Shown here: in pieces, positions 1 to 64,000 of the stretch
Layout of the letters: each line of letters opens with the position of its first letter
How positions within the stretch are numbered: position 1 is the stretch's first letter
From: Methyloversatilis thermotolerans
GTDB lineage: Bacteria > Pseudomonadota > Gammaproteobacteria > Burkholderiales > Rhodocyclaceae
Length of the DNA stretch: 64,000 bases
Assembly (NCBI RefSeq): GCF_000372885.1
Contig: NZ_KB889967.1
Span: 3,733,430 to 3,797,429 of the forward strand
Direction of reading: 5' to 3'
The notes under the pieces: generated by a model
Seen by the model: the letters and a program-made list of their open reading frames with translations, nothing else
Databases searched by the model: none
What the model was told of the DNA's origin: nothing
Made by a program: the position numbers and the translations under genes

Positions 1-2
1 GG

Positions 3-1138
<1,136 letters not shown>

Positions 1139-1142
<4 letters not shown>

Positions 1143-3229
1143 TACTGCTGGTCGATGATGACGTGATGGTGCGCCTGCTGGCGACCGAGGCGCTGGTTGC
1201 CGCCGGCTTCGAGGTCATGGAGGCGGCGGATGGCGAACAGGCGCTGGCCCTGTTCGACAACTATGCTTTTTCGCTGGTGCTGCTCGACGTCAGTCTCGGT
1301 GGCCTCGACGGGTTCGAGGTATGCCGCCGCATCCGCGAGAACCCGCGCGGTGGATCGGTGCCGGTCATCATGCTCACCGGCATGGACGACACCGATTCCA
1401 TCGACAGCGCCTATTCGCTCGGTGCCACGGATTTCGTCACCAAGCCGCTGAACTGGACGCTGCTCGTCTATCGAGTGCGGTACGCCTTGCGATCGTCGGC
1501 CACCCTGGCCGACCTGGAAACGTCGGAGCGCCGGCTTGCCGTGGCCCAGCGCGTGGCGCGCCTGGGCGGCTGGATCTGGTATGTCGAGGAGGATCGCTGC
1601 GAGCGCAGCCCGATCTGCCTGGAACTGTGGGGCGACGTGAGTCCGTCCGCCCAGTCGGTGCCCTTCGGCCTGCTGTCGCGCGTCATGAGTCCGGAACGCC
1701 AGCATCTGCGCGAGGCGATGGAGCGCGCGCGGGAGGGCGAGCCCTACCAGATGAGCTTTCGCGTGCAGCGCAGCGACGGAAATGCGGTCACGCTGTACGA
1801 GCAGGCGCTGCCGGTGCGAGACGAGTTCGGGCGGGTGGTGCGCATCGAAGGCGTGACGCAGGATGTGACCGAGCGCGAACAGGCCGAGCGGCGCATGCGC
1901 TTCCTGGCGTATCACGACAGTCTGACCGGGCTGGCAAACCGGCAGATGTTCCGCGAAATGCTGGACCACACGATTGCCCGCTCCGGTCGATCCGGCAAGC
2001 GTTGCGCGCTGCTCTACCTGGATCTCGACCGTCTCAAGCGCATCAACGACAGTTTCGGACATACCCTGGGCGACCAGATTCTGCGCGAGGTGGCCAGCCG
2101 GCTCACCTCATCGCTGCGCTCGGCCGATGTGATCGCCCGCGAGGAAAGCGCGCACGAAGAGGTCGTTGCACGGCTCGGTGGCGATGAATTCACCGTGCTG
2201 CTCACCGAGTTGGCGCGGCCGGACGATGCCGCGCGCGTGGCGGCGCGCATCTGCGCCGAACTGAGCCGTCCGCTGCAGGTGGCTCATATCGAGCTTGTGG
2301 TGACCGCATCGGTTGGCATCGCCATCTTTCCGGACAACGGCGGCGATCCGGAAACGCTGTTGCGACATGCCGACATGGCGATGTATGCCGCCAAGCAACG
2401 GGGACGCAACACCTACGAGTTCTTTACCGAGGCCATGCAGTTGCAGGCGGTGGAGAGGCTGTCGCTGGAACAGGATCTGGCGCGTGCGCTCGAATCGGGA
2501 CAGTTCGAACTGCACTATCAGCCGCAGGTCGATGCCGCCTCGGGGCGCATCGTGTCGGCCGAGGCATTGCTGCGCTGGCTGCATCCCGAGCGCGGCATGG
2601 TTTCCCCCGTGCAGTTCATTCCCGTGGCTGAGGAAACCGGGCTGATCGGTCCGCTCGGCGAATGGGTGGTGCTCGACGCCTGCCGGCATATCGCGAAGTG
2701 GCTCGCCGATGGCGTGCCGGCGGTACCGGTCGCGGTCAATCTGTCCGCGCACAACTTCCGCTCCGATTCGCTGCTGACTTCCATTGCCCATGCGCTCGAA
2801 TCGACCGGTATCCCGCCGCAATACCTTCATATCGAGCTGACCGAGAGCGCCATCATGCAGGAGCCCGAGGAGGCCAAGCTCACCCTCGAAGCGCTGAAGG
2901 CGATGGGGCTGAAGCTGTCGATCGACGATTTCGGCACCGGTTATTCGTCGCTGTCCACGCTCAAGCAGTATCCGATCGACCTGCTGAAGATCGATCGCAG
3001 CTTCGTGCGCGATCTGCCCGACGACGCGAGCAGTGCGTCCATCGTCGAAGCCATTCTCGCGCTGGCCAGGGCGCTTGACCTGGGAGTGGTGGCCGAAGGT
3101 GTGGAGACCGCGCAGCAGCGGGACTTCCTGGCGGGCCACGACTGCGGACTGATGCAGGGTTATCTGTTTTCGAAGCCGCTGCCAGGCCCTGCCTTCATAG
3201 AGCTGCTGTACGGTCAGGCTCCGCGCTGA
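1139..3229 (+). CDS. Response regulator with REC-PAS-GGDEF-EAL domains (c-di-GMP turnover)
   Basis: The protein has about 696 residues. The receiver domain comes first (LLVDDD, phospho-Asp in LLDVSLGG), then a PAS fold around residues 130-245. A GGDEF domain with intact RLGGDEF and an EAL domain with AEALLRW and DDFGTGYSSL follow. Both catalytic signatures are intact, so it could make and degrade c-di-GMP. I place the start at TTG 1139, which overlaps the upstream TGA and is preceded by AGGGAG. A longer frame from TTG 1067 would add 24 residues unlike a receiver N-terminus. Just before GGDEF there is an acidic insertion where an RxxD inhibitory site might be expected, and I see no clear I-site. 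It is probably phosphorylated by the hybrid kinase upstream. Confidence 0.9.
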
Positions 3230-3278
3230 GCGTCGGCGGTCCGCGTCCCGGCGCGCCTTCGTGCGGAGCCTGCGGCGC

Positions 3279-3941
3279 TTACTTCGATACGCCGGCCAGT
3301 ACCATATCCTCTTCGATCAACACGCCGTTGCCATCGGGCACGATGGTGTCCACCCGGTACAGGCCACCCGGTACCGCATCGGACAGTACGAACACATAGG
3401 TCTTGCCCAGATACTTCGGGAATTTCTGCTTGTTGGGGTCGTTTTCGTACGGCGTGATGCGATATTCCCTCGCGTCCACCGACTTGCCGCCGAAGTTCAC
3501 GCTGATGGTCTTTGCCGCCGGACCTTCGGCGAGCGCGAGCCGTATGCGCTTGCGGAAGTAGTTCGATTTGCCGCCGGTCAGTCTTTCCATCTCGCGGATG
3601 TCGCGCTCCAGGAAGCACATGAGCGCCGGGTTGCTCTGCGCTGCATCGACTTCCGGTATTTCGGTCTTGCGCGCACCGCTCAGGCAACTGGTGGCCATCT
3701 TGCGGCCCGCCGGGTCCTCGCTGATCCGCACCTCGACGGTGTCCTGGAAAGGGACTTCCTGATTTCCGCTGCGCTTGAAGGAATAGCTCAAGGTGATCGG
3801 CGCCTTCAGCCCTGACATCTGATCGGTCATGAAAAGGCTGCGTTCCGCCTCGGTGATTTCCTGGCTGGGTTCGGCGTGCGCTGCGCCCGTGATCAGGAAC
3901 AGGCTGGCGATCAGCGCAGACAAGGTATTGCGGTACTTCAT
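3279..3941 (-). CDS. Exported protein of unknown function in the xox cluster
   Basis: The 220-residue protein has a clear signal peptide ending around GAAHA/EPSQE. The ATG at 3941 is preceded by GAGGAG; a longer reading frame exists but lacks a signal peptide at its start. The mature part is rich in charged residues and has two cysteines (in ATSCLSG and ALMCFLE) that could form a disulfide. I recognise no family. It is the last gene of the minus-strand run xoxF-xoxJ-protease and starts about 50 bp after the protease stop codon. A periplasmic role connected with methanol oxidation is inferred from position only. Confidence 0.75.
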   Translation of the reverse strand: MKYRNTLSALIASLFLITGAAHAEPSQEITEAERSLFMTDQMSGLKAPITLSYSFKRSGNQEVPFQDTVEVRISEDPAGRKMATSCLSGARKTEIPEVDAAQSNPALMCFLERDIREMERLTGGKSNYFRKRIRLALAEGPAAKTISVNFGGKSVDAREYRITPYENDPNKQKFPKYLGKTYVFVLSDAVPGGLYRVDTIVPDGNGVLIEEDMVLAGVSK

Positions 3942-3988
3942 GGTGACTCCTCGTGGAAAGCGGATCTTCGTCCGTTGTCGGTGTGAAT

Positions 3989-5026
3989 TCAGCATTGATG
4001 CTCCTGTTCGACGTCGCATCGGTGACTGCGGGCGTCCAGTGACGCCGCCGCGGCGGGCGACACCCTCAGCAAGCGCGCGCGCGTCGTCCGGTAGGCGGCC
4101 TCGTCCCGGGCGCGAAGCTGGGCAAGCGCGAGATCGGTGAGGAAGACCGGGTTGCCCTGGTCCAGCATGTCCGCATGTACAAAGGCGTCGAGTGCGGTTT
4201 CGGGCGCGCCGCTGGCCGCTCGGGCCACACCCAGCGCGTGCCAGGCCGCAGCGTCGTCGGGCGACTGCGCGATCCGCTGCCGCGCCAGCGTCTCCAGATC
4301 GGCCCAGCGCGATTCCGCTTCCAGTTGCTGCAAGCGCAGGAAGGCCGGCAGTTCGTCACCCGCCCGGCTCCAGAAAGGCTGCCCCTTCAATGGAGCGATG
4401 TCGCCCTCAGGCGTGTCGGCCAGGCCTTCGCGTATCCATGACACCGGTACCGAGAACTGGTTGTCGGTGCCGGAACGGAACCTGAAGGCCATCAGGCCGA
4501 CCAGCCGTCCCTCGCGATCGAACAGTCCGCCGCCGCTGGCTCCCGACGTAAACGGCGTGGTGCTCTGGATCACCTTCCCGCCATCGAAGTCATGCAGGCG
4601 CAATACGATGCCATTGCTCACGCGCGGAGCGGCACCGAGGATGTAGCCCAGTGCCACCAGTTCCTCCCCGGTCTGCAGCGGCCCTTCGCGCAGCGGCACC
4701 GGCTTCACGTCGCTTGCCCCCGGCACGTCGAGAAGGCACAGGTCGCGCGCCATCTGTGCCCGCTGATGCCGCGCCTGCATGCGCTCGGAATTCACCACCA
4801 CGCGTACCGACGTCGCGTGGGCGGTGAAGTGGCAGGCCGTCGCGATGACGCCGGGCGCGACGGCCACGCCGGTTCCTATTCCCACATTGCCGCGTACGTC
4901 CGACGCCTCGACCTTGAGAACGCTGGGCCGCAGACTGATCAGCGCCGCGATGTCGCGCTGGTCAAGCGCCGCTGCCGCGCTGCTCAGCATGGCAGCGATG
5001 AGGCCGGATGCAAGGCGATGCGGCAT
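3989..5026 (-). CDS. Exported trypsin-like serine protease with C-terminal TPR region
   Basis: The 345-residue protein starts with a short signal-like segment ending near AAAALDQ. The N-terminal two thirds is a trypsin-like (HtrA-related) domain with a complete triad: His66 in ATACHF, Asp95 in ARDLCLL and Ser164 in SGASGGGLF. The C-terminal third, about residues 215-330, is alpha-helical with TPR character (AAAWHALGVARAASG). There is no PDZ domain, unlike DegP/DegQ. It starts 11 bp after the xoxJ stop, so it is probably cotranscribed. The position suggests periplasmic maturation or quality control of methanol oxidation proteins. That role is inference; the protease assignment rests on visible motifs. 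Confidence 0.85.
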   Translation of the reverse strand: MPHRLASGLIAAMLSSAAAALDQRDIAALISLRPSVLKVEASDVRGNVGIGTGVAVAPGVIATACHFTAHATSVRVVVNSERMQARHQRAQMARDLCLLDVPGASDVKPVPLREGPLQTGEELVALGYILGAAPRVSNGIVLRLHDFDGGKVIQSTTPFTSGASGGGLFDREGRLVGLMAFRFRSGTDNQFSVPVSWIREGLADTPEGDIAPLKGQPFWSRAGDELPAFLRLQQLEAESRWADLETLARQRIAQSPDDAAAWHALGVARAASGAPETALDAFVHADMLDQGNPVFLTDLALAQLRARDEAAYRTTRARLLRVSPAAAASLDARSHRCDVEQEHQC

Positions 5027-5037
5027 GTCCGGGGCTG

Positions 5038-5907
5038 TCAGCGATCGGCGGCGGTATGGCTCGCCTGGGATTCATCCACCAGCGGTACGCCATAGGACTT
5101 AAGGATGTCGTGGATGGCAGGCAGATTGCGCTGCACCGCTTCGTCGATCCTGTTCTTCCAGTCCTTTTCGCCATACCGCACGCCCATCGTGATGGCGTAG
5201 TCGAACTTGATGTTGTTCTCGGGCGGGAAGGGCACCACGATCAGATCGTGGGCTTTGGAGTTCTTGGTGAAGTAGCCGGCGATCGGTCCCCATGCCATGG
5301 CCACGTCGAGTTTGTCCGATTCCAGGTCCTTCTCGATGATTTCGCCCGGGTAGGCTTCCGGGTCACCGCTCTGGCGCTGGTAGGAAACAGCTTGATCGAA
5401 CAGCCTGTTGCGCAGCAGCCAGTCCACCGGCGGCGTCTGCGAGAACACACCGAATTTAAGCTTGGACAGCGTTTCTGGGGGCAGCTTGAGCAGGTCGTCA
5501 GGTGTTTTCACGTCGTCGAATCCGCGCCCCTTCTTGAATACGGCGGCATAGGTGGAGCGATAGTAGGGCTTGATCGTCGCGCCGAGGTCGAAACCCACCG
5601 GCACACCGACGATGAGGTCGCAGCGGAACTTGCCGGGAATCTGAGGGTGCTTGGCCTTGAGCGTCATGCGCACGAAACCCATGCGATGCGGGAAGAAGGC
5701 GTACTCCAGCTTGTAGCCCAGATCCTTGGCGAGCAGTTCGGCGATCTTGTTCTCGTAGCCTTCGCCCTTTTCGTTTGAAAGCGGAAGGTTGTTCGGGTCG
5801 GCGCAGACACGAAGTACCTTGTCGTCCCCGGTTTCCTGCGCGTGTATCGCGGGTGCGAGCAGCGATGCGCACACAGCCAGGGCAAGAGCGGACAGTCGTT
5901 GGGTCAT
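5038..5907 (-). CDS. xoxJ: XoxJ-like periplasmic solute-binding protein of the methanol oxidation system
   Basis: The 289-residue protein has a signal peptide ending at IHAQE and a bilobal extracellular-solute-binding fold. The N-terminal pattern RVCADPNNLPLSNEKGEGYE is typical of MoxJ/XoxJ, the quinoprotein-dehydrogenase-associated binding proteins. I chose ATG 5907, preceded by GGAGGAG, over a slightly longer frame. XoxJ proteins are thought to help activate or assemble the PQQ dehydrogenase. The gene lies directly downstream of xoxF, but a strong terminator (6159-6195) stands between them. Its expression is therefore by readthrough or by a promoter of its own. The usual cytochrome partner xoxG is not next to it. 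Confidence 0.9.
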   Translation of the reverse strand: MTQRLSALALAVCASLLAPAIHAQETGDDKVLRVCADPNNLPLSNEKGEGYENKIAELLAKDLGYKLEYAFFPHRMGFVRMTLKAKHPQIPGKFRCDLIVGVPVGFDLGATIKPYYRSTYAAVFKKGRGFDDVKTPDDLLKLPPETLSKLKFGVFSQTPPVDWLLRNRLFDQAVSYQRQSGDPEAYPGEIIEKDLESDKLDVAMAWGPIAGYFTKNSKAHDLIVVPFPPENNIKFDYAITMGVRYGEKDWKNRIDEAVQRNLPAIHDILKSYGVPLVDESQASHTAADR

Positions 5908-6158
5908 GTTGTGGTTTCTCCTCCGGACGTTTGGGGTGTTCATCGATCATTGTGTGGCTGTCGTGATGCCGGGCCGTGAAGAGCCGGCGGAGCGAAGCCT
6001 TTTGTACGACAGGGGATGCCACCCGTGTGCACAGGTGACAGTCTGACATCTGGAGCGGGGATTTTGTTTTGAGAAAACCGTGAATTTGTTCTGGCGACTT
6101 GCGCGGATCCATGCCGGATGCGCTCCGCCGGCATACGGTGCTGCATGTGCGGATCTGC

Positions 6159-6195
6159 AAAAAAAACTGGCACCTGCGTCGCCGCAAGGTGCCAG
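6159..6195 (-). terminator. Rho-independent terminator after xoxF copy 1
   Basis: Read on the minus strand, a stem CTGGCACCT/AGGTGCCAG with a GC-rich loop is followed by eight T residues. It lies 50 bp beyond the xoxF stop codon. It should end most xoxF transcripts before xoxJ and give the dehydrogenase mRNA a stable 3' end. Confidence 0.9.
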
Positions 6196-6244
6196 CCGGA
6201 TCTGACAGGGGATGCCGGAGCATCCCCGGTGTCGCATCCGCCGA

Positions 6245-8047
6245 TTAAGGCAGTGCGAACACGGTCATCACGCCACCCAGCTCGGTGTATTGAGCCAGTT
6301 CGGCGTAGCCACCCACGGCACCCAGACCGTCGGTCGGCTTGTCGAGGCCGGCAGCCAGACCGATACCGGCCCAGCCACCGATGCCCGACAGGACGCCGAT
6401 GTACTGCTTGCCCTTGAACTCCCAGGTCGTGACGTTGCCGATGATGCCGGACGGCGTCTTGAACTTGAACAGTTCCTTGTTGATGTCGTCGGCATCGACG
6501 CACTTCAGGTAGCCTTCCAGCGTACCGTAGCAGGCGATGCCACCGGCGGTGACCAGGGCGCCCGACCACACCGAGAACTTCTCGGGCTTGGTCTGAGCGA
6601 TCTTGCCCTTGCCGGCATCCCACATGATGAAGTTGCCCATGCCGCCGTGGCTGCCCGGGGCCGGGAACATCGACAGCGTGGCGCCGACGTACGGCTGGCC
6701 GGCGGTGTATTCGACGCGGAACGGCTCGTAGTCCATGCACACATGGTTGGTCGGCACATAGAACATGCCATTCTTCGGATTGAAGGCAGCAGGTTGCTGG
6801 TCCTTCGAGCCGAGAGCGGCCGGGCACACGCCCTTGGTGTTCACGTCTTCACCGTTCTGACGGGTGGAGTACTTGGCGACCACCTGCGGACGGCCGGTGT
6901 TCATGTCGACGTGAGTGGCCCAGTTCACCGCCGGGTCGTACTTCTCGGCCACCAGCAGTTCGCCGGTCACACGGTCCAGGGTGTAGCCGAAACCGTTGCG
7001 GTCGAAGTGGACCACGGTCTTGCGCTTCTTGCCCTTGACGTCGATGTCGGCGAGGATCATTTCATTGATGCCGTCGAAGTCCCACTCGTCGTGCGGGGTC
7101 ATCTGGTAGACCCAGCGGGCCTTGCCGGTATCGACATCGCGGGCCCAGATGGTCATGGACCACTTGTTGTCACCCGGACGTTGCGACGGGTTCCAGGTCG
7201 AGGGGTTGCCCGAACCGTAGTACATCAGGTTTTCCTGCGGGTCGTACGAGTACCAGCCCCAGGTGGTGCCGCCGCCGATCTTCCACTGGTCGCCCTGCCA
7301 GGTCTTCAGCGAGGAATCCTTGCCGACCGGCGCCATCTTGCCGTTGGTCCAGGTCATGGTCTTTTCCGGATCCATCAGCATTTCGGCGTCGGGGCCGGTC
7401 GAGTAGCCCTTCCACACCTGCTTGCCGGTGTTGATGTCGTAGGCAGCGACATAACCGCGGATGCCGAACTCACCACCGGAGATACCGGTGATCACCTTGT
7501 CCTTGAACACGTGCGGCGCATTGGTGTTGGTGCCACCCACCTTCGGATCGCCGTTCTTCACGTCCCACAGCTTCTTGCCGGTCTTGGCATCGAGCGCGAC
7601 CAGCATGGTGTCGGCCTGCTGCAGGAAGATCTTGCCTTCGGCGTAGGCCAGGCCGCGATTCACCGTGTCGCAGCACATGACCGGGATCACGGACGGATCC
7701 TGCTTCGGCTCGTACTTCCACTTGATCTTCTGGGTTTCCAGATCGATCGCGAACACCTTGTTGGGGAAGGGGGAGTGCACGAACAGGGTGTCGCCGATGA
7801 CCAGCGGACCGCCTTCGTGACCGCGCAGCACGCCGGTCGAGAAGGTCCAGGCCACCTTCATGTTCTTGACGTTGCTCTTGTTGATCTGGTTCAGATTGCT
7901 GTAACGCTGGTTCTCGAAGTTGCCAGCCTGCATCGCCCAGTTCTTCGGGTCTTTGATCAGCTTGGCGACGTCGGCGTTGGCCAGTGCGGTACCGGGGACA
8001 GCCAGGGCGGCGATCCACAGCGGCAGTTGCTTCATCTTGCTAGACAT
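6245..8047 (-). CDS. xoxF: Lanthanide-dependent methanol dehydrogenase XoxF (copy 1)
   Basis: The 600-residue periplasmic PQQ dehydrogenase has a signal peptide ending at TALANA. It oxidises methanol to formaldehyde or formate and passes electrons to a cytochrome c. Family features are visible: the adjacent-cysteine disulfide CC at 125-126, the tryptophan-docking repeats of an eight-bladed propeller, and metal ligands Glu193, Asn281 and catalytic Asp323 in HDEWDFDG. Asp325, two residues on, is the extra acidic ligand that marks lanthanide-type XoxF; MxaF has Ala there. The ATG is preceded by GAGGAGG. It is nearly identical to the second xoxF at 9493-11295. A dyad upstream (8177-8195) is shared by both genes. 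Confidence 0.96.
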
Positions 8048-8176
8048 AGGCTCCTCCTCATTGCTACCAAAATGTCACCGGACATCCCCGAGCAAGGGGT
8101 CCGGTTCTGCGTGCCCTGCAACGCCCATAAGTGACCCCGGGCGTCGAGGTAATGAAGATATAGCACACGTTTTTGG

Positions 8177-8195
8177 AACAGCGGGAAGATTTCCC
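8177..8195 (-). promoter_or_regulatory. Operator-like dyad upstream of xoxF copy 1
   Basis: On the minus strand this site reads GGGA-N5-TCCC followed directly by GCTGTT, about 130 bp before the xoxF start. The same arrangement occurs upstream of the other xoxF (11414-11432). An AT-rich TATATC lies about 14 bp downstream and could be the -10 box. This would fit an activator site covering the -35 region. The regulator is not known from the window. Confidence 0.55.
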
Positions 8196-8549
8196 CGGTG
8201 CGTACTAAAATTTTAAACTTGACAGTAATGAAAAAATACGCTCCTTAGTTATCGGTAAGGGTTTCACGGGATATTTTCCCGCGATGCGTGGCGCGCTGCA
8301 ACATGGAAATTCATCCTGTTTGTTGCGGTGCGCAACAGTTTTCCGGGCACTGTGTACCGGGGTGTGTTCGCTATCGGAACAGCCTCTTTTGCCTAAAAAT
8401 GCAGCAGTTTGAGACCGCTTCCGGAGGCCTCCGGCGAGGTGTCGGGTTTGCAATTGGAGACCAAATTCCTGTTGCGGACGTGCCGGATGACCGGTGCGAG
8501 GTGAGGCGGAGGGCTTCGTTCGCCGTTGAATCGCGGGCAAGCCCGCACG
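8196..8549. other. Intergenic region upstream of the xoxF copy 1 operator
   Basis: About 350 bp between the operator and the repeat array holds no gene that I can support. Open frames here run into the REP-type repeats and lack a credible start. The part nearest 8200-8290 is AT-rich (TTTTAAACTTG and similar) compared with its surroundings and may belong to the xoxF promoter. Confidence 0.4.
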
Positions 8550-9392
8550 CCCCCCCGGCTCCGCTCGTTGCTTGGGCGAGCTTTTGTGGGAGCGGCCTCT
8601 GGCCACGATGCGGCGGGTGCAGGCCGCCGGCTTCGTTCGGGGATGGGATCGCGAGCTGCGCTCGCTCCTACGACCCCCCGGCTCTGGTCGCGGTCAGGGC
8701 GTGCTCATGGACAACTCCGACCCCATTCGTGGTTCGGGCGCGGTCATGGGCAACTCCCGCTCCGCTCGTTGCTTGGGCGAGCTTTTGTGGGAGCGGCCTC
8801 TGGCCGCGGGCTTCGTTCGGGGGTGGGGTCGCGAGCTGCGCTCGCTCCTAGGACCCCCGGCTCTGGTTGCGGTCAGGGCGTGCTCATGGACAACTCCGAC
8901 CCCATTCGTGGTCGGGCGCGATCATGGGCGACTCCCGCTCCGCTCGGTGCTTGGGCGAGCTTTTGTGGGAGCGGCCTCTGGCCGCGATGCGGCGTGTGCA
9001 GGCCGCGGGCTTCGTTCGGGGGTGGGGTCGCGAGCTGCGCTCGCTCCTACGACCCCCCGGCTCTGGTTGCGGTCAGGGCGTGCTCATGGACAACTCCGAC
9101 CCCATTCGTGGTTCGGGCGCGGTCATGGGCAACTCCTGCTCCGCTCGTTGCTTTGGGGAGCCTTTGTGGGAGCGGCCTCTGGCCGCGATGCGGCTTATGC
9201 AGGCCGCGGGCTTCATTCGGGGATGGGATCGTGAGCTGCGCTCGCTCCTACGACCCCCCGGCTCTGGTTGCGGTCAGGGCGTGCTCATGGACAACTCCGA
9301 CCCCATTCGTGGTCGGGCGCGATCATGGGCAACTCCCGCTCCGCTCGGTGCTTGGGCGAGCTTTTGTGGGAGTGGCCTCTGGCCGCGATGCA
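8550..9392. repeat. Tandem array of about 200-bp REP-containing units between the two xoxF genes
   Basis: The palindrome TGTGGGAGCGGCCTCTGGCC recurs at 8585, 8786, 8964, 9165 and 9365 (with small changes), giving spacings of 201, 178, 201 and 200 bp. Each unit also holds an inverted REP-like stem around TCGCGAGCTGCGCTCGCTCC and a conserved filler with GCTCATGGACAACTCCGACC. The second unit has lost about 23 bp. Paired palindromes in opposite orientation make this a BIME-type array. Long open frames through it are by-products of the periodicity. Confidence 0.9.
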
Positions 9393-9407
9393 CGTACGGG
9401 TGGGTGT

Positions 9408-9437
9408 AAACGAAAACGCCCCGCGCAAGGCGGGGCG
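9408..9437 (-). terminator. Rho-independent terminator after xoxF copy 2
   Basis: On the minus strand, the stem CGCCCCGC/GCGGGGCG with a short loop is followed by TTTTCGTTT. It lies about 55 bp past the stop codon of xoxF copy 2, so the two xoxF genes are probably separate transcription units. Confidence 0.85.
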
Positions 9438-9492
9438 TCCGGCCGACAGGTGCCCGGGGCGCATGGCCCCGAGGCACGCGTCTGTGCGCGTG

Positions 9493-11295
9493 TTACGGCA
9501 GTGCGAACACGGTCATCACGCCACCCAGCTCGGTGTATTGAGCCAGTTCGGCGTAGCCACCCACGGCGCCCAGGCCGTCGGTGCTCTTTTCCAGACCGGC
9601 TGCCAGACCGATACCGGCCCAGCCACCGATGCCCGACAGGATGCCGATGTACTGCTTGCCCTTGAACTCCCAGGTCGTGACGTTGCCGATGATGCCGGAC
9701 GGCGTCTTGAACTTGAACAGTTCCTTGCTGATGTCGTCGGCATCGACGCACTTCAGGTAGCCTTCCAGCGTACCGTAGCAGGCGATGCCACCGGCGGTGA
9801 CCAGGGCGCCTGACCACACCGAGAATTTCTCGGCCTTGGACTGGACGATCTTGCCCTTGCCGGCGTCCCAGGTGATGAAGTTGCCCATGCCGCCGTGGCT
9901 GCCCGGGGCCGGGAACATCGACAGCGTGGCGCCGACGTAGGGCTGGCCGGCGGTGTATTCGACGCGGAACGGCTCGTAGTCCATGCACACGTGGTTGGTC
10001 GGCACGTAGAACAGACCGTTCTTCGGGTTGAAGGCGGCGGGTTGCTGGTCCTTCGAGCCGAGAGCGGCCGGGCAGATGCCCTTGGTATTCACGTCTTCGC
10101 CATTCAGGCGGGTGGAGTACTTGGCCACGACTTGCGGACGGCCGGTGTTCATGTCGACATGGGTCGCCCAGTTCACCGCCGGGTCGTACTTCTCGGCCAC
10201 CAGCAGTTCTCCGCTCACGCGGTCCAGGGTGTAGGCAAAGCCGTTGCGGTCGAAGTGGACCAGCGCCTTGCGCTTCTTGCCCTTGACGTCGATGTCGGCG
10301 AGGATCATTTCATTGATGCCGTCGAAGTCCCACTCGTCGTGCGGGGTCATCTGGTAGACCCAGCGCGCCTTGCCGGTATCGACATCGCGGGCCCAGATGG
10401 TCATGGACCACTTGTTGTCACCCGGGCGCTGCGACGGGTTCCAGGTCGAGGGGTTGCCCGAACCGTAGTACATCAGGTTTTCTTGCGGGTCGTACGAATA
10501 CCAGCCCCAGGTCGAGCCGCCGCCGATCTTCCACTGGTCGCCCTGCCAGGTCTTCAGCGAGGAATCCTTGCCGACCGGCGCCAGCTTGCCGTTGGTCCAG
10601 GTCATGGTCTTTTCCGGATCCATCAGCATTTCGGCGTCGGGGCCTGTCGAGTAGCCCTTCCACACCATCTTGCCGGTGTTCAGGTCGAATGCGGTCACGC
10701 GGCCGCGCACGCCGAACTCGCCACCGGAAATGCCGGTGATCACCTTGTCCTTGAAGATGTGCGGAGCGTTGGTGTTGGTTTCGCCGATCTTCGGGTCACC
10801 GTTCTTGGCTTCCCACAGCTTCTTGCCGGTCTTGGCGTCGAGCGCGACGAGCATGGTGTCGGCCTGTTGCAGCACGATCTTGCCTTCGGCATAGGCCAGG
10901 CCGCGATTCACGGTGTCGCAGCACATCACCGGGATCACGGACGGATCCTGCTTCGGCTCGTACTTCCAGACGATCTTCTGGGTTTCCAGATCCATCGCGA
11001 ACACCTTGTTGGGGAACGGGGTGTGCACGTAGAGCATGTTGCCGATCACCAGCGGGCCGCCTTCGTGACCGCGCAGCACGCCGGTCGAGAAGGTCCACGC
11101 CACACGCATGTCCTTGACATTCTTCTTGTTGATCTGGGTCAGGGTGCTGTAACGCTGGTTTTCGAAGTTGCCGGCCTGCATCGCCCAGTTCTTCGGGTCT
11201 TTGATCAGCTTGGCCAGGTCGGCGTTGGCCAGGGCGGTACCCGGGATGGCCAGGGCGGCGATCCAAAGGGGCAGTTGCTTCATTTTCTTGGACAC
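9493..11295 (-). CDS. xoxF: Lanthanide-dependent methanol dehydrogenase XoxF (copy 2)
   Basis: The 600-residue protein aligns without gaps to xoxF copy 1, with only scattered substitutions. All catalytic features are kept: CC at 125-126, Glu193, Asn281, Asp323 and the lanthanide-type Asp325 in HDEWDFDG. I place the start at GTG 11295 because GAGGAG stands eight bases upstream and the resulting N-terminus matches copy 1. A longer open frame to 11436 would bury the signal peptide. It has its own upstream dyad and its own terminator. Two XoxF genes in tandem suggest recent duplication or gene conversion. They may serve different expression conditions rather than different chemistry (inference). 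Confidence 0.95.
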
Positions 11296-11413
11296 GGGGA
11301 GCTCTCCTCTGTTGCTTGCACATGCCGGCGAAGTCTTCCTGCGCCGGGTTACCGGGTGCAGGTCATAAATGACCTTTGTGATCCGGCTAATTACTTTATA
11401 CATCGCAAAACGC

Positions 11414-11432
11414 AACAGCGGGACAGAATCCC
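11414..11432 (-). promoter_or_regulatory. Operator-like dyad upstream of xoxF copy 2
   Basis: On the minus strand this reads GGGA-N5-TCCC-GCTGTT, the same as the site upstream of xoxF copy 1. A TATAAA lies 13 bp downstream. The dyad is about 120 bp before the GTG start, inside the 233-bp gap after mxaL. The rest of that gap (11296-11413) is AT-rich leader and promoter sequence without a gene. Confidence 0.55.
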
Positions 11433-11528
11433 ACAAAAAAAAGACAATTCGCCCTAACGGAGGGGCAAATTCCCGAAAAATGCTGAGTTTACGACGCAGT
11501 GTGGTCCGATCAAGGGGCGGGTGTTACA

Positions 11529-12527
11529 TCATTTGTGGGCAAATAATTGCTGCATAATGAAACGGTCCGGGCGAAATGCCCATGCAAAACACAGCAGTCC
11601 GAGCAGGGCGGGCAGCCAGCCGAGCCGGGTCGGCACCGACTGCGTCCGCGCGAATTCGGCATCGGTCAGTGCCGTGGCCAGCGCTTCCGGGCTGACCAGC
11701 GTGTGATAGTGCAGCCCGGTCTGCGACGCGAGATCCCGCAGATGTGGTGACTTCAGGCTGGACAGATGTTCCGTGCCGCTCGCCCGCCCCTGTTCGACCT
11801 GGCGACCGCTCTCGTCCACCATCGCTTCATTGCCGCCGCTGCTTCCAGCCCGGCCGCGGCTGATCGCATCGGTCTGTGCCACTTCGTCCGCCCGCCAGAA
11901 ACCGAGCGGGCGTCCATCAGGGTCGAATTTCGGAATCGGGCTCAGTGCGCTGCCGCCGGTGCCGACGATCAATCCCTTCACCACGCCCGGCTCACCGTCG
12001 AAGTTCGGACGTATCTTCGGATGCAGCGGCGGCGCTTCGTGACCGTCGGTGACGAACACCAGCGATGGCTTGCCTTCAAGGTCCTTCAGCGTGCGTATCG
12101 ACGAGAACAGCCCTTTGGACACCTCGCTCGCGCCGGCCCAGGACATCTGGCCATCTATATTGGAGAGCGTGGCGAGCAGCTCGTGATAGTTGCTGCATAC
12201 CTCGACCGGCGTCATCAACGCCAGCAGGCGGTATTCGGCGAACACGCCCCAGCCTATCCTGGATCCGCACGGCAGGCTGCGCAGCGCTTCAGCCAGACTG
12301 TGCTTGGCGTAGCTCAGGCGATCCGCCGGTTTGCCGTCGAGCGAATAATCCAGGGTGTTCATGCTCTGCGTGATGTCGAGCACCACCATATGGTCATAGC
12401 TCTTGCCGGGCAGCGGAATAGGCGGTGTGACGGCAGCCAGCGCGAACAGCGCAACCGCGATCGCGAGCGGACGCACTTGCGGGCCACGCAGGCGGGACAG
12501 GAGCTGACGAGCCGACCAGGGGAGCAT
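11529..12527 (-). CDS. mxaL: MxaL-like membrane protein with von Willebrand A domain
   Basis: The 332-residue protein has an N-terminal membrane segment (residues 20-38), a vWA domain and a C-terminal membrane segment (GWLPALLGLLCFAWAF). The MIDAS motif is DITQSMN instead of the classical DxSxS. A later Asp-Gly (VTDGHE) completes the metal site. In methylotrophs MxaL, with MxaA, MxaC and MxaK, is needed for metal insertion into methanol dehydrogenase. The ATG overlaps the mxaK stop as TGATG. It is the last gene of mxaRSACKL; mxaD is not found after it. xoxF copy 2 follows on the same strand. Confidence 0.85.
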   Translation of the reverse strand: MLPWSARQLLSRLRGPQVRPLAIAVALFALAAVTPPIPLPGKSYDHMVVLDITQSMNTLDYSLDGKPADRLSYAKHSLAEALRSLPCGSRIGWGVFAEYRLLALMTPVEVCSNYHELLATLSNIDGQMSWAGASEVSKGLFSSIRTLKDLEGKPSLVFVTDGHEAPPLHPKIRPNFDGEPGVVKGLIVGTGGSALSPIPKFDPDGRPLGFWRADEVAQTDAISRGRAGSSGGNEAMVDESGRQVEQGRASGTEHLSSLKSPHLRDLASQTGLHYHTLVSPEALATALTDAEFARTQSVPTRLGWLPALLGLLCFAWAFRPDRFIMQQLFAHK

Positions 12528-13066
12528 CAGGGCAACCCCAGCGTGAACGCCTTCATCGTGGTGACCGCGCGTTCGCTGTTGTTGGGCAGAGGCGGGCCGT
12601 CCTCGACCGCCGATTCGCGTTCCGGGGCGAGCCGCAGCGCCCGCTCCAGGTTGTACTTGGCATCCCAGTGCGCCGGATTCAGCCGCAGCAGCTCGCGATA
12701 ACTGGTCTTGGCCAGTTCTGCCAGCGGCAGCGACTTGCCTATGCTTTCCGGACCGAACTGCAATGCTTCGCGCAGGTGCAGGTTGCCGAGGTTGTACAGC
12801 ACCGCCTCGCGCAACGCGGCGTCGGCCGTGCGCGACAGTTCCTTGTAGGTGCGCACCGCCGCGTCGTAGTCCTTGCGCGCGGCCAGTGCCTGGGCACGCG
12901 CGAATTCGGCTTCCGGCAAGGCCTGTTCCGCAGCGGCCTCCGATCCGGCATCGACCAGCCGGTTGAATTCGCGCGCCTGGTTCAGCCGCCAGGCTTCCCA
13001 GGCGGCCACCGCAACACTCAGTGCGATGCCGGCGGCGAGCAGCGATGACAGGCTGCGCAGTTTCAT
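12527..13066 (-). CDS. mxaK: MxaK-like protein, membrane anchored with TPR-like helices
   Basis: The 179-residue protein has one N-terminal membrane segment (LAAGIALSVAVAAWEA) and a helical repeat region resembling TPRs (KDYDAAVRTYKELSR; AVLYNLGNLHLREA). It matches the size and position of MxaK between mxaC and mxaL. The start at 13066 overlaps the mxaC stop as ATGA. A much longer open frame continues upstream through mxaC, but it lacks sensible composition there. The assignment rests on gene order and topology more than on motifs. Confidence 0.8.
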   Translation of the reverse strand: MKLRSLSSLLAAGIALSVAVAAWEAWRLNQAREFNRLVDAGSEAAAEQALPEAEFARAQALAARKDYDAAVRTYKELSRTADAALREAVLYNLGNLHLREALQFGPESIGKSLPLAELAKTSYRELLRLNPAHWDAKYNLERALRLAPERESAVEDGPPLPNNSERAVTTMKAFTLGLP

Positions 13067-14091
13067 GACAACGATTCCTCCTTCCACGCGGGGCGCGATG
13101 CCAGCCGCACGAACAGCGCCAGCAGACCGGCCAGCATGGCCAGTGCGAAGCAGGCGGCCGACAACTCCCGACGCGGGATGCGTTCGACGTAATCGAGCGG
13201 CAGGTTCTGCTGCCGGTCCACTTCGGCGACGGCCTGCTTCACCGCTTCCGGGTCGTCCGCCTCGAACGCCTGGTAAGGCACACCGGTGGATTGCAGGAAG
13301 CGGTGCAGGGCGGCTTCCGGCACATTGCCGTCGTTTTCGTTGGCATTCAGTCCAAGGCTGAGCGCCGACCGGATGAACACCCAGTACACCGCCACCCGGT
13401 TGCGTTCCAGTGCGCGCTGGATGCGCTGTCTCATCGCATCGTCGATCTGTGCCGCGCCGTCGGATACCAGCAGGATGATGCGGCTGCCTGAATACGGGCG
13501 CCGGTCGAACAGTTCCGCGCCCGCCAGCAGGGCACGGCCGATATCGGTTTCCGACAGCCCGCGGCCGATGCCGCCGGCGGCGATGCCCGCCTGCACCACT
13601 TCGCCGTGCTGGGTGAAGGGCACCACCGGCATCGGCGCGGAGCTGAACAGCAGCAGCGCGTAGCGGTCTTCCGGGCGGCGTTCGGCGAATTCGCCGAGCA
13701 GGCGGCGCGCGACCTTGCCCTTGGATTCGTGCGATGAATCGATGGCGGGCTGACGCCCCTTGGGTACCAGCGGTTCGTCCATGCTGCGGCTGCGGTCGAG
13801 CACGATGGCGATTTCGGCGCCGCGCCCGGTACGCTGCACTTCGGTGGCCGGCTGGGCCAGGCCCGCCAGCCCCAGTATCGCGGAAAGCATGGCGAGCGCG
13901 GCGGCGATGCGTCCGGTCAGCAGCAGCGCGCTGCCGAGCCGGTCCTGCGGCAGCCAGTCCAGACTGCCGAAAGTGAGCGCATGCCGCCGGCGCGGCCACA
14001 GCGGCAGCAGCGCGAGCGGCAGCAGCAGCAGCCACCACGGCGCGCCGACCTCGAGCGCGCCCGGCCACAATCCGACCGTCAGGCCATTCAT
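13063..14091 (-). CDS. mxaC: MxaC-like membrane protein with von Willebrand A domain (BatA type)
   Basis: The 342-residue protein has N-terminal membrane segments (WWLLLLPLALLPLWP and the following hydrophobic stretch) and a vWA domain with intact MIDAS DRSRSMD. VSDGAAQ supplies further ligands, and a membrane segment lies near the C-terminus. The fold is that of BatA/MxaC proteins. In the mxa system it acts with MxaR, MxaS, MxaA, MxaK and MxaL in metal loading of methanol dehydrogenase. The start at 14091 overlaps the mxaA stop as ATGA, which argues against the longer frame beginning at 14130. Confidence 0.87.
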   Translation of the reverse strand: MNGLTVGLWPGALEVGAPWWLLLLPLALLPLWPRRRHALTFGSLDWLPQDRLGSALLLTGRIAAALAMLSAILGLAGLAQPATEVQRTGRGAEIAIVLDRSRSMDEPLVPKGRQPAIDSSHESKGKVARRLLGEFAERRPEDRYALLLFSSAPMPVVPFTQHGEVVQAGIAAGGIGRGLSETDIGRALLAGAELFDRRPYSGSRIILLVSDGAAQIDDAMRQRIQRALERNRVAVYWVFIRSALSLGLNANENDGNVPEAALHRFLQSTGVPYQAFEADDPEAVKQAVAEVDRQQNLPLDYVERIPRRELSAACFALAMLAGLLALFVRLASRPAWKEESLS

Positions 14092-15188
14092 GCCAGCGCC
14101 TTGCGTTCGAGTCGCGCGGCCCGGGCGCACAGTGCCCGCGCGTCCACGCCCGCCTCGGTGCGGCCGCCGAAGAAGAAGGCCTGGGATGCCGCGAAGAACT
14201 GACGCAATTCCGCCTCCATCGGCGTGAGCCAGGGCGCGCGCGCAAGCAAGAGCCCGACATCGTCGCTGCGGATCACCTGGCCGGCCGTCTCGTCGACCGC
14301 GCGATGCAGGCGTCTCCAGCTCACTTCCGCGTCGTCACGCGTGCGCTTCAGGTCCTGCGTCGCGCGGGCAAAGGGCAGGCTGCGCAGCGCCCACATGCGG
14401 CGTACCGCCAGCAGCAGCAGCCACAGCGCGAGCAGTGCGACGCCGACGGCCAGTGCCGCATTCAGCCGTCGCATCGGCGTGACGGCATCGGCGTGCGGCA
14501 CCGGCAGGTCGGGCCGCATTTCCTCCAGTCCGGCGCGCGCGAGTACGACGGTCGGCGTGAGCGGTGCCACGGTCACCGGCAGTGGCGGCACCTGCAGCCG
14601 CCGCGTGCCGTCGCCGATCGCGAGGTCGAGCGCCGGAAGTTCCAGCGTGCGCAGTTCCTCCGGCACATTCACCACCTGGTATTCGATGCGCAGCCAGCCG
14701 CGACCGGCATCGTCGTGCTCGATCACCGCGGTACGGCGTTCGAACCAGTTGCCGTCGCGTTCCAGCGGCGGCAGTTTGCTCACCGTGACCGGCCGGCCAT
14801 CTGCGTCGAGCGCGATGCGCTGCGCCAGCACATCGCCGATCACATAGCCGAAAGGGCGTGGCGCGATCACATCCGGCGTGATGCCGGCGATCGCCGGCTT
14901 CGCCGCGGCGGGCGGTGCGGCACCGTCGCCGGCCGGCTGCGTCGCGGGCTCCGGTGTCGCCGGCTCGTCGCTCGAGCCGGCGGGCCGGGTGAGGTCCATG
15001 GTCGGCGGGATGACGGCACCGGTCGGCTGCGGCGGTGCGGCGGGCGCGTCGTCGGCCTGCGCTGGCGCGCAACATACGATGGCCAAGGCGGCGCAGCCAG
15101 CGAGCAGGCGCAGCCGCCAGAACGCGCCGGCGCGCTGGGGGGGCGGTACGCGCGACGCCGGAATGAAGGTGTCGGTGGGGCGTTTCAT
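14088..15188 (-). CDS. mxaA: MxaA-like membrane protein
   Basis: The 366-residue protein has an N-terminal signal or anchor (LLAGCAALAIVCCAPAQA), a Pro/Ala-rich linker to about residue 100 and a periplasmic beta-rich domain. One membrane segment follows (LAVGVALLALWLLLLAV, about residues 245-262), then a cytoplasmic helical tail. This matches the layout of MxaA. It lies between mxaS and mxaC, starting 2 bp from the mxaS stop. MxaA is needed for Ca insertion into MxaFI in model methylotrophs. Here only XoxF is present, so it may serve XoxF or an MxaFI encoded elsewhere. Confidence 0.83.
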   Translation of the reverse strand: MKRPTDTFIPASRVPPPQRAGAFWRLRLLAGCAALAIVCCAPAQADDAPAAPPQPTGAVIPPTMDLTRPAGSSDEPATPEPATQPAGDGAAPPAAAKPAIAGITPDVIAPRPFGYVIGDVLAQRIALDADGRPVTVSKLPPLERDGNWFERRTAVIEHDDAGRGWLRIEYQVVNVPEELRTLELPALDLAIGDGTRRLQVPPLPVTVAPLTPTVVLARAGLEEMRPDLPVPHADAVTPMRRLNAALAVGVALLALWLLLLAVRRMWALRSLPFARATQDLKRTRDDAEVSWRRLHRAVDETAGQVIRSDDVGLLLARAPWLTPMEAELRQFFAASQAFFFGGRTEAGVDARALCARAARLERKALA

Positions 15189-15189
15189 G

Positions 15190-16041
15190 TCAGACCGCCT
15201 CGAAGAAATAGCGTGACAGGGCGTCCGGGTCGAACCGGCCCGTCATGAAGAAAGGACGCGCCCCGCGTGCCGAGAAAAGCTGTTCCAGCTCGGCCCTGCG
15301 CCGGGTGAACGATTCCGCCCACCGGCTGCGCACCTGCGGCCGCAGCCACAGTCCCTGGCGCTGACCGGTTTCCGCGTCGCGCAGTTCCATCAGACCGTCG
15401 CCATCCGGGGCACGCGCTTCGAATTCGTCCCACACCACCATGGGCACGACATACGCATGCGACAGCAGGTCGAGCGCGGCCGAGGTCTGCGTCAGCGGAG
15501 CGTGGAAATCCGAAGCCAGAAAGACCAGGGCCTGGCGCCCGGCGATGCGCGCGCACGCTTCCAGTATGCCGGCGGTGGACGGCTGGTCGGCGCGTGCTCC
15601 GGCAAGCGCCTCGGCCATCATCGGGCCGGCGCCACGCGAGTGGGTGGGCGGCCGCATCAGGTCGGTGCGTTCGTGGCGGTCATAGGCCAGCATGCCGAGC
15701 GCGTCCCCGCTGCGAAACACCGAGTCGCCGAGCGCATGGGCGAAGTCCACCAGTCGCGACAGCTTGCTTTCGCTCGAGCCGAAGGTCATCGACGCCGACA
15801 TGTCGACCATCAGATAGACCGGAATGCCGGCGCGCTGGCGGTTCACGCGCACCAGCCAGCGCTGTTCCGGATCGCGCAGGCTGGCGCGCAGATCGAGCCG
15901 GCGCGGATCGGGACGATCGAACAGCGTCTGGTGGGCGATGAATTCCTGCCCGCTGCCGATGCTCGTGCTGCGATGCGCTCCCGGCCGCTGGCCGCTCACC
16001 CGCATCGGGATGCGGTAATGGAAATCGCGTGGAACAGTCAT
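15190..16041 (-). CDS. mxaS: MxaS-like DUF58 protein
   Basis: The 283-residue protein has the DUF58 arrangement: YRIPMR near the N-terminus, then a vWA-like fold with a MIDAS-like DMSASM and a later FLASDF. DUF58 proteins are encoded next to MoxR ATPases and are thought to be their adaptors. The gene lies 15 bp after the mxaR stop and directly before mxaA, the standard mxaRS order. It has no membrane segment, so it is probably cytoplasmic. Confidence 0.87.
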   Translation of the reverse strand: MTVPRDFHYRIPMRVSGQRPGAHRSTSIGSGQEFIAHQTLFDRPDPRRLDLRASLRDPEQRWLVRVNRQRAGIPVYLMVDMSASMTFGSSESKLSRLVDFAHALGDSVFRSGDALGMLAYDRHERTDLMRPPTHSRGAGPMMAEALAGARADQPSTAGILEACARIAGRQALVFLASDFHAPLTQTSAALDLLSHAYVVPMVVWDEFEARAPDGDGLMELRDAETGQRQGLWLRPQVRSRWAESFTRRRAELEQLFSARGARPFFMTGRFDPDALSRYFFEAV

Positions 16042-16055
16042 GCTGCCGACCCGGT

Positions 16056-17075
16056 TCAGGGCGTTGCCACCCGCTCCAGCATCTGCGCGATCAGTGCGTC
16101 CGCCAGTTCGGCGCGGCGCAGCTCATACACCGGAGTGAAGAAGATGCGATGCACCAGGGTGCACGGCAGAACGGTGCGCACATCTTCCGGCACCAGATAG
16201 TCGCGCCCGGCGAACCAGGCGACCACGCGTGCGGCGCGCATGAGCATGCCCATGCCGCGCGGGCTGGCGCCGGCCAGTATCAGGCGCGACATGTCCACGC
16301 CGTCTATCTGCAGGCCGTACTTCACCGGATCGGCGCTGGCCGACCAGATGTCCATCGCATAGCGCTGCAGCGCATCCGAGGCGCTGACCGCGCGCTGCAC
16401 GCTGGCGCCGACCTCGTTCATCTGCATCCAGTCCACCACGCCCGGCGTCACCGTGTCGATCAGCGCATCGCTGTCGTGGAAGCGCGGATCGAACACCAGT
16501 GCGCGGCGGGTTTCGTCGTCCGCCGGGGTGAGCATGCGCAGTTCGAACATGAAGCGGTCGCGCGCGGCGGAGGCCAGTTCGAAGGTTTCTTCCTTCTCGA
16601 CGCGGTTACGGTCGGCGAACACCGTCATGTGCGGGAAGCGGTACTCGCGGTTGAAGGCGGATACCGAGCGTTCGGCCATGGCGCGCAGCAGCAGCGACTG
16701 CACCTGCGGGCGCGCGCGGTTGATTTCGTTGAAGAAGAAGGTGGTGAGTCGCTCGCCGTGGCGCAGCAGCGGACCGGGTTCGATGCGCGGCTTGCCGTCG
16801 CCATCGACATAGGTGTGATAGACGAGGTCGTTGGGCATGAGGTCGACGGTGCCCTCGACGCGCTCGAAGTCGCCGCCGATGGCGCGCGCGAACGCGCGCA
16901 GCACGGTGGTCTTGCCGACGCCGACATCGCCTTCGAGCAGCACGTGACCGCGGGCGAACAGGGCGACATTGATCAGGCGCAGCGTGTCGTCCTGTCCGAC
17001 GACTGCCCGCCTGACTTCCTCTTCCACGCGCAGCGCGAGGCCGCGCCAGTCCTGCAAAGCTTCCTGAGAGAGCAT
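16056..17075 (-). CDS. mxaR: MxaR, MoxR-family AAA+ ATPase
   Basis: The protein has about 339 residues with Walker [10 protein letters not shown], Walker [10 protein letters not shown] and sensor motifs typical of the MoxR subgroup of AAA+ chaperone ATPases. It is the first gene of the mxaRSACKL run and presumably drives metal loading or maturation of methanol dehydrogenase with the vWA proteins MxaS, MxaC and MxaL. I prefer ATG 17075 over the TTG two codons upstream; neither has a strong ribosome-binding site. The gene is divergent from the FKBP gene, leaving a 218-bp shared control region. Confidence 0.9.
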
Positions 17076-17124
17076 TAGCAACGATTCCGGCTCGGTTTAT
17101 GGACGGGAAAACGCGTCGCACAAT

Positions 17125-17144
17125 ACAGGGTTTGTGTCCCCTGT
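17125..17144. promoter_or_regulatory. Dyad in the mxaR / FKBP divergent region
   Basis: A 20-bp inverted repeat ACAGGG-N8-CCCTGT lies about 50 bp upstream of mxaR. It could be an operator for the mxaRSACKL transcript. It resembles, but is not the same as, the GGGA-N5-TCCC dyads before the xoxF genes. Confidence 0.4.
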
Positions 17145-17293
17145 GCATGCTGCAGCGCGGATCGACAACCGGGGCCATTGTCCCGCAGCGGATTCCGGGC
17201 GTCGGGCGGCAGGGCGCGCGCATGCGCCTACACGAAAATCTGTCCGCGGCCGGTACACTGCGCGTTCTGACAGATCACAACCGGGACTTTTCC

Positions 17294-17638
17294 ATGTCTT
17301 CCATCACCACTGAAAGCGGCCTCATCATCGAAGACACCACGCCGGGCACCGGCAACGAAGCGGCGGCCGGTCAGGTCGTGAGCGTGCATTACACCGGCTG
17401 GCTCACCGATGGCCGCAAGTTCGATTCGAGCAAGGATCGCAACCAGCCGTTCAGCTTCCAGCTCGGCGCCGGCCAGGTGATTCGTGGCTGGGACGAAGGT
17501 GTGGCGGGCATGAAGGAAGGCGGCGTGCGCAAGCTCACCATTCCGCCGCAGCTCGGCTACGGCGCCCGCGGGGCTGGCGGCGTCATTCCGCCCAATGCCA
17601 CGCTGGTGTTCGAAGTCGAACTGTTGAGCGCGGGCTGA
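17294..17638 (+). CDS. FKBP-type peptidyl-prolyl cis-trans isomerase
   Basis: The 114-residue single-domain FKBP has the family pattern [34 protein letters not shown] and [11 protein letters not shown]. It has no signal peptide, so it is cytoplasmic. It should catalyse proline isomerisation during protein folding. The ATG at 17294 starts the conserved N-terminus; a longer frame from 17099 covers the promoter region and is not credible. The tamA frame begins directly after its stop codon, so the two may be cotranscribed. Confidence 0.93.
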
Positions 17639-19447
17639 TTGCGCCGGCTGCTGTGTGGAGCGGCGATCGCGCTGCTCCATCTGTTCCCCGTACTTGCAGC
17701 GGCAGCCGACGACCAGACGGCGCAGGCGGTCGGCGCGGAGGTCGAGTCGCCGGACGGCGACGATGCGGACGAGGCGCCCGCCCGCGATTTCGGCCGGCTC
17801 GAACTGGTCGCGCCCGATCTGCCTTCGGATGTGCTTGCCATGCTGAACAGGCATGTGCGTTCGCTCATGCTGCGCGAAGCCGTCGACAGCGAGCGCGCGC
17901 AGCGGCGGGCGGTACGCCGCGTGCGCCGGGAAGCGGCCGAACTGCTGGCAACCGAAGGCTACTTCTCGCCGGCGTTCGAATGGGTGGACGAGCCGCCGGG
18001 GGTACGTATCACGCCCGGGCCGCGCGCCCAGGTCACCTCGGTGCAGTTCCGCTACGACGGCGAACTGGCCGGCGAGGACGAGACGCATGCGCAGCGCCGC
18101 GCCGAGCTCGAGCAGTCCTGGCGCCTGCATGCCGGCCAGCCCTTCCGTCAGGCCGACTGGAGTTCCGCCAAGCAGGCGCTGCTGGACACGCTGACCAGCC
18201 GCGACTACGCGGCGGGTGCCCTGGTCGACAGCCGCGCCGAGGTCGACCCGGACACCGCCGCGGTCGACCTGTCGCTGCACCTGGACAGCGGTCCGGCCTT
18301 CCGTTTCGGCGACATCGAGGCGACCGGGCTGGCGCTGCACGATCTCGATCTGGTCAAGCGCTACAGCACGATCAGGCGCGGTGACCGCTATTCGTCGGAC
18401 GCTCTGCTCGCCTTCGAACGGGCTCTGCTGTCCTCGCCCTATTTCAGTTCGGTGCAGATCAGCACCGATACCGATCCGGCGCATGCCGACGCCGCGCCGG
18501 TCAAGGTGTCGGTCACCGAGGCGGCGTCGCGCCGGCTGTCCTTCGGCGCCGGCCTGAGCAGCAACACCGGCTATCGCGGCGAGGTGGGCTGGTCCGACAA
18601 CAACATCTTCGGCAAGTCCTGGCTGCTCAGCAGCGCGATACGTCTCGAGCAGTTGCGGCAGATCGCCTTCGCCGATGTGATGCTGCCGCCGCAGGAAGAC
18701 GGCTATCGCGACAGCTTCGGCGTGCTGGCGGAGAACGCCGACATCCAGGATCTGATCACGCGGCGGGTGGCCACCAGCGTGGTGCGCGCGCGCCTGAGGG
18801 GCGACACCGAAATCCGCCACTCGCTGACCCTGCAGAAGGAAGAGCGCGAGATCGACGATGTGGTGACCGGCACCCAGCAGTCGCTGGCGCTGAACACCTC
18901 CTGGACCTGGCGCCGCGTCGATGACCTGTTCAATCCGCGCACCGGCTGGGTGGTGAATGCGCAGATCGGTGGCGGCGTGAAGGCACTGCTGTCCGATGCC
19001 AATTTCCTGCGCGGCTATCTGAAGGCGCAATGGTTCATTCCGGTCGGACAGCGCGACCAGATCATCCTGCGCGGCGAGGTCGGCCTCACCGGCGGCGCCA
19101 TCGGCGCCATCCCGCAGGACTTCCTGTTCCGTACCGGCGGGTCCACCACGGTGCGCGGTTACGACTATCTCGAACTGGGCGTGCGCGAAGGCAGCGCCAT
19201 CGTCGGTGGCCGCGCCCTCGGTGTGGCCAGCATCGAGTATGTGCACTGGAACACGCCGCAGTGGGGCGGCGCAGTCTTCGTCGACGCCGGCGATGCCGCC
19301 AGCAGCCGCGAGGACTTCAAACCGGCGGTGGGCTATGGCGCCGGCGTGCGCTGGCGATCACCGGCCGGGCCGATCGCCTTCGATATCGCCTACGGCGAGC
19401 GCGAACGTCAGTGGCGCCCCCATTTCTCGCTGTCCATCGCCTTCTGA
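17639..19447 (+). CDS. tamA: Translocation and assembly module subunit TamA (Omp85 family)
   Basis: The 602-residue protein has a signal peptide (IALLHLFPVLAAAA), an N-terminal half with POTRA-like domains and a C-terminal beta-barrel of the Omp85/BamA family. Barrel features include SFGAGLSSNTGYRGEVGW and a C-terminal FSLSIAF with final Phe. The start appears to be TTG 17639, immediately after the FKBP TGA; no ATG fits before the signal peptide. TamA sits in the outer membrane and works with TamB (next gene) in outer membrane protein or lipid transport. Confidence 0.92.
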   Translation: MRRLLCGAAIALLHLFPVLAAAADDQTAQAVGAEVESPDGDDADEAPARDFGRLELVAPDLPSDVLAMLNRHVRSLMLREAVDSERAQRRAVRRVRREAAELLATEGYFSPAFEWVDEPPGVRITPGPRAQVTSVQFRYDGELAGEDETHAQRRAELEQSWRLHAGQPFRQADWSSAKQALLDTLTSRDYAAGALVDSRAEVDPDTAAVDLSLHLDSGPAFRFGDIEATGLALHDLDLVKRYSTIRRGDRYSSDALLAFERALLSSPYFSSVQISTDTDPAHADAAPVKVSVTEAASRRLSFGAGLSSNTGYRGEVGWSDNNIFGKSWLLSSAIRLEQLRQIAFADVMLPPQEDGYRDSFGVLAENADIQDLITRRVATSVVRARLRGDTEIRHSLTLQKEEREIDDVVTGTQQSLALNTSWTWRRVDDLFNPRTGWVVNAQIGGGVKALLSDANFLRGYLKAQWFIPVGQRDQIILRGEVGLTGGAIGAIPQDFLFRTGGSTTVRGYDYLELGVREGSAIVGGRALGVASIEYVHWNTPQWGGAVFVDAGDAASSREDFKPAVGYGAGVRWRSPAGPIAFDIAYGERERQWRPHFSLSIAF

Positions 19448-19452
19448 TCCAC

Positions 19453-22400
19453 ATGTCCGCTCCCTCTCCCGTTCCGTCTCCCCGCGCGGCACCGAAGCGC
19501 CACTGGCTGCGCCCGCTGCTGCTCGGTGGTGGCCTGCTGTTTACCGTGCTGCCGGCGCTGCTGCTGTGGTTCGCGCTCGGTTCCGCCCCGGGTCTGCGCG
19601 CACTGGCAAGCGTCGCGCAGCGGGCGCTGCCCGCCTTGCAAATCGAGGTCGAGGCGGGCGCACTGCTGTCGGCGCCCCGCTTTTCCAGCATCGTCTATGA
19701 CGATGGCCGCACCCGCGTGCGCGCCGAGCGCATCGCGCTGGACTGGCGACCGGCCGCGCTGCTCGACGGCCGGCTCGACGTCGCGCTGCTGGACATCGGT
19801 CGGCTCGACATCGCCACTTCACCGTCCGATGACGCGCCGACCGCGCCGGATTCGCTGCAACTGCCGCTGCCGGTGAGCGCGCAGTTGCGCGTCGGCGATC
19901 TGGGCATCGCCTCCTATGGCGCGCCGGGCGGCGATGCGGTCCGTTTCAGCGGCATCGCGCTCAAGCTTGCCAGCGACGGCGTGGTGCATCATCTGGATGG
20001 CATCGACGTTTCGTCGCCCTGGGGGCGGCTCACCGGCGACGCGGCACTGAAAGGGTCCACGCCATTCGCCTTGCGCGGCGGCGCGCGCATCGCCGGCCTG
20101 CCCTGCCTGCCGCAGGCGGCGGCCAGCGATGCGCCGTGCGAGGCCGATGTCGCGCTCGGTGGCGCGCTCGCCGATGTGACCACGGTCGATGTACGCGCGC
20201 GCGGTGCCGGCCTGAGTGGACGCGCCCAGATCGGTGCGCGGCTGTTCGCGCCCCAACCGCTGGCCTGGCTCAAGCTTGCGGTGGACGAATTCGATCCGCG
20301 CCAACTTTTCGCTGCGGCGCCGACCGGACGCTGGACCCTTCATGCCGACCTGATGCCGGTGGATGGCGCCGATCTTGCGGTGGCGGGCGAGGTGCGCGCG
20401 CTCAACGCGCGGCCGGACACGCTGGATCGCGGCGGCGCGCCGGTGCGTGAGCTGCGGGCGCGCGTGCACGCGCAGCCGGATCGCGTGCGCGTCGACGATC
20501 TGGAAATCTCTCTGGCGGGCGGCGCGCGCGTGACCGGCGATGTCGTATGGCGCACGCAGGCCCGTCCGCCGCTGGATGCACATCTGGTGCTGCACGATGT
20601 CGATGCCTCGGCGCTGCACCGCGCGCTTGCGCGCACCCGCATCGGTGGTCGCGCCGACCTCGGTGCCTCGGAGGAACGGCAGACCCTGACGCTGGATCTG
20701 CGCGACAGCGGCCGCAGCGGACTGACCCTGCATGCCCGGGGGCGGGCCGAAGGCCGTGCGCTGACGCTGGAACAGGCCATGCTCACGGCGGGCGATGCCC
20801 GCGCACAGGTGCAGGGCCGGCTCACGCTGGACGACGCGCGTGCCTTCGAACTGCGCGGCGCGCTTGAGCGCGTGGATCCTTCCGTGCTGGTGCGTGCGCT
20901 GCCGGGCCGGCTGTCGGCCTCCTTCAACGCTGCCGGCCGTATCGCGCCGCGTCCCGATCTGCGCGCCGCGCTGGAATTCGCACCCAGCACGCTGCTCGGC
21001 TCGCCGCTTGGCGGTCACCTGCGCACCCGCCTGCAGGGCAGTGTGCTGAGCGACACCGATGTGGCGCTGGACTGGGCCGGCAACACGCTGTCCGTGCAAG
21101 GCGGCTGGGGACGCGCACAGGATGTGCTGCAATGGACCGTCGATGCGCGCAAGCTCGGCGCGGCACGGGCGCTGACCGGCATCGACCTCGCCGGACAGGT
21201 GAGCGGATCGGGCAGCGTGAGCGGTCCGCCCGACGCGCCGAGCGGGCGGGTGCAACTGATGGTGCGCGGCTTGCGCGTCGGCGAATGGGGCATGCTGGCG
21301 CGTGCAGATGTCGACGCCGAGCTCGCTCCGGGCAGCGACGGTCGTCTGCGGCTCACGCTGGATGCGTCCGATCTGAGCAGTCCGCAACTGCCGTCGCCGA
21401 TCGAGCGCATCCACGCCGAACTGACCGGCACGCGCGACGCGCACAGCCTGCAGGTGGACGGGCGCATGATGGCGCTGCCGGACAGCCGCCGCGACGAATC
21501 CTTCCAGCCTTCGCTCGCGCTGTCGGCCAGCGGCGCGCTGAGCGAGGGCCCCGCGTGGTCGGGCCGCATCGAGCGGCTGGCGCTGCAGATATCGTCCGAA
21601 CTGAGCGCCACGCTGCGCGCACCCGCACGACTGGCCGCATCGCCGCAGGCGGTACAGCTCGACGACGCGCGCTTCGGCCTGAGTGGCGATGGCGAACTGT
21701 CATTGCAGCGCACACTGTGGACACCTGAGCGGCTGGAGGCGACTGGCCGCGCGCGCGGCGTGCCGCTGCGCCTGGTGTGGCGCGACCGCGAAACCGGCCT
21801 GTCGGTGCGCGCACCGCTCAAGCTCGGCGCCGACTGGTCCGTGTCCGCCCTGCTGGCAGGTGACGAACATGTGCAGGGCACGCTGTCGCTGTTCCGGGAA
21901 AGCGGCAATCTGGTGATATCGGGCGACAACCGCACCGAAATCGCGCTCACCCGCACCCGTGCCGACGTGCGACTCGATGGTCGCGCCGCCCGCATCGCTG
22001 CGGTATTCGCCGGGCAGGACATCGGCGAAATGAAGGCCGATCTGCATCTGCCGCTGCGGCGTGACGGCGGCCTGTGGGGGGCTGACCTCGATGGCGCGCT
22101 GACCGGTGATGTGACGCTGGATGTGCCCAGCCTCGCGTGGGTGGGCCGCACGCTGCGGCTGGACATGAGCACGCGCGGCCGGCTGCGTGGCGATGTCGCC
22201 GTCGCGGGCAGCCTGCGCGCACCGCGCTTCGCCGGCCGGCTCGATGGCGACGAACTCGCCTTCGCGCTGGTCGATGCCGGTGTCAAGCTGGAACGCGGGC
22301 TGCTGCGCGCACGGTTCGATGGCGACCGGCTCACGCTGCAGGAACTGTCCTTCGAGAGCGACAACCGCAAGCCGCCCGCCGACCGGCGACTGGATGGCGC

Positions 22401-23445
22401 CAAGCTGACGCGCGATCCGGGCAGGCTGGTCGCGCGCGGAAGCGTCGAGGTGGCGTCGGTGCAGCCGGACATCGCCATCGACATCCACCATTTCGTGCCG
22501 CTGCAGGGCGGCGAACAGTGGCTCATGCTGTCCGGCAAGGGCAGGCTGGCCGGATCGGCGGCGCAGGGGCTCAAGCTCGACATGGCGCTGGCGGCGGATG
22601 CCGGTCTGTTCACCATGCCGGAAGAATCGGCGCCCACGCTGGGCGACGATGTCGTGATCAAGGGCCGCGGCGGCGACGAGCCCGCCGGTCCGCCGCTTGC
22701 GCTCGCCATCGACGTCGATCTGGGCGAACGGCTGTTCTTCAAGGGGCGCGGGCTCGACACCCGGCTTGCCGGCAAGCTGGCGCTGCGCGACGACGGCCGC
22801 GGCCTGCGCGCCACCGGCAGCATACGCACGGTGGATGGCCGCTATCGCGCCTATGGACAGGATCTGGTGATCGAGCGCGGCGTGGTGACTTTCCAGGGCG
22901 CGATCGCCAATCCCGGGCTGAACGTGCGCGCCATCCGTCCCAACCTGCCGGTGCAGGCCGGGGTCGAGGTGAGCGGAACCGTCCAGAGGCCGCGCGTGCG
23001 GCTGGTGTCGGACACCGCCATGCCGGACAGCGAAAAGCTGTCCTGGATCGTGCTGGGTCGCGGCCAGGACCGCGCCAGCGGCTCCGACCTGTCGCTGCTC
23101 GCCACCGCGGCCGGCGCCTTGCTGGGCGGCGAGGGCGACGGCGTGACCGGCTCGCTCGCACAGTCTCTGGGTCTGGACCAGATCGCGCTGACCCAGAGCA
23201 CCGTCAACACCGGCCCGCGCAGCCAGGTCATCGCATCGAACAACAGCAGCACCACGGTCGGCAGCCAGGTCGTCAGCGTCGGCAAGCGCCTTTCATCCAA
23301 CGCCATGCTGTCCTACGAACAGGGCGTGGCCGGCGCCACCAGCATCGTCAAGCTGACCTGGAACCTCACCCGCCACCTCGCACTGATCGGCAGCGCCGGC
23401 ACCGAACAGGCGGTGGATGTGAGGTATGTGTTTTCGTTCAAGTAG
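19453..23445 (+). CDS. tamB: Translocation and assembly module protein TamB
   Basis: The protein has about 1330 residues and one N-terminal membrane anchor (LLLGGGLLFTVLPALLLWFALG). A very long beta-rich, low-cysteine periplasmic region follows, with the C-terminal TamB/DUF490 domain. That domain includes GLRATGSIRTVDGRYRAYGQ and ends in YVFSFK. TamB spans the periplasm between inner membrane and TamA. The start at 19453 lies 6 bp after the tamA stop; a longer in-frame extension upstream overlaps tamA and has no anchor. Confidence 0.93.
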   Translation: MSAPSPVPSPRAAPKRHWLRPLLLGGGLLFTVLPALLLWFALGSAPGLRALASVAQRALPALQIEVEAGALLSAPRFSSIVYDDGRTRVRAERIALDWRPAALLDGRLDVALLDIGRLDIATSPSDDAPTAPDSLQLPLPVSAQLRVGDLGIASYGAPGGDAVRFSGIALKLASDGVVHHLDGIDVSSPWGRLTGDAALKGSTPFALRGGARIAGLPCLPQAAASDAPCEADVALGGALADVTTVDVRARGAGLSGRAQIGARLFAPQPLAWLKLAVDEFDPRQLFAAAPTGRWTLHADLMPVDGADLAVAGEVRALNARPDTLDRGGAPVRELRARVHAQPDRVRVDDLEISLAGGARVTGDVVWRTQARPPLDAHLVLHDVDASALHRALARTRIGGRADLGASEERQTLTLDLRDSGRSGLTLHARGRAEGRALTLEQAMLTAGDARAQVQGRLTLDDARAFELRGALERVDPSVLVRALPGRLSASFNAAGRIAPRPDLRAALEFAPSTLLGSPLGGHLRTRLQGSVLSDTDVALDWAGNTLSVQGGWGRAQDVLQWTVDARKLGAARALTGIDLAGQVSGSGSVSGPPDAPSGRVQLMVRGLRVGEWGMLARADVDAELAPGSDGRLRLTLDASDLSSPQLPSPIERIHAELTGTRDAHSLQVDGRMMALPDSRRDESFQPSLALSASGALSEGPAWSGRIERLALQISSELSATLRAPARLAASPQAVQLDDARFGLSGDGELSLQRTLWTPERLEATGRARGVPLRLVWRDRETGLSVRAPLKLGADWSVSALLAGDEHVQGTLSLFRESGNLVISGDNRTEIALTRTRADVRLDGRAARIAAVFAGQDIGEMKADLHLPLRRDGGLWGADLDGALTGDVTLDVPSLAWVGRTLRLDMSTRGRLRGDVAVAGSLRAPRFAGRLDGDELAFALVDAGVKLERGLLRARFDGDRLTLQELSFESDNRKPPADRRLDGAKLTRDPGRLVARGSVEVASVQPDIAIDIHHFVPLQGGEQWLMLSGKGRLAGSAAQGLKLDMALAADAGLFTMPEESAPTLGDDVVIKGRGGDEPAGPPLALAIDVDLGERLFFKGRGLDTRLAGKLALRDDGRGLRATGSIRTVDGRYRAYGQDLVIERGVVTFQGAIANPGLNVRAIRPNLPVQAGVEVSGTVQRPRVRLVSDTAMPDSEKLSWIVLGRGQDRASGSDLSLLATAAGALLGGEGDGVTGSLAQSLGLDQIALTQSTVNTGPRSQVIASNNSSTTVGSQVVSVGKRLSSNAMLSYEQGVAGATSIVKLTWNLTRHLALIGSAGTEQAVDVRYVFSFK

Positions 23446-23597
23446 CACGCGGACGCCGCGACCGCCTGCGCATCCATTTCCGTTTGTGCATAATCGGCTG
23501 GAATTCTGACAGCCGCCGACGCGGCTTGGCGGTGTGTCCGGTTTCGGGGTTCTGTTCGTACCGTACGTAAACGCGTGGGCAAACGGAGGTCTTTGAA
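23446..23597. other. Short intergenic region before the cassette island
   Basis: Between tamB and the 33-codon frame I see no gene. TGTGCATAATCGG near 23484-23496 could include a -10 box (CATAAT) driving the island. No terminator for tamB is visible. Confidence 0.3.
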
Positions 23598-23699
23598 ATG
23601 AAAAAGAATTCCGGTGTCCGGTTTGCCGACTTATCCGGACAGACGCCGGCTTATTCGCCGGATCTGGCGTCGACCTCACGTTATGCACTTTATGAATAG
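23598..23699 (+). CDS. 33-residue open frame with strong Shine-Dalgarno, overlapping the first cassette gene
   Basis: ATG 23598 follows GGAGGTCTTTGAA, the best ribosome-binding site in this region. The frame encodes 33 residues beginning MKKNSGVRFADLSGQ and ending in ALYE. It crosses the putative cassette boundary G/TTATGC at 23680-23681. Its stop (23697-23699) lies five bases after the ATG of the following gene, so translation could be coupled. I recognise no domain. It may be a truncated older gene or a leader that helps translate the first cassette, as ORF-11 at attI1 does in class 1 integrons (analogy, not homology). Confidence 0.45.
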   Translation: MKKNSGVRFADLSGQTPAYSPDLASTSRYALYE

Positions 23700-24108
23700 C
23701 CATCTTGCAGAGCATCTACCCTTAGGAAAGTTTCCTCGTATTTCAATCGCAGAAGGAACTGAGCTGCATCACTTTGGCACACTGGACGCATCAAACCATC
23801 AGCTAGATAGACCTATTTGGGTTTCGGATGTTTTTGAAGGTGCGCACGACTACAAAAACTTCGGGGTACCAGCACCTAGATACACAAAGCTCATAACATC
23901 CATCAGCTTTGAGATTCTCGACCTTAATGGTGTTCGCCTGCAGCCGATCGCAATGCAATTAAAAATCTACGATCACAGCGAGTGGAATAGATGCCTCGCG
24001 AAATACCTTTCAAGTAGTGGTGTCCTGGGTATCGTCTACGCAGGAAGAGAAATCTTTCTTCCCGAACCGGCCAAGGTAATAAAAAACATGAGCTCTCAGC
24101 CATGCTAG
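23692..24108 (+). CDS. Cassette gene 1, hypothetical protein
   Basis: About 138 residues, no recognised family. The gene is clearly more AT-rich than the surrounding chromosome (AAAAATCTACGATCAC and similar), a sign of recent arrival. The protein is soluble, with a run of aromatic and acidic residues (PIWVSDVFEGAHDYKNF). ATG 23692 could be translationally coupled to the preceding small frame; ATG 23683 three codons upstream is also possible. It begins within a few bases of a GTTATGC core and is followed directly by an attC-like site. This is the normal layout of an integron gene cassette. Confidence 0.65.
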   Translation: MNSHLAEHLPLGKFPRISIAEGTELHHFGTLDASNHQLDRPIWVSDVFEGAHDYKNFGVPAPRYTKLITSISFEILDLNGVRLQPIAMQLKIYDHSEWNRCLAKYLSSSGVLGIVYAGREIFLPEPAKVIKNMSSQPC

Positions 24109-24109
24109 T

Positions 24110-24199
24110 GCATAACAAGTCCGTCAACCGGACGCCAAAAAGCTCCGCTTTTTGGTTCCCTCCGCTGCGCTCCGGCGCCGGTTACGTCCAACGTTGAGG
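24110..24199 (+). other. attC-like recombination site of cassette 1, interrupted at its core by an IS1182-type element
   Basis: The 5' inverse core is GCATAAC (24110-24116), the exact reverse complement of the GTTATGC that starts the cassette at 23680. AACCGGaCGCC (24126-24136) pairs with GGCGCCGGTT (24174-24183), leaving one unpaired A, the extrahelical base typical of attC. The 3' core is AACGTT at 24190-24195. Removing the IS remnant and one CGTT copy restores AACGTTAGGT, which matches the GTTRRRY consensus. Confidence 0.7.
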
Positions 24200-24581
24200 C
24201 TGTAGAAAAACCCCTCCTTCCGCCCCACCGTTCACATGCCGTTGTTATGATTGCGCATCGCCTCTGCGGAGCCCTGCGATGCCGCGATTCAAGACCCCCG
24301 ACTACGGCCTGAAGCTCATCTCGGTCGATTTCGCGCAGCAGGTGCTGCCCGGCACCTTCGAGTTCGCGCTCTGCCACCTGGTCGACAACGACCTCGATCT
24401 TTCGGTCCTCCGTGCCCGCTACGCCACCGACGCCATTCGAGTGCGCCGGGCAGCGGCCGAGGCAGACCTCAGGAGACGACGATGAAACGAAGATCGCGGG
24501 AGTGAAACGAGGATGAACGACTTCGAACCGGCCAAGGCCGGAAGCAACCGCTTGCCCCGGAATGGGGTTTTTCTACAGCGT
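24196..24581 (+). mobile_element. Deleted IS1182-family element (386 bp) inserted in an attC core
   Basis: The ends are inverted copies of GCTGTAGAAAAACCCC. They are flanked by direct repeats CGTT at 24192-24195 and 24582-24585. The inside keeps the start of an IS1182-type transposase, joined to sequence from the element's 3' end by a large internal deletion. The element can no longer move by itself but keeps both ends, so it is MITE-like. Confidence 0.75.
24279..24485 (+). pseudogene. IS1182-type transposase, N-terminal fragment fused to 3' end sequence
   Basis: The first 48 or so residues (MPRFKTPDYGLKLISVDF, QQVLPGTFEFAL, LDLSVLRARY) are typical of the N-terminus of IS1182-family transposases. 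After RYATDA the frame runs into sequence that lies near the 3' end of the second copy. The catalytic DDE core is missing. Confidence 0.75.
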
Positions 24582-24594
24582 CGTTAGGTTGCAT

Positions 24595-24963
24595 ATGCCG
24601 GCATTTCGCGAGTTCGAAAAGGAAGCTATTCGCCTCATGGCGGCGAATGTGTTGTCTGAGGAGCAGCTACGGTATGCGCTGGAGGCCGATCGCCCATCAA
24701 GCTACAACTACACCGGCAGCGGCTATTTCCTCACCGTCAAGCACACATCGCTGCCACTTGAGGCGCGCACACTTTCAGATCCTCCTGTCGTCGGCAACGT
24801 CGGCGAGGTTCAGGCGGGATTCGTCGTTTTCTTGGGCGACCAAGAACTGACATTGGAGTGCCACACCTGGGGCGCTATTGATGTGCCGGAGGACTTTCGA
24901 GATCAGCCGGTTGTCGTCAGTACGCCCCCAGTCAATTTGGTGGACCTGCGAAATGCAACTTAA
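24595..24963 (+). CDS. Cassette gene 2, hypothetical protein
   Basis: A 122-residue protein of unknown family. It looks soluble and beta-rich (GYFLTVKHTSLPLEARTL; AGFVVFLGDQELTLECH). I start it at ATG 24595, a few bases after the core GTTAGGT; the in-frame extension upstream is IS sequence. It is followed directly by a second attC-like site whose 5' core overlaps the stop codon. These features and its size fit an integron cassette. Confidence 0.62.
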   Translation: MPAFREFEKEAIRLMAANVLSEEQLRYALEADRPSSYNYTGSGYFLTVKHTSLPLEARTLSDPPVVGNVGEVQAGFVVFLGDQELTLECHTWGAIDVPEDFRDQPVVVSTPPVNLVDLRNAT

Positions 24964-25010
24964 CCCTTTGCTGTAGCGGACGGCTACGCCGCCCCCTGAG
25001 CGCGAACGTT
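24958..25010 (+). other. attC-like site of cassette 2, interrupted at its core by a second IS1182-type element
   Basis: The 5' core is ACTTAAC at 24958-24964, overlapping the stop of cassette gene 2. TTTGC can pair with GCGAA near the 3' end, and an inner stem GTAGC/GCTAC forms the loop. The 3' core is AACGTT at 25005-25010. Removing the IS and one CGTT restores AACGTTAAGC, again a GTTRRRY core. Confidence 0.6.
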
Positions 25011-25185
25011 GAGTCTGTAGAAAAACCCCTCCTTCCGCGCCACCGTTCACATGCCGTTGTTATGATTCCGCATTGTCTCTGCGGAGCCCTGCGATGCCTC
25101 GATTCAAGACGCCCGACTACGGCGAAGCTCATCCCGGTCGATTTCGCGCAGCAGGTCACGGTGTCCTGTCAAGCTCAGCAGTGAT

Positions 25186-25214
25186 TTGCGCCTGGTTGTT
25201 TTCGTAAATACAAT
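25186..25214 (+). promoter_or_regulatory. Promoter of brnTA
   Basis: TTGCGC (25186-25191), a 17-bp spacer and TACAAT (25209-25214) make a good sigma-70 promoter ending six bases before the GTG of brnT. The transcript would have almost no leader. BrnTA operons are normally repressed by the BrnT-BrnA complex at such sites. Confidence 0.6.
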
Positions 25215-25220
25215 AACCCG

Positions 25221-25496
25221 GTGCGTATCACCTACGATCCGGCCAAGCGCGACAAGACCCTTTCCGAGCGTGGCCTGGATTTTGAAGACGCTCTGTTGGT
25301 CTTCGCAGGCACTACTGTCGAGGTCGTAGATGATCGTAAGGACTATGGTGAATGCCGCATTGTCTGCTACGGCCTCTTGCATGGCCGGGTCGTCGTAATC
25401 GGCTACACCCCGCGTGGCACGGGTCGTCACATCTTCAGCATGCGAAAGGCCAACGATCGTGAGCAAGCCCGCCTCGCGCCGTACCTCGGGCTCTGA
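25221..25496 (+). CDS. brnT: BrnT family toxin
   Basis: The 91-residue protein has the BrnT pattern: RITYDPAKRDKTLSERGLDF, a central VVVIGYTPRG and C-terminal FSMRKANDREQAR with the conserved Arg. BrnT is a RelE-fold ribonuclease that blocks translation. The start is GTG with no ribosome-binding site, consistent with a nearly leaderless mRNA. The antitoxin gene overlaps its 3' end. It lies inside a decayed IS, so the pair travelled with, or later entered, that element. Confidence 0.9.
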   Translation: MRITYDPAKRDKTLSERGLDFEDALLVFAGTTVEVVDDRKDYGECRIVCYGLLHGRVVVIGYTPRGTGRHIFSMRKANDREQARLAPYLGL

Positions 25497-25752
25497 TCTC
25501 AAGCGCGTTGACGCGCATGTGATCAAGCCGCACGAGTACAAGGAGCTTCCGGAGCTCACTGACGCCATGCTTGCGCGTGCCGTCGTCAACAAGGGTGGGC
25601 GCCCCAAATCCCGGAATCCGCGCCAGCTCATCAGCTTGCGGCTGCCGCCCGAAGTCATCGAGCGCTGGCGCGCAACCGGTCCGGGTTGGCAAACCCGCAT
25701 GGCCGAGCAGTTGGCCGAAGGCCCATCCGCTCGCCCCAAAGGCGCTGCGTAA
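25459..25752 (+). CDS. brnA: BrnA family antitoxin
   Basis: The 97-residue protein has a disordered N-terminus that should wrap the toxin and a C-terminal ribbon-helix-helix (RQLISLRLPPEVIERWRATG) for DNA binding. I start it at GTG 25459, which overlaps brnT by 38 bases; the longer frame to 25414 lies wholly in brnT. The overlap is usual for brnTA. The pair looks complete and possibly active. Confidence 0.87.
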   Translation: MSKPASRRTSGSDLKRVDAHVIKPHEYKELPELTDAMLARAVVNKGGRPKSRNPRQLISLRLPPEVIERWRATGPGWQTRMAEQLAEGPSARPKGAA

Positions 25753-25852
25753 CCCATCGTTCCATCCGCCCCGCACTGTCACTGACCGCCACGACGTGCG
25801 GTTCATGGACATGTCCGGTGACAGCGCGCAGCACTTCGCCACGGTCTAACCG

Positions 25853-25990
25853 GTGTTCTGCAACCTGCGGCATAACAAGCGGCTCACCTGCTTCACGCTG
25901 CGCGGGCGTGAGAAGGTGGATGGACAGTGGAAGCTGTACTGCCTGGTGCACAACATCGAAAAGCTCGGGCACCACGGCTACGCGAATTAG
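25853..25990 (+). pseudogene. IS1182-type transposase, C-terminal fragment
   Basis: The frame reads NLRHNKRLTCFTLRG, then QWKLYCLVHNIEKLGHHGY, the typical end of IS1182-family transposases. A stop codon (TAA at 25847-25849) precedes it, and the central catalytic part is absent. Confidence 0.75.
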
Positions 25991-26184
25991 GTAAGCTGGC
26001 GGGCGCCACCGACGCCATTCGAGTGCGCCGGGCAGCGGCCGAGGCAGACCTCAGGAGACGACGATGAGACGAAGATCGTGGGAGTGAAATGCGGATGAAC
26101 AACTTCGAACCAGCGAGGGCCGGAAGCAGCCGCTTGCCCCGGAACGGGGTTTTTCTACAGCGTCGTTAAGCGTCACAGGGAACT

Positions 26185-26340
26185 ATGTCTAAGCAATCCA
26201 CCTTTCAAGGAATTTCCAAGAGGTCAGAAGCCCTCCTTGCATCTGGCGAAGACAAGGCTGTTGACTACAAGGAAAAAGTGAAAGGGCTACATGCTGAACC
26301 GCCCCGGATTTTGCGGAGGCTCCAACTCTTGAGACGATGA
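26185..26340 (+). pseudogene. Cassette gene 3, truncated by an IS3-family end
   Basis: ATG 26185 has CAGGG nearby and follows a restored cassette core GTTAAGC. The first 38 codons (MSKQSTFQGISKRSEALLAS, then VDYKEKVKGLHAE) resemble the start of the AlbA_2/Schlafen-type putative DNA-binding domain. At 26294 the frame enters the end of an IS3-family element and soon stops. The rest of the gene is not in the window. Confidence 0.55.
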
Positions 26341-26394
26341 GTTGATGACTAAGTCAATTCAGTTCTCGCCTGAGGTTCGCGAGCGAGCTGTCCG
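26294..26394 (+). mobile_element. Left end fragment of an IS3-family element
   Basis: It starts TGAACCGCCCCGG, a common IS3-family terminal sequence, and contains the first 17 codons of orfA (MTKSIQFSPEVRERAVR). After that the IS sequence stops abruptly. No orfB and no right end are present, so this is a one-ended remnant. Confidence 0.7.
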
Positions 26395-26722
26395 ACCTGC
26401 TGGTCCTGAGAATCTGCGTCCCTCCTCGCCGACCGCCAACCGTATCTGCAGCCACTGCGGATCACCGCTGCAAGCGGACGCCGGGCGACGCAATCGGGTC
26501 GATGTGCTCGGCGCCTCACTGCTCGGTCTGGTGGTTGTGGGCATCGCGGCGCTGTTTGCCGATGTCTTCGGTTCGAGTGGCGGGCGCTACACGCTGATTG
26601 CTCTCATTGGCATCCCCGGTGTCGTCATCTGGGCTGTGTCGCGCATGGTCGGTCCGCCGGAACAGCCTGCACGCACCTGTGCCGCGTGTGGTCGGCAAGA
26701 GGCGGCCTCTGCCGGGCCGTAA
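26345..26722 (+). CDS. Chimeric frame: IS3 orfA start fused to a zinc-ribbon membrane protein
   Basis: Of about 126 residues, the first 17 come from IS3 orfA. The rest reads as a small membrane protein with CSHCGS, two hydrophobic segments (DVLGASLLGLVVVGIAALFA and TLIALIGIPGVVIWAV) and a second CAACG pair near the end. The four cysteines could bind one zinc. The original start of the second part may have been lost, or the IS start codon may now drive it. Whether it is expressed is unknown. Confidence 0.45.
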   Translation: MTKSIQFSPEVRERAVRPAGPENLRPSSPTANRICSHCGSPLQADAGRRNRVDVLGASLLGLVVVGIAALFADVFGSSGGRYTLIALIGIPGVVIWAVSRMVGPPEQPARTCAACGRQEAASAGP

Positions 26723-26762
26723 CCGGGCGTTCCCCATGCCGGCTCGATCATGCGCATCCTCA

Positions 26763-27698
26763 TCATGTCCCGCCCCGTTGTGCCTTCCTGAACTGTTCCG
26801 GCGTGACGCCCACGCAGCGCTTGAAGAACTTCAGGAAATTGGTGGGTTCGGAAAAGCCCAGTTGTTCGCTGACCGAGGCGGCGGTGGCATCGGTGTGCAC
26901 GAGCAGGCGCTGCGCTTCCAGTGCGATGCGGCGGTCCACCACCTGCTTGGCGGAAAGGCCCAGCCATGCGTGACAGCAGCGGTTGAGGGTGCTGGGCGAG
27001 GTGCGCAGTTGCCGGGCCAGGGTGGCCACGGCGGGGCGGGTGCAGACCAGACGATCCAGTTCCCGCGCCATCTGCCGGCACAGCAGTTCCTGTTCCGATG
27101 ACGACGGCGTGGCCTGCTGCGCACCGCGGGCCAGCACCAGCAGCAGACTGTGCTGCAGCGCGCGGACGGTTGCGCTCGACAGTTCATCCAGCTCCGGCAA
27201 GGCCTGCTCGCTGCGCAGCAATTCGCACAGCATGCGCCAGCGGTCGGATTCGCGTTGGGTCAGCGTGAAGCAGGCGGGCCAGTCCGCCAGTCGCAGCAGG
27301 TGTGCCAGCGCATGGGTGGGGGAGGTCCGGCCGGGCTGGATCAGTTGCGGCTGGATGAGCAGCACGTCGCCCTCCAGGCTGGCCGACGGTAGCCATTGAT
27401 GCACCGCGCCCGGTGCGACGACGACAACCGTGCCGGGTGCCAGCCCGACGCGCTTGAAATCCACCACGTGCTCGCCGCGCCCGGCGGAAATCACCAGCAC
27501 CAGGCAGAGGGCCAGCCGTTCCGGCGCTCCGTGAGCGGGTGCCGAATCCCCGGCCAACAGGTCCGACAGGCGCAGCAGTTCCACACCCACGGATGACAGG
27601 CGCGGGTTTTCGAAGCGGATTTCGCGCAGGTGTTTCGGCGATGGCATGGAGAGGCCGGGCGAAAAAGCACGTGCCAGGGGATGCGCGATTTTAACCAT
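26763..27698 (-). CDS. AraC-family transcriptional regulator
   Basis: The 311-residue protein has an N-terminal cupin-like sensing domain (GEHVVDFKRVGLAPGTVVVV, VHQW). The C-terminal AraC/XylS double helix-turn-helix is around residues 215-305 (ATLARQLRTSPSTLNR; AASVSEQLGFSEPTNFLKFF). It is divergent from the SnoaL-like gene with 80 bp between starts, so it likely controls that gene. An ATG at 27647 is an alternative start; the longer one is kept because the frame stays open without a better site. Confidence 0.88.
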   Translation of the reverse strand: MVKIAHPLARAFSPGLSMPSPKHLREIRFENPRLSSVGVELLRLSDLLAGDSAPAHGAPERLALCLVLVISAGRGEHVVDFKRVGLAPGTVVVVAPGAVHQWLPSASLEGDVLLIQPQLIQPGRTSPTHALAHLLRLADWPACFTLTQRESDRWRMLCELLRSEQALPELDELSSATVRALQHSLLLVLARGAQQATPSSSEQELLCRQMARELDRLVCTRPAVATLARQLRTSPSTLNRCCHAWLGLSAKQVVDRRIALEAQRLLVHTDATAASVSEQLGFSEPTNFLKFFKRCVGVTPEQFRKAQRGGT

Positions 27699-27778
27699 CA
27701 ATTGCCCGAACCCGACCTAGGTAAAGGGCGATGCGCTTGGCAAAGTCGAGGCCTCGATCCACTCGTCAGGCCGCATTC

Positions 27779-28693
27779 ATGAAACACACCGCCCGCCACC
27801 ACCGCGCCGCGCTCATGTCGGCGTTCGTCATGGCGCTGTCCGGCCATGTCAGCGTTGTTGCTGCAGCCGGCAATGCCGCATCTCCCGCCCACTCCACCCA
27901 GAAAGCGAAGGTTGCTCACATGACTTCCGAATCCAAGACCCGGGTCGCGTCCCTGCTCAAAGCCATCGAAACCGGTGAAACCGCACCGGTGAGCGCGATC
28001 AACCCGAACAAATACATCCAGCACAATCTCGCGGTCGCCGATGGCCTGTCCGGCTTTGGCGCCGTGCTGCAGGCGCTTCCCAAGGGCTCGGCGCGCGTCA
28101 ATACCGTGCGCATCTTCCAGGACGGCGATTTCGTGTTTGCCCATACGGAATACGACTTCTTCGGGCCCAGGATCGGGTTTGACATCTTCCGTTTCGAGGA
28201 CGGCAGGATCGTCGAGCACTGGGACAATCTCCAGCCGACGCCAGCCGCTCCGAATCCGAGCGGCCGCACGATGACCGACGGTCCCACCACGCCCGGCGAC
28301 CTCGACCGCACCGACGAGAACAAGGCGCTGGTAAAGGCCTTCGTCGACGACATCCTTGTTGGAGGGAAGATGGACAGGCTGGCCGGCTACTTCGACGGTG
28401 ACCACTACCGCCAGCACAACCCGCACATCGCCGACGGTCTGTCCGGGCTCGGCGCTGCACTGCAGGCCATGGCCAAGGCCAATGTGACGATGAAGTACAC
28501 CCGGGTGCACAAGGTGCTGGGCGAAGGCAACTTCGTGCTGGTGGTGAGCGAAGGGGAGTTCGCCGGCCAGCCGACCTCGTTCTACGATCTGTTCCGGGTC
28601 GAAGCGGGCAAGATCGCCGAGCACTGGGACACCATGGAAACCATTCCGCCGCAGTCCGAGTGGCGCAACGCCAACGGCAAGTTCGGCTTCTGA
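27779..28693 (+). CDS. Exported protein with two SnoaL/NTF2-like domains
   Basis: The 304-residue protein has a probable signal peptide (LMSAFVMALSGHVSVVAAAG). It contains two related copies of an NTF2-like fold: the first has QHNLAVADGLSGFGAVLQAL, the second QHNPHIADGLSGLGAALQAM, about 130 residues apart. Each repeat ends with IVEHWDN or IAEHWDT. Single-domain relatives are SnoaL-like proteins of uncertain substrate. The internal duplication is unusual. Regulation by the divergent AraC gene is likely from position. Confidence 0.82.
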   Translation: MKHTARHHRAALMSAFVMALSGHVSVVAAAGNAASPAHSTQKAKVAHMTSESKTRVASLLKAIETGETAPVSAINPNKYIQHNLAVADGLSGFGAVLQALPKGSARVNTVRIFQDGDFVFAHTEYDFFGPRIGFDIFRFEDGRIVEHWDNLQPTPAAPNPSGRTMTDGPTTPGDLDRTDENKALVKAFVDDILVGGKMDRLAGYFDGDHYRQHNPHIADGLSGLGAALQAMAKANVTMKYTRVHKVLGEGNFVLVVSEGEFAGQPTSFYDLFRVEAGKIAEHWDTMETIPPQSEWRNANGKFGF

Positions 28694-28775
28694 ACCGGCA
28701 GACCCGTGGATTGGCGATGTCCCGGCAGGCGTGTGCCGCGCACCCACGGCGCGGCGCCTCCGCGCGCCGCCGGTT

Positions 28776-29240
28776 CTATGGCAGCGTGCGCGGGGCCGGG
28801 GTGGTGATCGCCGTGCCGGCACCGAGCGCGCGGTCCAGCTTGTCCTCCACTTCGCCGATCGCCGCGGCGAGCGAATTGGAGGATTCGTTCGACATGCGCT
28901 GGAACTCGCTGCGCAGGTCGGCGAATTCCCTGTGCATGGCCGCACTCAATTCAGTGAAGCGCGATGCTTCGGCCTGGTCGGCGAGCAGCCGCTGTTCGCG
29001 CAGTTCCTTCGCGTGACGGCGCGCCTCGAGCAGCGTGGAGGTGTGCAGGCTCAGCGTGTAGGCCAGCAGCAGGAGCAGCAGCAGGGCGGTGCCGCCCAGC
29101 AGGATGATGCCGGCGGGCGCCTGTATCGTGGCGACCAGCAGCGATACCTCGACCGGTGCCGACAGCACGCCCCAGTTCGCGATGATGAAGGCCGCAAGCA
29201 GGCCGAGGACCAGTACGCCCAGTGCGCCGAGCAGTTTCAT
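28776..29240 (-). CDS. LapA-like two-helix membrane protein with coiled coil
   Basis: The 154-residue protein has two N-terminal membrane segments (ALGVLVLGLLAAFIIANWGV and GIILLGGTALLLLLLLAY) in the LapA/DUF1049 pattern. A charged, probably coiled-coil cytoplasmic tail follows (residues 70-140). The ATG at 29240 follows GGAGACGCGC. It is 68 bp downstream of the MFS gene on the same strand. Confidence 0.8.
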   Translation of the reverse strand: MKLLGALGVLVLGLLAAFIIANWGVLSAPVEVSLLVATIQAPAGIILLGGTALLLLLLLAYTLSLHTSTLLEARRHAKELREQRLLADQAEASRFTELSAAMHREFADLRSEFQRMSNESSNSLAAAIGEVEDKLDRALGAGTAITTPAPRTLP

Positions 29241-29308
29241 GCGCGTCTCCTCTTCGTGTGATGCGCGGATTCTGCCGCGTCGCGTGCGCGGGCGCCATCG
29301 GCCGCGTC

Positions 29309-30508
29309 CTACGTGGCGGCGGGCAGCGGTCTGACCACCGGTGCTTCGCGTATCGGCAGGTTCACCAGCGCCGCAGCGGCGGCGAGTGCGGCGTCGGCCC
29401 ACCACATCCAGTCATAGCTTCCGCTGCGCGCCAGCGCGATGCCGCCCAGCCAGGCGCCGAAGAAGCCGCCGATCTGGTGCGACAGCAGCGTGAGGCCGAA
29501 CAACGTGGCGAGGTAGCGGGTACCGAACAGCTTGCCGACCACGCCGGCGGTGGGCGGCACCGTGGCCAGCCAGGTCAGGCCGAGACCGACCGCGAACAGG
29601 TAGAAGGTCCATTCGGTGCGCGGCGATGCCAGGTAGATGAGCACCAGCACGGCGCGCGAGGCGTACATCCAGAACAGGATCATCTTGCTGCGCCAGCGGC
29701 CGACCGCCCAGCCGGTGAGGAGACTGCCGGCGATGTTGGACAGCCCGATCAGCCCGAGCGACCAGCTCGCGACCGCCGGTGGCAGTCCGCACAGACCGAC
29801 CTCGCCCGGCAGATGGGTCACCAGGAAGGCGATGTGGAAGCCGCAGGTGAAGAAGCCGGCATGCAGCAGCAGATAGCTGCGGTCGCGCAGCGCGCCCGAC
29901 ACGGCGCGACCGAGTCCGCCGTCGCCGCTCGCGTGCGTGTCGTGCACCGGTTCGCGCGCGCGCAGCGAGCGCGCCAGGGGCAGCGCTGCGAGCGAGGACG
30001 CCGCCAGGGCCAGCATGGCGCCGGCCCAGCCCACCGCGCTGATCAGTGCCTGCGCGACCGGTGCGAACACGAACTGGCCGAGCGAACCGCCGGCATTGAT
30101 GAGACCGGCCGCCTGTCCGCGCTGCGCGCTGTCCAGCTTGCGCGATACCGCGCCGATGAGCACCGAGAAACTGCCAGCGCCGGAGCCGGCGGACATCAGG
30201 ACGCCCAGGGTGACCGTCATCGCGAAGCTGCTGCCGGCCAGCGGCGTCAGCGCGCAGCCCAGCGCCAGCACGACCAGCCCTGCAGCGAGTACGCGTCCCG
30301 GCCCGTAGCGGTCCGCCACCGCGCCGGCCACGGGCTGTATAGCGCCCCACATGAACTGGCCGACCGCCAGCGCGAAACTGAGCGATACGATGCCCAGGCC
30401 GGTGCTGCTGTTGATCGGTGACAGGAACAATCCGGTCGATTGCCGCACGCCCATGGTGACCATCAGGAGCAGGGCGGCGCAGAGCGTGGCGGCGAGGGCG
30501 GATGGCAT
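29309..30508 (-). CDS. MFS transporter
   Basis: The 399-residue protein has about twelve hydrophobic segments and the MFS loop motif VADRYGPGRVL between segments 2 and 3. The N-terminus (MPSALAATLCAALLLMVTMG) starts at ATG 30508. The same open frame continues upstream for 1.8 kb through REP repeats and an IS110 fragment, but that part is not a real extension. The family resembles MucK/oxalate-formate-antiporter-like permeases; the substrate cannot be named. Its upstream region is occupied by the REP array beginning about 80 bp away. Confidence 0.87.
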   Translation of the reverse strand: MPSALAATLCAALLLMVTMGVRQSTGLFLSPINSSTGLGIVSLSFALAVGQFMWGAIQPVAGAVADRYGPGRVLAAGLVVLALGCALTPLAGSSFAMTVTLGVLMSAGSGAGSFSVLIGAVSRKLDSAQRGQAAGLINAGGSLGQFVFAPVAQALISAVGWAGAMLALAASSLAALPLARSLRAREPVHDTHASGDGGLGRAVSGALRDRSYLLLHAGFFTCGFHIAFLVTHLPGEVGLCGLPPAVASWSLGLIGLSNIAGSLLTGWAVGRWRSKMILFWMYASRAVLVLIYLASPRTEWTFYLFAVGLGLTWLATVPPTAGVVGKLFGTRYLATLFGLTLLSHQIGGFFGAWLGGIALARSGSYDWMWWADAALAAAAALVNLPIREAPVVRPLPAAT

Positions 30509-30589
30509 GGCGGAGGGATGTCGGTGCGAGCAACACGCCGCACGGTACAAGGAAAGTCGCGATTGCGCGAACCCGACTGTGCGGTGCAG

Positions 30590-31787
30590 TTCGCGAAGTC
30601 CGGGCCGCCGGCTTCGTTCGAAGCTGCATCGCGGGCAAGCCCGCTCCCACCAAACCCCGGTTCCGATGGCGGGCTGAGCGAGTTCTTGTGGGAGCGGCCT
30701 CTGGCGGCGATAGTGCTGATGCAGGCCGCGGGCTTCGTTCGGAGCTGCATCGCGGGCAAGCCCCCTCCCACCAAACCCCGGTTCCGATGGCGGGCTGAGC
30801 GAGTTCTTGTGGGAGCGGCCTCTGGCCGCGATAGTGCTGATGCTGGCCGCCGGCTTCGTTCGGAGCTGCATCGCGGGCAAGCTCCCTCCCACCAACCCCC
30901 GGCTCCGATGGCGGTCTGAGCGAGTTCTTGTGGGAGCGGCCTCTGGCCGCGATAGTGCTGATGCAGGCCGCCGGCTCCGTTCGAGGCCGCAATCGCGGGC
31001 AAGCCTGCTCCCACCAACCCCCGGCTCCGATGGCGATCTGAGCGAGTTCTTGTGGGAGCGGCCTCTGGCCGCGATAGTGCTGATGCAGGCCGCCGGCTTC
31101 GTTCCAGGCTGCATCGCGGGCAAGCCCGCTCCCACCAACCCCCGGCTCCGATGGCGGTCTGAGCGAGTTTTTATGGGAGCGGCCTCTGGCCGCGACAGTG
31201 CTGATGCAGGCCGCCGGCTCCGTTCGAGGCCGCAATCGCGGGCAAGCCCGCTCCCACCAAACCCCGGTTCCGATGGCGATCTGAGCGAGTTCTTGTGGGA
31301 GCGGCCTCTGGCCGCGATAGTGCTGATGCAGGCCGCGGGCTTTGTTCGAAGCTGCATCGCGGGCAAGCCCCCTCCCACCAAACCCCGGTTCCGATGGCGG
31401 GCTGAGCGAGTTCTTGTGGGAGCGGCCTCTGGCCGCGATAGTGCTGATGCAGGCCGCCGGCTCCGTTCGAGGCCGCAATCGCGGGCAAGCCCGCTCCCAC
31501 CAAACCCCGGTTCCGATGGCGGGCTGAGCGAGTTCTTGTGGGAGCGGCCTCTGGCCGCGATAGTGCTGATGCTGGCCGCCGGCTTCGTTCCAGGCTGCAT
31601 CGCGGGCAAGCCCCCTCCCACCAACCCCCTGCTCCGATGGCGGTCTGAGCGAGTTTTTATGGGAGCGGCCTCTGGCCGCGACAGTGCTGATGCAGGCCGC
31701 CGGCTCCGTTCGAGGCCGCAATCGCGGGCAAGCCCGCTCCCACCAAACCCCGGTTCCGATGGCGATCTGAGCGAGTTCTTGTGGGAG
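30590..31787. repeat. REP/BIME array, ten units of 121-122 bp
   Basis: Forward palindromes TGTGGGAGCGGCCTCTGGCC start at 30687, 30808, 30929, 31051, 31172, 31294, 31415, 31537, 31658 and 31780, an even 121-122 bp spacing. Each unit also holds an inverted palindrome ATCGCGGGCAAGCCCGCTCC. Two unit types alternate irregularly (CGTTCGAGGCCGCAATCG or CGTTCGAAGCTGCATCG). The forward palindrome is the same as in the 8.5-9.4 kb array. No RAYT transposase is in the window. Confidence 0.92.
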
Positions 31788-31789
31788 AT

Positions 31790-32748
31790 TCTATGTGTTC
31801 CGGCGCAAGCGTTTTCGTGTTGTTTCGGGACATAGTCGGCGGCGTTCTTCATCACAGAGAAGGCAACGCGAGCGAGTTTTCTTGCCAGCGCAACCAGCGC
31901 CTGGGTGCGGCTGAATCCGCGCTGGAGCATGCGCTGGTAGAAACGGCTGCCAGGTCGTGGATCTGCTGGCCGCCATGGCGCGGCGTTGTAGAGCAGGCGG
32001 CGCATCTCCGAGTCCCCCTTCTTGCTCAGCGCACGGCGTCCGGTTCTCTTGCCCGAATCGCGCACGCTGACGTCCATGCCAAGGAAGGCGATGAAGGCGT
32101 CCGCACCGCTGAAGGCAGCGCGATGGAACACCGCGCACAGGCCGGCGGCGGTGAGCGCGCCAACGCCTTCGATCTTCAGGATGCGCCGGTACGGTTCAGT
32201 CCATCCGCTCTCGTTGATCAGCGAGGCGATGCGCTGTTCGAACCGTTTGATCAAGGCGGTGAGCCGCGCGAGAGCCACACGCACTTCGCGAGCAAAGCCG
32301 GGCAGATCTTCCATGCTCTGACGGATGCGACCCAGGCTGCGTACCACGGTTGCGCGACGACGCAGCAGGCTGCGCAGTTCGGTGACCGCGGGCGCCGGGA
32401 GCGAGAACGGGCGCAGATCCCGTGCCCTCGTGCGCGAGGTAGCGGGCGATCAGGCGTGCGTCGTGCCGATCCGTCTTGGCGCGCTGGGCCCACGGTGTCG
32501 CGGGTACCTGGACAGCTTGAAGCCGTCGATCAGAAACACCTGATGTCCGGCCTTGATGAGCAACTTGACGAGCGTGCAGTGATAGCTGCCGGTCGATTCG
32601 CAGAGGCGATGCGCTGGGGCACCTCTGGGTAGCGTGGCGGCAACCAGCCGCGGATGGCCGCAGCGGTGTTGTCGACGCGCGGTTACCGCGCGGCGGGGTG
32701 CTCGGCGATGTCCAGCCAGTGCTTGGAGACGTCGATGCCAAAGCACAC
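31790..32748 (-). pseudogene. IS110-family transposase (frameshifted)
   Basis: The pieces lie in several minus-strand frames. The N-terminal part reads VCFGIDVSKHWLDIAEH, then ESTGSYHCTLVKLLIKAGHQ, then RAKTDRHDARLIARYLAHEG, the RuvC-like domain. The C-terminal Transposase_20 part (LKIEGVGALTAAGL, DAFIAFLGMDVSVRDSGKRT) is one clean frame from about 32347 down. Frameshifts in the first half and the lack of a proper stop codon mean it is inactive now. Confidence 0.8.
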
Positions 32749-32999
32749 TACCTCGTTTCTGACTTGTCACGATGGGATCCCTCCCGACTAAGGGTTCAAA
32801 AGGCTTGTCGGGATTCACCACAGCACTGGCTTGCAGGGTATGGACGGTACCGCGGTCACGGTCCGATGGATTCCTGATCGGTGCTTGGGGTGAGGGCGGG
32901 ACATCTCTCCCACTGTCTGTACGTGCTTGCCGTCAGATCCGGACTGGGTCCCTCCGCCCGACAAGCTATTCCTACGCTTGCCACGGCAGAACATACAAG
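32749..32999 (-). ncRNA. Candidate bridge RNA region of the IS110 element
   Basis: This 250-bp non-coding end lies upstream of the transposase, where IS110-type elements encode their bridge RNA. On the minus strand it contains GTGGGAG (32907-32913) beside a small stem GGGA/TCCC. GTGGGAG is complementary to CTCCCAC, which is the right target half including the CT core of this very insertion. This is what a right target guide should look like. A 7-base match can arise by chance, and I could not identify the left guide or the donor loop. Confidence 0.4.
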
Positions 33000-33142
33000 C
33001 GGCCTCTGGCCGCGATAGTGGCTGATGCAGGCCGCCGGCTCCGTTCGAGGCCGCAATCGCGGGCAAGCCCGCTCCCACCAAATCCCACTCCGTTCCCGGT
33101 TCGGGCGAGCTGTTGTGGGAGCGGCCTCTGGCCGCGATGCGG
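33000..33142. repeat. End of the REP array beyond the IS110 element
   Basis: The interrupted unit continues with CGGCCTCTGGCCGCGATAG, then the inverted palindrome, and ends with a final forward REP at about 33114-33140, two bases from the dmmC stop. The last palindrome may act as a 3' end stabiliser or weak terminator for the dmm transcript. Confidence 0.8.
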
Positions 33143-33144
33143 CC

Positions 33145-34188
33145 TTACTCGGGCTGCGTACCGGTGCCCAGATCGGCGCCGTCGTCGAATTTCGCGAGCC
33201 AGTCGATCGCGGTCTGGCGGTAGCGCACCAGGCCTTTGTATTCGGCCAGTTCGTTGGGCAGCGTGGTGAGCACGCGGTGCAGCCGCTTGGCCCAGCGCGG
33301 ATGCGTGGCCAGATCGTTCAGGCTGGCCAGATAGCCGCGGATCGAGAACAGCATGCCGTTGCTGCGCGGCAGCCGGAACAGCCCCTGCAGTTCCACCCGC
33401 AGATGCACCTTGTCGCCGACATTGTCCGGCGTCACCGTGGTGCGGTCCGGGCCCCATTCCGGATAGGTTTCCGGCGAGGTGTCGAGTCGCGGGTTGATGG
33501 TCATGGTCCAGTTCAGACGGCGCACCGGACGGCCCTGCTGCAGCATGAGCAGATACTTCAGCGCGCGTTCGAAAATGCCCATGTCGTGTGCCAGCGGCAC
33601 CGGGCCGTGCCATTCCTTGAAGCTCATGCCGACATCGAACATGAGCGACCAGTCCGCCTGCGAGGTGATCATGCCGGAGTCGGCCCACAGATCGTTGTCG
33701 CGCTGGTCCATGATGACGAAGTCACCCTGGCACTGGCGAGTGATGTACTCGAAGGGCGGGCAGGGCAGCGTGGCCACGTCGCCGAAGGTGAAGGTCTGTT
33801 CCAGGCCGAGCGGGCGGTTGATCCAGGACCAGCGCGCGCCGTCCCGGTGCAACTGGAACAGGTCCGGATAGTCGCGCGCCAGCGATTCCATGATCAGTTC
33901 CAGCGTGTCCCATTCGGCGTCGATCATGTGCGGCAGCGACATGCAGCGGCCAGGATCGCGTTCCAGCGTAATGGCGCGGTCGCGCATTTCGGCGACGTAG
34001 TGCTCGTCGATGTCGAAGGCATTCTCGAACACCGATCCCGCCGGGCCCTTGGTGTGCGGCTCGATGTTGACCGAGTACATGTACTGGTCCTGCGGGAAGG
34101 GGAAGGGAAAGCGGCGGATGGCGACCGGCGAGTTGCGGTAGCTGTAGTCGCCGCGGAAGGTTTCGTCCGGCTTGAACGCGATGCTCAT
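33145..34188 (-). CDS. dmmC: Dimethylamine monooxygenase haem subunit, DUF3445 / oxidative N-demethylase family
   Basis: A 347-residue cytoplasmic protein of the DUF3445 family, which binds haem and oxidatively N-demethylates secondary amines. Family-like stretches are PVAIRRFPFPFP, WSWINRPLGLEQ and LNWTMTINPRLDTSPE. It should convert dimethylamine, NAD(P)H and oxygen to methylamine and formaldehyde together with DmmA and DmmB. It is the last gene of the minus-strand order D-A-B-C, starting 12 bp after dmmB. The subunit lettering follows this gene order; in some annotations the haem subunit carries another letter. Confidence 0.88.
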   Translation of the reverse strand: MSIAFKPDETFRGDYSYRNSPVAIRRFPFPFPQDQYMYSVNIEPHTKGPAGSVFENAFDIDEHYVAEMRDRAITLERDPGRCMSLPHMIDAEWDTLELIMESLARDYPDLFQLHRDGARWSWINRPLGLEQTFTFGDVATLPCPPFEYITRQCQGDFVIMDQRDNDLWADSGMITSQADWSLMFDVGMSFKEWHGPVPLAHDMGIFERALKYLLMLQQGRPVRRLNWTMTINPRLDTSPETYPEWGPDRTTVTPDNVGDKVHLRVELQGLFRLPRSNGMLFSIRGYLASLNDLATHPRWAKRLHRVLTTLPNELAEYKGLVRYRQTAIDWLAKFDDGADLGTGTQPE

Positions 34189-34200
34189 GTTGCGTGCTCC

Positions 34201-35157
34201 TCAGAGGTTCAGGGTCAGGCATCCGCCCTTCAGGCGCGATACGCAGGTCATGATCTTCCTGCCGGAGGCGCGTTCGGCCGCGCTCAGGTACAGGTCGTGA
34301 TGCAGCAGTTCGCCACTGGCTTCCAGCACCTCCAGTTCGCATTGGCCGCAGGCGCCGCCGCGACAGAGATAGGGCGCGTCCACGCCCTGCTGTTCGATCG
34401 CTTCCAGCAGCGACAGCTCGCTCGGCACCGTGAATTGCTTGTCCGATTTCGCCAGCTTCACGTCGAATGCTTCGCCCCCGGCCGGGGCGAGGAACTGTTC
34501 GCTGTGGAGATGGCTTTCCGGCCAGCCCAGCGTGTGCCCCGCTTCCATGCTGGCAGCCACCATGCCGGCCGGGCCGCAGATGTAGAAGTGGGTGCCGAGC
34601 GGCCGGCCGGACAGCAGCGATCGGAACTCGATCTGTTCGCGCCGCGACTGCACGTAGTGATGCACCCGGCCCGGCGCCAGCGCTTCCAGCTCGTCGGAAA
34701 ACACGCCGAATTCCGGCCCGCGATAGGCGTAATGCACTTCGAAGTCGGCGCCGATGCGGGCCAGTTCGCGCGCCTGCGAAAGGATGGGCGTCACGCCTAT
34801 GCCGCCCGCCACCAGGATGTGGCGACGGCCGGTGCGCACCAGCGGGAAAAGATTCATCGGTGGCGCGATGTCCAGCTTCATGCCCTCGCGCGCCTGCTCG
34901 TGCAGCCAGCGCGAGCCGCCGCGCGAATCCTCCTGCTTGCGCACGGCAATGCGCCAGGTGTGGCGTTCGTTCGGGTCGCCGAGCAGCGAATAGGCATTGC
35001 GGTGCGGGCGCGCACCGAGCGGCAGCGACAGCACGATGTGGCTGCCGCCGGAATAGACGGGGAAGCTGCCCTCGCCGGCGGGCGACAGACTGAATTCGCG
35101 TATGCCTGGGGCGAGGTCGCGAATGCGCGTGATCTCGACTTGCATGGATGCGCTCAT
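34201..35157 (-). CDS. dmmB: Dimethylamine monooxygenase reductase subunit (flavin and 2Fe-2S)
   Basis: The 318-residue protein is of the phthalate dioxygenase reductase type. The N-terminal flavin-binding domain has RNAYSLLGD and the NAD-binding domain has AGGIGVTPILSQ. The C-terminal plant-type ferredoxin has cysteines in CRGGACGQC and a fourth in MTC. It supplies electrons from NAD(P)H to the haem subunit. The start at 35157 overlaps the dmmA stop as ATGA, which fixes it against a longer frame to 35325. Confidence 0.92.
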   Translation of the reverse strand: MSASMQVEITRIRDLAPGIREFSLSPAGEGSFPVYSGGSHIVLSLPLGARPHRNAYSLLGDPNERHTWRIAVRKQEDSRGGSRWLHEQAREGMKLDIAPPMNLFPLVRTGRRHILVAGGIGVTPILSQARELARIGADFEVHYAYRGPEFGVFSDELEALAPGRVHHYVQSRREQIEFRSLLSGRPLGTHFYICGPAGMVAASMEAGHTLGWPESHLHSEQFLAPAGGEAFDVKLAKSDKQFTVPSELSLLEAIEQQGVDAPYLCRGGACGQCELEVLEASGELLHHDLYLSAAERASGRKIMTCVSRLKGGCLTLNL

Positions 35158-35747
35158 GGGTAGATCACCTCGGCGGCGGGGACGTCGCCCGGGACTTCCG
35201 CATCGATCTGGAAGCCCATGTAGGCGCCGAGGCGGCGCGAGAAGTGGTCGCGCACGAACAAGGTGCGGTCGCAGCCGCTGCACGCCACCAGATTGGTGTG
35301 CACGCCGCGCGTGATGGTGCGGCAATGCACGCAGAACACCGGCCGCGCCTTGCTGCCGATCTGTGCATGACGGACCTCGTCGCGGCCGACCCCGTAGCCG
35401 TCGGCCATCTGCGAGGCCTGCCAGATCGCATCCTCGGGGCCGGCGAGGTAGATGCGCGTGCCCATCTGCGCCACGTACAGCGCGTCATTGAGCAGCTTCA
35501 GGCCATCGCCCAGTGAAGGCGCCGCAAGATGCAGCGCCTGCGGCGGCAGGTCCTTGTTCCATGCGGTTTCGCCGGCAGCAGGATCGGCGACATGGATGAC
35601 GGTCAGCGTGCCCGCGGGCGGACTGGCGTACAGACGCCGCGCGAGCGCGGCGTCCTCGGCTGCGACGAACAGGATGTGATGGGTGCCGGTGCGGTCCCAT
35701 TCAAGTTCCGGATAGACCGGCTGACTTTTGGTGGCGGGCGTGGACAT
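35154..35747 (-). CDS. dmmA: Dimethylamine monooxygenase small subunit DmmA
   Basis: The 197-residue protein matches the DmmA family in size and in its place between dmmD and dmmB. Near the C-terminus are two cysteine pairs, CVHC and CSGC, 17 residues apart, suggesting a bound metal (zinc or iron). The N-terminal part has an alternating alpha/beta pattern (GTHHILFVAAEDAALARRLY). It is an essential but poorly understood part of the dimethylamine monooxygenase. Confidence 0.82.
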   Translation of the reverse strand: MSTPATKSQPVYPELEWDRTGTHHILFVAAEDAALARRLYASPPAGTLTVIHVADPAAGETAWNKDLPPQALHLAAPSLGDGLKLLNDALYVAQMGTRIYLAGPEDAIWQASQMADGYGVGRDEVRHAQIGSKARPVFCVHCRTITRGVHTNLVACSGCDRTLFVRDHFSRRLGAYMGFQIDAEVPGDVPAAEVIYP

Positions 35748-35807
35748 GCGACTTCTCGTGCGATGTGAAACCGGTTGCGCCGCGCGCGAGGCGCGGCGCG
35801 CGATGGA

Positions 35808-36926
35808 TCAGCGCTGCTTTTCCGGATGCGTGCGCTGGCGCAGCGGATCGTAGAAAGGCGTCGGCACCACCAGCGCCGCCAGCTTGCCGGCCTTGCCGGC
35901 AATGGTGAGGCGGGTGCCGATGTTCGAATGCGACGGCTTCAGATGCACCATGGCCAGCGACTGCATCAGCAGGCGGCTGTAGGAGGCCGAGGTGACCACG
36001 CCGACTTCCGTCTCGCCGTCGTAGATCTTCGCGCCGGCTTCGACCGCTTCGTGATGGGTCACGATCATGCCGGCCTGCTTGACGCGCTCGCGGCCCTTCA
36101 GGGCGAGCACGGCGGCCTTGCCGATGTAGTCGCCCTTCTTGTCGAGGTCGACCGCCCAGTCCATGTTCACTTCCCACGGCGTGGTGTCGCCTTCCGGCAT
36201 TTCGAACGGGAAGAACAGCAGCGCGCCCTCGACGCGGGTGAGGTCGAGCGCGGTCCACGAGCAGGGGATGACGCCCTTGGGCTTGCCGGCTTCCAGGATG
36301 GTGTCCCACAGGAACACCGCGTCGGCCGACGCGCAGTAAACCTCGTAGCCGCGCTCGCCGGAATAGCCGCCGCGGCCGATCACCACCTTCTTGCCGAACA
36401 GCGTGGTGTCGACATGGCTGAAATAGGGTAGCGCCGCCAGATCGGCCGGCGTGTGCGGGGCCAGCACCTCGAGCGACAGCGGACCCTGCAGCGACAGGAT
36501 GTGCACATCGAGGTCGGCTTCGACCTTCACGTTCCTGCCGGCAGCCAGTTCGGCCAGGGTCTTGGGCGTCGCGCCGCTGCCGTGGGAAATGCGGAATCTG
36601 TCGGCGGCATCGCGGATGATCATGATGTCATCGACCAGCGCGCCGGCCTCGTTCACCTCGCCGCCGAGGCGGGCGGTGCCCGGCTTGAGCCTGGTCACGT
36701 CTATGGTGACCAGGCGGTCGATCACCGCTTCGGCATCCGGGCCGGACACGTTCACGATGTTGAGCGCCGATACGTCATACAGCCCTGCACGCGTGCGCGT
36801 GGCGATCACCTCTTCGTGCGGGCAACTGTTGTAGCTCCACGGAATGGGCATGAAGTTCCACGTGTCGCCATCCAGCTTCGAGCCGAGCTGGCGGTGCCGC
36901 TCGTTCAGAATCGAATTCCTCTGCAT
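35808..36926 (-). CDS. dmmD: GcvT-like folate-dependent aminomethyltransferase DmmD
   Basis: The 372-residue protein is of the glycine-cleavage T-protein family. It has LYDVSALNIVNVSGPDAEAV, RGGYSGERGYEVYC and ALDLTRVEGALLFF, and the C-terminal GCV_T beta domain. Genes of this kind head dmmDABC clusters and are thought to move the formaldehyde unit onto tetrahydrofolate. ATG 36926 follows AAGGAGAACC; a longer frame to 37016 runs into the promoter. A conserved promoter element lies at 36981-37034. Confidence 0.9.
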   Translation of the reverse strand: MQRNSILNERHRQLGSKLDGDTWNFMPIPWSYNSCPHEEVIATRTRAGLYDVSALNIVNVSGPDAEAVIDRLVTIDVTRLKPGTARLGGEVNEAGALVDDIMIIRDAADRFRISHGSGATPKTLAELAAGRNVKVEADLDVHILSLQGPLSLEVLAPHTPADLAALPYFSHVDTTLFGKKVVIGRGGYSGERGYEVYCASADAVFLWDTILEAGKPKGVIPCSWTALDLTRVEGALLFFPFEMPEGDTTPWEVNMDWAVDLDKKGDYIGKAAVLALKGRERVKQAGMIVTHHEAVEAGAKIYDGETEVGVVTSASYSRLLMQSLAMVHLKPSHSNIGTRLTIAGKAGKLAALVVPTPFYDPLRQRTHPEKQR

Positions 36927-36980
36927 TCCCGGTTCTCCTTGTCTGGGTTGTCGCCGCTCAGCGCGTGCGATCTGGAAGCG

Positions 36981-37034
36981 ATTCTGTTGCCGGGGGCTGG
37001 GGCGGACAATTCTCAAGAGGGGTTACCCCCTAGG
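36981..37034 (-). promoter_or_regulatory. dmmD promoter with the shared amine-locus element
   Basis: On the minus strand a 29-bp element (37034-37006) contains GGGGGTAACCCCTCTTGAGA and ends in a -35 box TTGTCC. It is followed by a 17-bp spacer and -10 CAGAAT (36986-36981). The same element and spacing occur before tmm and before the porin gene. The inner inverted repeat AGGGG-TTA-CCCCCT suggests a dimeric activator binding next to the -35 box. It lies in the 171-bp divergent gap between dmmD and the GFA gene. Confidence 0.65.
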
Positions 37035-37097
37035 TGGTATGTGCGCACCGGCGCGTGCTGCGTACGCTGCGCGCACAACGAGCACGGGAGGCGAGCG

Positions 37098-37496
37098 ATG
37101 GCGAAGGCGGGTGGAGGTCAAGGTGCGTGTCTGTGCGGTGCCGTGCGCTACCGTGTGCGGGGGGCGCTGAGCGCACCGGTGGCGTGTCATTGCAGCCAGT
37201 GCGCGCGCACCAGCGGCCACCATGCGGTGATGGCGAGCTGTGCCGACGCCGACCTCGAAATCATGGCCGGCGACACCCTGCGCTGGTACGCCTCGTCGGC
37301 CAGCGTGAAACGCGGCTTCTGCGCACACTGCGGCGGGAACCTGTTCTGGAAGGACGCCGGATCCGACGTCACCTACGTGACCGCTGGCACGCTGGACCGC
37401 CCGACCGGCCTGAAGCTGTCGGCCCACATCTTCGCCGGCTCGCGTGCCGACTACTACGACATCGACGACGACCTGCCGCGCAGCGACGCCTGGTAG
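37098..37496 (+). CDS. GFA family protein (glutathione-dependent formaldehyde-activating enzyme-like)
   Basis: The 132-residue protein has the cysteine pattern of the GFA fold: CLCGAVRY, CHCSQCA and CAHCGG, which bind zinc. The ATG follows GGGAGGCGAGCG. The founding member speeds S-hydroxymethylglutathione formation from formaldehyde, though most GFA proteins are uncharacterised. Divergence from dmmD and its place between two formaldehyde-producing units make a formaldehyde-related role attractive but unproven. Confidence 0.85.
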   Translation: MAKAGGGQGACLCGAVRYRVRGALSAPVACHCSQCARTSGHHAVMASCADADLEIMAGDTLRWYASSASVKRGFCAHCGGNLFWKDAGSDVTYVTAGTLDRPTGLKLSAHIFAGSRADYYDIDDDLPRSDAW

Positions 37497-37550
37497 GTGC
37501 GAGCGGTCACCGCGTCTGCGCAGGCGGCGCGGATTTCCATCGCGGGAATG

Positions 37551-37585
37551 AAAAAGGCGCGGAACGGCTTTCGCCATTCCGCGCC
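37551..37585 (-). terminator. Rho-independent terminator after tdm
   Basis: On the minus strand the stem GGCGCGGAA/TTCCGCGCC with a 12-base loop is followed by TTTTT. It lies 20 bp past the tdm stop codon and 55 bp beyond the convergent GFA gene. Confidence 0.85.
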
Positions 37586-37605
37586 CTGCTGTCTGCGCAC
37601 GGCGC

Positions 37606-39906
37606 TCAGGCGCGCACGCGCGTCTTCTCCGGATCGTAGTGCGAGAACCGGACCTGGGTGGCGCGGATGCGCTTCTGGTGGCCGTCCAGCTTGCCGATCT
37701 CCACCGTGCCGCCCAGCTCGACCGCCGACACGTCCAGCCGCGCCAGCGCGATGGTCTTGCCGAGGATGGGCGAGCGCGTGGTGCTGGTGATCTGGCCGAT
37801 CTGCGCGCGACCGTTGAAGATCGGGTCGCCGTGCGCGACGAGTTCGCTGCCTTCGATGTCCAGGCCGACCATGACGCGTGCCGGATGCGCCTTGCGGCGT
37901 TCCAGCGCGGCCTTGCCGACGTAGTCGTCCTCCTTGTCGGCCGCCACCGCGAAACCGATGCCGGCCTCGAAGGGGTCGGTCTGGTCGCAGAAGTCGTACT
38001 CGGCGAACATGAGGCCGGCTTCGATGCGCAGCATGTCGAGCGCGGCCAGACCCATCGGCGCGATGCCGTGCGCCTCGCCGGCCCTGGCGATGGCGTCCCA
38101 CACCTGCACGGCGTGTTTGGGGTGGCACCACACTTCGTAGCCCAGCTCACCGGTGTAGCCGGTGCGCGACACCAGCACCGGCAGGCCGTCGATCTTGCCC
38201 ACCGTGAAGCGGAACCACTTCAGCTCGTCCATCGACGCGTTGCCGGGGGGCGTGACGACGATGTCGCGCAGGATGTCGCGCGATTTCGGACCTTGCACCG
38301 ACAGGTTGTGCAACTGGTCGGTGGACGACTTCACCCACACGCGCAGATTGTGCTTGGCGGCCAGTTCGCGCAGCCACACGCCGCAATATTCGTCGCCGCA
38401 CACCAGGCGGAAGTTGTTCTGGCACAGCCGGAACACGGTGCCGTCGTCGATCATGCCGCCGTGCTCATAGCACAAGGCGGTGTAGACGATCTGGCCGACC
38501 GCCAGCTTGCGGATGTTGCGCGTGGTGGCGAGCTGCAGCAGGCGTTCGGCGTCCGGGCCGGTGATTTCGAACTTGCGCAGTGCGGACAGATCGATCATCG
38601 CCGCGCGTTCGCGGCAGGCCCAGTATTCGTCTATCGGGCCATTGGACGAGAACGAGTCCTGCAGCCAGAAGCCGCGGTACTCGACCATGCGGCGCGTGAG
38701 TGCGGAGGTACGAGCGTGGAAGCCGGTTTCGCGCGTCAGTTTCGGGGCGGCATCGGGCGTCATGCGGTGTGCAATCCCTCTGGAGAAGTTGTTCGATCCG
38801 TCATAGACCCGCACATGGATGTCGGTCGGGTTCCAGCCGTTGGCCGGATCGATGTCATCGGTGCAGGAGGACGAGGCACAGACGAGGTCGGTCAGCGCGC
38901 GCAGCAGCACGTAGTCTCCGGCGCGCGACCAGGGTTCGTCCAGGCTGATGCTGTCGTCGTGATTGACGATGGTGTTGTAGAAGAAGTTGATCGCCGGCCA
39001 GCCGGCGCGGCGCGCGACGCCATGCGGCGCGAGCGCGTGGTTGAAGTTGTCGGTGCAGTTGTCGTGCCCCGGATAGCCCATGTCGTCGTAGTACTTCGCG
39101 CTGCACGCGAGCATGAAGGTGTCGTGACGGCCGACCGTGTCGCGGATCACCTCGACCAGCGCCACCTGGCGTTCGTCGTAGTACTTGTTCAGCAGCCCCG
39201 GGCCGGGGCAGGCGCTGCCCATGAGGGTGCGCGTGGTGGTCGGATCGAGATCGTATTCCTCGCCGCGCGCGAGTGCGGTCGCGTCGAAGGCGAGAAAGTC
39301 CGAACACTGGCGGCCGTCGACGTCGATCACCTGGATGTAGTCGCCCGCCTTGACGCGATAGGCGCGGGCGGTGCCGGCATCGATGCGCAGGTCGAGAACT
39401 GGCGGAGCGAGCGGCGGCGGGGCGATGCCGGCCACCGGCGCTGCGCACTCGATGTCGGCGATCAGTTCGGTGGGGGCGTTCTGGGCGTCGGGCTGCATGT
39501 CGCCACCCGGGGCAGCGAGTGCGCAGCGCATGCTGCCGGGCGCGAGGAAGGTATGGCGTGCGCCGGGCAGTCCGTCCGCGCCGAACAGCATGGCGCGCGC
39601 AAGCCGCCAGCCCGAGGGCGCGCCGGTCATCAGCGCCTGGGCGCACGGCGGCGCGTCATGGGTGGCGATCGCTTCGACAGCGACGCCCTGCAGCAGCGTG
39701 GCGGCGATGCCGGCCGGTCCGGCGACGTACAGCTCGCCGGTCTGCAGGCCTTCAGGATCGGTCAGCGTGACGCGGTCGCCCGCGTTCAGTGCGAACGACA
39801 CATGGCCGCCGCCGGGCGCGACATGACGCAGCATGGAGGCGTGCGTGCGCGGGGCGATGGCGGGATTCAAGGTGGCTTCGGCTGTCGTGTTCATGTCGGC
39901 AAGCAT
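37606..39906 (-). CDS. tdm: Trimethylamine N-oxide demethylase (TMAO aldolase) Tdm
   Basis: The protein has about 766 residues and the typical fusion. The N-terminal DUF1989 region includes VIDVDGRQCSDFLAFD and YPGHDNCTDNFNHAL, with SSSCTDDIDP near residue 350. Its cysteines are the expected zinc ligands. The C-terminal GcvT-like folate-binding half has WACRERAAMIDLSALRKFEI and SRTGYTGELGYEVW. Tdm splits TMAO to dimethylamine and formaldehyde, the latter captured on tetrahydrofolate. Start is ATG 39906; ATG 39894 four codons on is equally possible, and neither has a good ribosome-binding site. It follows tmm by 121 bp. Confidence 0.92.
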   Translation of the reverse strand: MLADMNTTAEATLNPAIAPRTHASMLRHVAPGGGHVSFALNAGDRVTLTDPEGLQTGELYVAGPAGIAATLLQGVAVEAIATHDAPPCAQALMTGAPSGWRLARAMLFGADGLPGARHTFLAPGSMRCALAAPGGDMQPDAQNAPTELIADIECAAPVAGIAPPPLAPPVLDLRIDAGTARAYRVKAGDYIQVIDVDGRQCSDFLAFDATALARGEEYDLDPTTTRTLMGSACPGPGLLNKYYDERQVALVEVIRDTVGRHDTFMLACSAKYYDDMGYPGHDNCTDNFNHALAPHGVARRAGWPAINFFYNTIVNHDDSISLDEPWSRAGDYVLLRALTDLVCASSSCTDDIDPANGWNPTDIHVRVYDGSNNFSRGIAHRMTPDAAPKLTRETGFHARTSALTRRMVEYRGFWLQDSFSSNGPIDEYWACRERAAMIDLSALRKFEITGPDAERLLQLATTRNIRKLAVGQIVYTALCYEHGGMIDDGTVFRLCQNNFRLVCGDEYCGVWLRELAAKHNLRVWVKSSTDQLHNLSVQGPKSRDILRDIVVTPPGNASMDELKWFRFTVGKIDGLPVLVSRTGYTGELGYEVWCHPKHAVQVWDAIARAGEAHGIAPMGLAALDMLRIEAGLMFAEYDFCDQTDPFEAGIGFAVAADKEDDYVGKAALERRKAHPARVMVGLDIEGSELVAHGDPIFNGRAQIGQITSTTRSPILGKTIALARLDVSAVELGGTVEIGKLDGHQKRIRATQVRFSHYDPEKTRVRA

Positions 39907-39915
39907 GGGGGCCAC

Positions 39916-39944
39916 GGCCTGTCCGGGAGGAGACCGGACAGGCC
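39916..39944 (-). other. Strong hairpin just before tdm
   Basis: An 11-bp perfect stem GGCCTGTCCGG/CCGGACAGGCC with a 7-base loop lies 10 bp upstream of the tdm start in the tmm-tdm gap. It has no T run, so it is not a standard terminator. It may affect mRNA processing or the ratio of Tmm to Tdm. Confidence 0.5.
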
Positions 39945-40027
39945 GGAGGGCCCGGGTGGGATTCGCATGAGCCGGGCGGTCGCGGCGGCACCCGTGGTGC
40001 GCAAGGGAGGCGCCGCGCCCCGGCGCG

Positions 40028-41383
40028 TCAGGCTTCGACCTTGGGCGGGTTCAGATAGGCCTCGAGAGAATCGTCGAGCGCCTCCAGCCAGGGCGTGTGA
40101 TGCGGTGTGGCCATGGTGCCGGTCATGAGCGAGCGGTAGCATTTGTTGCGATAGCCCATGATGTCTTCGTACTTGTCGTGCTTCCATTCCAGGAAGGTAC
40201 GGTTGACTTCGGGAATCGGGAAGCTCGGATAGTCGGTGGCGTCGATCAGGTGCTGGATGTACTTGCCCTGGAATTCAAACATCTGCTGCGCGTCTTCCAG
40301 CGTCAGTTCCTCTTCGCGCCACTTCATGTCCTCGGCGTGCATCTCTTCGTAAGACGGCACCGGCAGGCGGCCGAGCATCACGTCGCGCGCGTACCAGGCC
40401 TGCGCGTCGAACATGTTGAAGCTGTACCACTGGTCCTGCATGCCCAGGTAGAACAGGTTCGGGTTGTCTTCCCACATGATGCCCTTGTACAGATTGAGCG
40501 GCCACAGACGGTTGTCGGTCTTCAGGCGCAGCTCTTCCGGCAGGAAGGGGAAGAAGTGCTTGTAGCCGGTGCACAGGATGACGGCGTCGATATGCTTGCT
40601 GCTGCCGTCCGCGAAGTAGGCGGTGTTGCCATCGACGCGCTGCAGTTGCGGCTTTTCTTCCCAGTTGGCGGGCCACTTGTAGCCCATCGGGCTGGTGCGG
40701 TAGCAACTGGTGATCGAGCGGGCGCCGTACTTGTAGCACTGCGAGCCGATGTCCTCCGCCGAATAGCTGGCGCCGACGATGAGCACGTCCTTGCCCTTGA
40801 ATTCGAGCGCGTCTCGGAAGTCGTGGGCGTGCAGCACGCGACCGCCGAAGGTTTCAAAGCCCGGGAAGTAGGGCACGTTCGGGGTCGAGAAGTGACCGCT
40901 CGCCACGACCACGTAATCGAACTCTTCCGAGTAGGTCACGTCCTGGTCGTAGTTGTGGACGGTGACGGTGAACTTCTTCGTGTCATCGTCGAAGCTGACG
41001 TTGCGGGCCGCGGTGTTGAAGCGGATGTACTTGCGCACGCCGGCCTTCTCGACGCGGCCCTTGATGTAGTCCCACAGCACTTCGCGCGGAGGGTAGGAAC
41101 CCATCGGACGGCCGAAATGCTCGTCGAAGGTGTAGTCGGCGAACTCAAGACATTCCTTCGGGCCGTTCGACCACAGGTAGCGGTACATGCTGCCGTGCAC
41201 CGGCTCGCCGTGCTCGTCCAGGCCGGTGCGCCAGGTGTAGTTCCACATGCCGCCCCAGTCCGACTGCTTTTCGTAGCAGACCAGTTCCGGAATGTCCGCA
41301 CCCTTGGCTTCGGCGGACTGGAAGGCCCGGAGCTGTGCCAGACCGCTCGGGCCGGCACCGATGATGGCAACGCGCTTCTTCAT
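40028..41383 (-). CDS. tmm: Trimethylamine monooxygenase (flavin-containing) Tmm
   Basis: The 451-residue flavin monooxygenase has the FAD site GAGPSGLAQ (residues 9-17), the FMO motif [11 protein letters not shown], the NADPH site GASYSAED and the [11 protein letters not shown] motif. Length and sequence fit bacterial Tmm, which oxidises trimethylamine to TMAO with NADPH and oxygen. Start is ATG 41383, with AGAGGG upstream; a longer frame to 41524 covers the promoter. It heads the tmm-tdm transcript, and TMAO made here is the substrate of the next enzyme. Confidence 0.95.
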
Positions 41384-41488
41384 GATCTGTATCCCTCTTG
41401 AATGTGTTCTGGATACGCCCCGGGGTGTCCGTGCACCGCCCGGTCGCGAACTGGACGCCGGATCCTTGCCGTGTCTCAGGTGCGGCGA

Positions 41489-41542
41489 ATGATGCGAAGC
41501 GGATCGACCGGCCACAATTCTCAAGAGGGGTTACCTCTTTGG
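41489..41542 (-). promoter_or_regulatory. tmm promoter with the shared amine-locus element
   Basis: On the minus strand the element (41542-41514) contains AGAGGTAACCCCTCTTGAGA, then -35 TTGTGG, a 17-bp spacer and -10 CATCAT (41494-41489). Predicted start of transcription is about 100 bp before tmm. It faces away from the third copy at 41640-41693. Confidence 0.62.
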
Positions 41543-41639
41543 GGGTAAGGGCGGGTGAGTCGAGCGGCCAGGGAACAGGTGTGGCTGCGCCACACGAGGT
41601 CAGGGCGTGGCCTCTCCAGCCCCCAGCCCCTGCTTACCC

Positions 41640-41693
41640 CTTAAGAGGTAATCCCTTGTGAGAATTGTTCCGACGCGGTCGCCGTTTCAATAA
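41640..41693 (+). promoter_or_regulatory. Porin-permease promoter with the shared amine-locus element
   Basis: On the plus strand the element includes TTAAGAGGTAATCCCTTGTG, then -35 TTGTTC, a 17-bp spacer and -10 CAATAA (41688-41693). The leader to the porin GTG would be nearly 300 bases. That leader (about 41700-41994) has only a short open frame with no ribosome-binding site; I see no gene in it. Confidence 0.62.
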
Positions 41694-41994
41694 TCGCCCC
41701 GAACCTGCAGAGCGCACGTGATGCGTTCTGCGCGAACTGGAGGCGCAGCGATGGTGTTTCCACCCGGTCGCGTTTCATCCGCTGGCGGCATGCGCGGCGT
41801 CCCCTGTCGCTTTCACATCCATCCGCCCGACGGTCGCAACGAAGCGTCCGTCCGGCTGTTCCCGATTTCCCTTTTGCAGCATCCGGCGCCGCATCCCGCG
41901 CGAGCGTGAAGCGGCGTGCCTGACAGGCGGACGGGCATGGGCAGTTCGTCCGCTTTCAAGATTGCCCGATAACCGTGGACCACAGGAGAGCTTC

Positions 41995-42816
41995 GTGAAC
42001 AATCGAATTACCCGCACCCCCCATCGCGGCGCCGGCTTCTGCGCGCTGCTGGCGACCCTGCTTGCACTGCCGCTGGCGGCCCAGGCCGAGGAGGCCGCGC
42101 CCGCCTACACGCTCACCACGAATATCGGTGTGTTCTCGCAGTACATCTTCCGCGGCATTTCCTATACCCAGGAAAAGCCGGCCGTTCAGGGCGGCATCGA
42201 TTTCGCGCACAGCAGCGGCGCCTATCTCGGCATCTGGGGCACCAATGTGGACGACGCGGCGCTGCCCAACGCCGCGGGCGAGATCGACGTCTACGGCGGT
42301 TTCGCCAAGACGGTCGATGACTGGACTTTCGATGTCGGCTTCCTGCAGTTCATCTTTCCGGGCGGCGAGTACAACAGCTCCACTGCCACCGGTCTGACCG
42401 GCGGCCAGACGGAAACCCTGAACACGCTGGAACTGAATGCGGCCGTGACCTGGAAGTTCATCCAGCTCAAGTACTCCTACGCGGTAACCGACTACTTCGG
42501 CCTGAGCAAGAAGGCCTTCGGCGACGATTCGGATGGTTCGAACTATCTTGAAGCCAATGTGAACTACGAGTTCATGCCGACCTGGATCGTGAACCTGCAT
42601 GTCGGTCACCAGAAGGTGAAGAACTACGAGGACTACAACTTCACCGACTGGAAGGTGGGCGTCACCAAGAATTTCGATGGTGGCTGGCAGGCGGCGGTTG
42701 CCTATATCGACACCAACGCGAAAGAGTCCCTCTACACCTATTGCAATGACAACGGACGCGACTGCAAGCACACCGGCGACAACAAGTGGCTGGCCTACGT
42801 GAAGCGTACGTTCTGA
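41995..42816 (+). CDS. TorF-family putative outer membrane porin
   Basis: The 273-residue protein has a signal peptide ending LAAQAEE. It is a beta-barrel with the family pattern NIGVFSQYIFRGISYTQEKP near the N-terminus and a C-terminal aromatic (KRTF). The start is GTG 41995 after CAGGAGAGCTTC; a longer frame from 41962 lacks a site. It lies with the permease on a transcript divergent from tmm that shares its promoter element, so it probably admits methylated amines across the outer membrane (inference). Confidence 0.85.
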   Translation: MNNRITRTPHRGAGFCALLATLLALPLAAQAEEAAPAYTLTTNIGVFSQYIFRGISYTQEKPAVQGGIDFAHSSGAYLGIWGTNVDDAALPNAAGEIDVYGGFAKTVDDWTFDVGFLQFIFPGGEYNSSTATGLTGGQTETLNTLELNAAVTWKFIQLKYSYAVTDYFGLSKKAFGDDSDGSNYLEANVNYEFMPTWIVNLHVGHQKVKNYEDYNFTDWKVGVTKNFDGGWQAAVAYIDTNAKESLYTYCNDNGRDCKHTGDNKWLAYVKRTF

Positions 42817-42867
42817 TGATCCGGGGCCGCGGCGATGCGGCCCTTCGCGCGTTAAAGGGGATATGAC

Positions 42868-44568
42868 ATGAGCAGCAATGCGGATGTGATAGGCGCGGCG
42901 CCGATGCGGCCGTCGGCCCGCGCCGAAAATGCTTCACTGCACCGGAAGATAGACTGGACCGGTGCGTTCTGGGTGGCCAGCGGCGTGCCGGCGCTGGTGC
43001 TGTTCTCGATCGGCGCCATCGCCGCCACGGTGGGCAAGCCGTCATGGATGGTGTGGGCGATCTCGATCTGCTTCGGCTTCATCCAGGCCTTCACCTATGC
43101 CGAAATCGCCGGCCTGTTCCCGCACAAGTCGGGCGGAGCGTCGGTGTATGGGGCGGTGGCCTGGGTGCGTTACAGCAAGCTCATCGCGCCAGTCTCCGTC
43201 TGGTGCAACTGGTTCGCCTGGTCGCCCGTGCTGGCCATCGGCTCCGGCCTGGCCGCCGGCTACATACTGGGTGCGCTGTTCCCGGCCGATGCGGCGATCA
43301 ACACCTGGCAGCTTACCCTGGTGGACCTCGGCTTCATCAAATCCGGACTCGAGCTGCGCATCAATGCCACCTTCCTGGTGGGCGTGGTCATCCTGCTCGC
43401 GGTGTTTGCCGTGCAGCACGGCGGCATCCTGCGCTCGGCGCGGACCACCATGGTACTGGGCGTCGTGGCGCTGATTCCGCTCATGCTCATCGCGCTGGTG
43501 CCGCTGCTCACTGGCGACATGCCGAGCAGCCACTTCTCGCCGATGGCGCCCATCGCCTACGACAAGGGGCTGGTGATCGACGGCGCGTGGGACATGGCGG
43601 GCATCACGCTGATGGCTGGCGGCCTGTTCATCGCCGCGTGGTCGACCTATGGCTTCGAGACCGCGGTCTGCTACACGCGCGAGTTCAAGGATCCGAAGAA
43701 GGACACCTTCAAGGCCATCTTCTACTCGGGCCTGCTGTGCATCGTCGTGTTCACGCTGGTGCCGCTCGCCTTCCAGGGCCATCTCGGCCTGGGCGAGGTG
43801 GTGACGCCGCCCGAGCTGGATGCCGAAGGCAATGTCGTCACGCCGGCGGTCTACAGCGGCATGCTGGCGCCCGATGTCTACAGCGGCATGGGGGTGGCCA
43901 ATGTGATGTCGCACATGGTCGGTGGCGGCGAGGTGGTGGCCAATGTGCTGGTGGTGATGCTGGTGCTGGCGGTGCTGCTGTCCATCATGACGTCGATGGC
44001 CGGTTCGTCGCGCACGCTTTACCAGGCCTCGGTCGATGGCTGGCTGCCGCGCTACCTGTCGCACGTGAATGAGCACGGTGCGCCGACCCGCGCCATGTGG
44101 ACCGACCTCGGCTTCAACCTGCTGCTGCTGCTGATGTCCGACTACGTGTTCGTGCTGGCCTGCTCCAACGTCGGCTACATCATGTTCAACTTCCTGAACC
44201 TGAATTCCGGCTGGATACACCGCATCGACCGGCCGACCTGGGAACGCCCGTTCAAGGCGCCCAAAGTCGTGCTCGCGCTCGGCGTCGTTCTCGGCTTCGT
44301 CAACCTCGCGCTGATGGGCCTGGGCGCGGACATCTATGGCGCCGGCACGCTGGTTGCGGGACTGGTGTTCGCATCGCTGATCATTCCGGTGTTCCTGTAC
44401 CGGCACTATGTGCAGGACAAGGGCAAGTTCCCGGAGGCCATGATCGAGGACATGCATCTGAACGACCAGTTGCCGGAAGGCGGCCGTCGCGCGGGCATCC
44501 TGCCCTATGTCACGCTGGCCGCGGGTGTGGTGGTGGTGATCGTGGCGCACACGCTCGCGGTGTACTGA
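42868..44568 (+). CDS. APC-superfamily amino acid/amine permease
   Basis: The 566-residue inner membrane protein has about twelve hydrophobic segments. The APC pattern shows in TGAFWVASGVPALVLFSIGA and the SKLIAPVSVWCNWFAW region, with a charged C-terminal tail before the last segment. ATG 42868 follows AAAGGGGATATGAC. It starts 52 bp after the porin gene. Uptake of trimethylamine, TMAO or dimethylamine is inferred from context; sequence alone says only amino acid or amine. Confidence 0.85.
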   Translation: MSSNADVIGAAPMRPSARAENASLHRKIDWTGAFWVASGVPALVLFSIGAIAATVGKPSWMVWAISICFGFIQAFTYAEIAGLFPHKSGGASVYGAVAWVRYSKLIAPVSVWCNWFAWSPVLAIGSGLAAGYILGALFPADAAINTWQLTLVDLGFIKSGLELRINATFLVGVVILLAVFAVQHGGILRSARTTMVLGVVALIPLMLIALVPLLTGDMPSSHFSPMAPIAYDKGLVIDGAWDMAGITLMAGGLFIAAWSTYGFETAVCYTREFKDPKKDTFKAIFYSGLLCIVVFTLVPLAFQGHLGLGEVVTPPELDAEGNVVTPAVYSGMLAPDVYSGMGVANVMSHMVGGGEVVANVLVVMLVLAVLLSIMTSMAGSSRTLYQASVDGWLPRYLSHVNEHGAPTRAMWTDLGFNLLLLLMSDYVFVLACSNVGYIMFNFLNLNSGWIHRIDRPTWERPFKAPKVVLALGVVLGFVNLALMGLGADIYGAGTLVAGLVFASLIIPVFLYRHYVQDKGKFPEAMIEDMHLNDQLPEGGRRAGILPYVTLAAGVVVVIVAHTLAVY

Positions 44569-44592
44569 GCGCGGCCGCATCGGAAGCAGGAG

Positions 44593-44623
44593 AAGGCCGG
44601 CCCCCAGGGGGCCGGCCTTTTTT
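44593..44623 (+). terminator. Bidirectional rho-independent terminator
   Basis: The stem AAGGCCGGCCCCC/GGGGGCCGGCCTT is followed by a T run on the plus strand. It lies between the permease and the convergent response regulator gene, whose stop it touches. It ends the permease transcript and perhaps also the regulator transcript. Confidence 0.9.
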
Positions 44624-45224
44624 ACTGCGCGGCGTGCGGGGAGTTCGAGTACGGCTGCATCAGTTCGCGTGCCACGTCCTCGATGCGGCGACGCTGAGAG
44701 CGCGCGCTCTTGCGCAGCATTTCGAATGCCGGCTGGCGATCTATGCGCATGCGTTCCATCAGGATGCCGACGGCGATGCTGATTTCGCGCCGCTCGTCGA
44801 GCGCGCGCTGCAGGTTCTTTCCCGTATTGCGCAGTTCGCGCAATTCGAGCGACCGGGCCAGCGCGGTGCGCACCGCGGCCAGCATCTGCGCGGTGTCTAT
44901 CGGCTTCACCAGATAGGCGAGCGCGCCGTTCTGCACCGCGCCATGCACCAGCGCCGTGTCGCCGTAGGCGGTCAGGAACAGGAAGGGCATGCCCCGCTGC
45001 TTCAGTTCGGCCGCGAATTCCAGGCCGGACTGACCCGGGAGGCGTTCATCGAGAATGACCAGATCGATGGTCTGATGGTCGATGATGGGCCAGGCCTCCT
45101 CGGCGGAGCGCGCCAGTTCGATGGCGTAGCCATTGTCTTTCAGGCTGCCGGCAAGGGTGGCTGCAACCAGCCGGTCGTCGTCGACCCAGAGCAGGCGGAT
45201 CGGCTCGGAAGGTGATGCGTTCAT
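44622..45224 (-). CDS. ANTAR-domain response regulator (AmiR/NasT type)
   Basis: The 200-residue protein has an N-terminal receiver with DDD pocket, phospho-Asp in LVILDERLPG and Lys in LVKPID. The C-terminal ANTAR RNA-binding domain has ISIAVGILMERMRIDRQPAF. Such proteins control transcription by antitermination at hairpins in mRNA leaders. ATG 45224 is 10 bp after the kinase stop. Its place beside the amine locus makes a regulatory link possible. The long porin leader and the tmm-tdm hairpin are candidate RNA targets, but no ANTAR-type double hairpin was confirmed. Confidence 0.88.
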   Translation of the reverse strand: MNASPSEPIRLLWVDDDRLVAATLAGSLKDNGYAIELARSAEEAWPIIDHQTIDLVILDERLPGQSGLEFAAELKQRGMPFLFLTAYGDTALVHGAVQNGALAYLVKPIDTAQMLAAVRTALARSLELRELRNTGKNLQRALDERREISIAVGILMERMRIDRQPAFEMLRKSARSQRRRIEDVARELMQPYSNSPHAAQ

Positions 45225-45234
45225 GGAAAATCCG

Positions 45235-46704
45235 TCAGGCTTTGAAAACAGGGGGACACAGCGCCAGTTCGGCGCACACCGTGCCCGCACTCTGCGCATA
45301 GCTCAGCATGGCATGGTCGGCCGGCAACAGAGCGGATACTAGATCCAGCCCCTGGCCAAAACCGCGGCGCGATGCGAAATCGAAACTCTCGGGAAGAAAT
45401 CCCGGGTTGCGTATGCGTATCAGCGCGCCTCCGGCATGGTCGTGCATCACCAGTTCGATCGGCGGCTGTTCGCTGCTGCGATGCTTCACCGCATTCATCA
45501 ACAGTTCGTTGATCACGATGGCCAGCGGTACCGTGTCGGCGTCCGAAAGCAGAAGCGGGGCGCTGCTGCGATCCAGCAGCGACAGACTGCCGCCCGTGTT
45601 GAAAAGGCCGTCGATGCTGCGGGCAATCATGCCGAGCATTTCGCCCAGGGGCACCGGAGCGCCGCCGCGGCTGCTCTGCAACTCGTGGATGACGGCGATC
45701 GAGCGCACCTGGCTGATGGCGGCGGTCAGCCCGCTTTCCAGCGCGGGATGCTGGCCAGCGCAGCGGCGCAGCAGGCCGATCACACCCTGCAGGCTGTTCT
45801 TCATCCGGTGGTGCGCTTCGCGCAACAGCGTTTCCTTCTGCCGCGCCATCAGCGCTTCCGCGCCGATTTCGGCCTGGCGGCGCGACGTAATGTCCTCCAC
45901 CAGACCGGCTGCGCGGGCCTGTCCGCGGATCATGCAGGGCGACGACCGGCAGGCGACCCAGCGCAGTTCGCCGCCGGGTCCGCAGATGCGCATGTTCACG
46001 GTCGCCGTCTCGCCACGCGCCAGCGCCAGCAGGAAGGCTTCGTAGTGCGGCCGATCCAGCGGCGCGACACGCGCGGACCACTGGGCGAGGCGAAAGCCCT
46101 CGCCAGCCGGCAGCGCGCACAGCGCACGCAAGGCCGGACTGGCATGCAGGACCGCGCCGGACCCGGGTTCCGCGATCCAGAAAGCGAGATCGAGTGCCTG
46201 TGCGAGCAGATCGATGTCCGCGTCGAGCGACGGCAGTGCGGCCGGCGCAAGCGGCCGCTCGTCATGCATGGCCCAGAGGAGCGAAGGCCCCTCGACGGTC
46301 GGCAGCGGCCCGCAGCTCACGTCGACCAGAGCGTGCCGGCCGGAACCGCAGCGTATGTGCCATGCGCGCAGCGTACCTTTCCGTGTGCGCAGTGCCTGTT
46401 CCAGGCAGCCGGTCACCCGTGGCGCGTCCTCGGCTTCACACAGATCGCGGACCGACTGTCCGGCGAGCGATACGGCTTCCTGGCCGAACAGGCGGACGGC
46501 GGCGGCATTGGCTGCGCGCACGACGCCGTCGGGCGTCGTGTGCAGACAGGGAAAAGGCAGGTGTTCGAACAGCGACGGGATATCGCCAGCGGCCCGGTCG
46601 ATGCGGATGGCATGGTGCGTCGACGCATGCGGTGCCCGACCGCGTCGCGCGACCGCAGTTGCTGAATACGAAGACGTCGGCGCATGCACCGCCGTGTGTT
46701 TCAT
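45235..46704 (-). CDS. PAS-containing sensor histidine kinase (HisKA_2 type)
   Basis: The 489-residue protein has no membrane segment. Two or three PAS domains (about 60-180, 190-310) precede the kinase core with phospho-His in REAHHRMKNSLQGVIGLL. The ATPase domain has NELLMNAVKH and the glycine box FGQGLDLV. HisKA_2 kinases often pair with ANTAR regulators, and the next gene is one, so they form a two-component pair. ATG 46704 follows a GGGG stretch; a longer frame to 46785 is less likely. Confidence 0.88.
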   Translation of the reverse strand: MKHTAVHAPTSSYSATAVARRGRAPHASTHHAIRIDRAAGDIPSLFEHLPFPCLHTTPDGVVRAANAAAVRLFGQEAVSLAGQSVRDLCEAEDAPRVTGCLEQALRTRKGTLRAWHIRCGSGRHALVDVSCGPLPTVEGPSLLWAMHDERPLAPAALPSLDADIDLLAQALDLAFWIAEPGSGAVLHASPALRALCALPAGEGFRLAQWSARVAPLDRPHYEAFLLALARGETATVNMRICGPGGELRWVACRSSPCMIRGQARAAGLVEDITSRRQAEIGAEALMARQKETLLREAHHRMKNSLQGVIGLLRRCAGQHPALESGLTAAISQVRSIAVIHELQSSRGGAPVPLGEMLGMIARSIDGLFNTGGSLSLLDRSSAPLLLSDADTVPLAIVINELLMNAVKHRSSEQPPIELVMHDHAGGALIRIRNPGFLPESFDFASRRGFGQGLDLVSALLPADHAMLSYAQSAGTVCAELALCPPVFKA

Positions 46705-47037
46705 GGCGCCCCCCAGGATCTGGCCACCTGCCGTTGTACGGTTTCGTAGCCGCGCAGGGGTCGGGTGCGGACGAATCATGCCCACCGCTCCATCAGGAAG
46801 GATGATGCGGTATCGAGAATCGATTCTATCCCAGGCGAAGCGGTGTTCGTGCGTGCCGATGCCCGCCTGCGCGTCACCCCGCTACAAGGGAAAGCGCGCG
46901 CATCGTCGGCAGTACGCCCTTCCGCAGCGCGCGGACGCTTGCATGACGCCGGTGGCTGGACGAGCGCGAATCATATTTCCACAATCGCCCGGATGGCGCC
47001 GATGTCCCGGCGCAGCCGCGACCGAATCAAAGGTCGT
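46705..47037. other. Intergenic region between the kinase and dgkA
   Basis: About 330 bp without a gene I can support. The minus-strand reading contains the kinase promoter, but no clear -10/-35 pair stands out. No repeat or terminator is seen. Confidence 0.4.
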
Positions 47038-47415
47038 TCAGGCGCGATCAGCCAGTATCAGGCCCCACACCAGCGCGGCGTTGAGCAGGGCCACCAGCAC
47101 GGCGGCCGAACCGATGTCCTTGGCGCGCTTCGCGAGGCGGTGGTTTTCCAGGGAAATGCGGTCCACGGTGGCTTCAATCGCCGAGTTGATCAGTTCCACC
47201 CCCAGCACCGCGACTACCGAGCAGACCATCAGCGCGCGTTCGAGGCCGTTGTTGCCGAGCCAGATGGCGAGCGGAATGAGCACCACGCTGGCCACCACCT
47301 CCTGCCGGAAGGCATCCTCGTGGCGGAACGCCGCGCCCAGACCTTCCGCCGAATAGCGCGTGGCGTTGATCAGCCGGCGCAGGCCGGTCTTGCCCTTGAA
47401 CGGACTTTCTTCCAT
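47038..47415 (-). CDS. dgkA: Diacylglycerol kinase
   Basis: The 125-residue inner membrane protein has three hydrophobic segments and the DgkA signature RHEDAFRQE near residue 31 and ELINSAIEATVDR near residue 75. It phosphorylates diacylglycerol to phosphatidate, recycling lipid from membrane-derived oligosaccharide or LPS synthesis. The length equals that of the E. coli enzyme to within a few residues. It follows tpx on the same strand after 51 bp. Confidence 0.93.
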   Translation of the reverse strand: MEESPFKGKTGLRRLINATRYSAEGLGAAFRHEDAFRQEVVASVVLIPLAIWLGNNGLERALMVCSVVAVLGVELINSAIEATVDRISLENHRLAKRAKDIGSAAVLVALLNAALVWGLILADRA

Positions 47416-47466
47416 GGAACGCTAAGCGTGAGGGGAGGCGTCGGCAGTCGTGGTGCGGTGTCCCGA

Positions 47467-47970
47467 TCAGCGGAGCGCGGCGAGGGCTGCGGCGTAGTCC
47501 GGTTCGTTCCTGATTTCCGGCACCAGTTCCGCGTGCAGCACCGTGTCGTCGGTGTCGAGCACCACGACCGCGCGGGCGGTCAGGCCGGCGAGCGGGCTGT
47601 CCAGTATTTCCACGCCATAGTTCGCCATGAACTCCCGGCCGCGCAGCGTAGACAGCGATTTCACGTTGTTCAGCCCTTCGGTTTCGCAGAAGCGCTTCAT
47701 CGCGAATGGCAGATCGGCCGAAATGACCAGTACGACGGTGTTGTCCATATCGCCCGCCTGCTGGTTGAACTTGCGGGTGGAGGTCTGGCAGGTGGGCGTA
47801 TCGAGGCTGGGCACGATGTTGAGCACCTTGCGCTTGCCGGCGAAATCGGCGAGCGACACGTCGGCCAGATCGGTGCCGACCAGGGTGAAGCCGGGCGCCT
47901 TGCTGCCGGGGGCGGGAAGATGTCCGGCGAGATGGACGGGATTGCCGGCAAGCGTGACGGTCTGGGCCAT
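47467..47970 (-). CDS. tpx: Thiol peroxidase (Tpx, atypical 2-Cys peroxiredoxin)
   Basis: The 167-residue protein has peroxidatic Cys61 in [15 protein letters not shown] and resolving Cys95 in FCETEGL. It reduces hydroperoxides using thioredoxin. ATG 47970 follows GAGGAGACTGCA; the upstream in-frame extension lies over the next gene's 3' part and is not real. Confidence 0.95.
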
Positions 47971-47993
47971 TGCAGTCTCCTCGATGGCGTGGA

Positions 47994-49178
47994 TCAGGGG
48001 TAGAACACGTAGAGCCGGTAACCGCCGGCGCCCGTGTCGGTCGGGTCGACCCGCACACTCACGCTGCGTTCCGAACGGGCGGTGAACTTTTCGTTGCGCA
48101 GCGGGGCCGGCAGGTAATCGGCGGGCGCCAGCACGCGGCGCACGACGACGCGGTCCTGCGCATCGGTCAGCGTCAATTCGAGGTGAGGCCAGTCCTGCGC
48201 GTATTCCGCGGCGTTGCGCAGCAGTGCGCGCAACTGCAGCAGCGGTGGCTGGTCCGGCAGCGGATTCAGTTCGGACGATTCGATGCTCAGCAGGTCGATG
48301 CGGCGCGGTGGCGCGATCGAACAGCCCAGAAGGTCGCAGGCGCGCTGCAGGGCGGGCTGCAAGGCCGGCTGTGCGAGCGCCAGTTCGCTGCGCCAGAGGT
48401 AGGCGAGCTGGGCCGGTATCAGCAGCAGGCACAGCAGCGCGCCGGTTCCCCAGGCCCATGTGGCGGCCCGGCTGCGTCGGGTGGATGCGTCCGGTCCGTA
48501 CAGTTCCTCGCGGATGCGCCGCACTGCCGGGTCGCTGACCGGTTCGAGAAGCGGCGCGCTGTCCAGCAGCGGATCCGGTCGCGGCGGCGCGGTGGCGGCG
48601 CCCTCACCCCCGGACGATTCATCCGCTTCGCCATCCGGTGGCGCGGGGCTGGCGGCGCTGGCGTCGGCAGTGCTGTCCCCGCCCGCCGTTTCCACGACCG
48701 GAGGTGCCATGGCGTCCGCCCCGGCGGGCGCGGTCGCGTCGGCTTCGGCCAGCCGCTCTTCCCAGCGCAGTGTCGTGCGTTCGACCAGGCGCTCCATGGA
48801 TGTGTCGGCAACGCTGACCGGCCCGGGCTCGGGGGGCGCATCGGCGCGCACCGCCGCTGCGCTGTCGTCTTCGATCCTGGCGAGCGGTGCCGCCAGCAGA
48901 TCGAGCCGTGCCGGCGGCGTCGCATCCGGGAGCGGTGTCGGCGCAGGCTCGTGCAGCGGTGCCGGAGCGCGTTCGGGCGCAGGCAAGGACGCTGTGGCGG
49001 CCGGGACCGTGCTGCCAGGCGGCAGGGCGTCCGGCGCGATCAGCGGCAGTTCGACCATGGCGTCGAGCGCGTCGAACACGGCATGACAGCGACCGCATCG
49101 CACCCGGCCCTCGCGCGCCCGCAACTGCACCGTATCGACGCGGAACACCGTGGCGCAGGACGGGCAGCGGGTGAGCAT
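47994..49178 (-). CDS. Zinc-ribbon (MJ0042) and DUF3426 membrane protein
   Basis: The 394-residue protein has an N-terminal zinc ribbon with CPSC and CGRC (residues 5-31) and a long Pro/Ala-rich acidic linker. A single membrane segment ([22 protein letters not shown], about residues 232-252) and a C-terminal DUF3426 beta domain follow. The function is unknown. The gene is regularly found next to prmA in betaproteobacteria. Its ATG overlaps the prmA stop by one base. Confidence 0.88.
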
Positions 49179-50092
49179 CAGGTCCGCGTCCCGGTCAGCA
49201 GCACCCAGCCCTCACGCTCGCCGGCAACCTCCAGTTCGAAGGCGGGTCGGTAGGCTGTGCGCACCATGTCGGTCTGGGCAGCGAGAATGCCGGACAGCGC
49301 GATGCGTCCGCCGCTGCGTGTCAGGCTGCACAGCAGCGGCGCCAGCACGGTGAGCGGATTGGCCAGGATGTTGGCGACCACGATGTCCGCGGTGTGCGCG
49401 ATGGTCTGGCTTGAATGCAGCAGTTCCAGCGTTGCGCCATTGCGTTCGGCGTTGTAGCGCGCTGCATCCATCGCGTGTGGATCGATGTCGGTGCCGGTCA
49501 CCCGGGCGGCGCCCAGCATCGCCGCTGCCAGCGCCAGGATGCCCGACCCGCAGCCGTAGTCGATCACGGTTTCGCCGCCAGCGATCACGCGGTCCAGCCA
49601 TTCCAGACACAGCCGCGTGGTGGGGTGCGAGCCGGTGCCGAAGGCCATGCCCGGGTCGAGCGTGATGTTGATCGCATCCGGGTCCGGGCGGACATGCCAG
49701 GATGGCACGATCCACAGCCGTTGCGACACGCGGATGGGGTCGAACTGCGCCTGCGTGATGCGCACCCAGTTCTGTTCGTCGAGCTGCGAGGTCGTGTAAG
49801 GCGGTGGCGAAGTGAGTCCCGCCTGTTCGGCCGCGCTGGCCATTGCGGTGGCGTGGTCGGCGTCGCGCTCGAACAGCGCATGCAGTCGCGAGTGCGGCCA
49901 CAGCTCGACCGCCACCGGCATGCCGGGTTCGCCGAACTGCGGCTTCTCGTCCGGCGTTCCGGCATCGGCATCCTCGATGTCGACCGACAAAGCGCCCGCT
50001 TCCAGCAAGGCATCCGACAGCGCCTCGGCGTATGCCGAATCGGCCAGCAGCGTGACCGTGATCCAGCCGCTGCCGGAACCGCCGTCGCTCAT
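49178..50092 (-). CDS. prmA: Ribosomal protein L11 methyltransferase
   Basis: The 304-residue protein has the PrmA-specific N-terminal substrate domain and a class I SAM methyltransferase domain ([36 protein letters not shown]). [15 protein letters not shown] is the family signature. It trimethylates L11. The start at 50092 overlaps the accC stop as ATGA, so it is in one operon with accBC. Confidence 0.95.
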
Positions 50093-51450
50093 TTCGCCTT
50101 GGCCGCTTCCTGAGCGGCGAGCTTCTGTTCGAGATAGTGGATGCTGGTGCCGCCATCCATGAAGCGGGCGTCGTGCATCAGCTCCTGATGCAGCGGGATA
50201 TTGGTCTTGATGCCGCTGACGATCATTTCCGACAGCGCGATGCGCATGCGGCGTATCGCCTGATCTCGCGTGTCGCCGTACGTGATCACCTTGCCTATCA
50301 TGGAGTCGTAGTGAGGCGGCACCGTATAGCCCTGATATACATGCGAGTCGACGCGCACGCCGGGACCGCCCGGCGGGTGGTAGCCGGTGATCTTGCCCGG
50401 ACTGGGCGTGAATTTGTACGGGTCCTCGGCATTGATGCGGCACTCGATCGCGTGGCCGGTGAGCTTGATGTCGCGTTGCTTGAAGCGCAGCTTTTCGCCG
50501 GCGGCGACACGGATCTGTTCCTGCACCAGGTCGATGCCCGTGATCAGTTCGGTCACCGGATGTTCGACCTGGATGCGCGTGTTCATTTCGATGAAATAGA
50601 ACTCGCCGTTCTCGTACAGGAACTCGAAGGTGCCGGCGCCACGGTACTTGATGCGGCGGCACGCTTCAGCACAGCGCTCGCCCACACGCTGGATCAGCCG
50701 TGCCGGGATGCCGGGCGCCGGTGCTTCCTCGATGATCTTCTGGTGGCGACGCTGCATGGAACAGTCGCGTTCGCCCAGGTAGACCGCATTGCCATGCGCG
50801 TCGGCCAGCACCTGGATTTCCACATGGCGCGGGTTCTCGAGGAACTTTTCCATGTAGACGGCCGGGTTGTTGAAGGCCGCGCCGGCTTCGGTCCGCGTCA
50901 TCTGTACCGCGTTGATCAGCGCCGCCTCGGTGTGCACCGTGCGCATGCCGCGCCCGCCGCCGCCGCCGGCCGCCTTGATGATGACCGGATAGCCGATGGC
51001 GCGTGCGATGCGCACGATTTCTTTCGGATCGTCGCCCAGCGCGCCCTCGGAGCCGGGCACGCAGGGCACGCCAGCCGCCTTCATCGCGTCCTTGGCCGAT
51101 ACCTTGTCGCCCATCAGCGTGATGGTTTCGGGACGCGGACCGATGAACACGAAGCCGCTGCGCTCGACCCGTTCGGCGAAGTCGGCGTTCTCCGACAGGA
51201 AGCCGTAGCCGGGGTGGATGGCTTCGGCGTCGGTCACCTCTGCTGCGGAAATGATGGCTGGAATATTGAGATAGGACTGGCCCGAGGGGGCCGGCCCGAT
51301 GCACACCGATTCATCGGCCAGACGGACGTATTTGGCTTCGGTATCCGCTTCCGAGTGCACGGCCACCGTGCGTATGCCCAGCTCGCGGCAGGCACGCAGG
51401 ATGCGCAGCGCAATCTCGCCGCGGTTCGCGATCAGTATCTTTCCGAACAT
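50089..51450 (-). CDS. accC: Acetyl-CoA carboxylase, biotin carboxylase subunit
   Basis: The 453-residue protein has the biotin carboxylase core: [14 protein letters not shown], the glycine-rich ATP loop [24 protein letters not shown] and [16 protein letters not shown]. It carboxylates biotin on AccB in the first step of fatty acid synthesis. It follows accB after 11 bp. Confidence 0.97.
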
Positions 51451-51461
51451 GGGGTGCGCGC

Positions 51462-51914
<453 letters not shown>

Positions 51915-51961
51915 GGTTGTGTAACCCCCGCTGATGCCGGCATCAGTGTGCCGACCGTTGT

Positions 51962-52480
51962 TTATTTTTGGGCTTCGAGATGGCGCAGCGCGAAATCGAG
52001 CGCCGCTTCGTAGCCATAGGCGCCGAGCCCGCACACCACGCCGGTGGCGAGATCGGAAAAGTAAGAGTGATGCCGGAACGCCTCCCGCGCGTGGACGTTG
52101 GACAGATGGACTTCCACGAAGGGAATGCTCACGGCGGCCAGCGCATCCCGCATGGCCACGCTGGTATGCGTGTAGGCGGCCGGATTGATCACGATGAAGC
52201 GGACGCCTTCCCCTCGTGCCTGCTGGATGCGGGTGACCAGTTCGCCTTCGTGATTGCTCTGGAAGCACTCCAGCATGACGCCAGCGGCCAGAGCCTGTAC
52301 TTTCAGGCGCGCGTCGATGTCGGCAAGCGTGGTCCGGCCGTAGATATCCGGTTCGCGCGTGCCGAGAAGATTGAGATTGGGGCCGTGCAGCACAAGGATG
52401 CGATGCGTGTCTGCAGTCGCATCCTGCGCCGCGGGCTGACTGGCCGGTTTGGTCGCCTTGCGGCGCGTTGTGGGCTGCAT
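51962..52480 (-). CDS. aroQ: 3-dehydroquinate dehydratase, type II
   Basis: The 172-residue protein has the type II pattern [17 protein letters not shown] with the catalytic Tyr, NPAAYTHTS and VEVHLSN. It acts in the shikimate pathway. The first 25 or so residues, rich in Lys, Ala and Gln, are longer than usual, so the true start may be further in. aroQ-accB-accC is a common gene order. Confidence 0.94.
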
Positions 52481-52554
52481 GCCTGCAAGTTTGCCGGAAT
52501 TCGCGTCAGATTGTCCAGCCGCGGAAGATCGGCGAACGTGCAGGCAAGAGCCGT

Positions 52555-53088
52555 TCAACCGGCGTGGCGCGCGAGCAGGGCCGCCAGTTCGGCTTCCTTG
52601 TAGGTGCCCAGTTTCCGCTCCAGGATGCGGCCATCGCGCCCGACGATGACGGTGAAGGGCATGGCCTGCTGCGCATTGCCCAGATCGGCGGACAATTGGA
52701 TCGCGTCCGCACCGCCGATCAGCAGCGGGTAGTCGACCGGCGTCTGCTGCTGGAAAGCGCGCACATTGTCCGCATTATCGATGCTGATGCCGACGAACTG
52801 CACGCCTTGCGCCGCGTACTTGCCGGCCATGCGCGAAAAAAGCGGCATTTCCTCGCGGCAGGGCGCGCACCAGGTGGCCCAGAAATTGACCACCAGCAGC
52901 TTGCCGCGCCAGTCCGAGAACGGCATGGGTTGCCCGCGGGCGTCGGCCAGCTTCATCTGCTCCAGCCTCGCCCTGCCGTCCACGGTGGGGGCTGCATCCG
53001 GCTCCGGGCGTTGCCCGAACCACAGGCCGGCGACCCCCGCCGCGACGATGACTGCAGCCGCCAGCAGGCGGCCGGTCCATGGCTTCAT
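52555..53088 (-). CDS. TlpA/ResA-like thioredoxin, membrane anchored
   Basis: The 177-residue protein has one N-terminal membrane segment ([18 protein letters not shown]) and a periplasmic thioredoxin fold with redox pair WCAPC (Cys74, Cys77) and the cis-Pro region AMPFTVIV. It probably reduces or exchanges disulfides, for example in cytochrome c maturation. The start overlaps the next gene's stop by 4 bp. Confidence 0.9.
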
Positions 53089-53657
53089 TCGGTTTCCTCT
53101 TCCGTATCCAGCAGGGCACGCAGGGATTCCGCGCGCATGCGCTCGCGACCCCTCGAGCGCTCAAGACCTGCCGGATAGACGGCGAGTTCAACGGGAAGGT
53201 CGTCCCAGTCGAAAAGCAGCGTGGTTTCCGGGCTGTTGCGATCCGGCCGCCGCGGCTGGCGGCAATCGAAATCCACGCCCTGGTTGAGCAGGAACAGTTC
53301 GACGTCCTTCGCGCTGTCCGCGAACACCTGCAGTTCTATCGCGGAAAAGCGGCCGGCCGTGCCATCGACCACGCCGCCGGTGGCATACGGGCGGAAGCGA
53401 TCCAGTTCGGCCATCAGTTCGATCGCGGCACTGCGCAGGATGCGCAACTGTTCCGGCTGTTCGTCGGCGAAGTAGATGGCCTGGTAGTCCCTCACCGCCT
53501 CTTCGATCTCGGCGTTGGTGGGCAGCTCTTCGTTGGGGCCGACGCCGAGCTGGCGTGCGGCCTTTCGCTTTGCCAGTCCATAGTCGCGGAGACCTTCTTC
53601 CGCGATCAGGCGCGCCGCTGCACTGGCGATCTGGCGTCTGATGTTGCTGGGGCGCAT
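53085..53657 (-). CDS. Conserved hypothetical protein
   Basis: About 190 residues, soluble, no family I can name with confidence. The N-terminal half is helical and charged (RQIASAAARLIAEEGLRDY; EEAVRDYQAIYFADEQ). The C-terminal half has a beta-rich ELFLLNQGVDFDC and DDLPVELAVYP. ATG 53657 is chosen because the conserved-looking part begins there. It is coupled to the TlpA-like gene downstream and divergent from mpl, leaving 59 bp for both promoters. Confidence 0.75.
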   Translation of the reverse strand: MRPSNIRRQIASAAARLIAEEGLRDYGLAKRKAARQLGVGPNEELPTNAEIEEAVRDYQAIYFADEQPEQLRILRSAAIELMAELDRFRPYATGGVVDGTAGRFSAIELQVFADSAKDVELFLLNQGVDFDCRQPRRPDRNSPETTLLFDWDDLPVELAVYPAGLERSRGRERMRAESLRALLDTEEETE

Positions 53658-53716
53658 GTCGGGTCGCGCGGGGGCGATTGATAGAATCCTCGGCCATTCT
53701 GTCACAGAGCCTGTCC

Positions 53717-55063
53717 ATGCACATTCACATCCTCGGCATCTGCGGAACCTTCATGGGCGGTATCGCGGCGCTGGCGCGCGAAGCAGGCCATCGCGTGACC
53801 GGGTGCGACGCCAATGTCTATCCGCCGATGAGTACCCAGCTTACGCACCTGGGCATAGATCTGATCGAGGGCTACGATCCGTCGCAGATCGCGCTGACGC
53901 CCGACATCTACGTCGTCGGCAATGCGGTGTCGCGCGGCAATCCGCTGCTCGAGGAAATCCTGGATCGTGGCCTGCCCTATGTGTCCGGTCCGCAGTGGCT
54001 GGCCGACCATGTGCTGGCCGGCCGCTGGGTGCTCGCCGTTGCCGGTACGCACGGCAAGACGACCACCACATCGATGCTGGCCTGGATGCTGGAGGCGGCC
54101 GGCCTGAAACCGGGCTTCCTGATCGGTGGCGTGCCGCTGGATTTCGGCGTGTCGGCGCGCCTGGGCGAGGCGCCCTTCTTCGTGATCGAAGCCGACGAGT
54201 ACGACACCGCCTTCTGCGACAAACGATCGAAATTCGTCCATTACCGTCCGCGCACCGCCATCCTGAACAACCTGGAATTCGATCACGCGGACATCTTTCC
54301 TGACCTTGCCGCCATCGAAACGCAGTTCCACCACCTGGTGCGCACCATGCCCCGCATCGGCCGGGTGATCGCCAATGCGTCTTCGGAAGCCCTGCATCGG
54401 GTGCTGCAGCGCGGCTTGTGGAGCGAGCTCGAGTGGTTCGACGGCGAACCGGGCTGGCAGGTGCAGGGTACCGCGGCGGCGCTGTCGGTGCGCGCGCCGG
54501 ATGGAGGTCTTGTTTCGGGCCGGCTGGACATGCCCGGGCGGCACAATGCGAACAATGCGCTGGCCGCCATGCTGGCCGCCCGCCATGCCGGCGTGCGCCC
54601 GGAGCAGGCGCTGGCATCGCTGGCGCAGTTCCGCGGCATACGCCGCCGGCTGGAGCGCGTCGGTGAGCGGGCCGGCATTGTCGTGTATGACGATTTCGCC
54701 CACCACCCGACCGCGATCGAGGAAACCGTCGCGGCTCTGCGGTCCGCCGTGGGCGATGCGCGCATCGTCGCTGTGATCGAACCGCGCTCCAACACCATGA
54801 AGCTCGGGACCATGAAGGCGCGCCTGCCGGCGGCGCTGGCCGGTGCGGACATCAGCTACTGCCTCGGCGGCCCGGCGCTCGGCTGGGATGCCGCCGAGGT
54901 GCTCGCCTCCCTGGGCGCGCGCGCGCATGTCGAGCCGTCGGTGGACCAGTTGCTGAACGCGCTGCTGCGGGGCCTGAAGCCGGGCGATCATGTGCTGGTG
55001 ATGAGCAACGGCGGTTTCGGGGGAATACACAAACGGCTTCTGGATGCGCTTTCGTCGAGCTGA
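53717..55063 (+). CDS. mpl: UDP-N-acetylmuramate:L-alanyl-gamma-D-glutamyl-meso-diaminopimelate ligase
   Basis: The 448-residue Mur-ligase-family protein has HIHILGICGTFMGG at the N-terminus, the ATP loop AGTHGKTTTTSML and YDDFAHHPTAI. The N-terminal GICGTFMGG pattern separates Mpl from MurC. It recycles the tripeptide from peptidoglycan turnover. ATG 53717 starts the conserved N-terminus. Confidence 0.94.
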   Translation: MHIHILGICGTFMGGIAALAREAGHRVTGCDANVYPPMSTQLTHLGIDLIEGYDPSQIALTPDIYVVGNAVSRGNPLLEEILDRGLPYVSGPQWLADHVLAGRWVLAVAGTHGKTTTTSMLAWMLEAAGLKPGFLIGGVPLDFGVSARLGEAPFFVIEADEYDTAFCDKRSKFVHYRPRTAILNNLEFDHADIFPDLAAIETQFHHLVRTMPRIGRVIANASSEALHRVLQRGLWSELEWFDGEPGWQVQGTAAALSVRAPDGGLVSGRLDMPGRHNANNALAAMLAARHAGVRPEQALASLAQFRGIRRRLERVGERAGIVVYDDFAHHPTAIEETVAALRSAVGDARIVAVIEPRSNTMKLGTMKARLPAALAGADISYCLGGPALGWDAAEVLASLGARAHVEPSVDQLLNALLRGLKPGDHVLVMSNGGFGGIHKRLLDALSSS

Positions 55064-55187
55064 CCGGATGCATGCGTGTGGTGCGCAGCAATATTGATCA
55101 GCACTCCGTTGCTGTGCTAGCGTTGGTCCCAATCGGCCCGTGAGAAGCCGTGTCTAGGGGGAGAAATCACTTCCAGGGCATAAAGTG

Positions 55188-55658
55188 ATGTCCGCAGTGC
55201 TCAGCCGTTCCAGCGAGTTCTGTGTAGTCGCGCGACGAAACTGCTCCATGTCGCCGCGCGCGCTGCTGCTGTTCTTCCTGGTGACGGCCGTGCTGTCCCT
55301 GATTGTTGCAACATCCTGGGCTCTTGCCGGTGCGTGGTGGGTGCTTCCGTTCGCGGGAGTCGAAGTCGGTGCGCTGGGTTGTGCCTTCATCGCTTTCGGT
55401 CGTCGTGTCGGCGATTACGAACGCATTCATCTCGATGACAACGTTCTGCTTGTCGAGGTGTGCGAACGCAATCGCGTCAGCCGGCAAGAATTCGTGCCTT
55501 CATGGACGAAGATCGAGATGCGACGGGTGGGTCCGGGTTCTGAAGTTGTAGTGCGCTGCCGCGACCGCGAGGTCGTGGTAGGGCGGTATCTCGATGAACG
55601 CAACCGCGAGTTGCTGGTGCGGGAGCTGTCCTCGAGATTGCAGCAGCGTCGGTTTTAA
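55188..55658 (+). CDS. DUF2244 membrane protein
   Basis: The protein has about 156 residues and two hydrophobic segments (ALLLFFLVTAVLSLIVATS and WWVLPFAGVEVGALGCAFIA). It then has a cytoplasmic domain with LVEVCERNRVSRQEF and RYLDERNRELLVREL, typical of DUF2244. Such genes commonly stand just before coxB in betaproteobacteria. GTG 55185 is an alternative start. The function is unknown; a role in oxidase biogenesis is inferred from position. Confidence 0.87.
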   Translation: MSAVLSRSSEFCVVARRNCSMSPRALLLFFLVTAVLSLIVATSWALAGAWWVLPFAGVEVGALGCAFIAFGRRVGDYERIHLDDNVLLVEVCERNRVSRQEFVPSWTKIEMRRVGPGSEVVVRCRDREVVVGRYLDERNRELLVRELSSRLQQRRF

Positions 55659-55705
55659 AGAAAAAAACCGCGGTTTCAGAACACAACATTCATCTGGGGT
55701 TGCAT

Positions 55706-56851
55706 ATGGCGCTTTATAGAGGTGGCTCGTCCATCGCCCGTCGGGCATGGGTGGGATCGGGGCTGTTCCTGTCTGCTGGCCTGGCCCGGGCCGAAATGCG
55801 ATTCAATCTTCAGCAGCCGATCACCGAGCTCGGACAGACGGTGTATGACCTGCACCTGTTGATGACCATAGTCTGTGGCGTCATATTCGTCGCGGTATTC
55901 GGTGTCATGTTCTGGTCGGTGTTCGTACATCGCAAGTCCGCGGGCTACAAGGCAGCGACCTTCCACGAAAGCACCACGGTCGAAATCCTCTGGACCATCG
56001 TTCCCGTCTTCATCCTGCTCGGCATGGCATGGCCCGCCACCAAGACCATCCTGGCGATGCGGGATACCAGCAGCCCCGACATCACGATCAAGGCCACCGG
56101 CTATCAGTGGAAGTGGGGCTATGACTACCTGAAGGGCGAGGGTGAAGGCATCAGCTTCACCAGCAATCTGTCCACACCGCAGCCGCAGATACGCAACGAG
56201 GCGGGCAAGGGTGAGAACTACCTGCTCGAGGTCGATAACGAGCTGGTGGTGCCGGTGGGCAAGAAGGTGCGCATCCTGACTACCGCCAACGACGTGATCC
56301 ACGCATGGTGGGTGCCCGCGCTGGCGGTCAAGCAGGATGCCATACCCGGTTTCATCCGCGACACCTGGTTCCGCGCCGAACAGACCGGCGTGTTCAGGGG
56401 GCAGTGTGCCGAGCTGTGCGGCAAGGATCACGGCTACATGCCGGTGGTCGTGCGCGTGGTGACGCAGGACGAATATGTAGATTGGGTCGGCAAGAAGAAG
56501 GCGGAGCTGGCGGCTGCCGCGGATGATCCGAACAAGATGTATACGGTCGAGGAACTGGCGCCGCGCGGCGAAAAGATTTTCGCTGCCAACTGCGCTGCCT
56601 GTCATCAGGCCAACGGACAGGGCCTGCCGCCGGCCTTTCCGGCGCTGGATGGCTCCAAGGTCGTGCTGGGACCGCAGGACGGTCAGATCGATGTGCTGCT
56701 GCACGGTAGGCAGGGCACGGCGATGGCGTCGTTCAAGCACCTGAGCGACACCGAAATTGCGGCGGTCATCACCTACACTCGCAATAGCTGGAGCAACAAT
56801 ACCGGCGAGGTGGTGCAGCCGTCCGACATCAAGATGGCGCGCGAAGAATAG
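55706..56851 (+). CDS. coxB: Cytochrome c oxidase subunit II with fused cytochrome c domain
   Basis: The 381-residue protein has a signal peptide, two membrane helices, a CuA domain with ligands in DVIHAWW and CAELCGKDHGYMP, and a C-terminal cytochrome c domain with CAACH and a later Met (RQGTAMASF). The fused haem domain makes this a caa3-type oxidase. ATG 55706 is preferred to TTG 55700. Confidence 0.95.
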   Translation: MALYRGGSSIARRAWVGSGLFLSAGLARAEMRFNLQQPITELGQTVYDLHLLMTIVCGVIFVAVFGVMFWSVFVHRKSAGYKAATFHESTTVEILWTIVPVFILLGMAWPATKTILAMRDTSSPDITIKATGYQWKWGYDYLKGEGEGISFTSNLSTPQPQIRNEAGKGENYLLEVDNELVVPVGKKVRILTTANDVIHAWWVPALAVKQDAIPGFIRDTWFRAEQTGVFRGQCAELCGKDHGYMPVVVRVVTQDEYVDWVGKKKAELAAAADDPNKMYTVEELAPRGEKIFAANCAACHQANGQGLPPAFPALDGSKVVLGPQDGQIDVLLHGRQGTAMASFKHLSDTEIAAVITYTRNSWSNNTGEVVQPSDIKMAREE

Positions 56852-56900
56852 GCGGCCCCTCCGGGCGTTCAGTCACTTTTCAGATTTCGAGGAGATTCCA

Positions 56901-58490
56901 ATGGCTGCGATTCCGGGCGGTGCCGATCACGCGCACGACCACGGTCACGACCACCACCCCGGCGGCATCATGCGCTGGGTGACCACAACCAACCACAAGG
57001 ACATCGGTTCGATGTACCTGTGGTTCAGTTTCGCGATGTTCATCGTCGGCGGCATCATGGCGCTGGTCATCCGCGCCGAGCTGTTCCAGCCCGGTCTGCA
57101 GGTGGTCGACCCCGACCGCTTCAACCAGATGACCACGCTGCACGGCCTGATCATGGTGTTCGGTGCCATCATGCCGGCCTTCGTCGGCTTCGCGAACTGG
57201 ATGATTCCGCTCATGATCGGTGCCTCCGACATGGCGTTCGCGCGCATGAACAACTGGTCGTTCTGGCTGCTGCCACCGGCCGCCATCCTGCTGACGACCT
57301 CGCTGCTGGTGCCGGGCGGTGCCGCTGCATCGGGCTGGACCCTGTATCCGCCGCTGACGGTACAGATGGGCATCGGCATGGACATGGCCATCTTCGCGGT
57401 GCACATCCTGGGCATCTCGTCGATCATGGGGTCGATCAACATCGTCACCACGATCCTGAACATGCGCGCGCCGGGCATGACGCTGATGAAGATGCCGCTG
57501 TTCTGCTGGACCTGGCTCATCACCGCCTACCTGGTCATCGCCGTGATGCCGGTGCTGGCGGGTGCGGTGACCATGATCCTGACCGACCGCCACTTCGGAA
57601 CCAGCTTTTTCAATGCCGCAGGGGGCGGCGATCCGGTGCTGTACCAGCACATCTTCTGGTTCTTCGGCCACCCCGAGGTGTACATCATTGCCATTCCGGC
57701 CTTCGGCGTCGTGTCGCAGGTGATTCCCGCCTTCTCGCGCAAGCCGCTGTTCGGCTATGCGTCCATGGTTTACGCGACCTCGTCCATCGCCATCCTGTCT
57801 TTCATTGTGTGGGCGCACCACATGTACACGGTGGGCATGCCGGTGGCCGGCCAGCTCTACTTCATGTTCGCCACCATGCTGATCGCGGTGCCGACCGGTG
57901 TGAAGGTGTTCAACTGGGTGGCGACCATGTGGCGCGGTTCGCTCAGCTTCGAAACACCGATGCTGTTCTCCATCGGCTTCCTGTTCCTGTTCACGCTGGG
58001 CGGTTTTTCGGGACTGGTGCTGTCGATGACAGCGGTGGATGTGCAACTGCACGACAGCTATTACGTCGTGGCGCATTTCCATTACGTGATGGTGGCCGGT
58101 GCGCTGTTCTCGGCCTATGCCGGCGCCTACTACTGGCTGCCCAAATGGACCGGCCACATGTATGACGAAAAGCTGGGCAAGCTGCACTTCTGGCTGTCCA
58201 TCATCTTCTTCAACATGACCTTCTTCGTTCAGCACTTCCTGGGGTTGGCCGGCATGCCGCGACGCATCCCGGATTATTCGCTGCAGTTCGCCGAGTTCAA
58301 CATGATTTCGTCCATCGGTGCCTTCGGTTTCGGGCTGTCGCAACTGGTGTTCCTAGTTGTGGTGCTGAAGTGCCTTAAGGGTGGCGAGAAAGCGCCGGCC
58401 AAACCGTGGGACGGTGCGGAGGGACTGGAATGGACCGTGCCGTCGCCTGCACCACACCACACCTTCGAAACGCCGCCGGTGCTGAAGTGA
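56901..58490 (+). CDS. coxA: Cytochrome c oxidase subunit I
   Basis: The 529-residue haem-copper oxidase subunit has about twelve helices. CuB and active-site residues are in FWFFGHPEVYIIAIP and VWAHHMYTVG, and haem ligands in VVAHFHYVMVAG. The Glu in GHPEVY belongs to the D-channel of A1-type oxidases. The His-rich N-terminus (HAHDHGHDHHPGG) is unusual and could bind copper. ATG follows GAGGAGATTCCA. Confidence 0.97.
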   Translation: MAAIPGGADHAHDHGHDHHPGGIMRWVTTTNHKDIGSMYLWFSFAMFIVGGIMALVIRAELFQPGLQVVDPDRFNQMTTLHGLIMVFGAIMPAFVGFANWMIPLMIGASDMAFARMNNWSFWLLPPAAILLTTSLLVPGGAAASGWTLYPPLTVQMGIGMDMAIFAVHILGISSIMGSINIVTTILNMRAPGMTLMKMPLFCWTWLITAYLVIAVMPVLAGAVTMILTDRHFGTSFFNAAGGGDPVLYQHIFWFFGHPEVYIIAIPAFGVVSQVIPAFSRKPLFGYASMVYATSSIAILSFIVWAHHMYTVGMPVAGQLYFMFATMLIAVPTGVKVFNWVATMWRGSLSFETPMLFSIGFLFLFTLGGFSGLVLSMTAVDVQLHDSYYVVAHFHYVMVAGALFSAYAGAYYWLPKWTGHMYDEKLGKLHFWLSIIFFNMTFFVQHFLGLAGMPRRIPDYSLQFAEFNMISSIGAFGFGLSQLVFLVVVLKCLKGGEKAPAKPWDGAEGLEWTVPSPAPHHTFETPPVLK

Positions 58491-58507
58491 TCACCGGGGC
58501 GGAACGA

Positions 58508-58618
58508 ATGGACGAGGAACTGCGCCGGCGCAACCTGCGTACCGCCCTGTGGCTTGGTGCCACGGCGGTCGCGGTGTTCGTCGCCTTCGTCGCGCGCTAC
58601 GGGATGTCCGGACAATGA
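58508..58618 (+). CDS. Cytochrome oxidase small assembly protein
   Basis: The 36-residue protein has one membrane helix (ALWLGATAVAVFVAFVARYG) after a charged start MDEELRRRN. Its stop overlaps the ctaG start as ATGA. Very small proteins of this type sit between coxA and ctaG in betaproteobacteria and are annotated as oxidase assembly factors. They are easily missed because of size. Confidence 0.8.
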   Translation: MDEELRRRNLRTALWLGATAVAVFVAFVARYGMSGQ

Positions 58619-59196
58619 GCGAAGCGGGTGTCGGCGTTACCGAGCAGCGCAACCGTTCGACACTCGCGCGGCTGGTGGTGTCGGCCTGCCTCATGTTCGG
58701 CTTCGGTTACGCGCTGGTACCGTTCTACGAAAAGCTCTGTCAGGTGCTCGACGTAAACAACCTGAACAAGCAGGAGGGCGCACTGCCGGCCAATACCCAG
58801 GTCGATGCATCGCGCAGCGTCACCGTGGAATTCGACGCCAACCTTCATCGCCTGCCGTGGAGCTTCCGTCCGGTGACGCCGGCGACCACCGTGCATCCGG
58901 GCCAGATCGTGACCATCGAGTACGAAATCACGAACACCCGGGATGCCGCGGTGACCGGTCAGGCCATACCGAGCTACACGCCGTCGGCAGCGATGCAGTA
59001 CTTCCAGAAGCTCGAGTGTTTCTGTTTCAAGCAGCAGACGCTGGCCCCCGGGGAAACGCGACGCATGCCGGTCGCCTTCCTGGTGTCGCCGTCACTGCCC
59101 AAGGATATCGGCACCATCACGCTCTCATACACCTTCTTCGAGGTGCCGGGAGCGAGTGCCGCTGCGACGCCCGTCCGGCCGGCAGGAGGCGGGTGA
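58615..59196 (+). CDS. ctaG: Cytochrome c oxidase assembly protein CtaG (Cox11)
   Basis: The 193-residue protein has one membrane helix (LVVSACLMFGFGYALVPFY) and a periplasmic immunoglobulin-like domain with the copper site CFCF. It delivers copper to CuB of subunit I. The pattern VPFYEKLCQV is typical of Cox11. Confidence 0.95.
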   Translation: MSEAGVGVTEQRNRSTLARLVVSACLMFGFGYALVPFYEKLCQVLDVNNLNKQEGALPANTQVDASRSVTVEFDANLHRLPWSFRPVTPATTVHPGQIVTIEYEITNTRDAAVTGQAIPSYTPSAAMQYFQKLECFCFKQQTLAPGETRRMPVAFLVSPSLPKDIGTITLSYTFFEVPGASAAATPVRPAGGG

Positions 59197-59390
59197 GCGC
59201 GGTGGCCGGTTTCGTCAGGAATGTGGTGACGGTGTTGTCCGCCTTCGTCGGCATACGCAGAAAGCAGGATCACGACGAGGCCGCCGCATCACTGACGCCG
59301 CTGCAGGTCATCGTCACCGGGGTGCTGCTCGCGGCTGCCTTCGTGGCGATCTTGATTCTGGGTGTGAGGATTCTGATCCGGATTGCTTGA
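59193..59390 (+). CDS. DUF2970 small membrane protein
   Basis: The 65-residue protein starts with GTG overlapping the ctaG stop (GTGA), with AGGAGG upstream. It has a positively charged middle (GIRRKQDHDE) and a C-terminal helix (VTGVLLAAAFVAILILGVRI). DUF2970 genes lie regularly between ctaG and coxC. Confidence 0.82.
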   Translation: MSAVAGFVRNVVTVLSAFVGIRRKQDHDEAAASLTPLQVIVTGVLLAAAFVAILILGVRILIRIA

Positions 59391-59415
59391 GTCACCAACC
59401 GTAAGGAAAAGGATA

Positions 59416-60282
59416 ATGAGCTCGCAAACGCCACAGCAAGCCCCGTATTACTACGTACCCGCTCCATCGACCTATCCCATCACGGGCTCGGTCGCGCTCT
59501 TCCTGTTCGCGCTGGGATCCGTGCTCACGATGAACAAGCTGGCGGGAGGGCCCTATGTGCTGGGCGCCGGTCTGCTTGTCCTGTTCTACATGATGTTCAG
59601 CTGGTTCGGCAAAGTCGCGCACGAATCCGAGGCCGGGCTCTACAGCAAGCGCGTCGGGCTGTCCTTCCGCTGGAGCATGGGCTGGTTCATCTTTTCCGAG
59701 GTGATGTTCTTCGCTGCGTTCTTCGGCGCGCTGTTCTACGCCCGTGTGCTGGCCATGCCGGATCTCGCCAGTCTTGAGAACCAGGCGCTGTTGTGGCCGA
59801 ACGCAAATGCCGTCTGGCCGAATGCGGGGCCGGCCTATGACGGGGACCCGTTCACGCCCATGGGGGCATGGGGCATCCCTGCAATCAACACCTTGCTGCT
59901 GCTGACTTCGGGGGTCACGCTGACCTGGGCGCATCACGGATTGCTGCACAACCGCCGCGGGCAGCTCAAGCTGGGACTGTTCCTGACGATTGCGCTCGGT
60001 GTCGTGTTCCTGGCTCTGCAGGTGTACGAATACATGCATGCCTACTCGGAGCTGAATGTCAAGCTCACCACCGGGATTTTCGGTTCAGTGTTCTATATGT
60101 TGACCGGTTTCCACGGTTTTCATGTCACTATTGGTGCAACCATGCTGATCGTGATACTGTGCCGCGTCTTTGCGGGGCATTTCACGCCCGACAACCACTT
60201 CGCTTTTGAGGCCGTCGCGTGGTACTGGCACTTCGTCGACGTGGTCTGGCTGCTGCTGTTCGTTGTCGTATACTGGATTTGA
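59416..60282 (+). CDS. coxC: Cytochrome c oxidase subunit III
   Basis: The 288-residue protein has seven membrane helices and the subunit III pattern: SEVMFFAAFFGALFYAR, VTLTWAHHGLL, LTGFHGFHVTIG and FEAVAWYWHFVDVVW. ATG follows AAGGAAAAGGATA. It closes the first oxidase transcript. Confidence 0.96.
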   Translation: MSSQTPQQAPYYYVPAPSTYPITGSVALFLFALGSVLTMNKLAGGPYVLGAGLLVLFYMMFSWFGKVAHESEAGLYSKRVGLSFRWSMGWFIFSEVMFFAAFFGALFYARVLAMPDLASLENQALLWPNANAVWPNAGPAYDGDPFTPMGAWGIPAINTLLLLTSGVTLTWAHHGLLHNRRGQLKLGLFLTIALGVVFLALQVYEYMHAYSELNVKLTTGIFGSVFYMLTGFHGFHVTIGATMLIVILCRVFAGHFTPDNHFAFEAVAWYWHFVDVVWLLLFVVVYWI

Positions 60283-60356
60283 TCGAGGGTCAAAACGGGA
60301 TCTGCGAGGAGGAGAGTGGGCCGAGGAAGATAAGAGCCCTTATAAAATAAACGCTC

Positions 60357-60387
60357 AGCGCCACACATCGTGTGGCGCTTTTTTTTA
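60357..60387 (+). terminator. Rho-independent terminator after coxC
   Basis: A perfect stem AGCGCCACAC/GTGTGGCGCT with a 3-base loop is followed by eight T residues, 75 bp past coxC. It separates the oxidase subunit genes from the assembly genes. Confidence 0.93.
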
Positions 60388-60486
60388 TCTGTCCATCAGG
60401 ACCGCACAGGTCGCTTGCGCGCAATGCGCAATCGCCATTGCGCGGGGTCCGGCAGCACCGTTCGCTGCGGTGTCCGGTGTCGACGG

Positions 60487-60681
60487 TCAGAGCTTGCCGG
60501 TGATGAAGCCGAAGCGGTATCCGGCCATCAGCAGCATGAACAGCGTCATCGACAGGCCGACGCGTATCGCCAGCGAGCGCAACATGCGGCTTGAGTTTCC
60601 TGTGTCGCGGAACAGGAAGAACAGCGCCGATCCCAGGCTGCCGATGACCAGCAGCAACATCGCGATGACGACGAAACGCAT
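60487..60681 (-). CDS. DUF2909 twin-helix membrane protein
   Basis: The 64-residue protein has two membrane helices: VVIAMLLLVIGSLGSALFFL and VGLSMTLFMLLMAGYRFGFI. DUF2909 proteins lie beside SURF1 in betaproteobacterial cox clusters. It is on the opposite strand, divergent from SURF1 with 167 bp between. ATG 60681 follows a GGAGGAGGAAAC ribosome-binding region. Confidence 0.82.
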   Translation of the reverse strand: MRFVVIAMLLLVIGSLGSALFFLFRDTGNSSRMLRSLAIRVGLSMTLFMLLMAGYRFGFITGKL

Positions 60682-60848
60682 CGTTTCCTCCTCTCCTTGC
60701 AGACCTTGTCGTGCGACCCGGCGCGCCTCTGCGCGACCGTGCTTCGCCACCGGTCCGGTTGTGCGCTGCGACAGGTGTTATTGCGCAGATCCATGTACTG
60801 TCGACCTGTCTTCGACAACGACAGTGTATCCCCACGGATCTGAATGTG

Positions 60849-61568
60849 ATGTTGAAGTTCGAGTGTGCCAGCCGTTCATTCGAGATCCGACCGTTACCCG
60901 CGCTCGCCTGTCTCGTCGTCATCGCGCTCACCCTGTCGGCGGCGCGCTGGCAGACCGCTCGTGCCCATTACAAGCAGTCCCTGTCGGATGCCTATCAGGC
61001 GAATCAGAATGCGCCGGTCCGCGTGCTTTCACCCGGTACCCCCGACATGCCGGATGAGTTTTCGAGGGTCAGTCTCACGGGTCACTGGCGCAGCGACTGG
61101 CTCATCTATGCCGACAACCAGGTCAGATCCGGGCGACCGGGCTTCGCCATCTTCATGCCGCTGTGTGCAGCGAGCGGCTGCGTGCTCGTTTCGCGCGGCT
61201 GGCTTCCGCAGCGGACAAGGCGCGACGAGTTGCCGCCGGTGAAGACACCGACCGATGAAGTGACCGTCGAAGGGCGGGTAGGCAACGGCCGACCCAGGTT
61301 CGTCGAACTGTCGCCAGAATCGATGCAGGGCCGCGTGTGGCAGAACGTGACGGTCGATCGCGTGGCCGCCGTGTCGGGGCTGGTGCTGTCACCCTTCATC
61401 GTGGTGCGCAGCGACCCGTCGGACGACGGTCTGCTGCGCGATACCGCCGAGCCCGATTTCGGCATCGACAAGCACTGGATGTATGCCGTGCAGTGGTATG
61501 GGTTCGCCATCGTCACGCTGGTGTTCGGGCTGTATGCCGCGATGAGGAAGAAGGGAGGTTCCGCGTGA
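60849..61568 (+). CDS. SURF1 family cytochrome oxidase assembly protein
   Basis: The 239-residue protein has two membrane helices (near residues 15-32 and 213-232) and the SURF1 periplasmic domain with VSLTGHW, VLVSRGWLP and KHWMYAVQWYGFA. SURF1 helps place haem a in subunit I. It starts an assembly transcript SURF1-SCO-like-ctaA-ctaB. Confidence 0.92.
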   Translation: MLKFECASRSFEIRPLPALACLVVIALTLSAARWQTARAHYKQSLSDAYQANQNAPVRVLSPGTPDMPDEFSRVSLTGHWRSDWLIYADNQVRSGRPGFAIFMPLCAASGCVLVSRGWLPQRTRRDELPPVKTPTDEVTVEGRVGNGRPRFVELSPESMQGRVWQNVTVDRVAAVSGLVLSPFIVVRSDPSDDGLLRDTAEPDFGIDKHWMYAVQWYGFAIVTLVFGLYAAMRKKGGSA

Positions 61569-62122
61569 AGGGAAGGAAGGTGCTGTGGGGCATCGCGCTG
61601 GTGTGCGTGCTCCCCGTCGTTGCATCGTATGTGCTGTACTTCCTGTGGCGGCCTGACAGCACGACCAACTATGGTCAGTTGCTCGATCCGCGCCCCCTCC
61701 CGGCAGAGCGGTTGACGACGGTGGACGGTCAGCCCTTCGATTTCTCGAGCGTCAAGGGGCGGTGGGTGCTGGTGCTGGCCGAAGGCGCATCGTGCGACGC
61801 GGAATGCGAACAGGCGCTGTATTTCATCCGTCAGGTACGCAAGGCGCAGGGCGAGCATCAGGCGCGTATCGAACGGGTGTGGCTGCTGACCGACGCGGCC
61901 ACCCCGAGGCGCGAACTGCTGGGCGCGATCGATGGCACTTACGTCGTCCGCGCCGCGGGATCGGCCACCGTCGCCTTGTTCGACGCGCAGCGAGATGACC
62001 ATTCGGCCATTCATCTCGTTGACCCGCTGGGCCAGGTCATGATGCGCTATCCGGAGCAGCCGGATCCCAAGAAGATGATCAAGGACTTCCAGCGCCTGAT
62101 GAAATATTCGAGGTTGGGCTGA
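61565..62122 (+). CDS. SCO/thioredoxin-like membrane protein of the cox cluster
   Basis: The 185-residue protein has one N-terminal membrane helix (WGIALVCVLPVVASYVLYFL) and a thioredoxin-like domain. Where SCO proteins have a copper-binding CxxxC, this has CDAEC in LAEGASCDAECEQAL. I could not confirm a matching downstream His. The GTG start overlaps the SURF1 stop (GTGA). Its place between SURF1 and ctaA supports a role in oxidase copper or redox handling. Confidence 0.78.
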   Translation: MKGRKVLWGIALVCVLPVVASYVLYFLWRPDSTTNYGQLLDPRPLPAERLTTVDGQPFDFSSVKGRWVLVLAEGASCDAECEQALYFIRQVRKAQGEHQARIERVWLLTDAATPRRELLGAIDGTYVVRAAGSATVALFDAQRDDHSAIHLVDPLGQVMMRYPEQPDPKKMIKDFQRLMKYSRLG

Positions 62123-63138
62123 TGATTGCCTATCGACGCCTGCTGCTCGCCACCATTGCGATGACCTTCTGCCTCATCGTACTGGGTGCCTACGTGAGAT
62201 TGTCGGATGCCGGACTGGGCTGTCCGGACTGGCCGGGATGCTACGGCCAGGTTTCGGTCATCCACGCGTCCGAACACATATCGGCGGCGCAGGAAGCCAA
62301 CCCTCACGGTCCGGTCACCTTTGCCAAGGCGTGGAAGGAAATGATCCACCGCTATTTCGCCGGCGTCGTCGGCCTGTGCATCGTCGGTATCGCGGTGCTG
62401 GCGTGGCGCCACCGGCAGGAGCGCGGAAGCTCGCCGCTGCTCGCCACGCTGTTGGTCGGAGTGCTCGTCGTGCAGGCCCTGTTCGGCAAATGGACGGTCA
62501 CCATGCTGCTGAAGCCGGCCATCGTGACCGGTCACCTGCTCGGCGGTCTGACCGTGCTGTCCCTGCTCGTATGGCTCTACGCGCGGACTCAGCGTCCGTG
62601 GCGACAGGCGGTCAGCCCGGGTCTGAAGCTGGCGGCCGCGGCCGCTTTCCTGGTGCTGGGCATGCAGGTGACCCTGGGCGGCTGGGTCAGTACCAATTAC
62701 GCGGCACTCGCCTGTACCGATCTGCCGACCTGTCACGGCGAATGGGTGCCGGACATGGATGTCCGCAACGGTTTTCATGTCGTGCGCGAACTGGGCATGA
62801 GCCCGGAAGGCGACACGCTGGACATGACGGCGCTGACTGCCATCCACTGGATGCATCGCGTCGGCGCCGTGATCACGCTCCTCGTGCTCGGATCCTTCGC
62901 GGTCGCGCTGATCCGTGCCGGTCAGGCGGGCGCCGGCGGCATGCTGCTCCTGTTGCTGGGCACGCAGATCGCGCTGGGTGCCGCCAATGTATTGCTGAGC
63001 CTGCCGTTGCCGCTGGCGGCGGCTCACAATGGGGGCGCCGCTGCCCTCGTCGTCATGATGGTATTGATCAACTACAAGGCACGCACATCAGCGCAGCCAC
63101 GACTGGCAGGAGTGTTCCATGAAAGCACTGCGGCTTGA
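62122..63138 (+). CDS. ctaA: Haem A synthase (COX15/CtaA)
   Basis: The 338-residue membrane protein has eight helices and the family pattern: [49 protein letters not shown] and IHWMHRVGA. It oxidises haem O to haem A. The ATG overlaps the preceding stop by one base. Confidence 0.95.
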
Positions 63139-64000
63139 CGTTCATCCACTTTCGCTCAAGTTCTCGAATTACCTGCAGCTGACCAAGCCGCGGGTCGTGT
63201 CCTTGATCGTGTTCTGTGCGGTCATCGGCATGTTCCTCGCGATTCCTTCCGGCCTGCCGGACATGGCGGTCGTGTGCGCGGCCACTCTCGGCATCGCGCT
63301 GGTGGCGGGCGCTGCCGCCGCGGTGAACTGTCTGGTGGAACAGAAGATCGATGCGCTGATGGCGCGCACCCGCGCGCGTCCGCTGCCGCGTGGCGAAGTG
63401 AATTCGCTGGAGACGCTGCTCCTGTCGGGCGTGGTCGGCGGGGCCGGCCTGTCGCTGCTCTACCACTGGGTGAATCCGCTGACCATGTGGCTCACCCTGG
63501 CGACCTTCATCGGCTATGCCGTCATCTACACCGTGTTCCTGAAGCCCGCGACACCACAGAACATCGTGATCGGCGGCGCATCCGGCGCGATGCCGCCGGT
63601 ACTCGGCTGGGCGGCAGTGACCGGCGAGGTGTCGTCGGATGCGCTGCTGCTTTTCCTCATCATCTTCGCATGGACGCCGCCGCACTTCTGGGCGCTGGCC
63701 CTGTACCGCACCCAGGAATACGCCCGCGCCGGCCTGCCCATGCTGCCGGTCACGCACGGCTCCGAGTACACGCGGCTGCAGGTATTCCTGTACACGCTCA
63801 TCCTGTTCGCGGTCACCCTGCTGCCGTTCGCGTCACGCATGAGCGGCCCGTTCTATCTGCTGTCCGCCGTGCTGCTGTCGGGTACCTTCGTCACTTACGG
63901 CTGGCGGCTCATGCATCATTATTCGGATGCGCTCGCACGCCGTACCTTCCGCTTCTCGCTGTGGCATCTTTCGCTGCTGTTTGCGGCCCTGCTGATCGAT
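63119..64000 (+). CDS. ctaB: Protohaem IX farnesyltransferase (haem O synthase), partial
   Basis: The frame is open to the window edge; 294 codons are present, nearly the whole protein. It has the UbiA-type prenyltransferase motif [14 protein letters not shown] and the second acidic region near [14 protein letters not shown]. It converts haem B to haem O for CtaA. ATG 63119 lies 20 bases inside the end of ctaA. Confidence 0.94.

What the first reader, a model, noticed from the sequence alone, without database searches (positions are those of the whole stretch)
31788..32999. IS110-family element in a REP palindrome, with a CT core and a possible bridge RNA target guide
The insertion splits an otherwise intact array unit at GTGGGAG^CGGCC. 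Both junctions carry CT on the minus strand, as in IS621-type recombination. The non-coding end contains GTGGGAG, complementary to the right target half CTCCCAC including the core. IS110 relatives that target REP sequences are known, but here a decayed copy keeps target, core and a candidate guide together. The array offers at least ten more identical targets.
Basis: partly seen in the sequence, partly recalled or inferred. Interest (0 to 1): 0.78.

Follow-up and report, generated by a model that had tools for sequence, protein, structure and literature searches.

The report
RNA-guided jumping gene targeting repeat DNA
A bacterial jumping gene appears to carry a guide RNA that sends it into one spot of a short repeated DNA palindrome, and in related bacteria part of that guide differs in step with the host's own version of the palindrome.

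Summary
In detail: an IS110 element lies at 31788-32999 (minus strand) inside a REP palindrome, with a CT core and GTGGGAG in its non-coding end. The host is a Methyloversatilis. Its genome holds 7 full-length copies and 3 cut by runs of 100 N; the 9 left and 9 right ends that can be read all sit in REPs at the same point. The window copy is frameshifted, perhaps partly an assembly fault; four other copies have an open transposase.

The non-coding end is a bridge RNA by sequence evidence. In 29 elements both target guides match their own targets far better than swapped ones, and four donor-guide bases match the donor end in 29 of 29.

The mechanism is known (IS621; ISPpu9/ISPpu10 enter REPs), so this is a new member of a known kind. 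Not seen in the papers searched: within the genus the right guide is fixed while the left guide fits an abundant REP stem of each host, and one genome holds two left-guide alleles, each copy in a fitting REP (3 copies). The left guide's core positions read CT in only 11 of 29. No activity was tested.

The parts
31788..32999 (-). IS110 element, 1212 bp counting one copy of the CT core; left end (LE) at 32999, right end (RE) at 31788
   Evidence: Ends shared with six other full-length copies and with three copies cut by runs of N
31791..32770 (-). frameshifted transposase gene (GTG start at 32770-32768, former stop TAG at 31793-31791)
   Evidence: Open 321-aa frame in copies L011-L014 (L011 translated); window copy has 12 insertion events; a window C-terminal piece hits PF02371, the intact copy hits PF01548 and PF02371
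32894..32959 (-). [quoted passage not shown] outer stem GGGC(GGA)GGGAC / GTCCCGCCC, apical hairpin TCTG/CAGA
   Evidence: Anatomy read from the alignment of 29 elements; not the minimum-energy fold of the single sequence
32940..32947 (-). left target guide (LTG) CCAGTCCG; core positions GA at 32938-32939
   Evidence: LTG-target covariation, 29 elements, 0 of 20000 permutations reach it; position checked
32907..32913 (-). right target guide (RTG) GTGGGAG, reverse complement of CTCCCAC
   Evidence: RTG-target covariation, 29 elements, 0 of 20000 permutations reach it; position checked
32823..32884 (-). donor-binding loop stem-loop (outer helix GCAC/GTGC)
   Evidence: 7 pairs in 2 helices, 96.5% of cells paired, 31 cells changed on both sides
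32868..32874 (-). left donor guide GGAATCC
   Evidence: Four LDG bases equal the four donor bases before the core in 29 of 29 elements, including GAAC, GGAA and GGAT variants
32830..32842 (-). right donor guide region CATACCCTGCAAG (discontinuous complement of CTTGTATG)
   Evidence: CAAG at this place in 29 of 29; discontinuous pairing inferred by analogy with IS621
31781..31787 (+). right half of the split REP (GTGGGAG; minus strand CTCCCAC) with one core copy
33000..33015 (+). left half of the split REP (CGGCCTCTGGCCGCGA)
30593..33138 (.). host array of about 121-bp units with two REPs in opposite orientation; the target reservoir
   Evidence: Direct-repeat families D1-D4

Best explanation
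The feature is a copy of an IS110-family element (IS110 group, IS621-like, with the non-coding RNA upstream of the transposase). Shown by sequence: the left end has the anatomy of a bridge RNA with a target loop (LTG CCAGUCCG, RTG GUGGGAG) and a donor loop (LDG GGAAUCC). Each readable copy in the host genome lies in a REP at [C/G]CCG-CT-CCCAC, and guides and targets co-vary across relatives. Inferred from IS621: the excised circle (RE-CT-LE junction) and the REP are held together by the transposase-RNA complex, and strands are exchanged at CT. As assembled, the window copy no longer encodes an intact transposase, so it could move only in trans, using protein from intact copies. Within the genus the RTG is fixed as the REP tail is fixed, while the LTG differs with the REP stem of the host.
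For: Own genome: 7 full-length copies and 3 cut by N; 9 of 9 LE and 9 of 9 RE junctions in REPs at the same CT. Relatives: 29 elements with both ends found; LTG match 6.28 of 8 versus 3.73 +/- 0.20 permuted, RTG 6.31 of 7 versus 4.07 +/- 0.23, each reached by 0 of 20000; subset of 11 with right target CTCCCAC, LTG 5.55 versus 4.50 +/- 0.24, 0 of 20000. A register-free version, each target against the whole LE, also gives 0 of 20000 for both. Donor guide equals donor end in 29 of 29, 0 of 100000 permutations. Compensatory changes in the donor loop. Protein: NF033542 'IS110 family RNA-guided transposase' 182 bits over cut-off 140; best solved relative IS621, E 6.6e-23. Host tracking: REP census in 13 genus genomes against LTG alleles in the 6 that hold the element.
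Against: No expression or transposition data. In the window copy the LTG matches the actual left target at only 5 of 8 positions (5 of the 6 nearest the core), and its core positions read GA where CT would pair. LTG fits are 2 of 8 in L204, 3 of 8 in L197, and 5 of 8 in seven rows (L009, L059, L072, L090, L092, L198, L201); RTG fits are 4 of 7 in L159 and L163 and 5 of 7 in L073, L075, L076, L089 and L161. One own-genome copy (L013) has CCCCCG on the left and fits the LTG poorly. One of 9 right targets in M. universalis (L057) is CTCCTAC, and one of 9 left targets in G005 (L062) lacks the usual REP stem, though both keep most of the guide match. Single-sequence folding is only modestly stable (z -2.15; 6 of 200 shuffles fold as well) and pairs part of the RTG in another hairpin. 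In the donor-loop test the number of further pair types (7) is below the shuffles (8.3). No Rfam family matches. The permutation tests do not correct for kinship.
Confidence: 0.93

Rival explanations
1. The transposase recognises the REP hairpin itself and the guide-like sequences are coincidental or have another role (for example 5'-UTR regulation, as reported for ISPpu9).
For: The readable host-genome targets are palindromes. ISPpu9 has a structured 5'-UTR and two sRNAs that regulate tnp (PMC8450116, abstract and outline seen). The RTG pairs within a hairpin in the single-sequence fold.
Against: Relatives with the same RNA architecture insert in targets without the CTCCCAC tail and their guides match those targets (for example L088, L093, L205 on both sides; L073, L159, L089 on the left side). 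Two element types in one genome (G182, 3 copies) lie in two different REP stems according to LTG.
Confidence: 0.04
2. Guide-target similarity reflects common descent of old insertions, not functional matching.
For: Copies within a genome share guides and some relatives are close, so the 29 elements are not independent.
Against: Ten insertions at different loci in the host genome. The LTG allele conflicts with whole-element similarity: L068 (AGCTCG) is 97.2% identical to L011 (AGTCCG), and L069 (AGTCCG) is 95.9% identical to L070 (AGCTCG). Many unrelated guide-target pairs.
Confidence: 0.02
3. The window copy did not jump into this unit; it was carried into the array by homologous recombination or unit amplification among REP arrays.
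For: The site lies in a tandem array; 23-nt identical sites occur 9 times in the window.
Against: Other copies lie at other loci at the same nucleotide of the REP, which array recombination alone does not explain. For this single copy the two histories cannot be separated.
Confidence: 0.15

Closest known systems
ISPpu9 and ISPpu10 (Pseudomonas putida KT2440)
   Same: Insert at one fixed point of the host REP with a 2-bp direct repeat, all copies in REPs (PMC1525189, abstract and Results read). A predicted bridge RNA and guides of ISPpu10 are drawn in PMC11208160 (legend passage seen, figure not held).
   Different: Different genus; no sequence comparison with ISPpu9 or ISPpu10 was run here. 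Here the left guide is compared across hosts with different REP stems.
IS621 (Escherichia coli)
   Same: DEDD/Tnp transposase (E 6.6e-23 to PDB 8wt6), CT core, LE-encoded two-loop RNA with LTG/RTG and LDG/RDG, REP target (PMC11208160, passages and section 6).
   Different: Right guide complementarity is 7 nt here (4 in IS621, with a possible 7-nt extension, PMC11208160 passages). LTG core positions read CT in only 11 of 29 elements.
ISPa11 and other IS1111-type elements with seekRNA
   Same: RNA-guided, REP target in P. aeruginosa (PMC11187229, abstract and passages seen).
   Different: The IS1111 type usually carries its non-coding region downstream of tnp; here it is upstream, as in the IS110 type.
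ISEc11 / ISXne4 (IS1111 type)
   Same: Published case of natural re-direction, guide and target changed together (PMC11187229, passage).
   Different: There the targets share only 3 of 13 bp; here the change inside one genus is confined to the left guide and fits host REP types.

Membership tests
IS110 family (IS110 group, IS621-like) | DEDD RuvC-like domain plus Transposase_20 domain | tested here: met
   Intact copy: PF01548 E 5.4e-22, PF02371 E 2.7e-17; NF033542 182 bits, cut-off 140
IS110 family (IS110 group, IS621-like) | Catalytic D-E-D-D and C-terminal serine | tested here: met
   D13, E56, D98, D101 and S236 invariant in the 7 aligned transposases. S236 aligns with the serine at chain position 243 of 8wt6, which I take to be S241 of PMC11208158; the DEDD positions are recalled
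IS110 family (IS110 group, IS621-like) | Long non-coding region upstream of tnp encoding a two-loop RNA | tested here: met
   227 nt including the core before GTG in copy L011; donor-loop covariation; target-loop anatomy from alignment; expression not tested
IS110 family (IS110 group, IS621-like) | Guides in the RNA match target and donor | tested here: met
IS110 family (IS110 group, IS621-like) | CT core at both ends | tested here: met
   9 of 9 LE and 9 of 9 RE in the host genome
IS110 family (IS110 group, IS621-like) | Both left and right target guides pair with the core (seen in IS621; not family-defining) | tested here: not met
   RTG ends in AG in 29 of 29, but LTG core reads CT in 11 of 29 and GA in the window copy
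IS110 family (IS110 group, IS621-like) | RNA-guided recombination in the laboratory | not testable with these tools
   needs expression and a plasmid or genome insertion assay
REP-specific IS (ISPpu9/ISPpu10 type) | All copies split a REP at one point | tested here: met
   10 of 10 loci with at least one readable end in the host genome
REP-specific IS (ISPpu9/ISPpu10 type) | Sequence relationship to ISPpu9/ISPpu10 | not tested
   their sequences were not fetched

The most novel reading that the evidence does not exclude
In this clade the bridge RNA address has two parts that evolve differently: a constant right guide fixed on the conserved REP tail (CTCCCAC) and a left guide that repeatedly switches to follow a REP stem family of the host, so that in one genome two element types partition two REP families (seen in 3 copies). 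The left guide has also lost the need to pair with the core. An RNA-guided transposon would thus co-evolve with a RAYT-driven repeat family of its host.
Probability: 0.6. Interest if true: 0.66.

Novelty: new member of a known kind. Interest (0 to 1): 0.5.

Why it matters
It gives a natural retargeting series for a bridge RNA: closely related elements (92.7-99.7% DNA identity in the close group) whose left-guide changes coincide with target changes, some inside one genome. That makes two questions directly testable: how few guide changes retarget an IS110 element in nature, and whether the left guide must pair with the core. It also ties an RNA-guided transposon to host REP/RAYT evolution, because REPs supply hundreds of target sites (326 exact sites of two types in this genome).

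Tried and rejected
Rfam scans of the window gave nothing at gathering threshold and 3 weak unrelated matches at E up to 1 over the window and L011. The RNAalifold consensus of 29 left ends recovers only part of the target loop, so I named the helices from the alignment; the 4-bp helix search has free choice of window and is descriptive only. A strict pattern scan of 72 loci found the loop pattern in 3 (in L087 the match lay inside the gene); six more (L088-L093) were then read directly and L094-L156 were not used. The first anchored test used a wrong register for several rows and was repeated with registers -1, 0 and +1. The first donor test had a scoring bug and a wrong site for L204; it was redone. 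Rows left out of the 29 although printed: L165 (right end not held), L162 and L091 (left target not held), L094 (ends not seen), and further copies with the same guides (other copies of G000, G118, G005, G182 and G623). A tblastn against plasmids gave IS110 transposases all below 60% identity. Of two Y1 transposase genes in the host genome, neither has CTCCCAC in the fetched flanks of about 1.5-2 kb, so a RAYT for these REPs was not shown in this genome. I first took L018 for a deletion derivative; one search showed a run of 100 N inside it, and the same beside L016 and L017, so none of the three is known to be truncated. The 32-nt match at G000:C1:3967932 (L019) was set aside as a short isolated match (about 100 nt around it seen).

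Full report
WHAT IS THERE. The element occupies 31788-32999 on the minus strand. The REP tail GTGGGAG ends at 31787 and the other REP half, CGGCCTCTGGCCGCGA, starts at 33000. Read along the transposase strand the site is ...CCAGAGGCCG-CT-[TGTATGTTC ... GAACACATAGAAT]-CT-CCCACAAG... The window copy is 1212 bp with one core; five of the other six full-length copies are 1195-1198 bp and one is 1248 bp. The surrounding array has units of about 121 bp.

SAME-GENOME COPIES. The host genome (4.16 Mb, 4 contigs) has seven full-length copies and three (L016, L017, L018) that are cut by runs of 100 N, so their true extent is unknown (in one search, 40 of 134 first-look candidates were scored, so diverged copies could be missed). 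The 9 left ends and 9 right ends that can be read lie in a REP at the same CT. Left targets are AGGCCG (4 of 9), AGCCCG (4 of 9) and one CCCCCG (L013); right targets are CTCCCAC in 9 of 9. Four copies (L011-L014) have an open 321-aa transposase with the DEDD_Tnp_IS110 and Transposase_20 domains (one copy tested), scoring as 'IS110 family RNA-guided transposase'; the two solved relatives found are IS621 and ISCro4. The window copy has 12 insertion events and no deletions against the majority sequence and as assembled cannot encode an intact protein; L015 has 35 insertion events and no deletions. With gaps of N inside three copies, an assembly fault in this repeat is a fair alternative to decay.

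THE ORGANISM.

THE GUIDES. GTGGGAG at 32907-32913 is the right target guide: it is the reverse complement of CTCCCAC, core included. In genus relatives the right guide is unchanged, and in the target loop the differences fall in and next to the left guide, apart from one hairpin-loop base in L069. The M. discipulorum copy and two of three G182 copies have AGCTCG and sit in AGCTCG REPs; the third G182 copy has AGTCCG and sits in an AGGCCG REP; seven M. universalis left ends have GCGCCG and all seven sit in GGCGCCG. In G005 nine copies have CGCCG-CT and all nine left targets end in CGCCG-CT, although bases further left differ between sites. Right targets in the genus are CTCCCAC in 31 of 32 examined right ends; the exception is L057 (CTCCTAC). 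A further, broken G005 copy seen was not examined.

REP CENSUS. Exact counts of six stem bases plus CTCCCAC in 13 genus genomes, both strands: AGCCCG 159 and AGGCCG 167 in the host, none of the other three types; AGGCCG 93 and AGCTCG 65 in G182; AGGCCG 85 and AGCTCG 39 in G226; GCGCCG 115 in G118; CCGCCG 252 in G005 and 253 in G243; AGGCCG 99 and AGCTCG 48 in G152, which has no element at E up to 1e-50. Each element's left guide thus fits an abundant REP type of its own host, though in G226, and for two of three G182 copies, it is the second most abundant of the five types counted. Only these five types were counted; G182 has others. Elements occur in 6 of 7 genomes with more than 100 such REPs and in 0 of 6 with fewer than 30 (one-sided Fisher 0.004, not corrected for kinship). 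The host's left guide AGUCCG matches both of its REP types at five of six positions; the odd U could wobble-pair with one and mismatches the other (inference).

RELATIVES BEYOND THE GENUS. From family, order and class searches (10 of 249, 7 of 399 and 9 of 369 genomes with hits at the thresholds used; the host and some genomes counted more than once) and one scan of genome contigs (80 loci kept), I took 29 elements, the window's included, with both ends found by donor-end patterns. Anchored guides against own targets: LTG 6.28 of 8 versus 3.73 +/- 0.20 when targets are swapped; RTG 6.31 of 7 versus 4.07 +/- 0.23; 0 of 20000 permutations each. The register-free test agrees. Within the 11 elements with a CTCCCAC right target the left guide still follows the left target (5.55 versus 4.50 +/- 0.24, 0 of 20000). 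The weakest left fits are L204 (2 of 8) and L197 (3 of 8); L201's 5 of 8 omits the bases next to the core; the weakest right fits are L159 and L163 (4 of 7). Donor loop: the four bases before the core equal four bases of the left donor guide in 29 of 29, through GAAT (23), GAAC (4), GGAA (1) and GGAT (1). Two donor-loop helices have 96.5% of cells paired and 31 cells changed on both sides, against 84.8% and 9.4 in shuffles; slid controls pair 18.8-49.5% of cells; the count of further pair types (7) is lower than in shuffles (8.3). The permutations do not correct for kinship.

GUIDE SWITCHING. Whole-element identities: L068 (AGCTCG) is 97.2% identical to L011 (AGTCCG) but 94.5% to L070 (AGCTCG); L069 (AGTCCG) is 95.9% identical to L070 but 94.1% to L011. 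The allele therefore does not follow overall similarity, which suggests more than one change or exchange; no tree was built. In this close group of eight copies the LTG has 3 of 8 columns variable, the RTG 0 of 7, the stretch between them 1 of 27, the rest of the RNA 12 of 134 and the transposase 116 of 966.

CORE PAIRING. The right guide ends in AG in 29 of 29. The left guide's core positions read CT in only 11 of 29 and GA in the window's lineage (a few rows have an uncertain register). In IS621 pairing with both core strands was strongly preferred (PMC11208160, passages). That paper kept only CT core guides in its guide-motif analysis, so other core guides may already be in those data.

REPs AND RAYTs. 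Y1-type transposase genes (PF01797) are found in 11 of 13 genus genomes. Five that I compared with REP positions have REPs on both sides: G182 at 3922420 (AGCTCG and AGGTCG), G226 C71 (AGCTCG and others), G226 C23 (AGGCCG), G118 at 2181479 (GCGCCG), G005 at 415159 (CCGCCG); G182 at 781189 has REP-like sites too. This supports calling the repeats REPs. In the host genome neither hit has such a site in the fetched flanks.

MECHANISM AND STATUS. Most likely the element moves as a circle through bridge-RNA-guided recombination at CT, as in IS621. Shown: anatomy, target uniformity, guide-target and guide-donor covariation. Inferred: RNA expression, circle formation, strand exchange, and movement of the window copy only in trans.

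LITERATURE. PMC1525189 (abstract, Results) reports REP-specific insertion of ISPpu9, ISPpu10 and ISPa11. PMC11208160 (section 6, section 43 part 1, and passages) and PMC11208158 (passages) describe the bridge RNA. PMC11187229 (abstract and passages) describes seekRNA and a natural re-direction. PMC8450116 (abstract and outline) describes ISPpu9 regulation. Searches for bridge RNA with IS110, IS110 with REP, ISPpu10, seekRNA, Methyloversatilis with insertion sequence, bridge RNA with REP elements, RAYT with IS110, and retargeting (only listings seen for the other papers) showed no report of guides following host REP families; the library lacks preprints and most subscription journals.

Noticed in passing
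L015 (G000:C1:124800-130400) and window 31788-32999: Copies with many 1-3 nt insertions, often duplications of adjacent bases, and no deletions (35 events in L015, 12 in the window copy), while long open frames flank L015. Possibly unpolished long-read errors in a repeat rather than decay.
   Followed up: partly
L016, L017, L018 (host genome) and L057, L058 (G118): Runs of 100 N lie inside or beside element copies, so the assemblies are gapped at this repeat and copy counts are minimal.
   Followed up: partly
window 31791-31800 and 32990-32997, and several relatives: Short subterminal inverted repeat: TATGTTC at LE and GAACATA at RE in the host's intact copies (interrupted in the window RE by a 2-nt duplication), TATGGT and ACCATA in relatives such as L159, L161 and L163; the two ends seem to change together.
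   Followed up: no
G182 and G226 (L211, L213, L214, L215): Two Y1 transposase genes per genome beside different REP types: one beside AGCTCG REPs in each genome, the other beside AGGCCG (G226) or AAGACCG (G182) sites, so two RAYT-REP pairs may coexist.
   Followed up: partly
window 8586-9178: Four more AGGCCGCTCCCAC sites on the minus strand, a second smaller REP cluster in the window.
   Followed up: no
G152: Genus member with about 150 matching REP sites but no element at E up to 1e-50.
   Followed up: no
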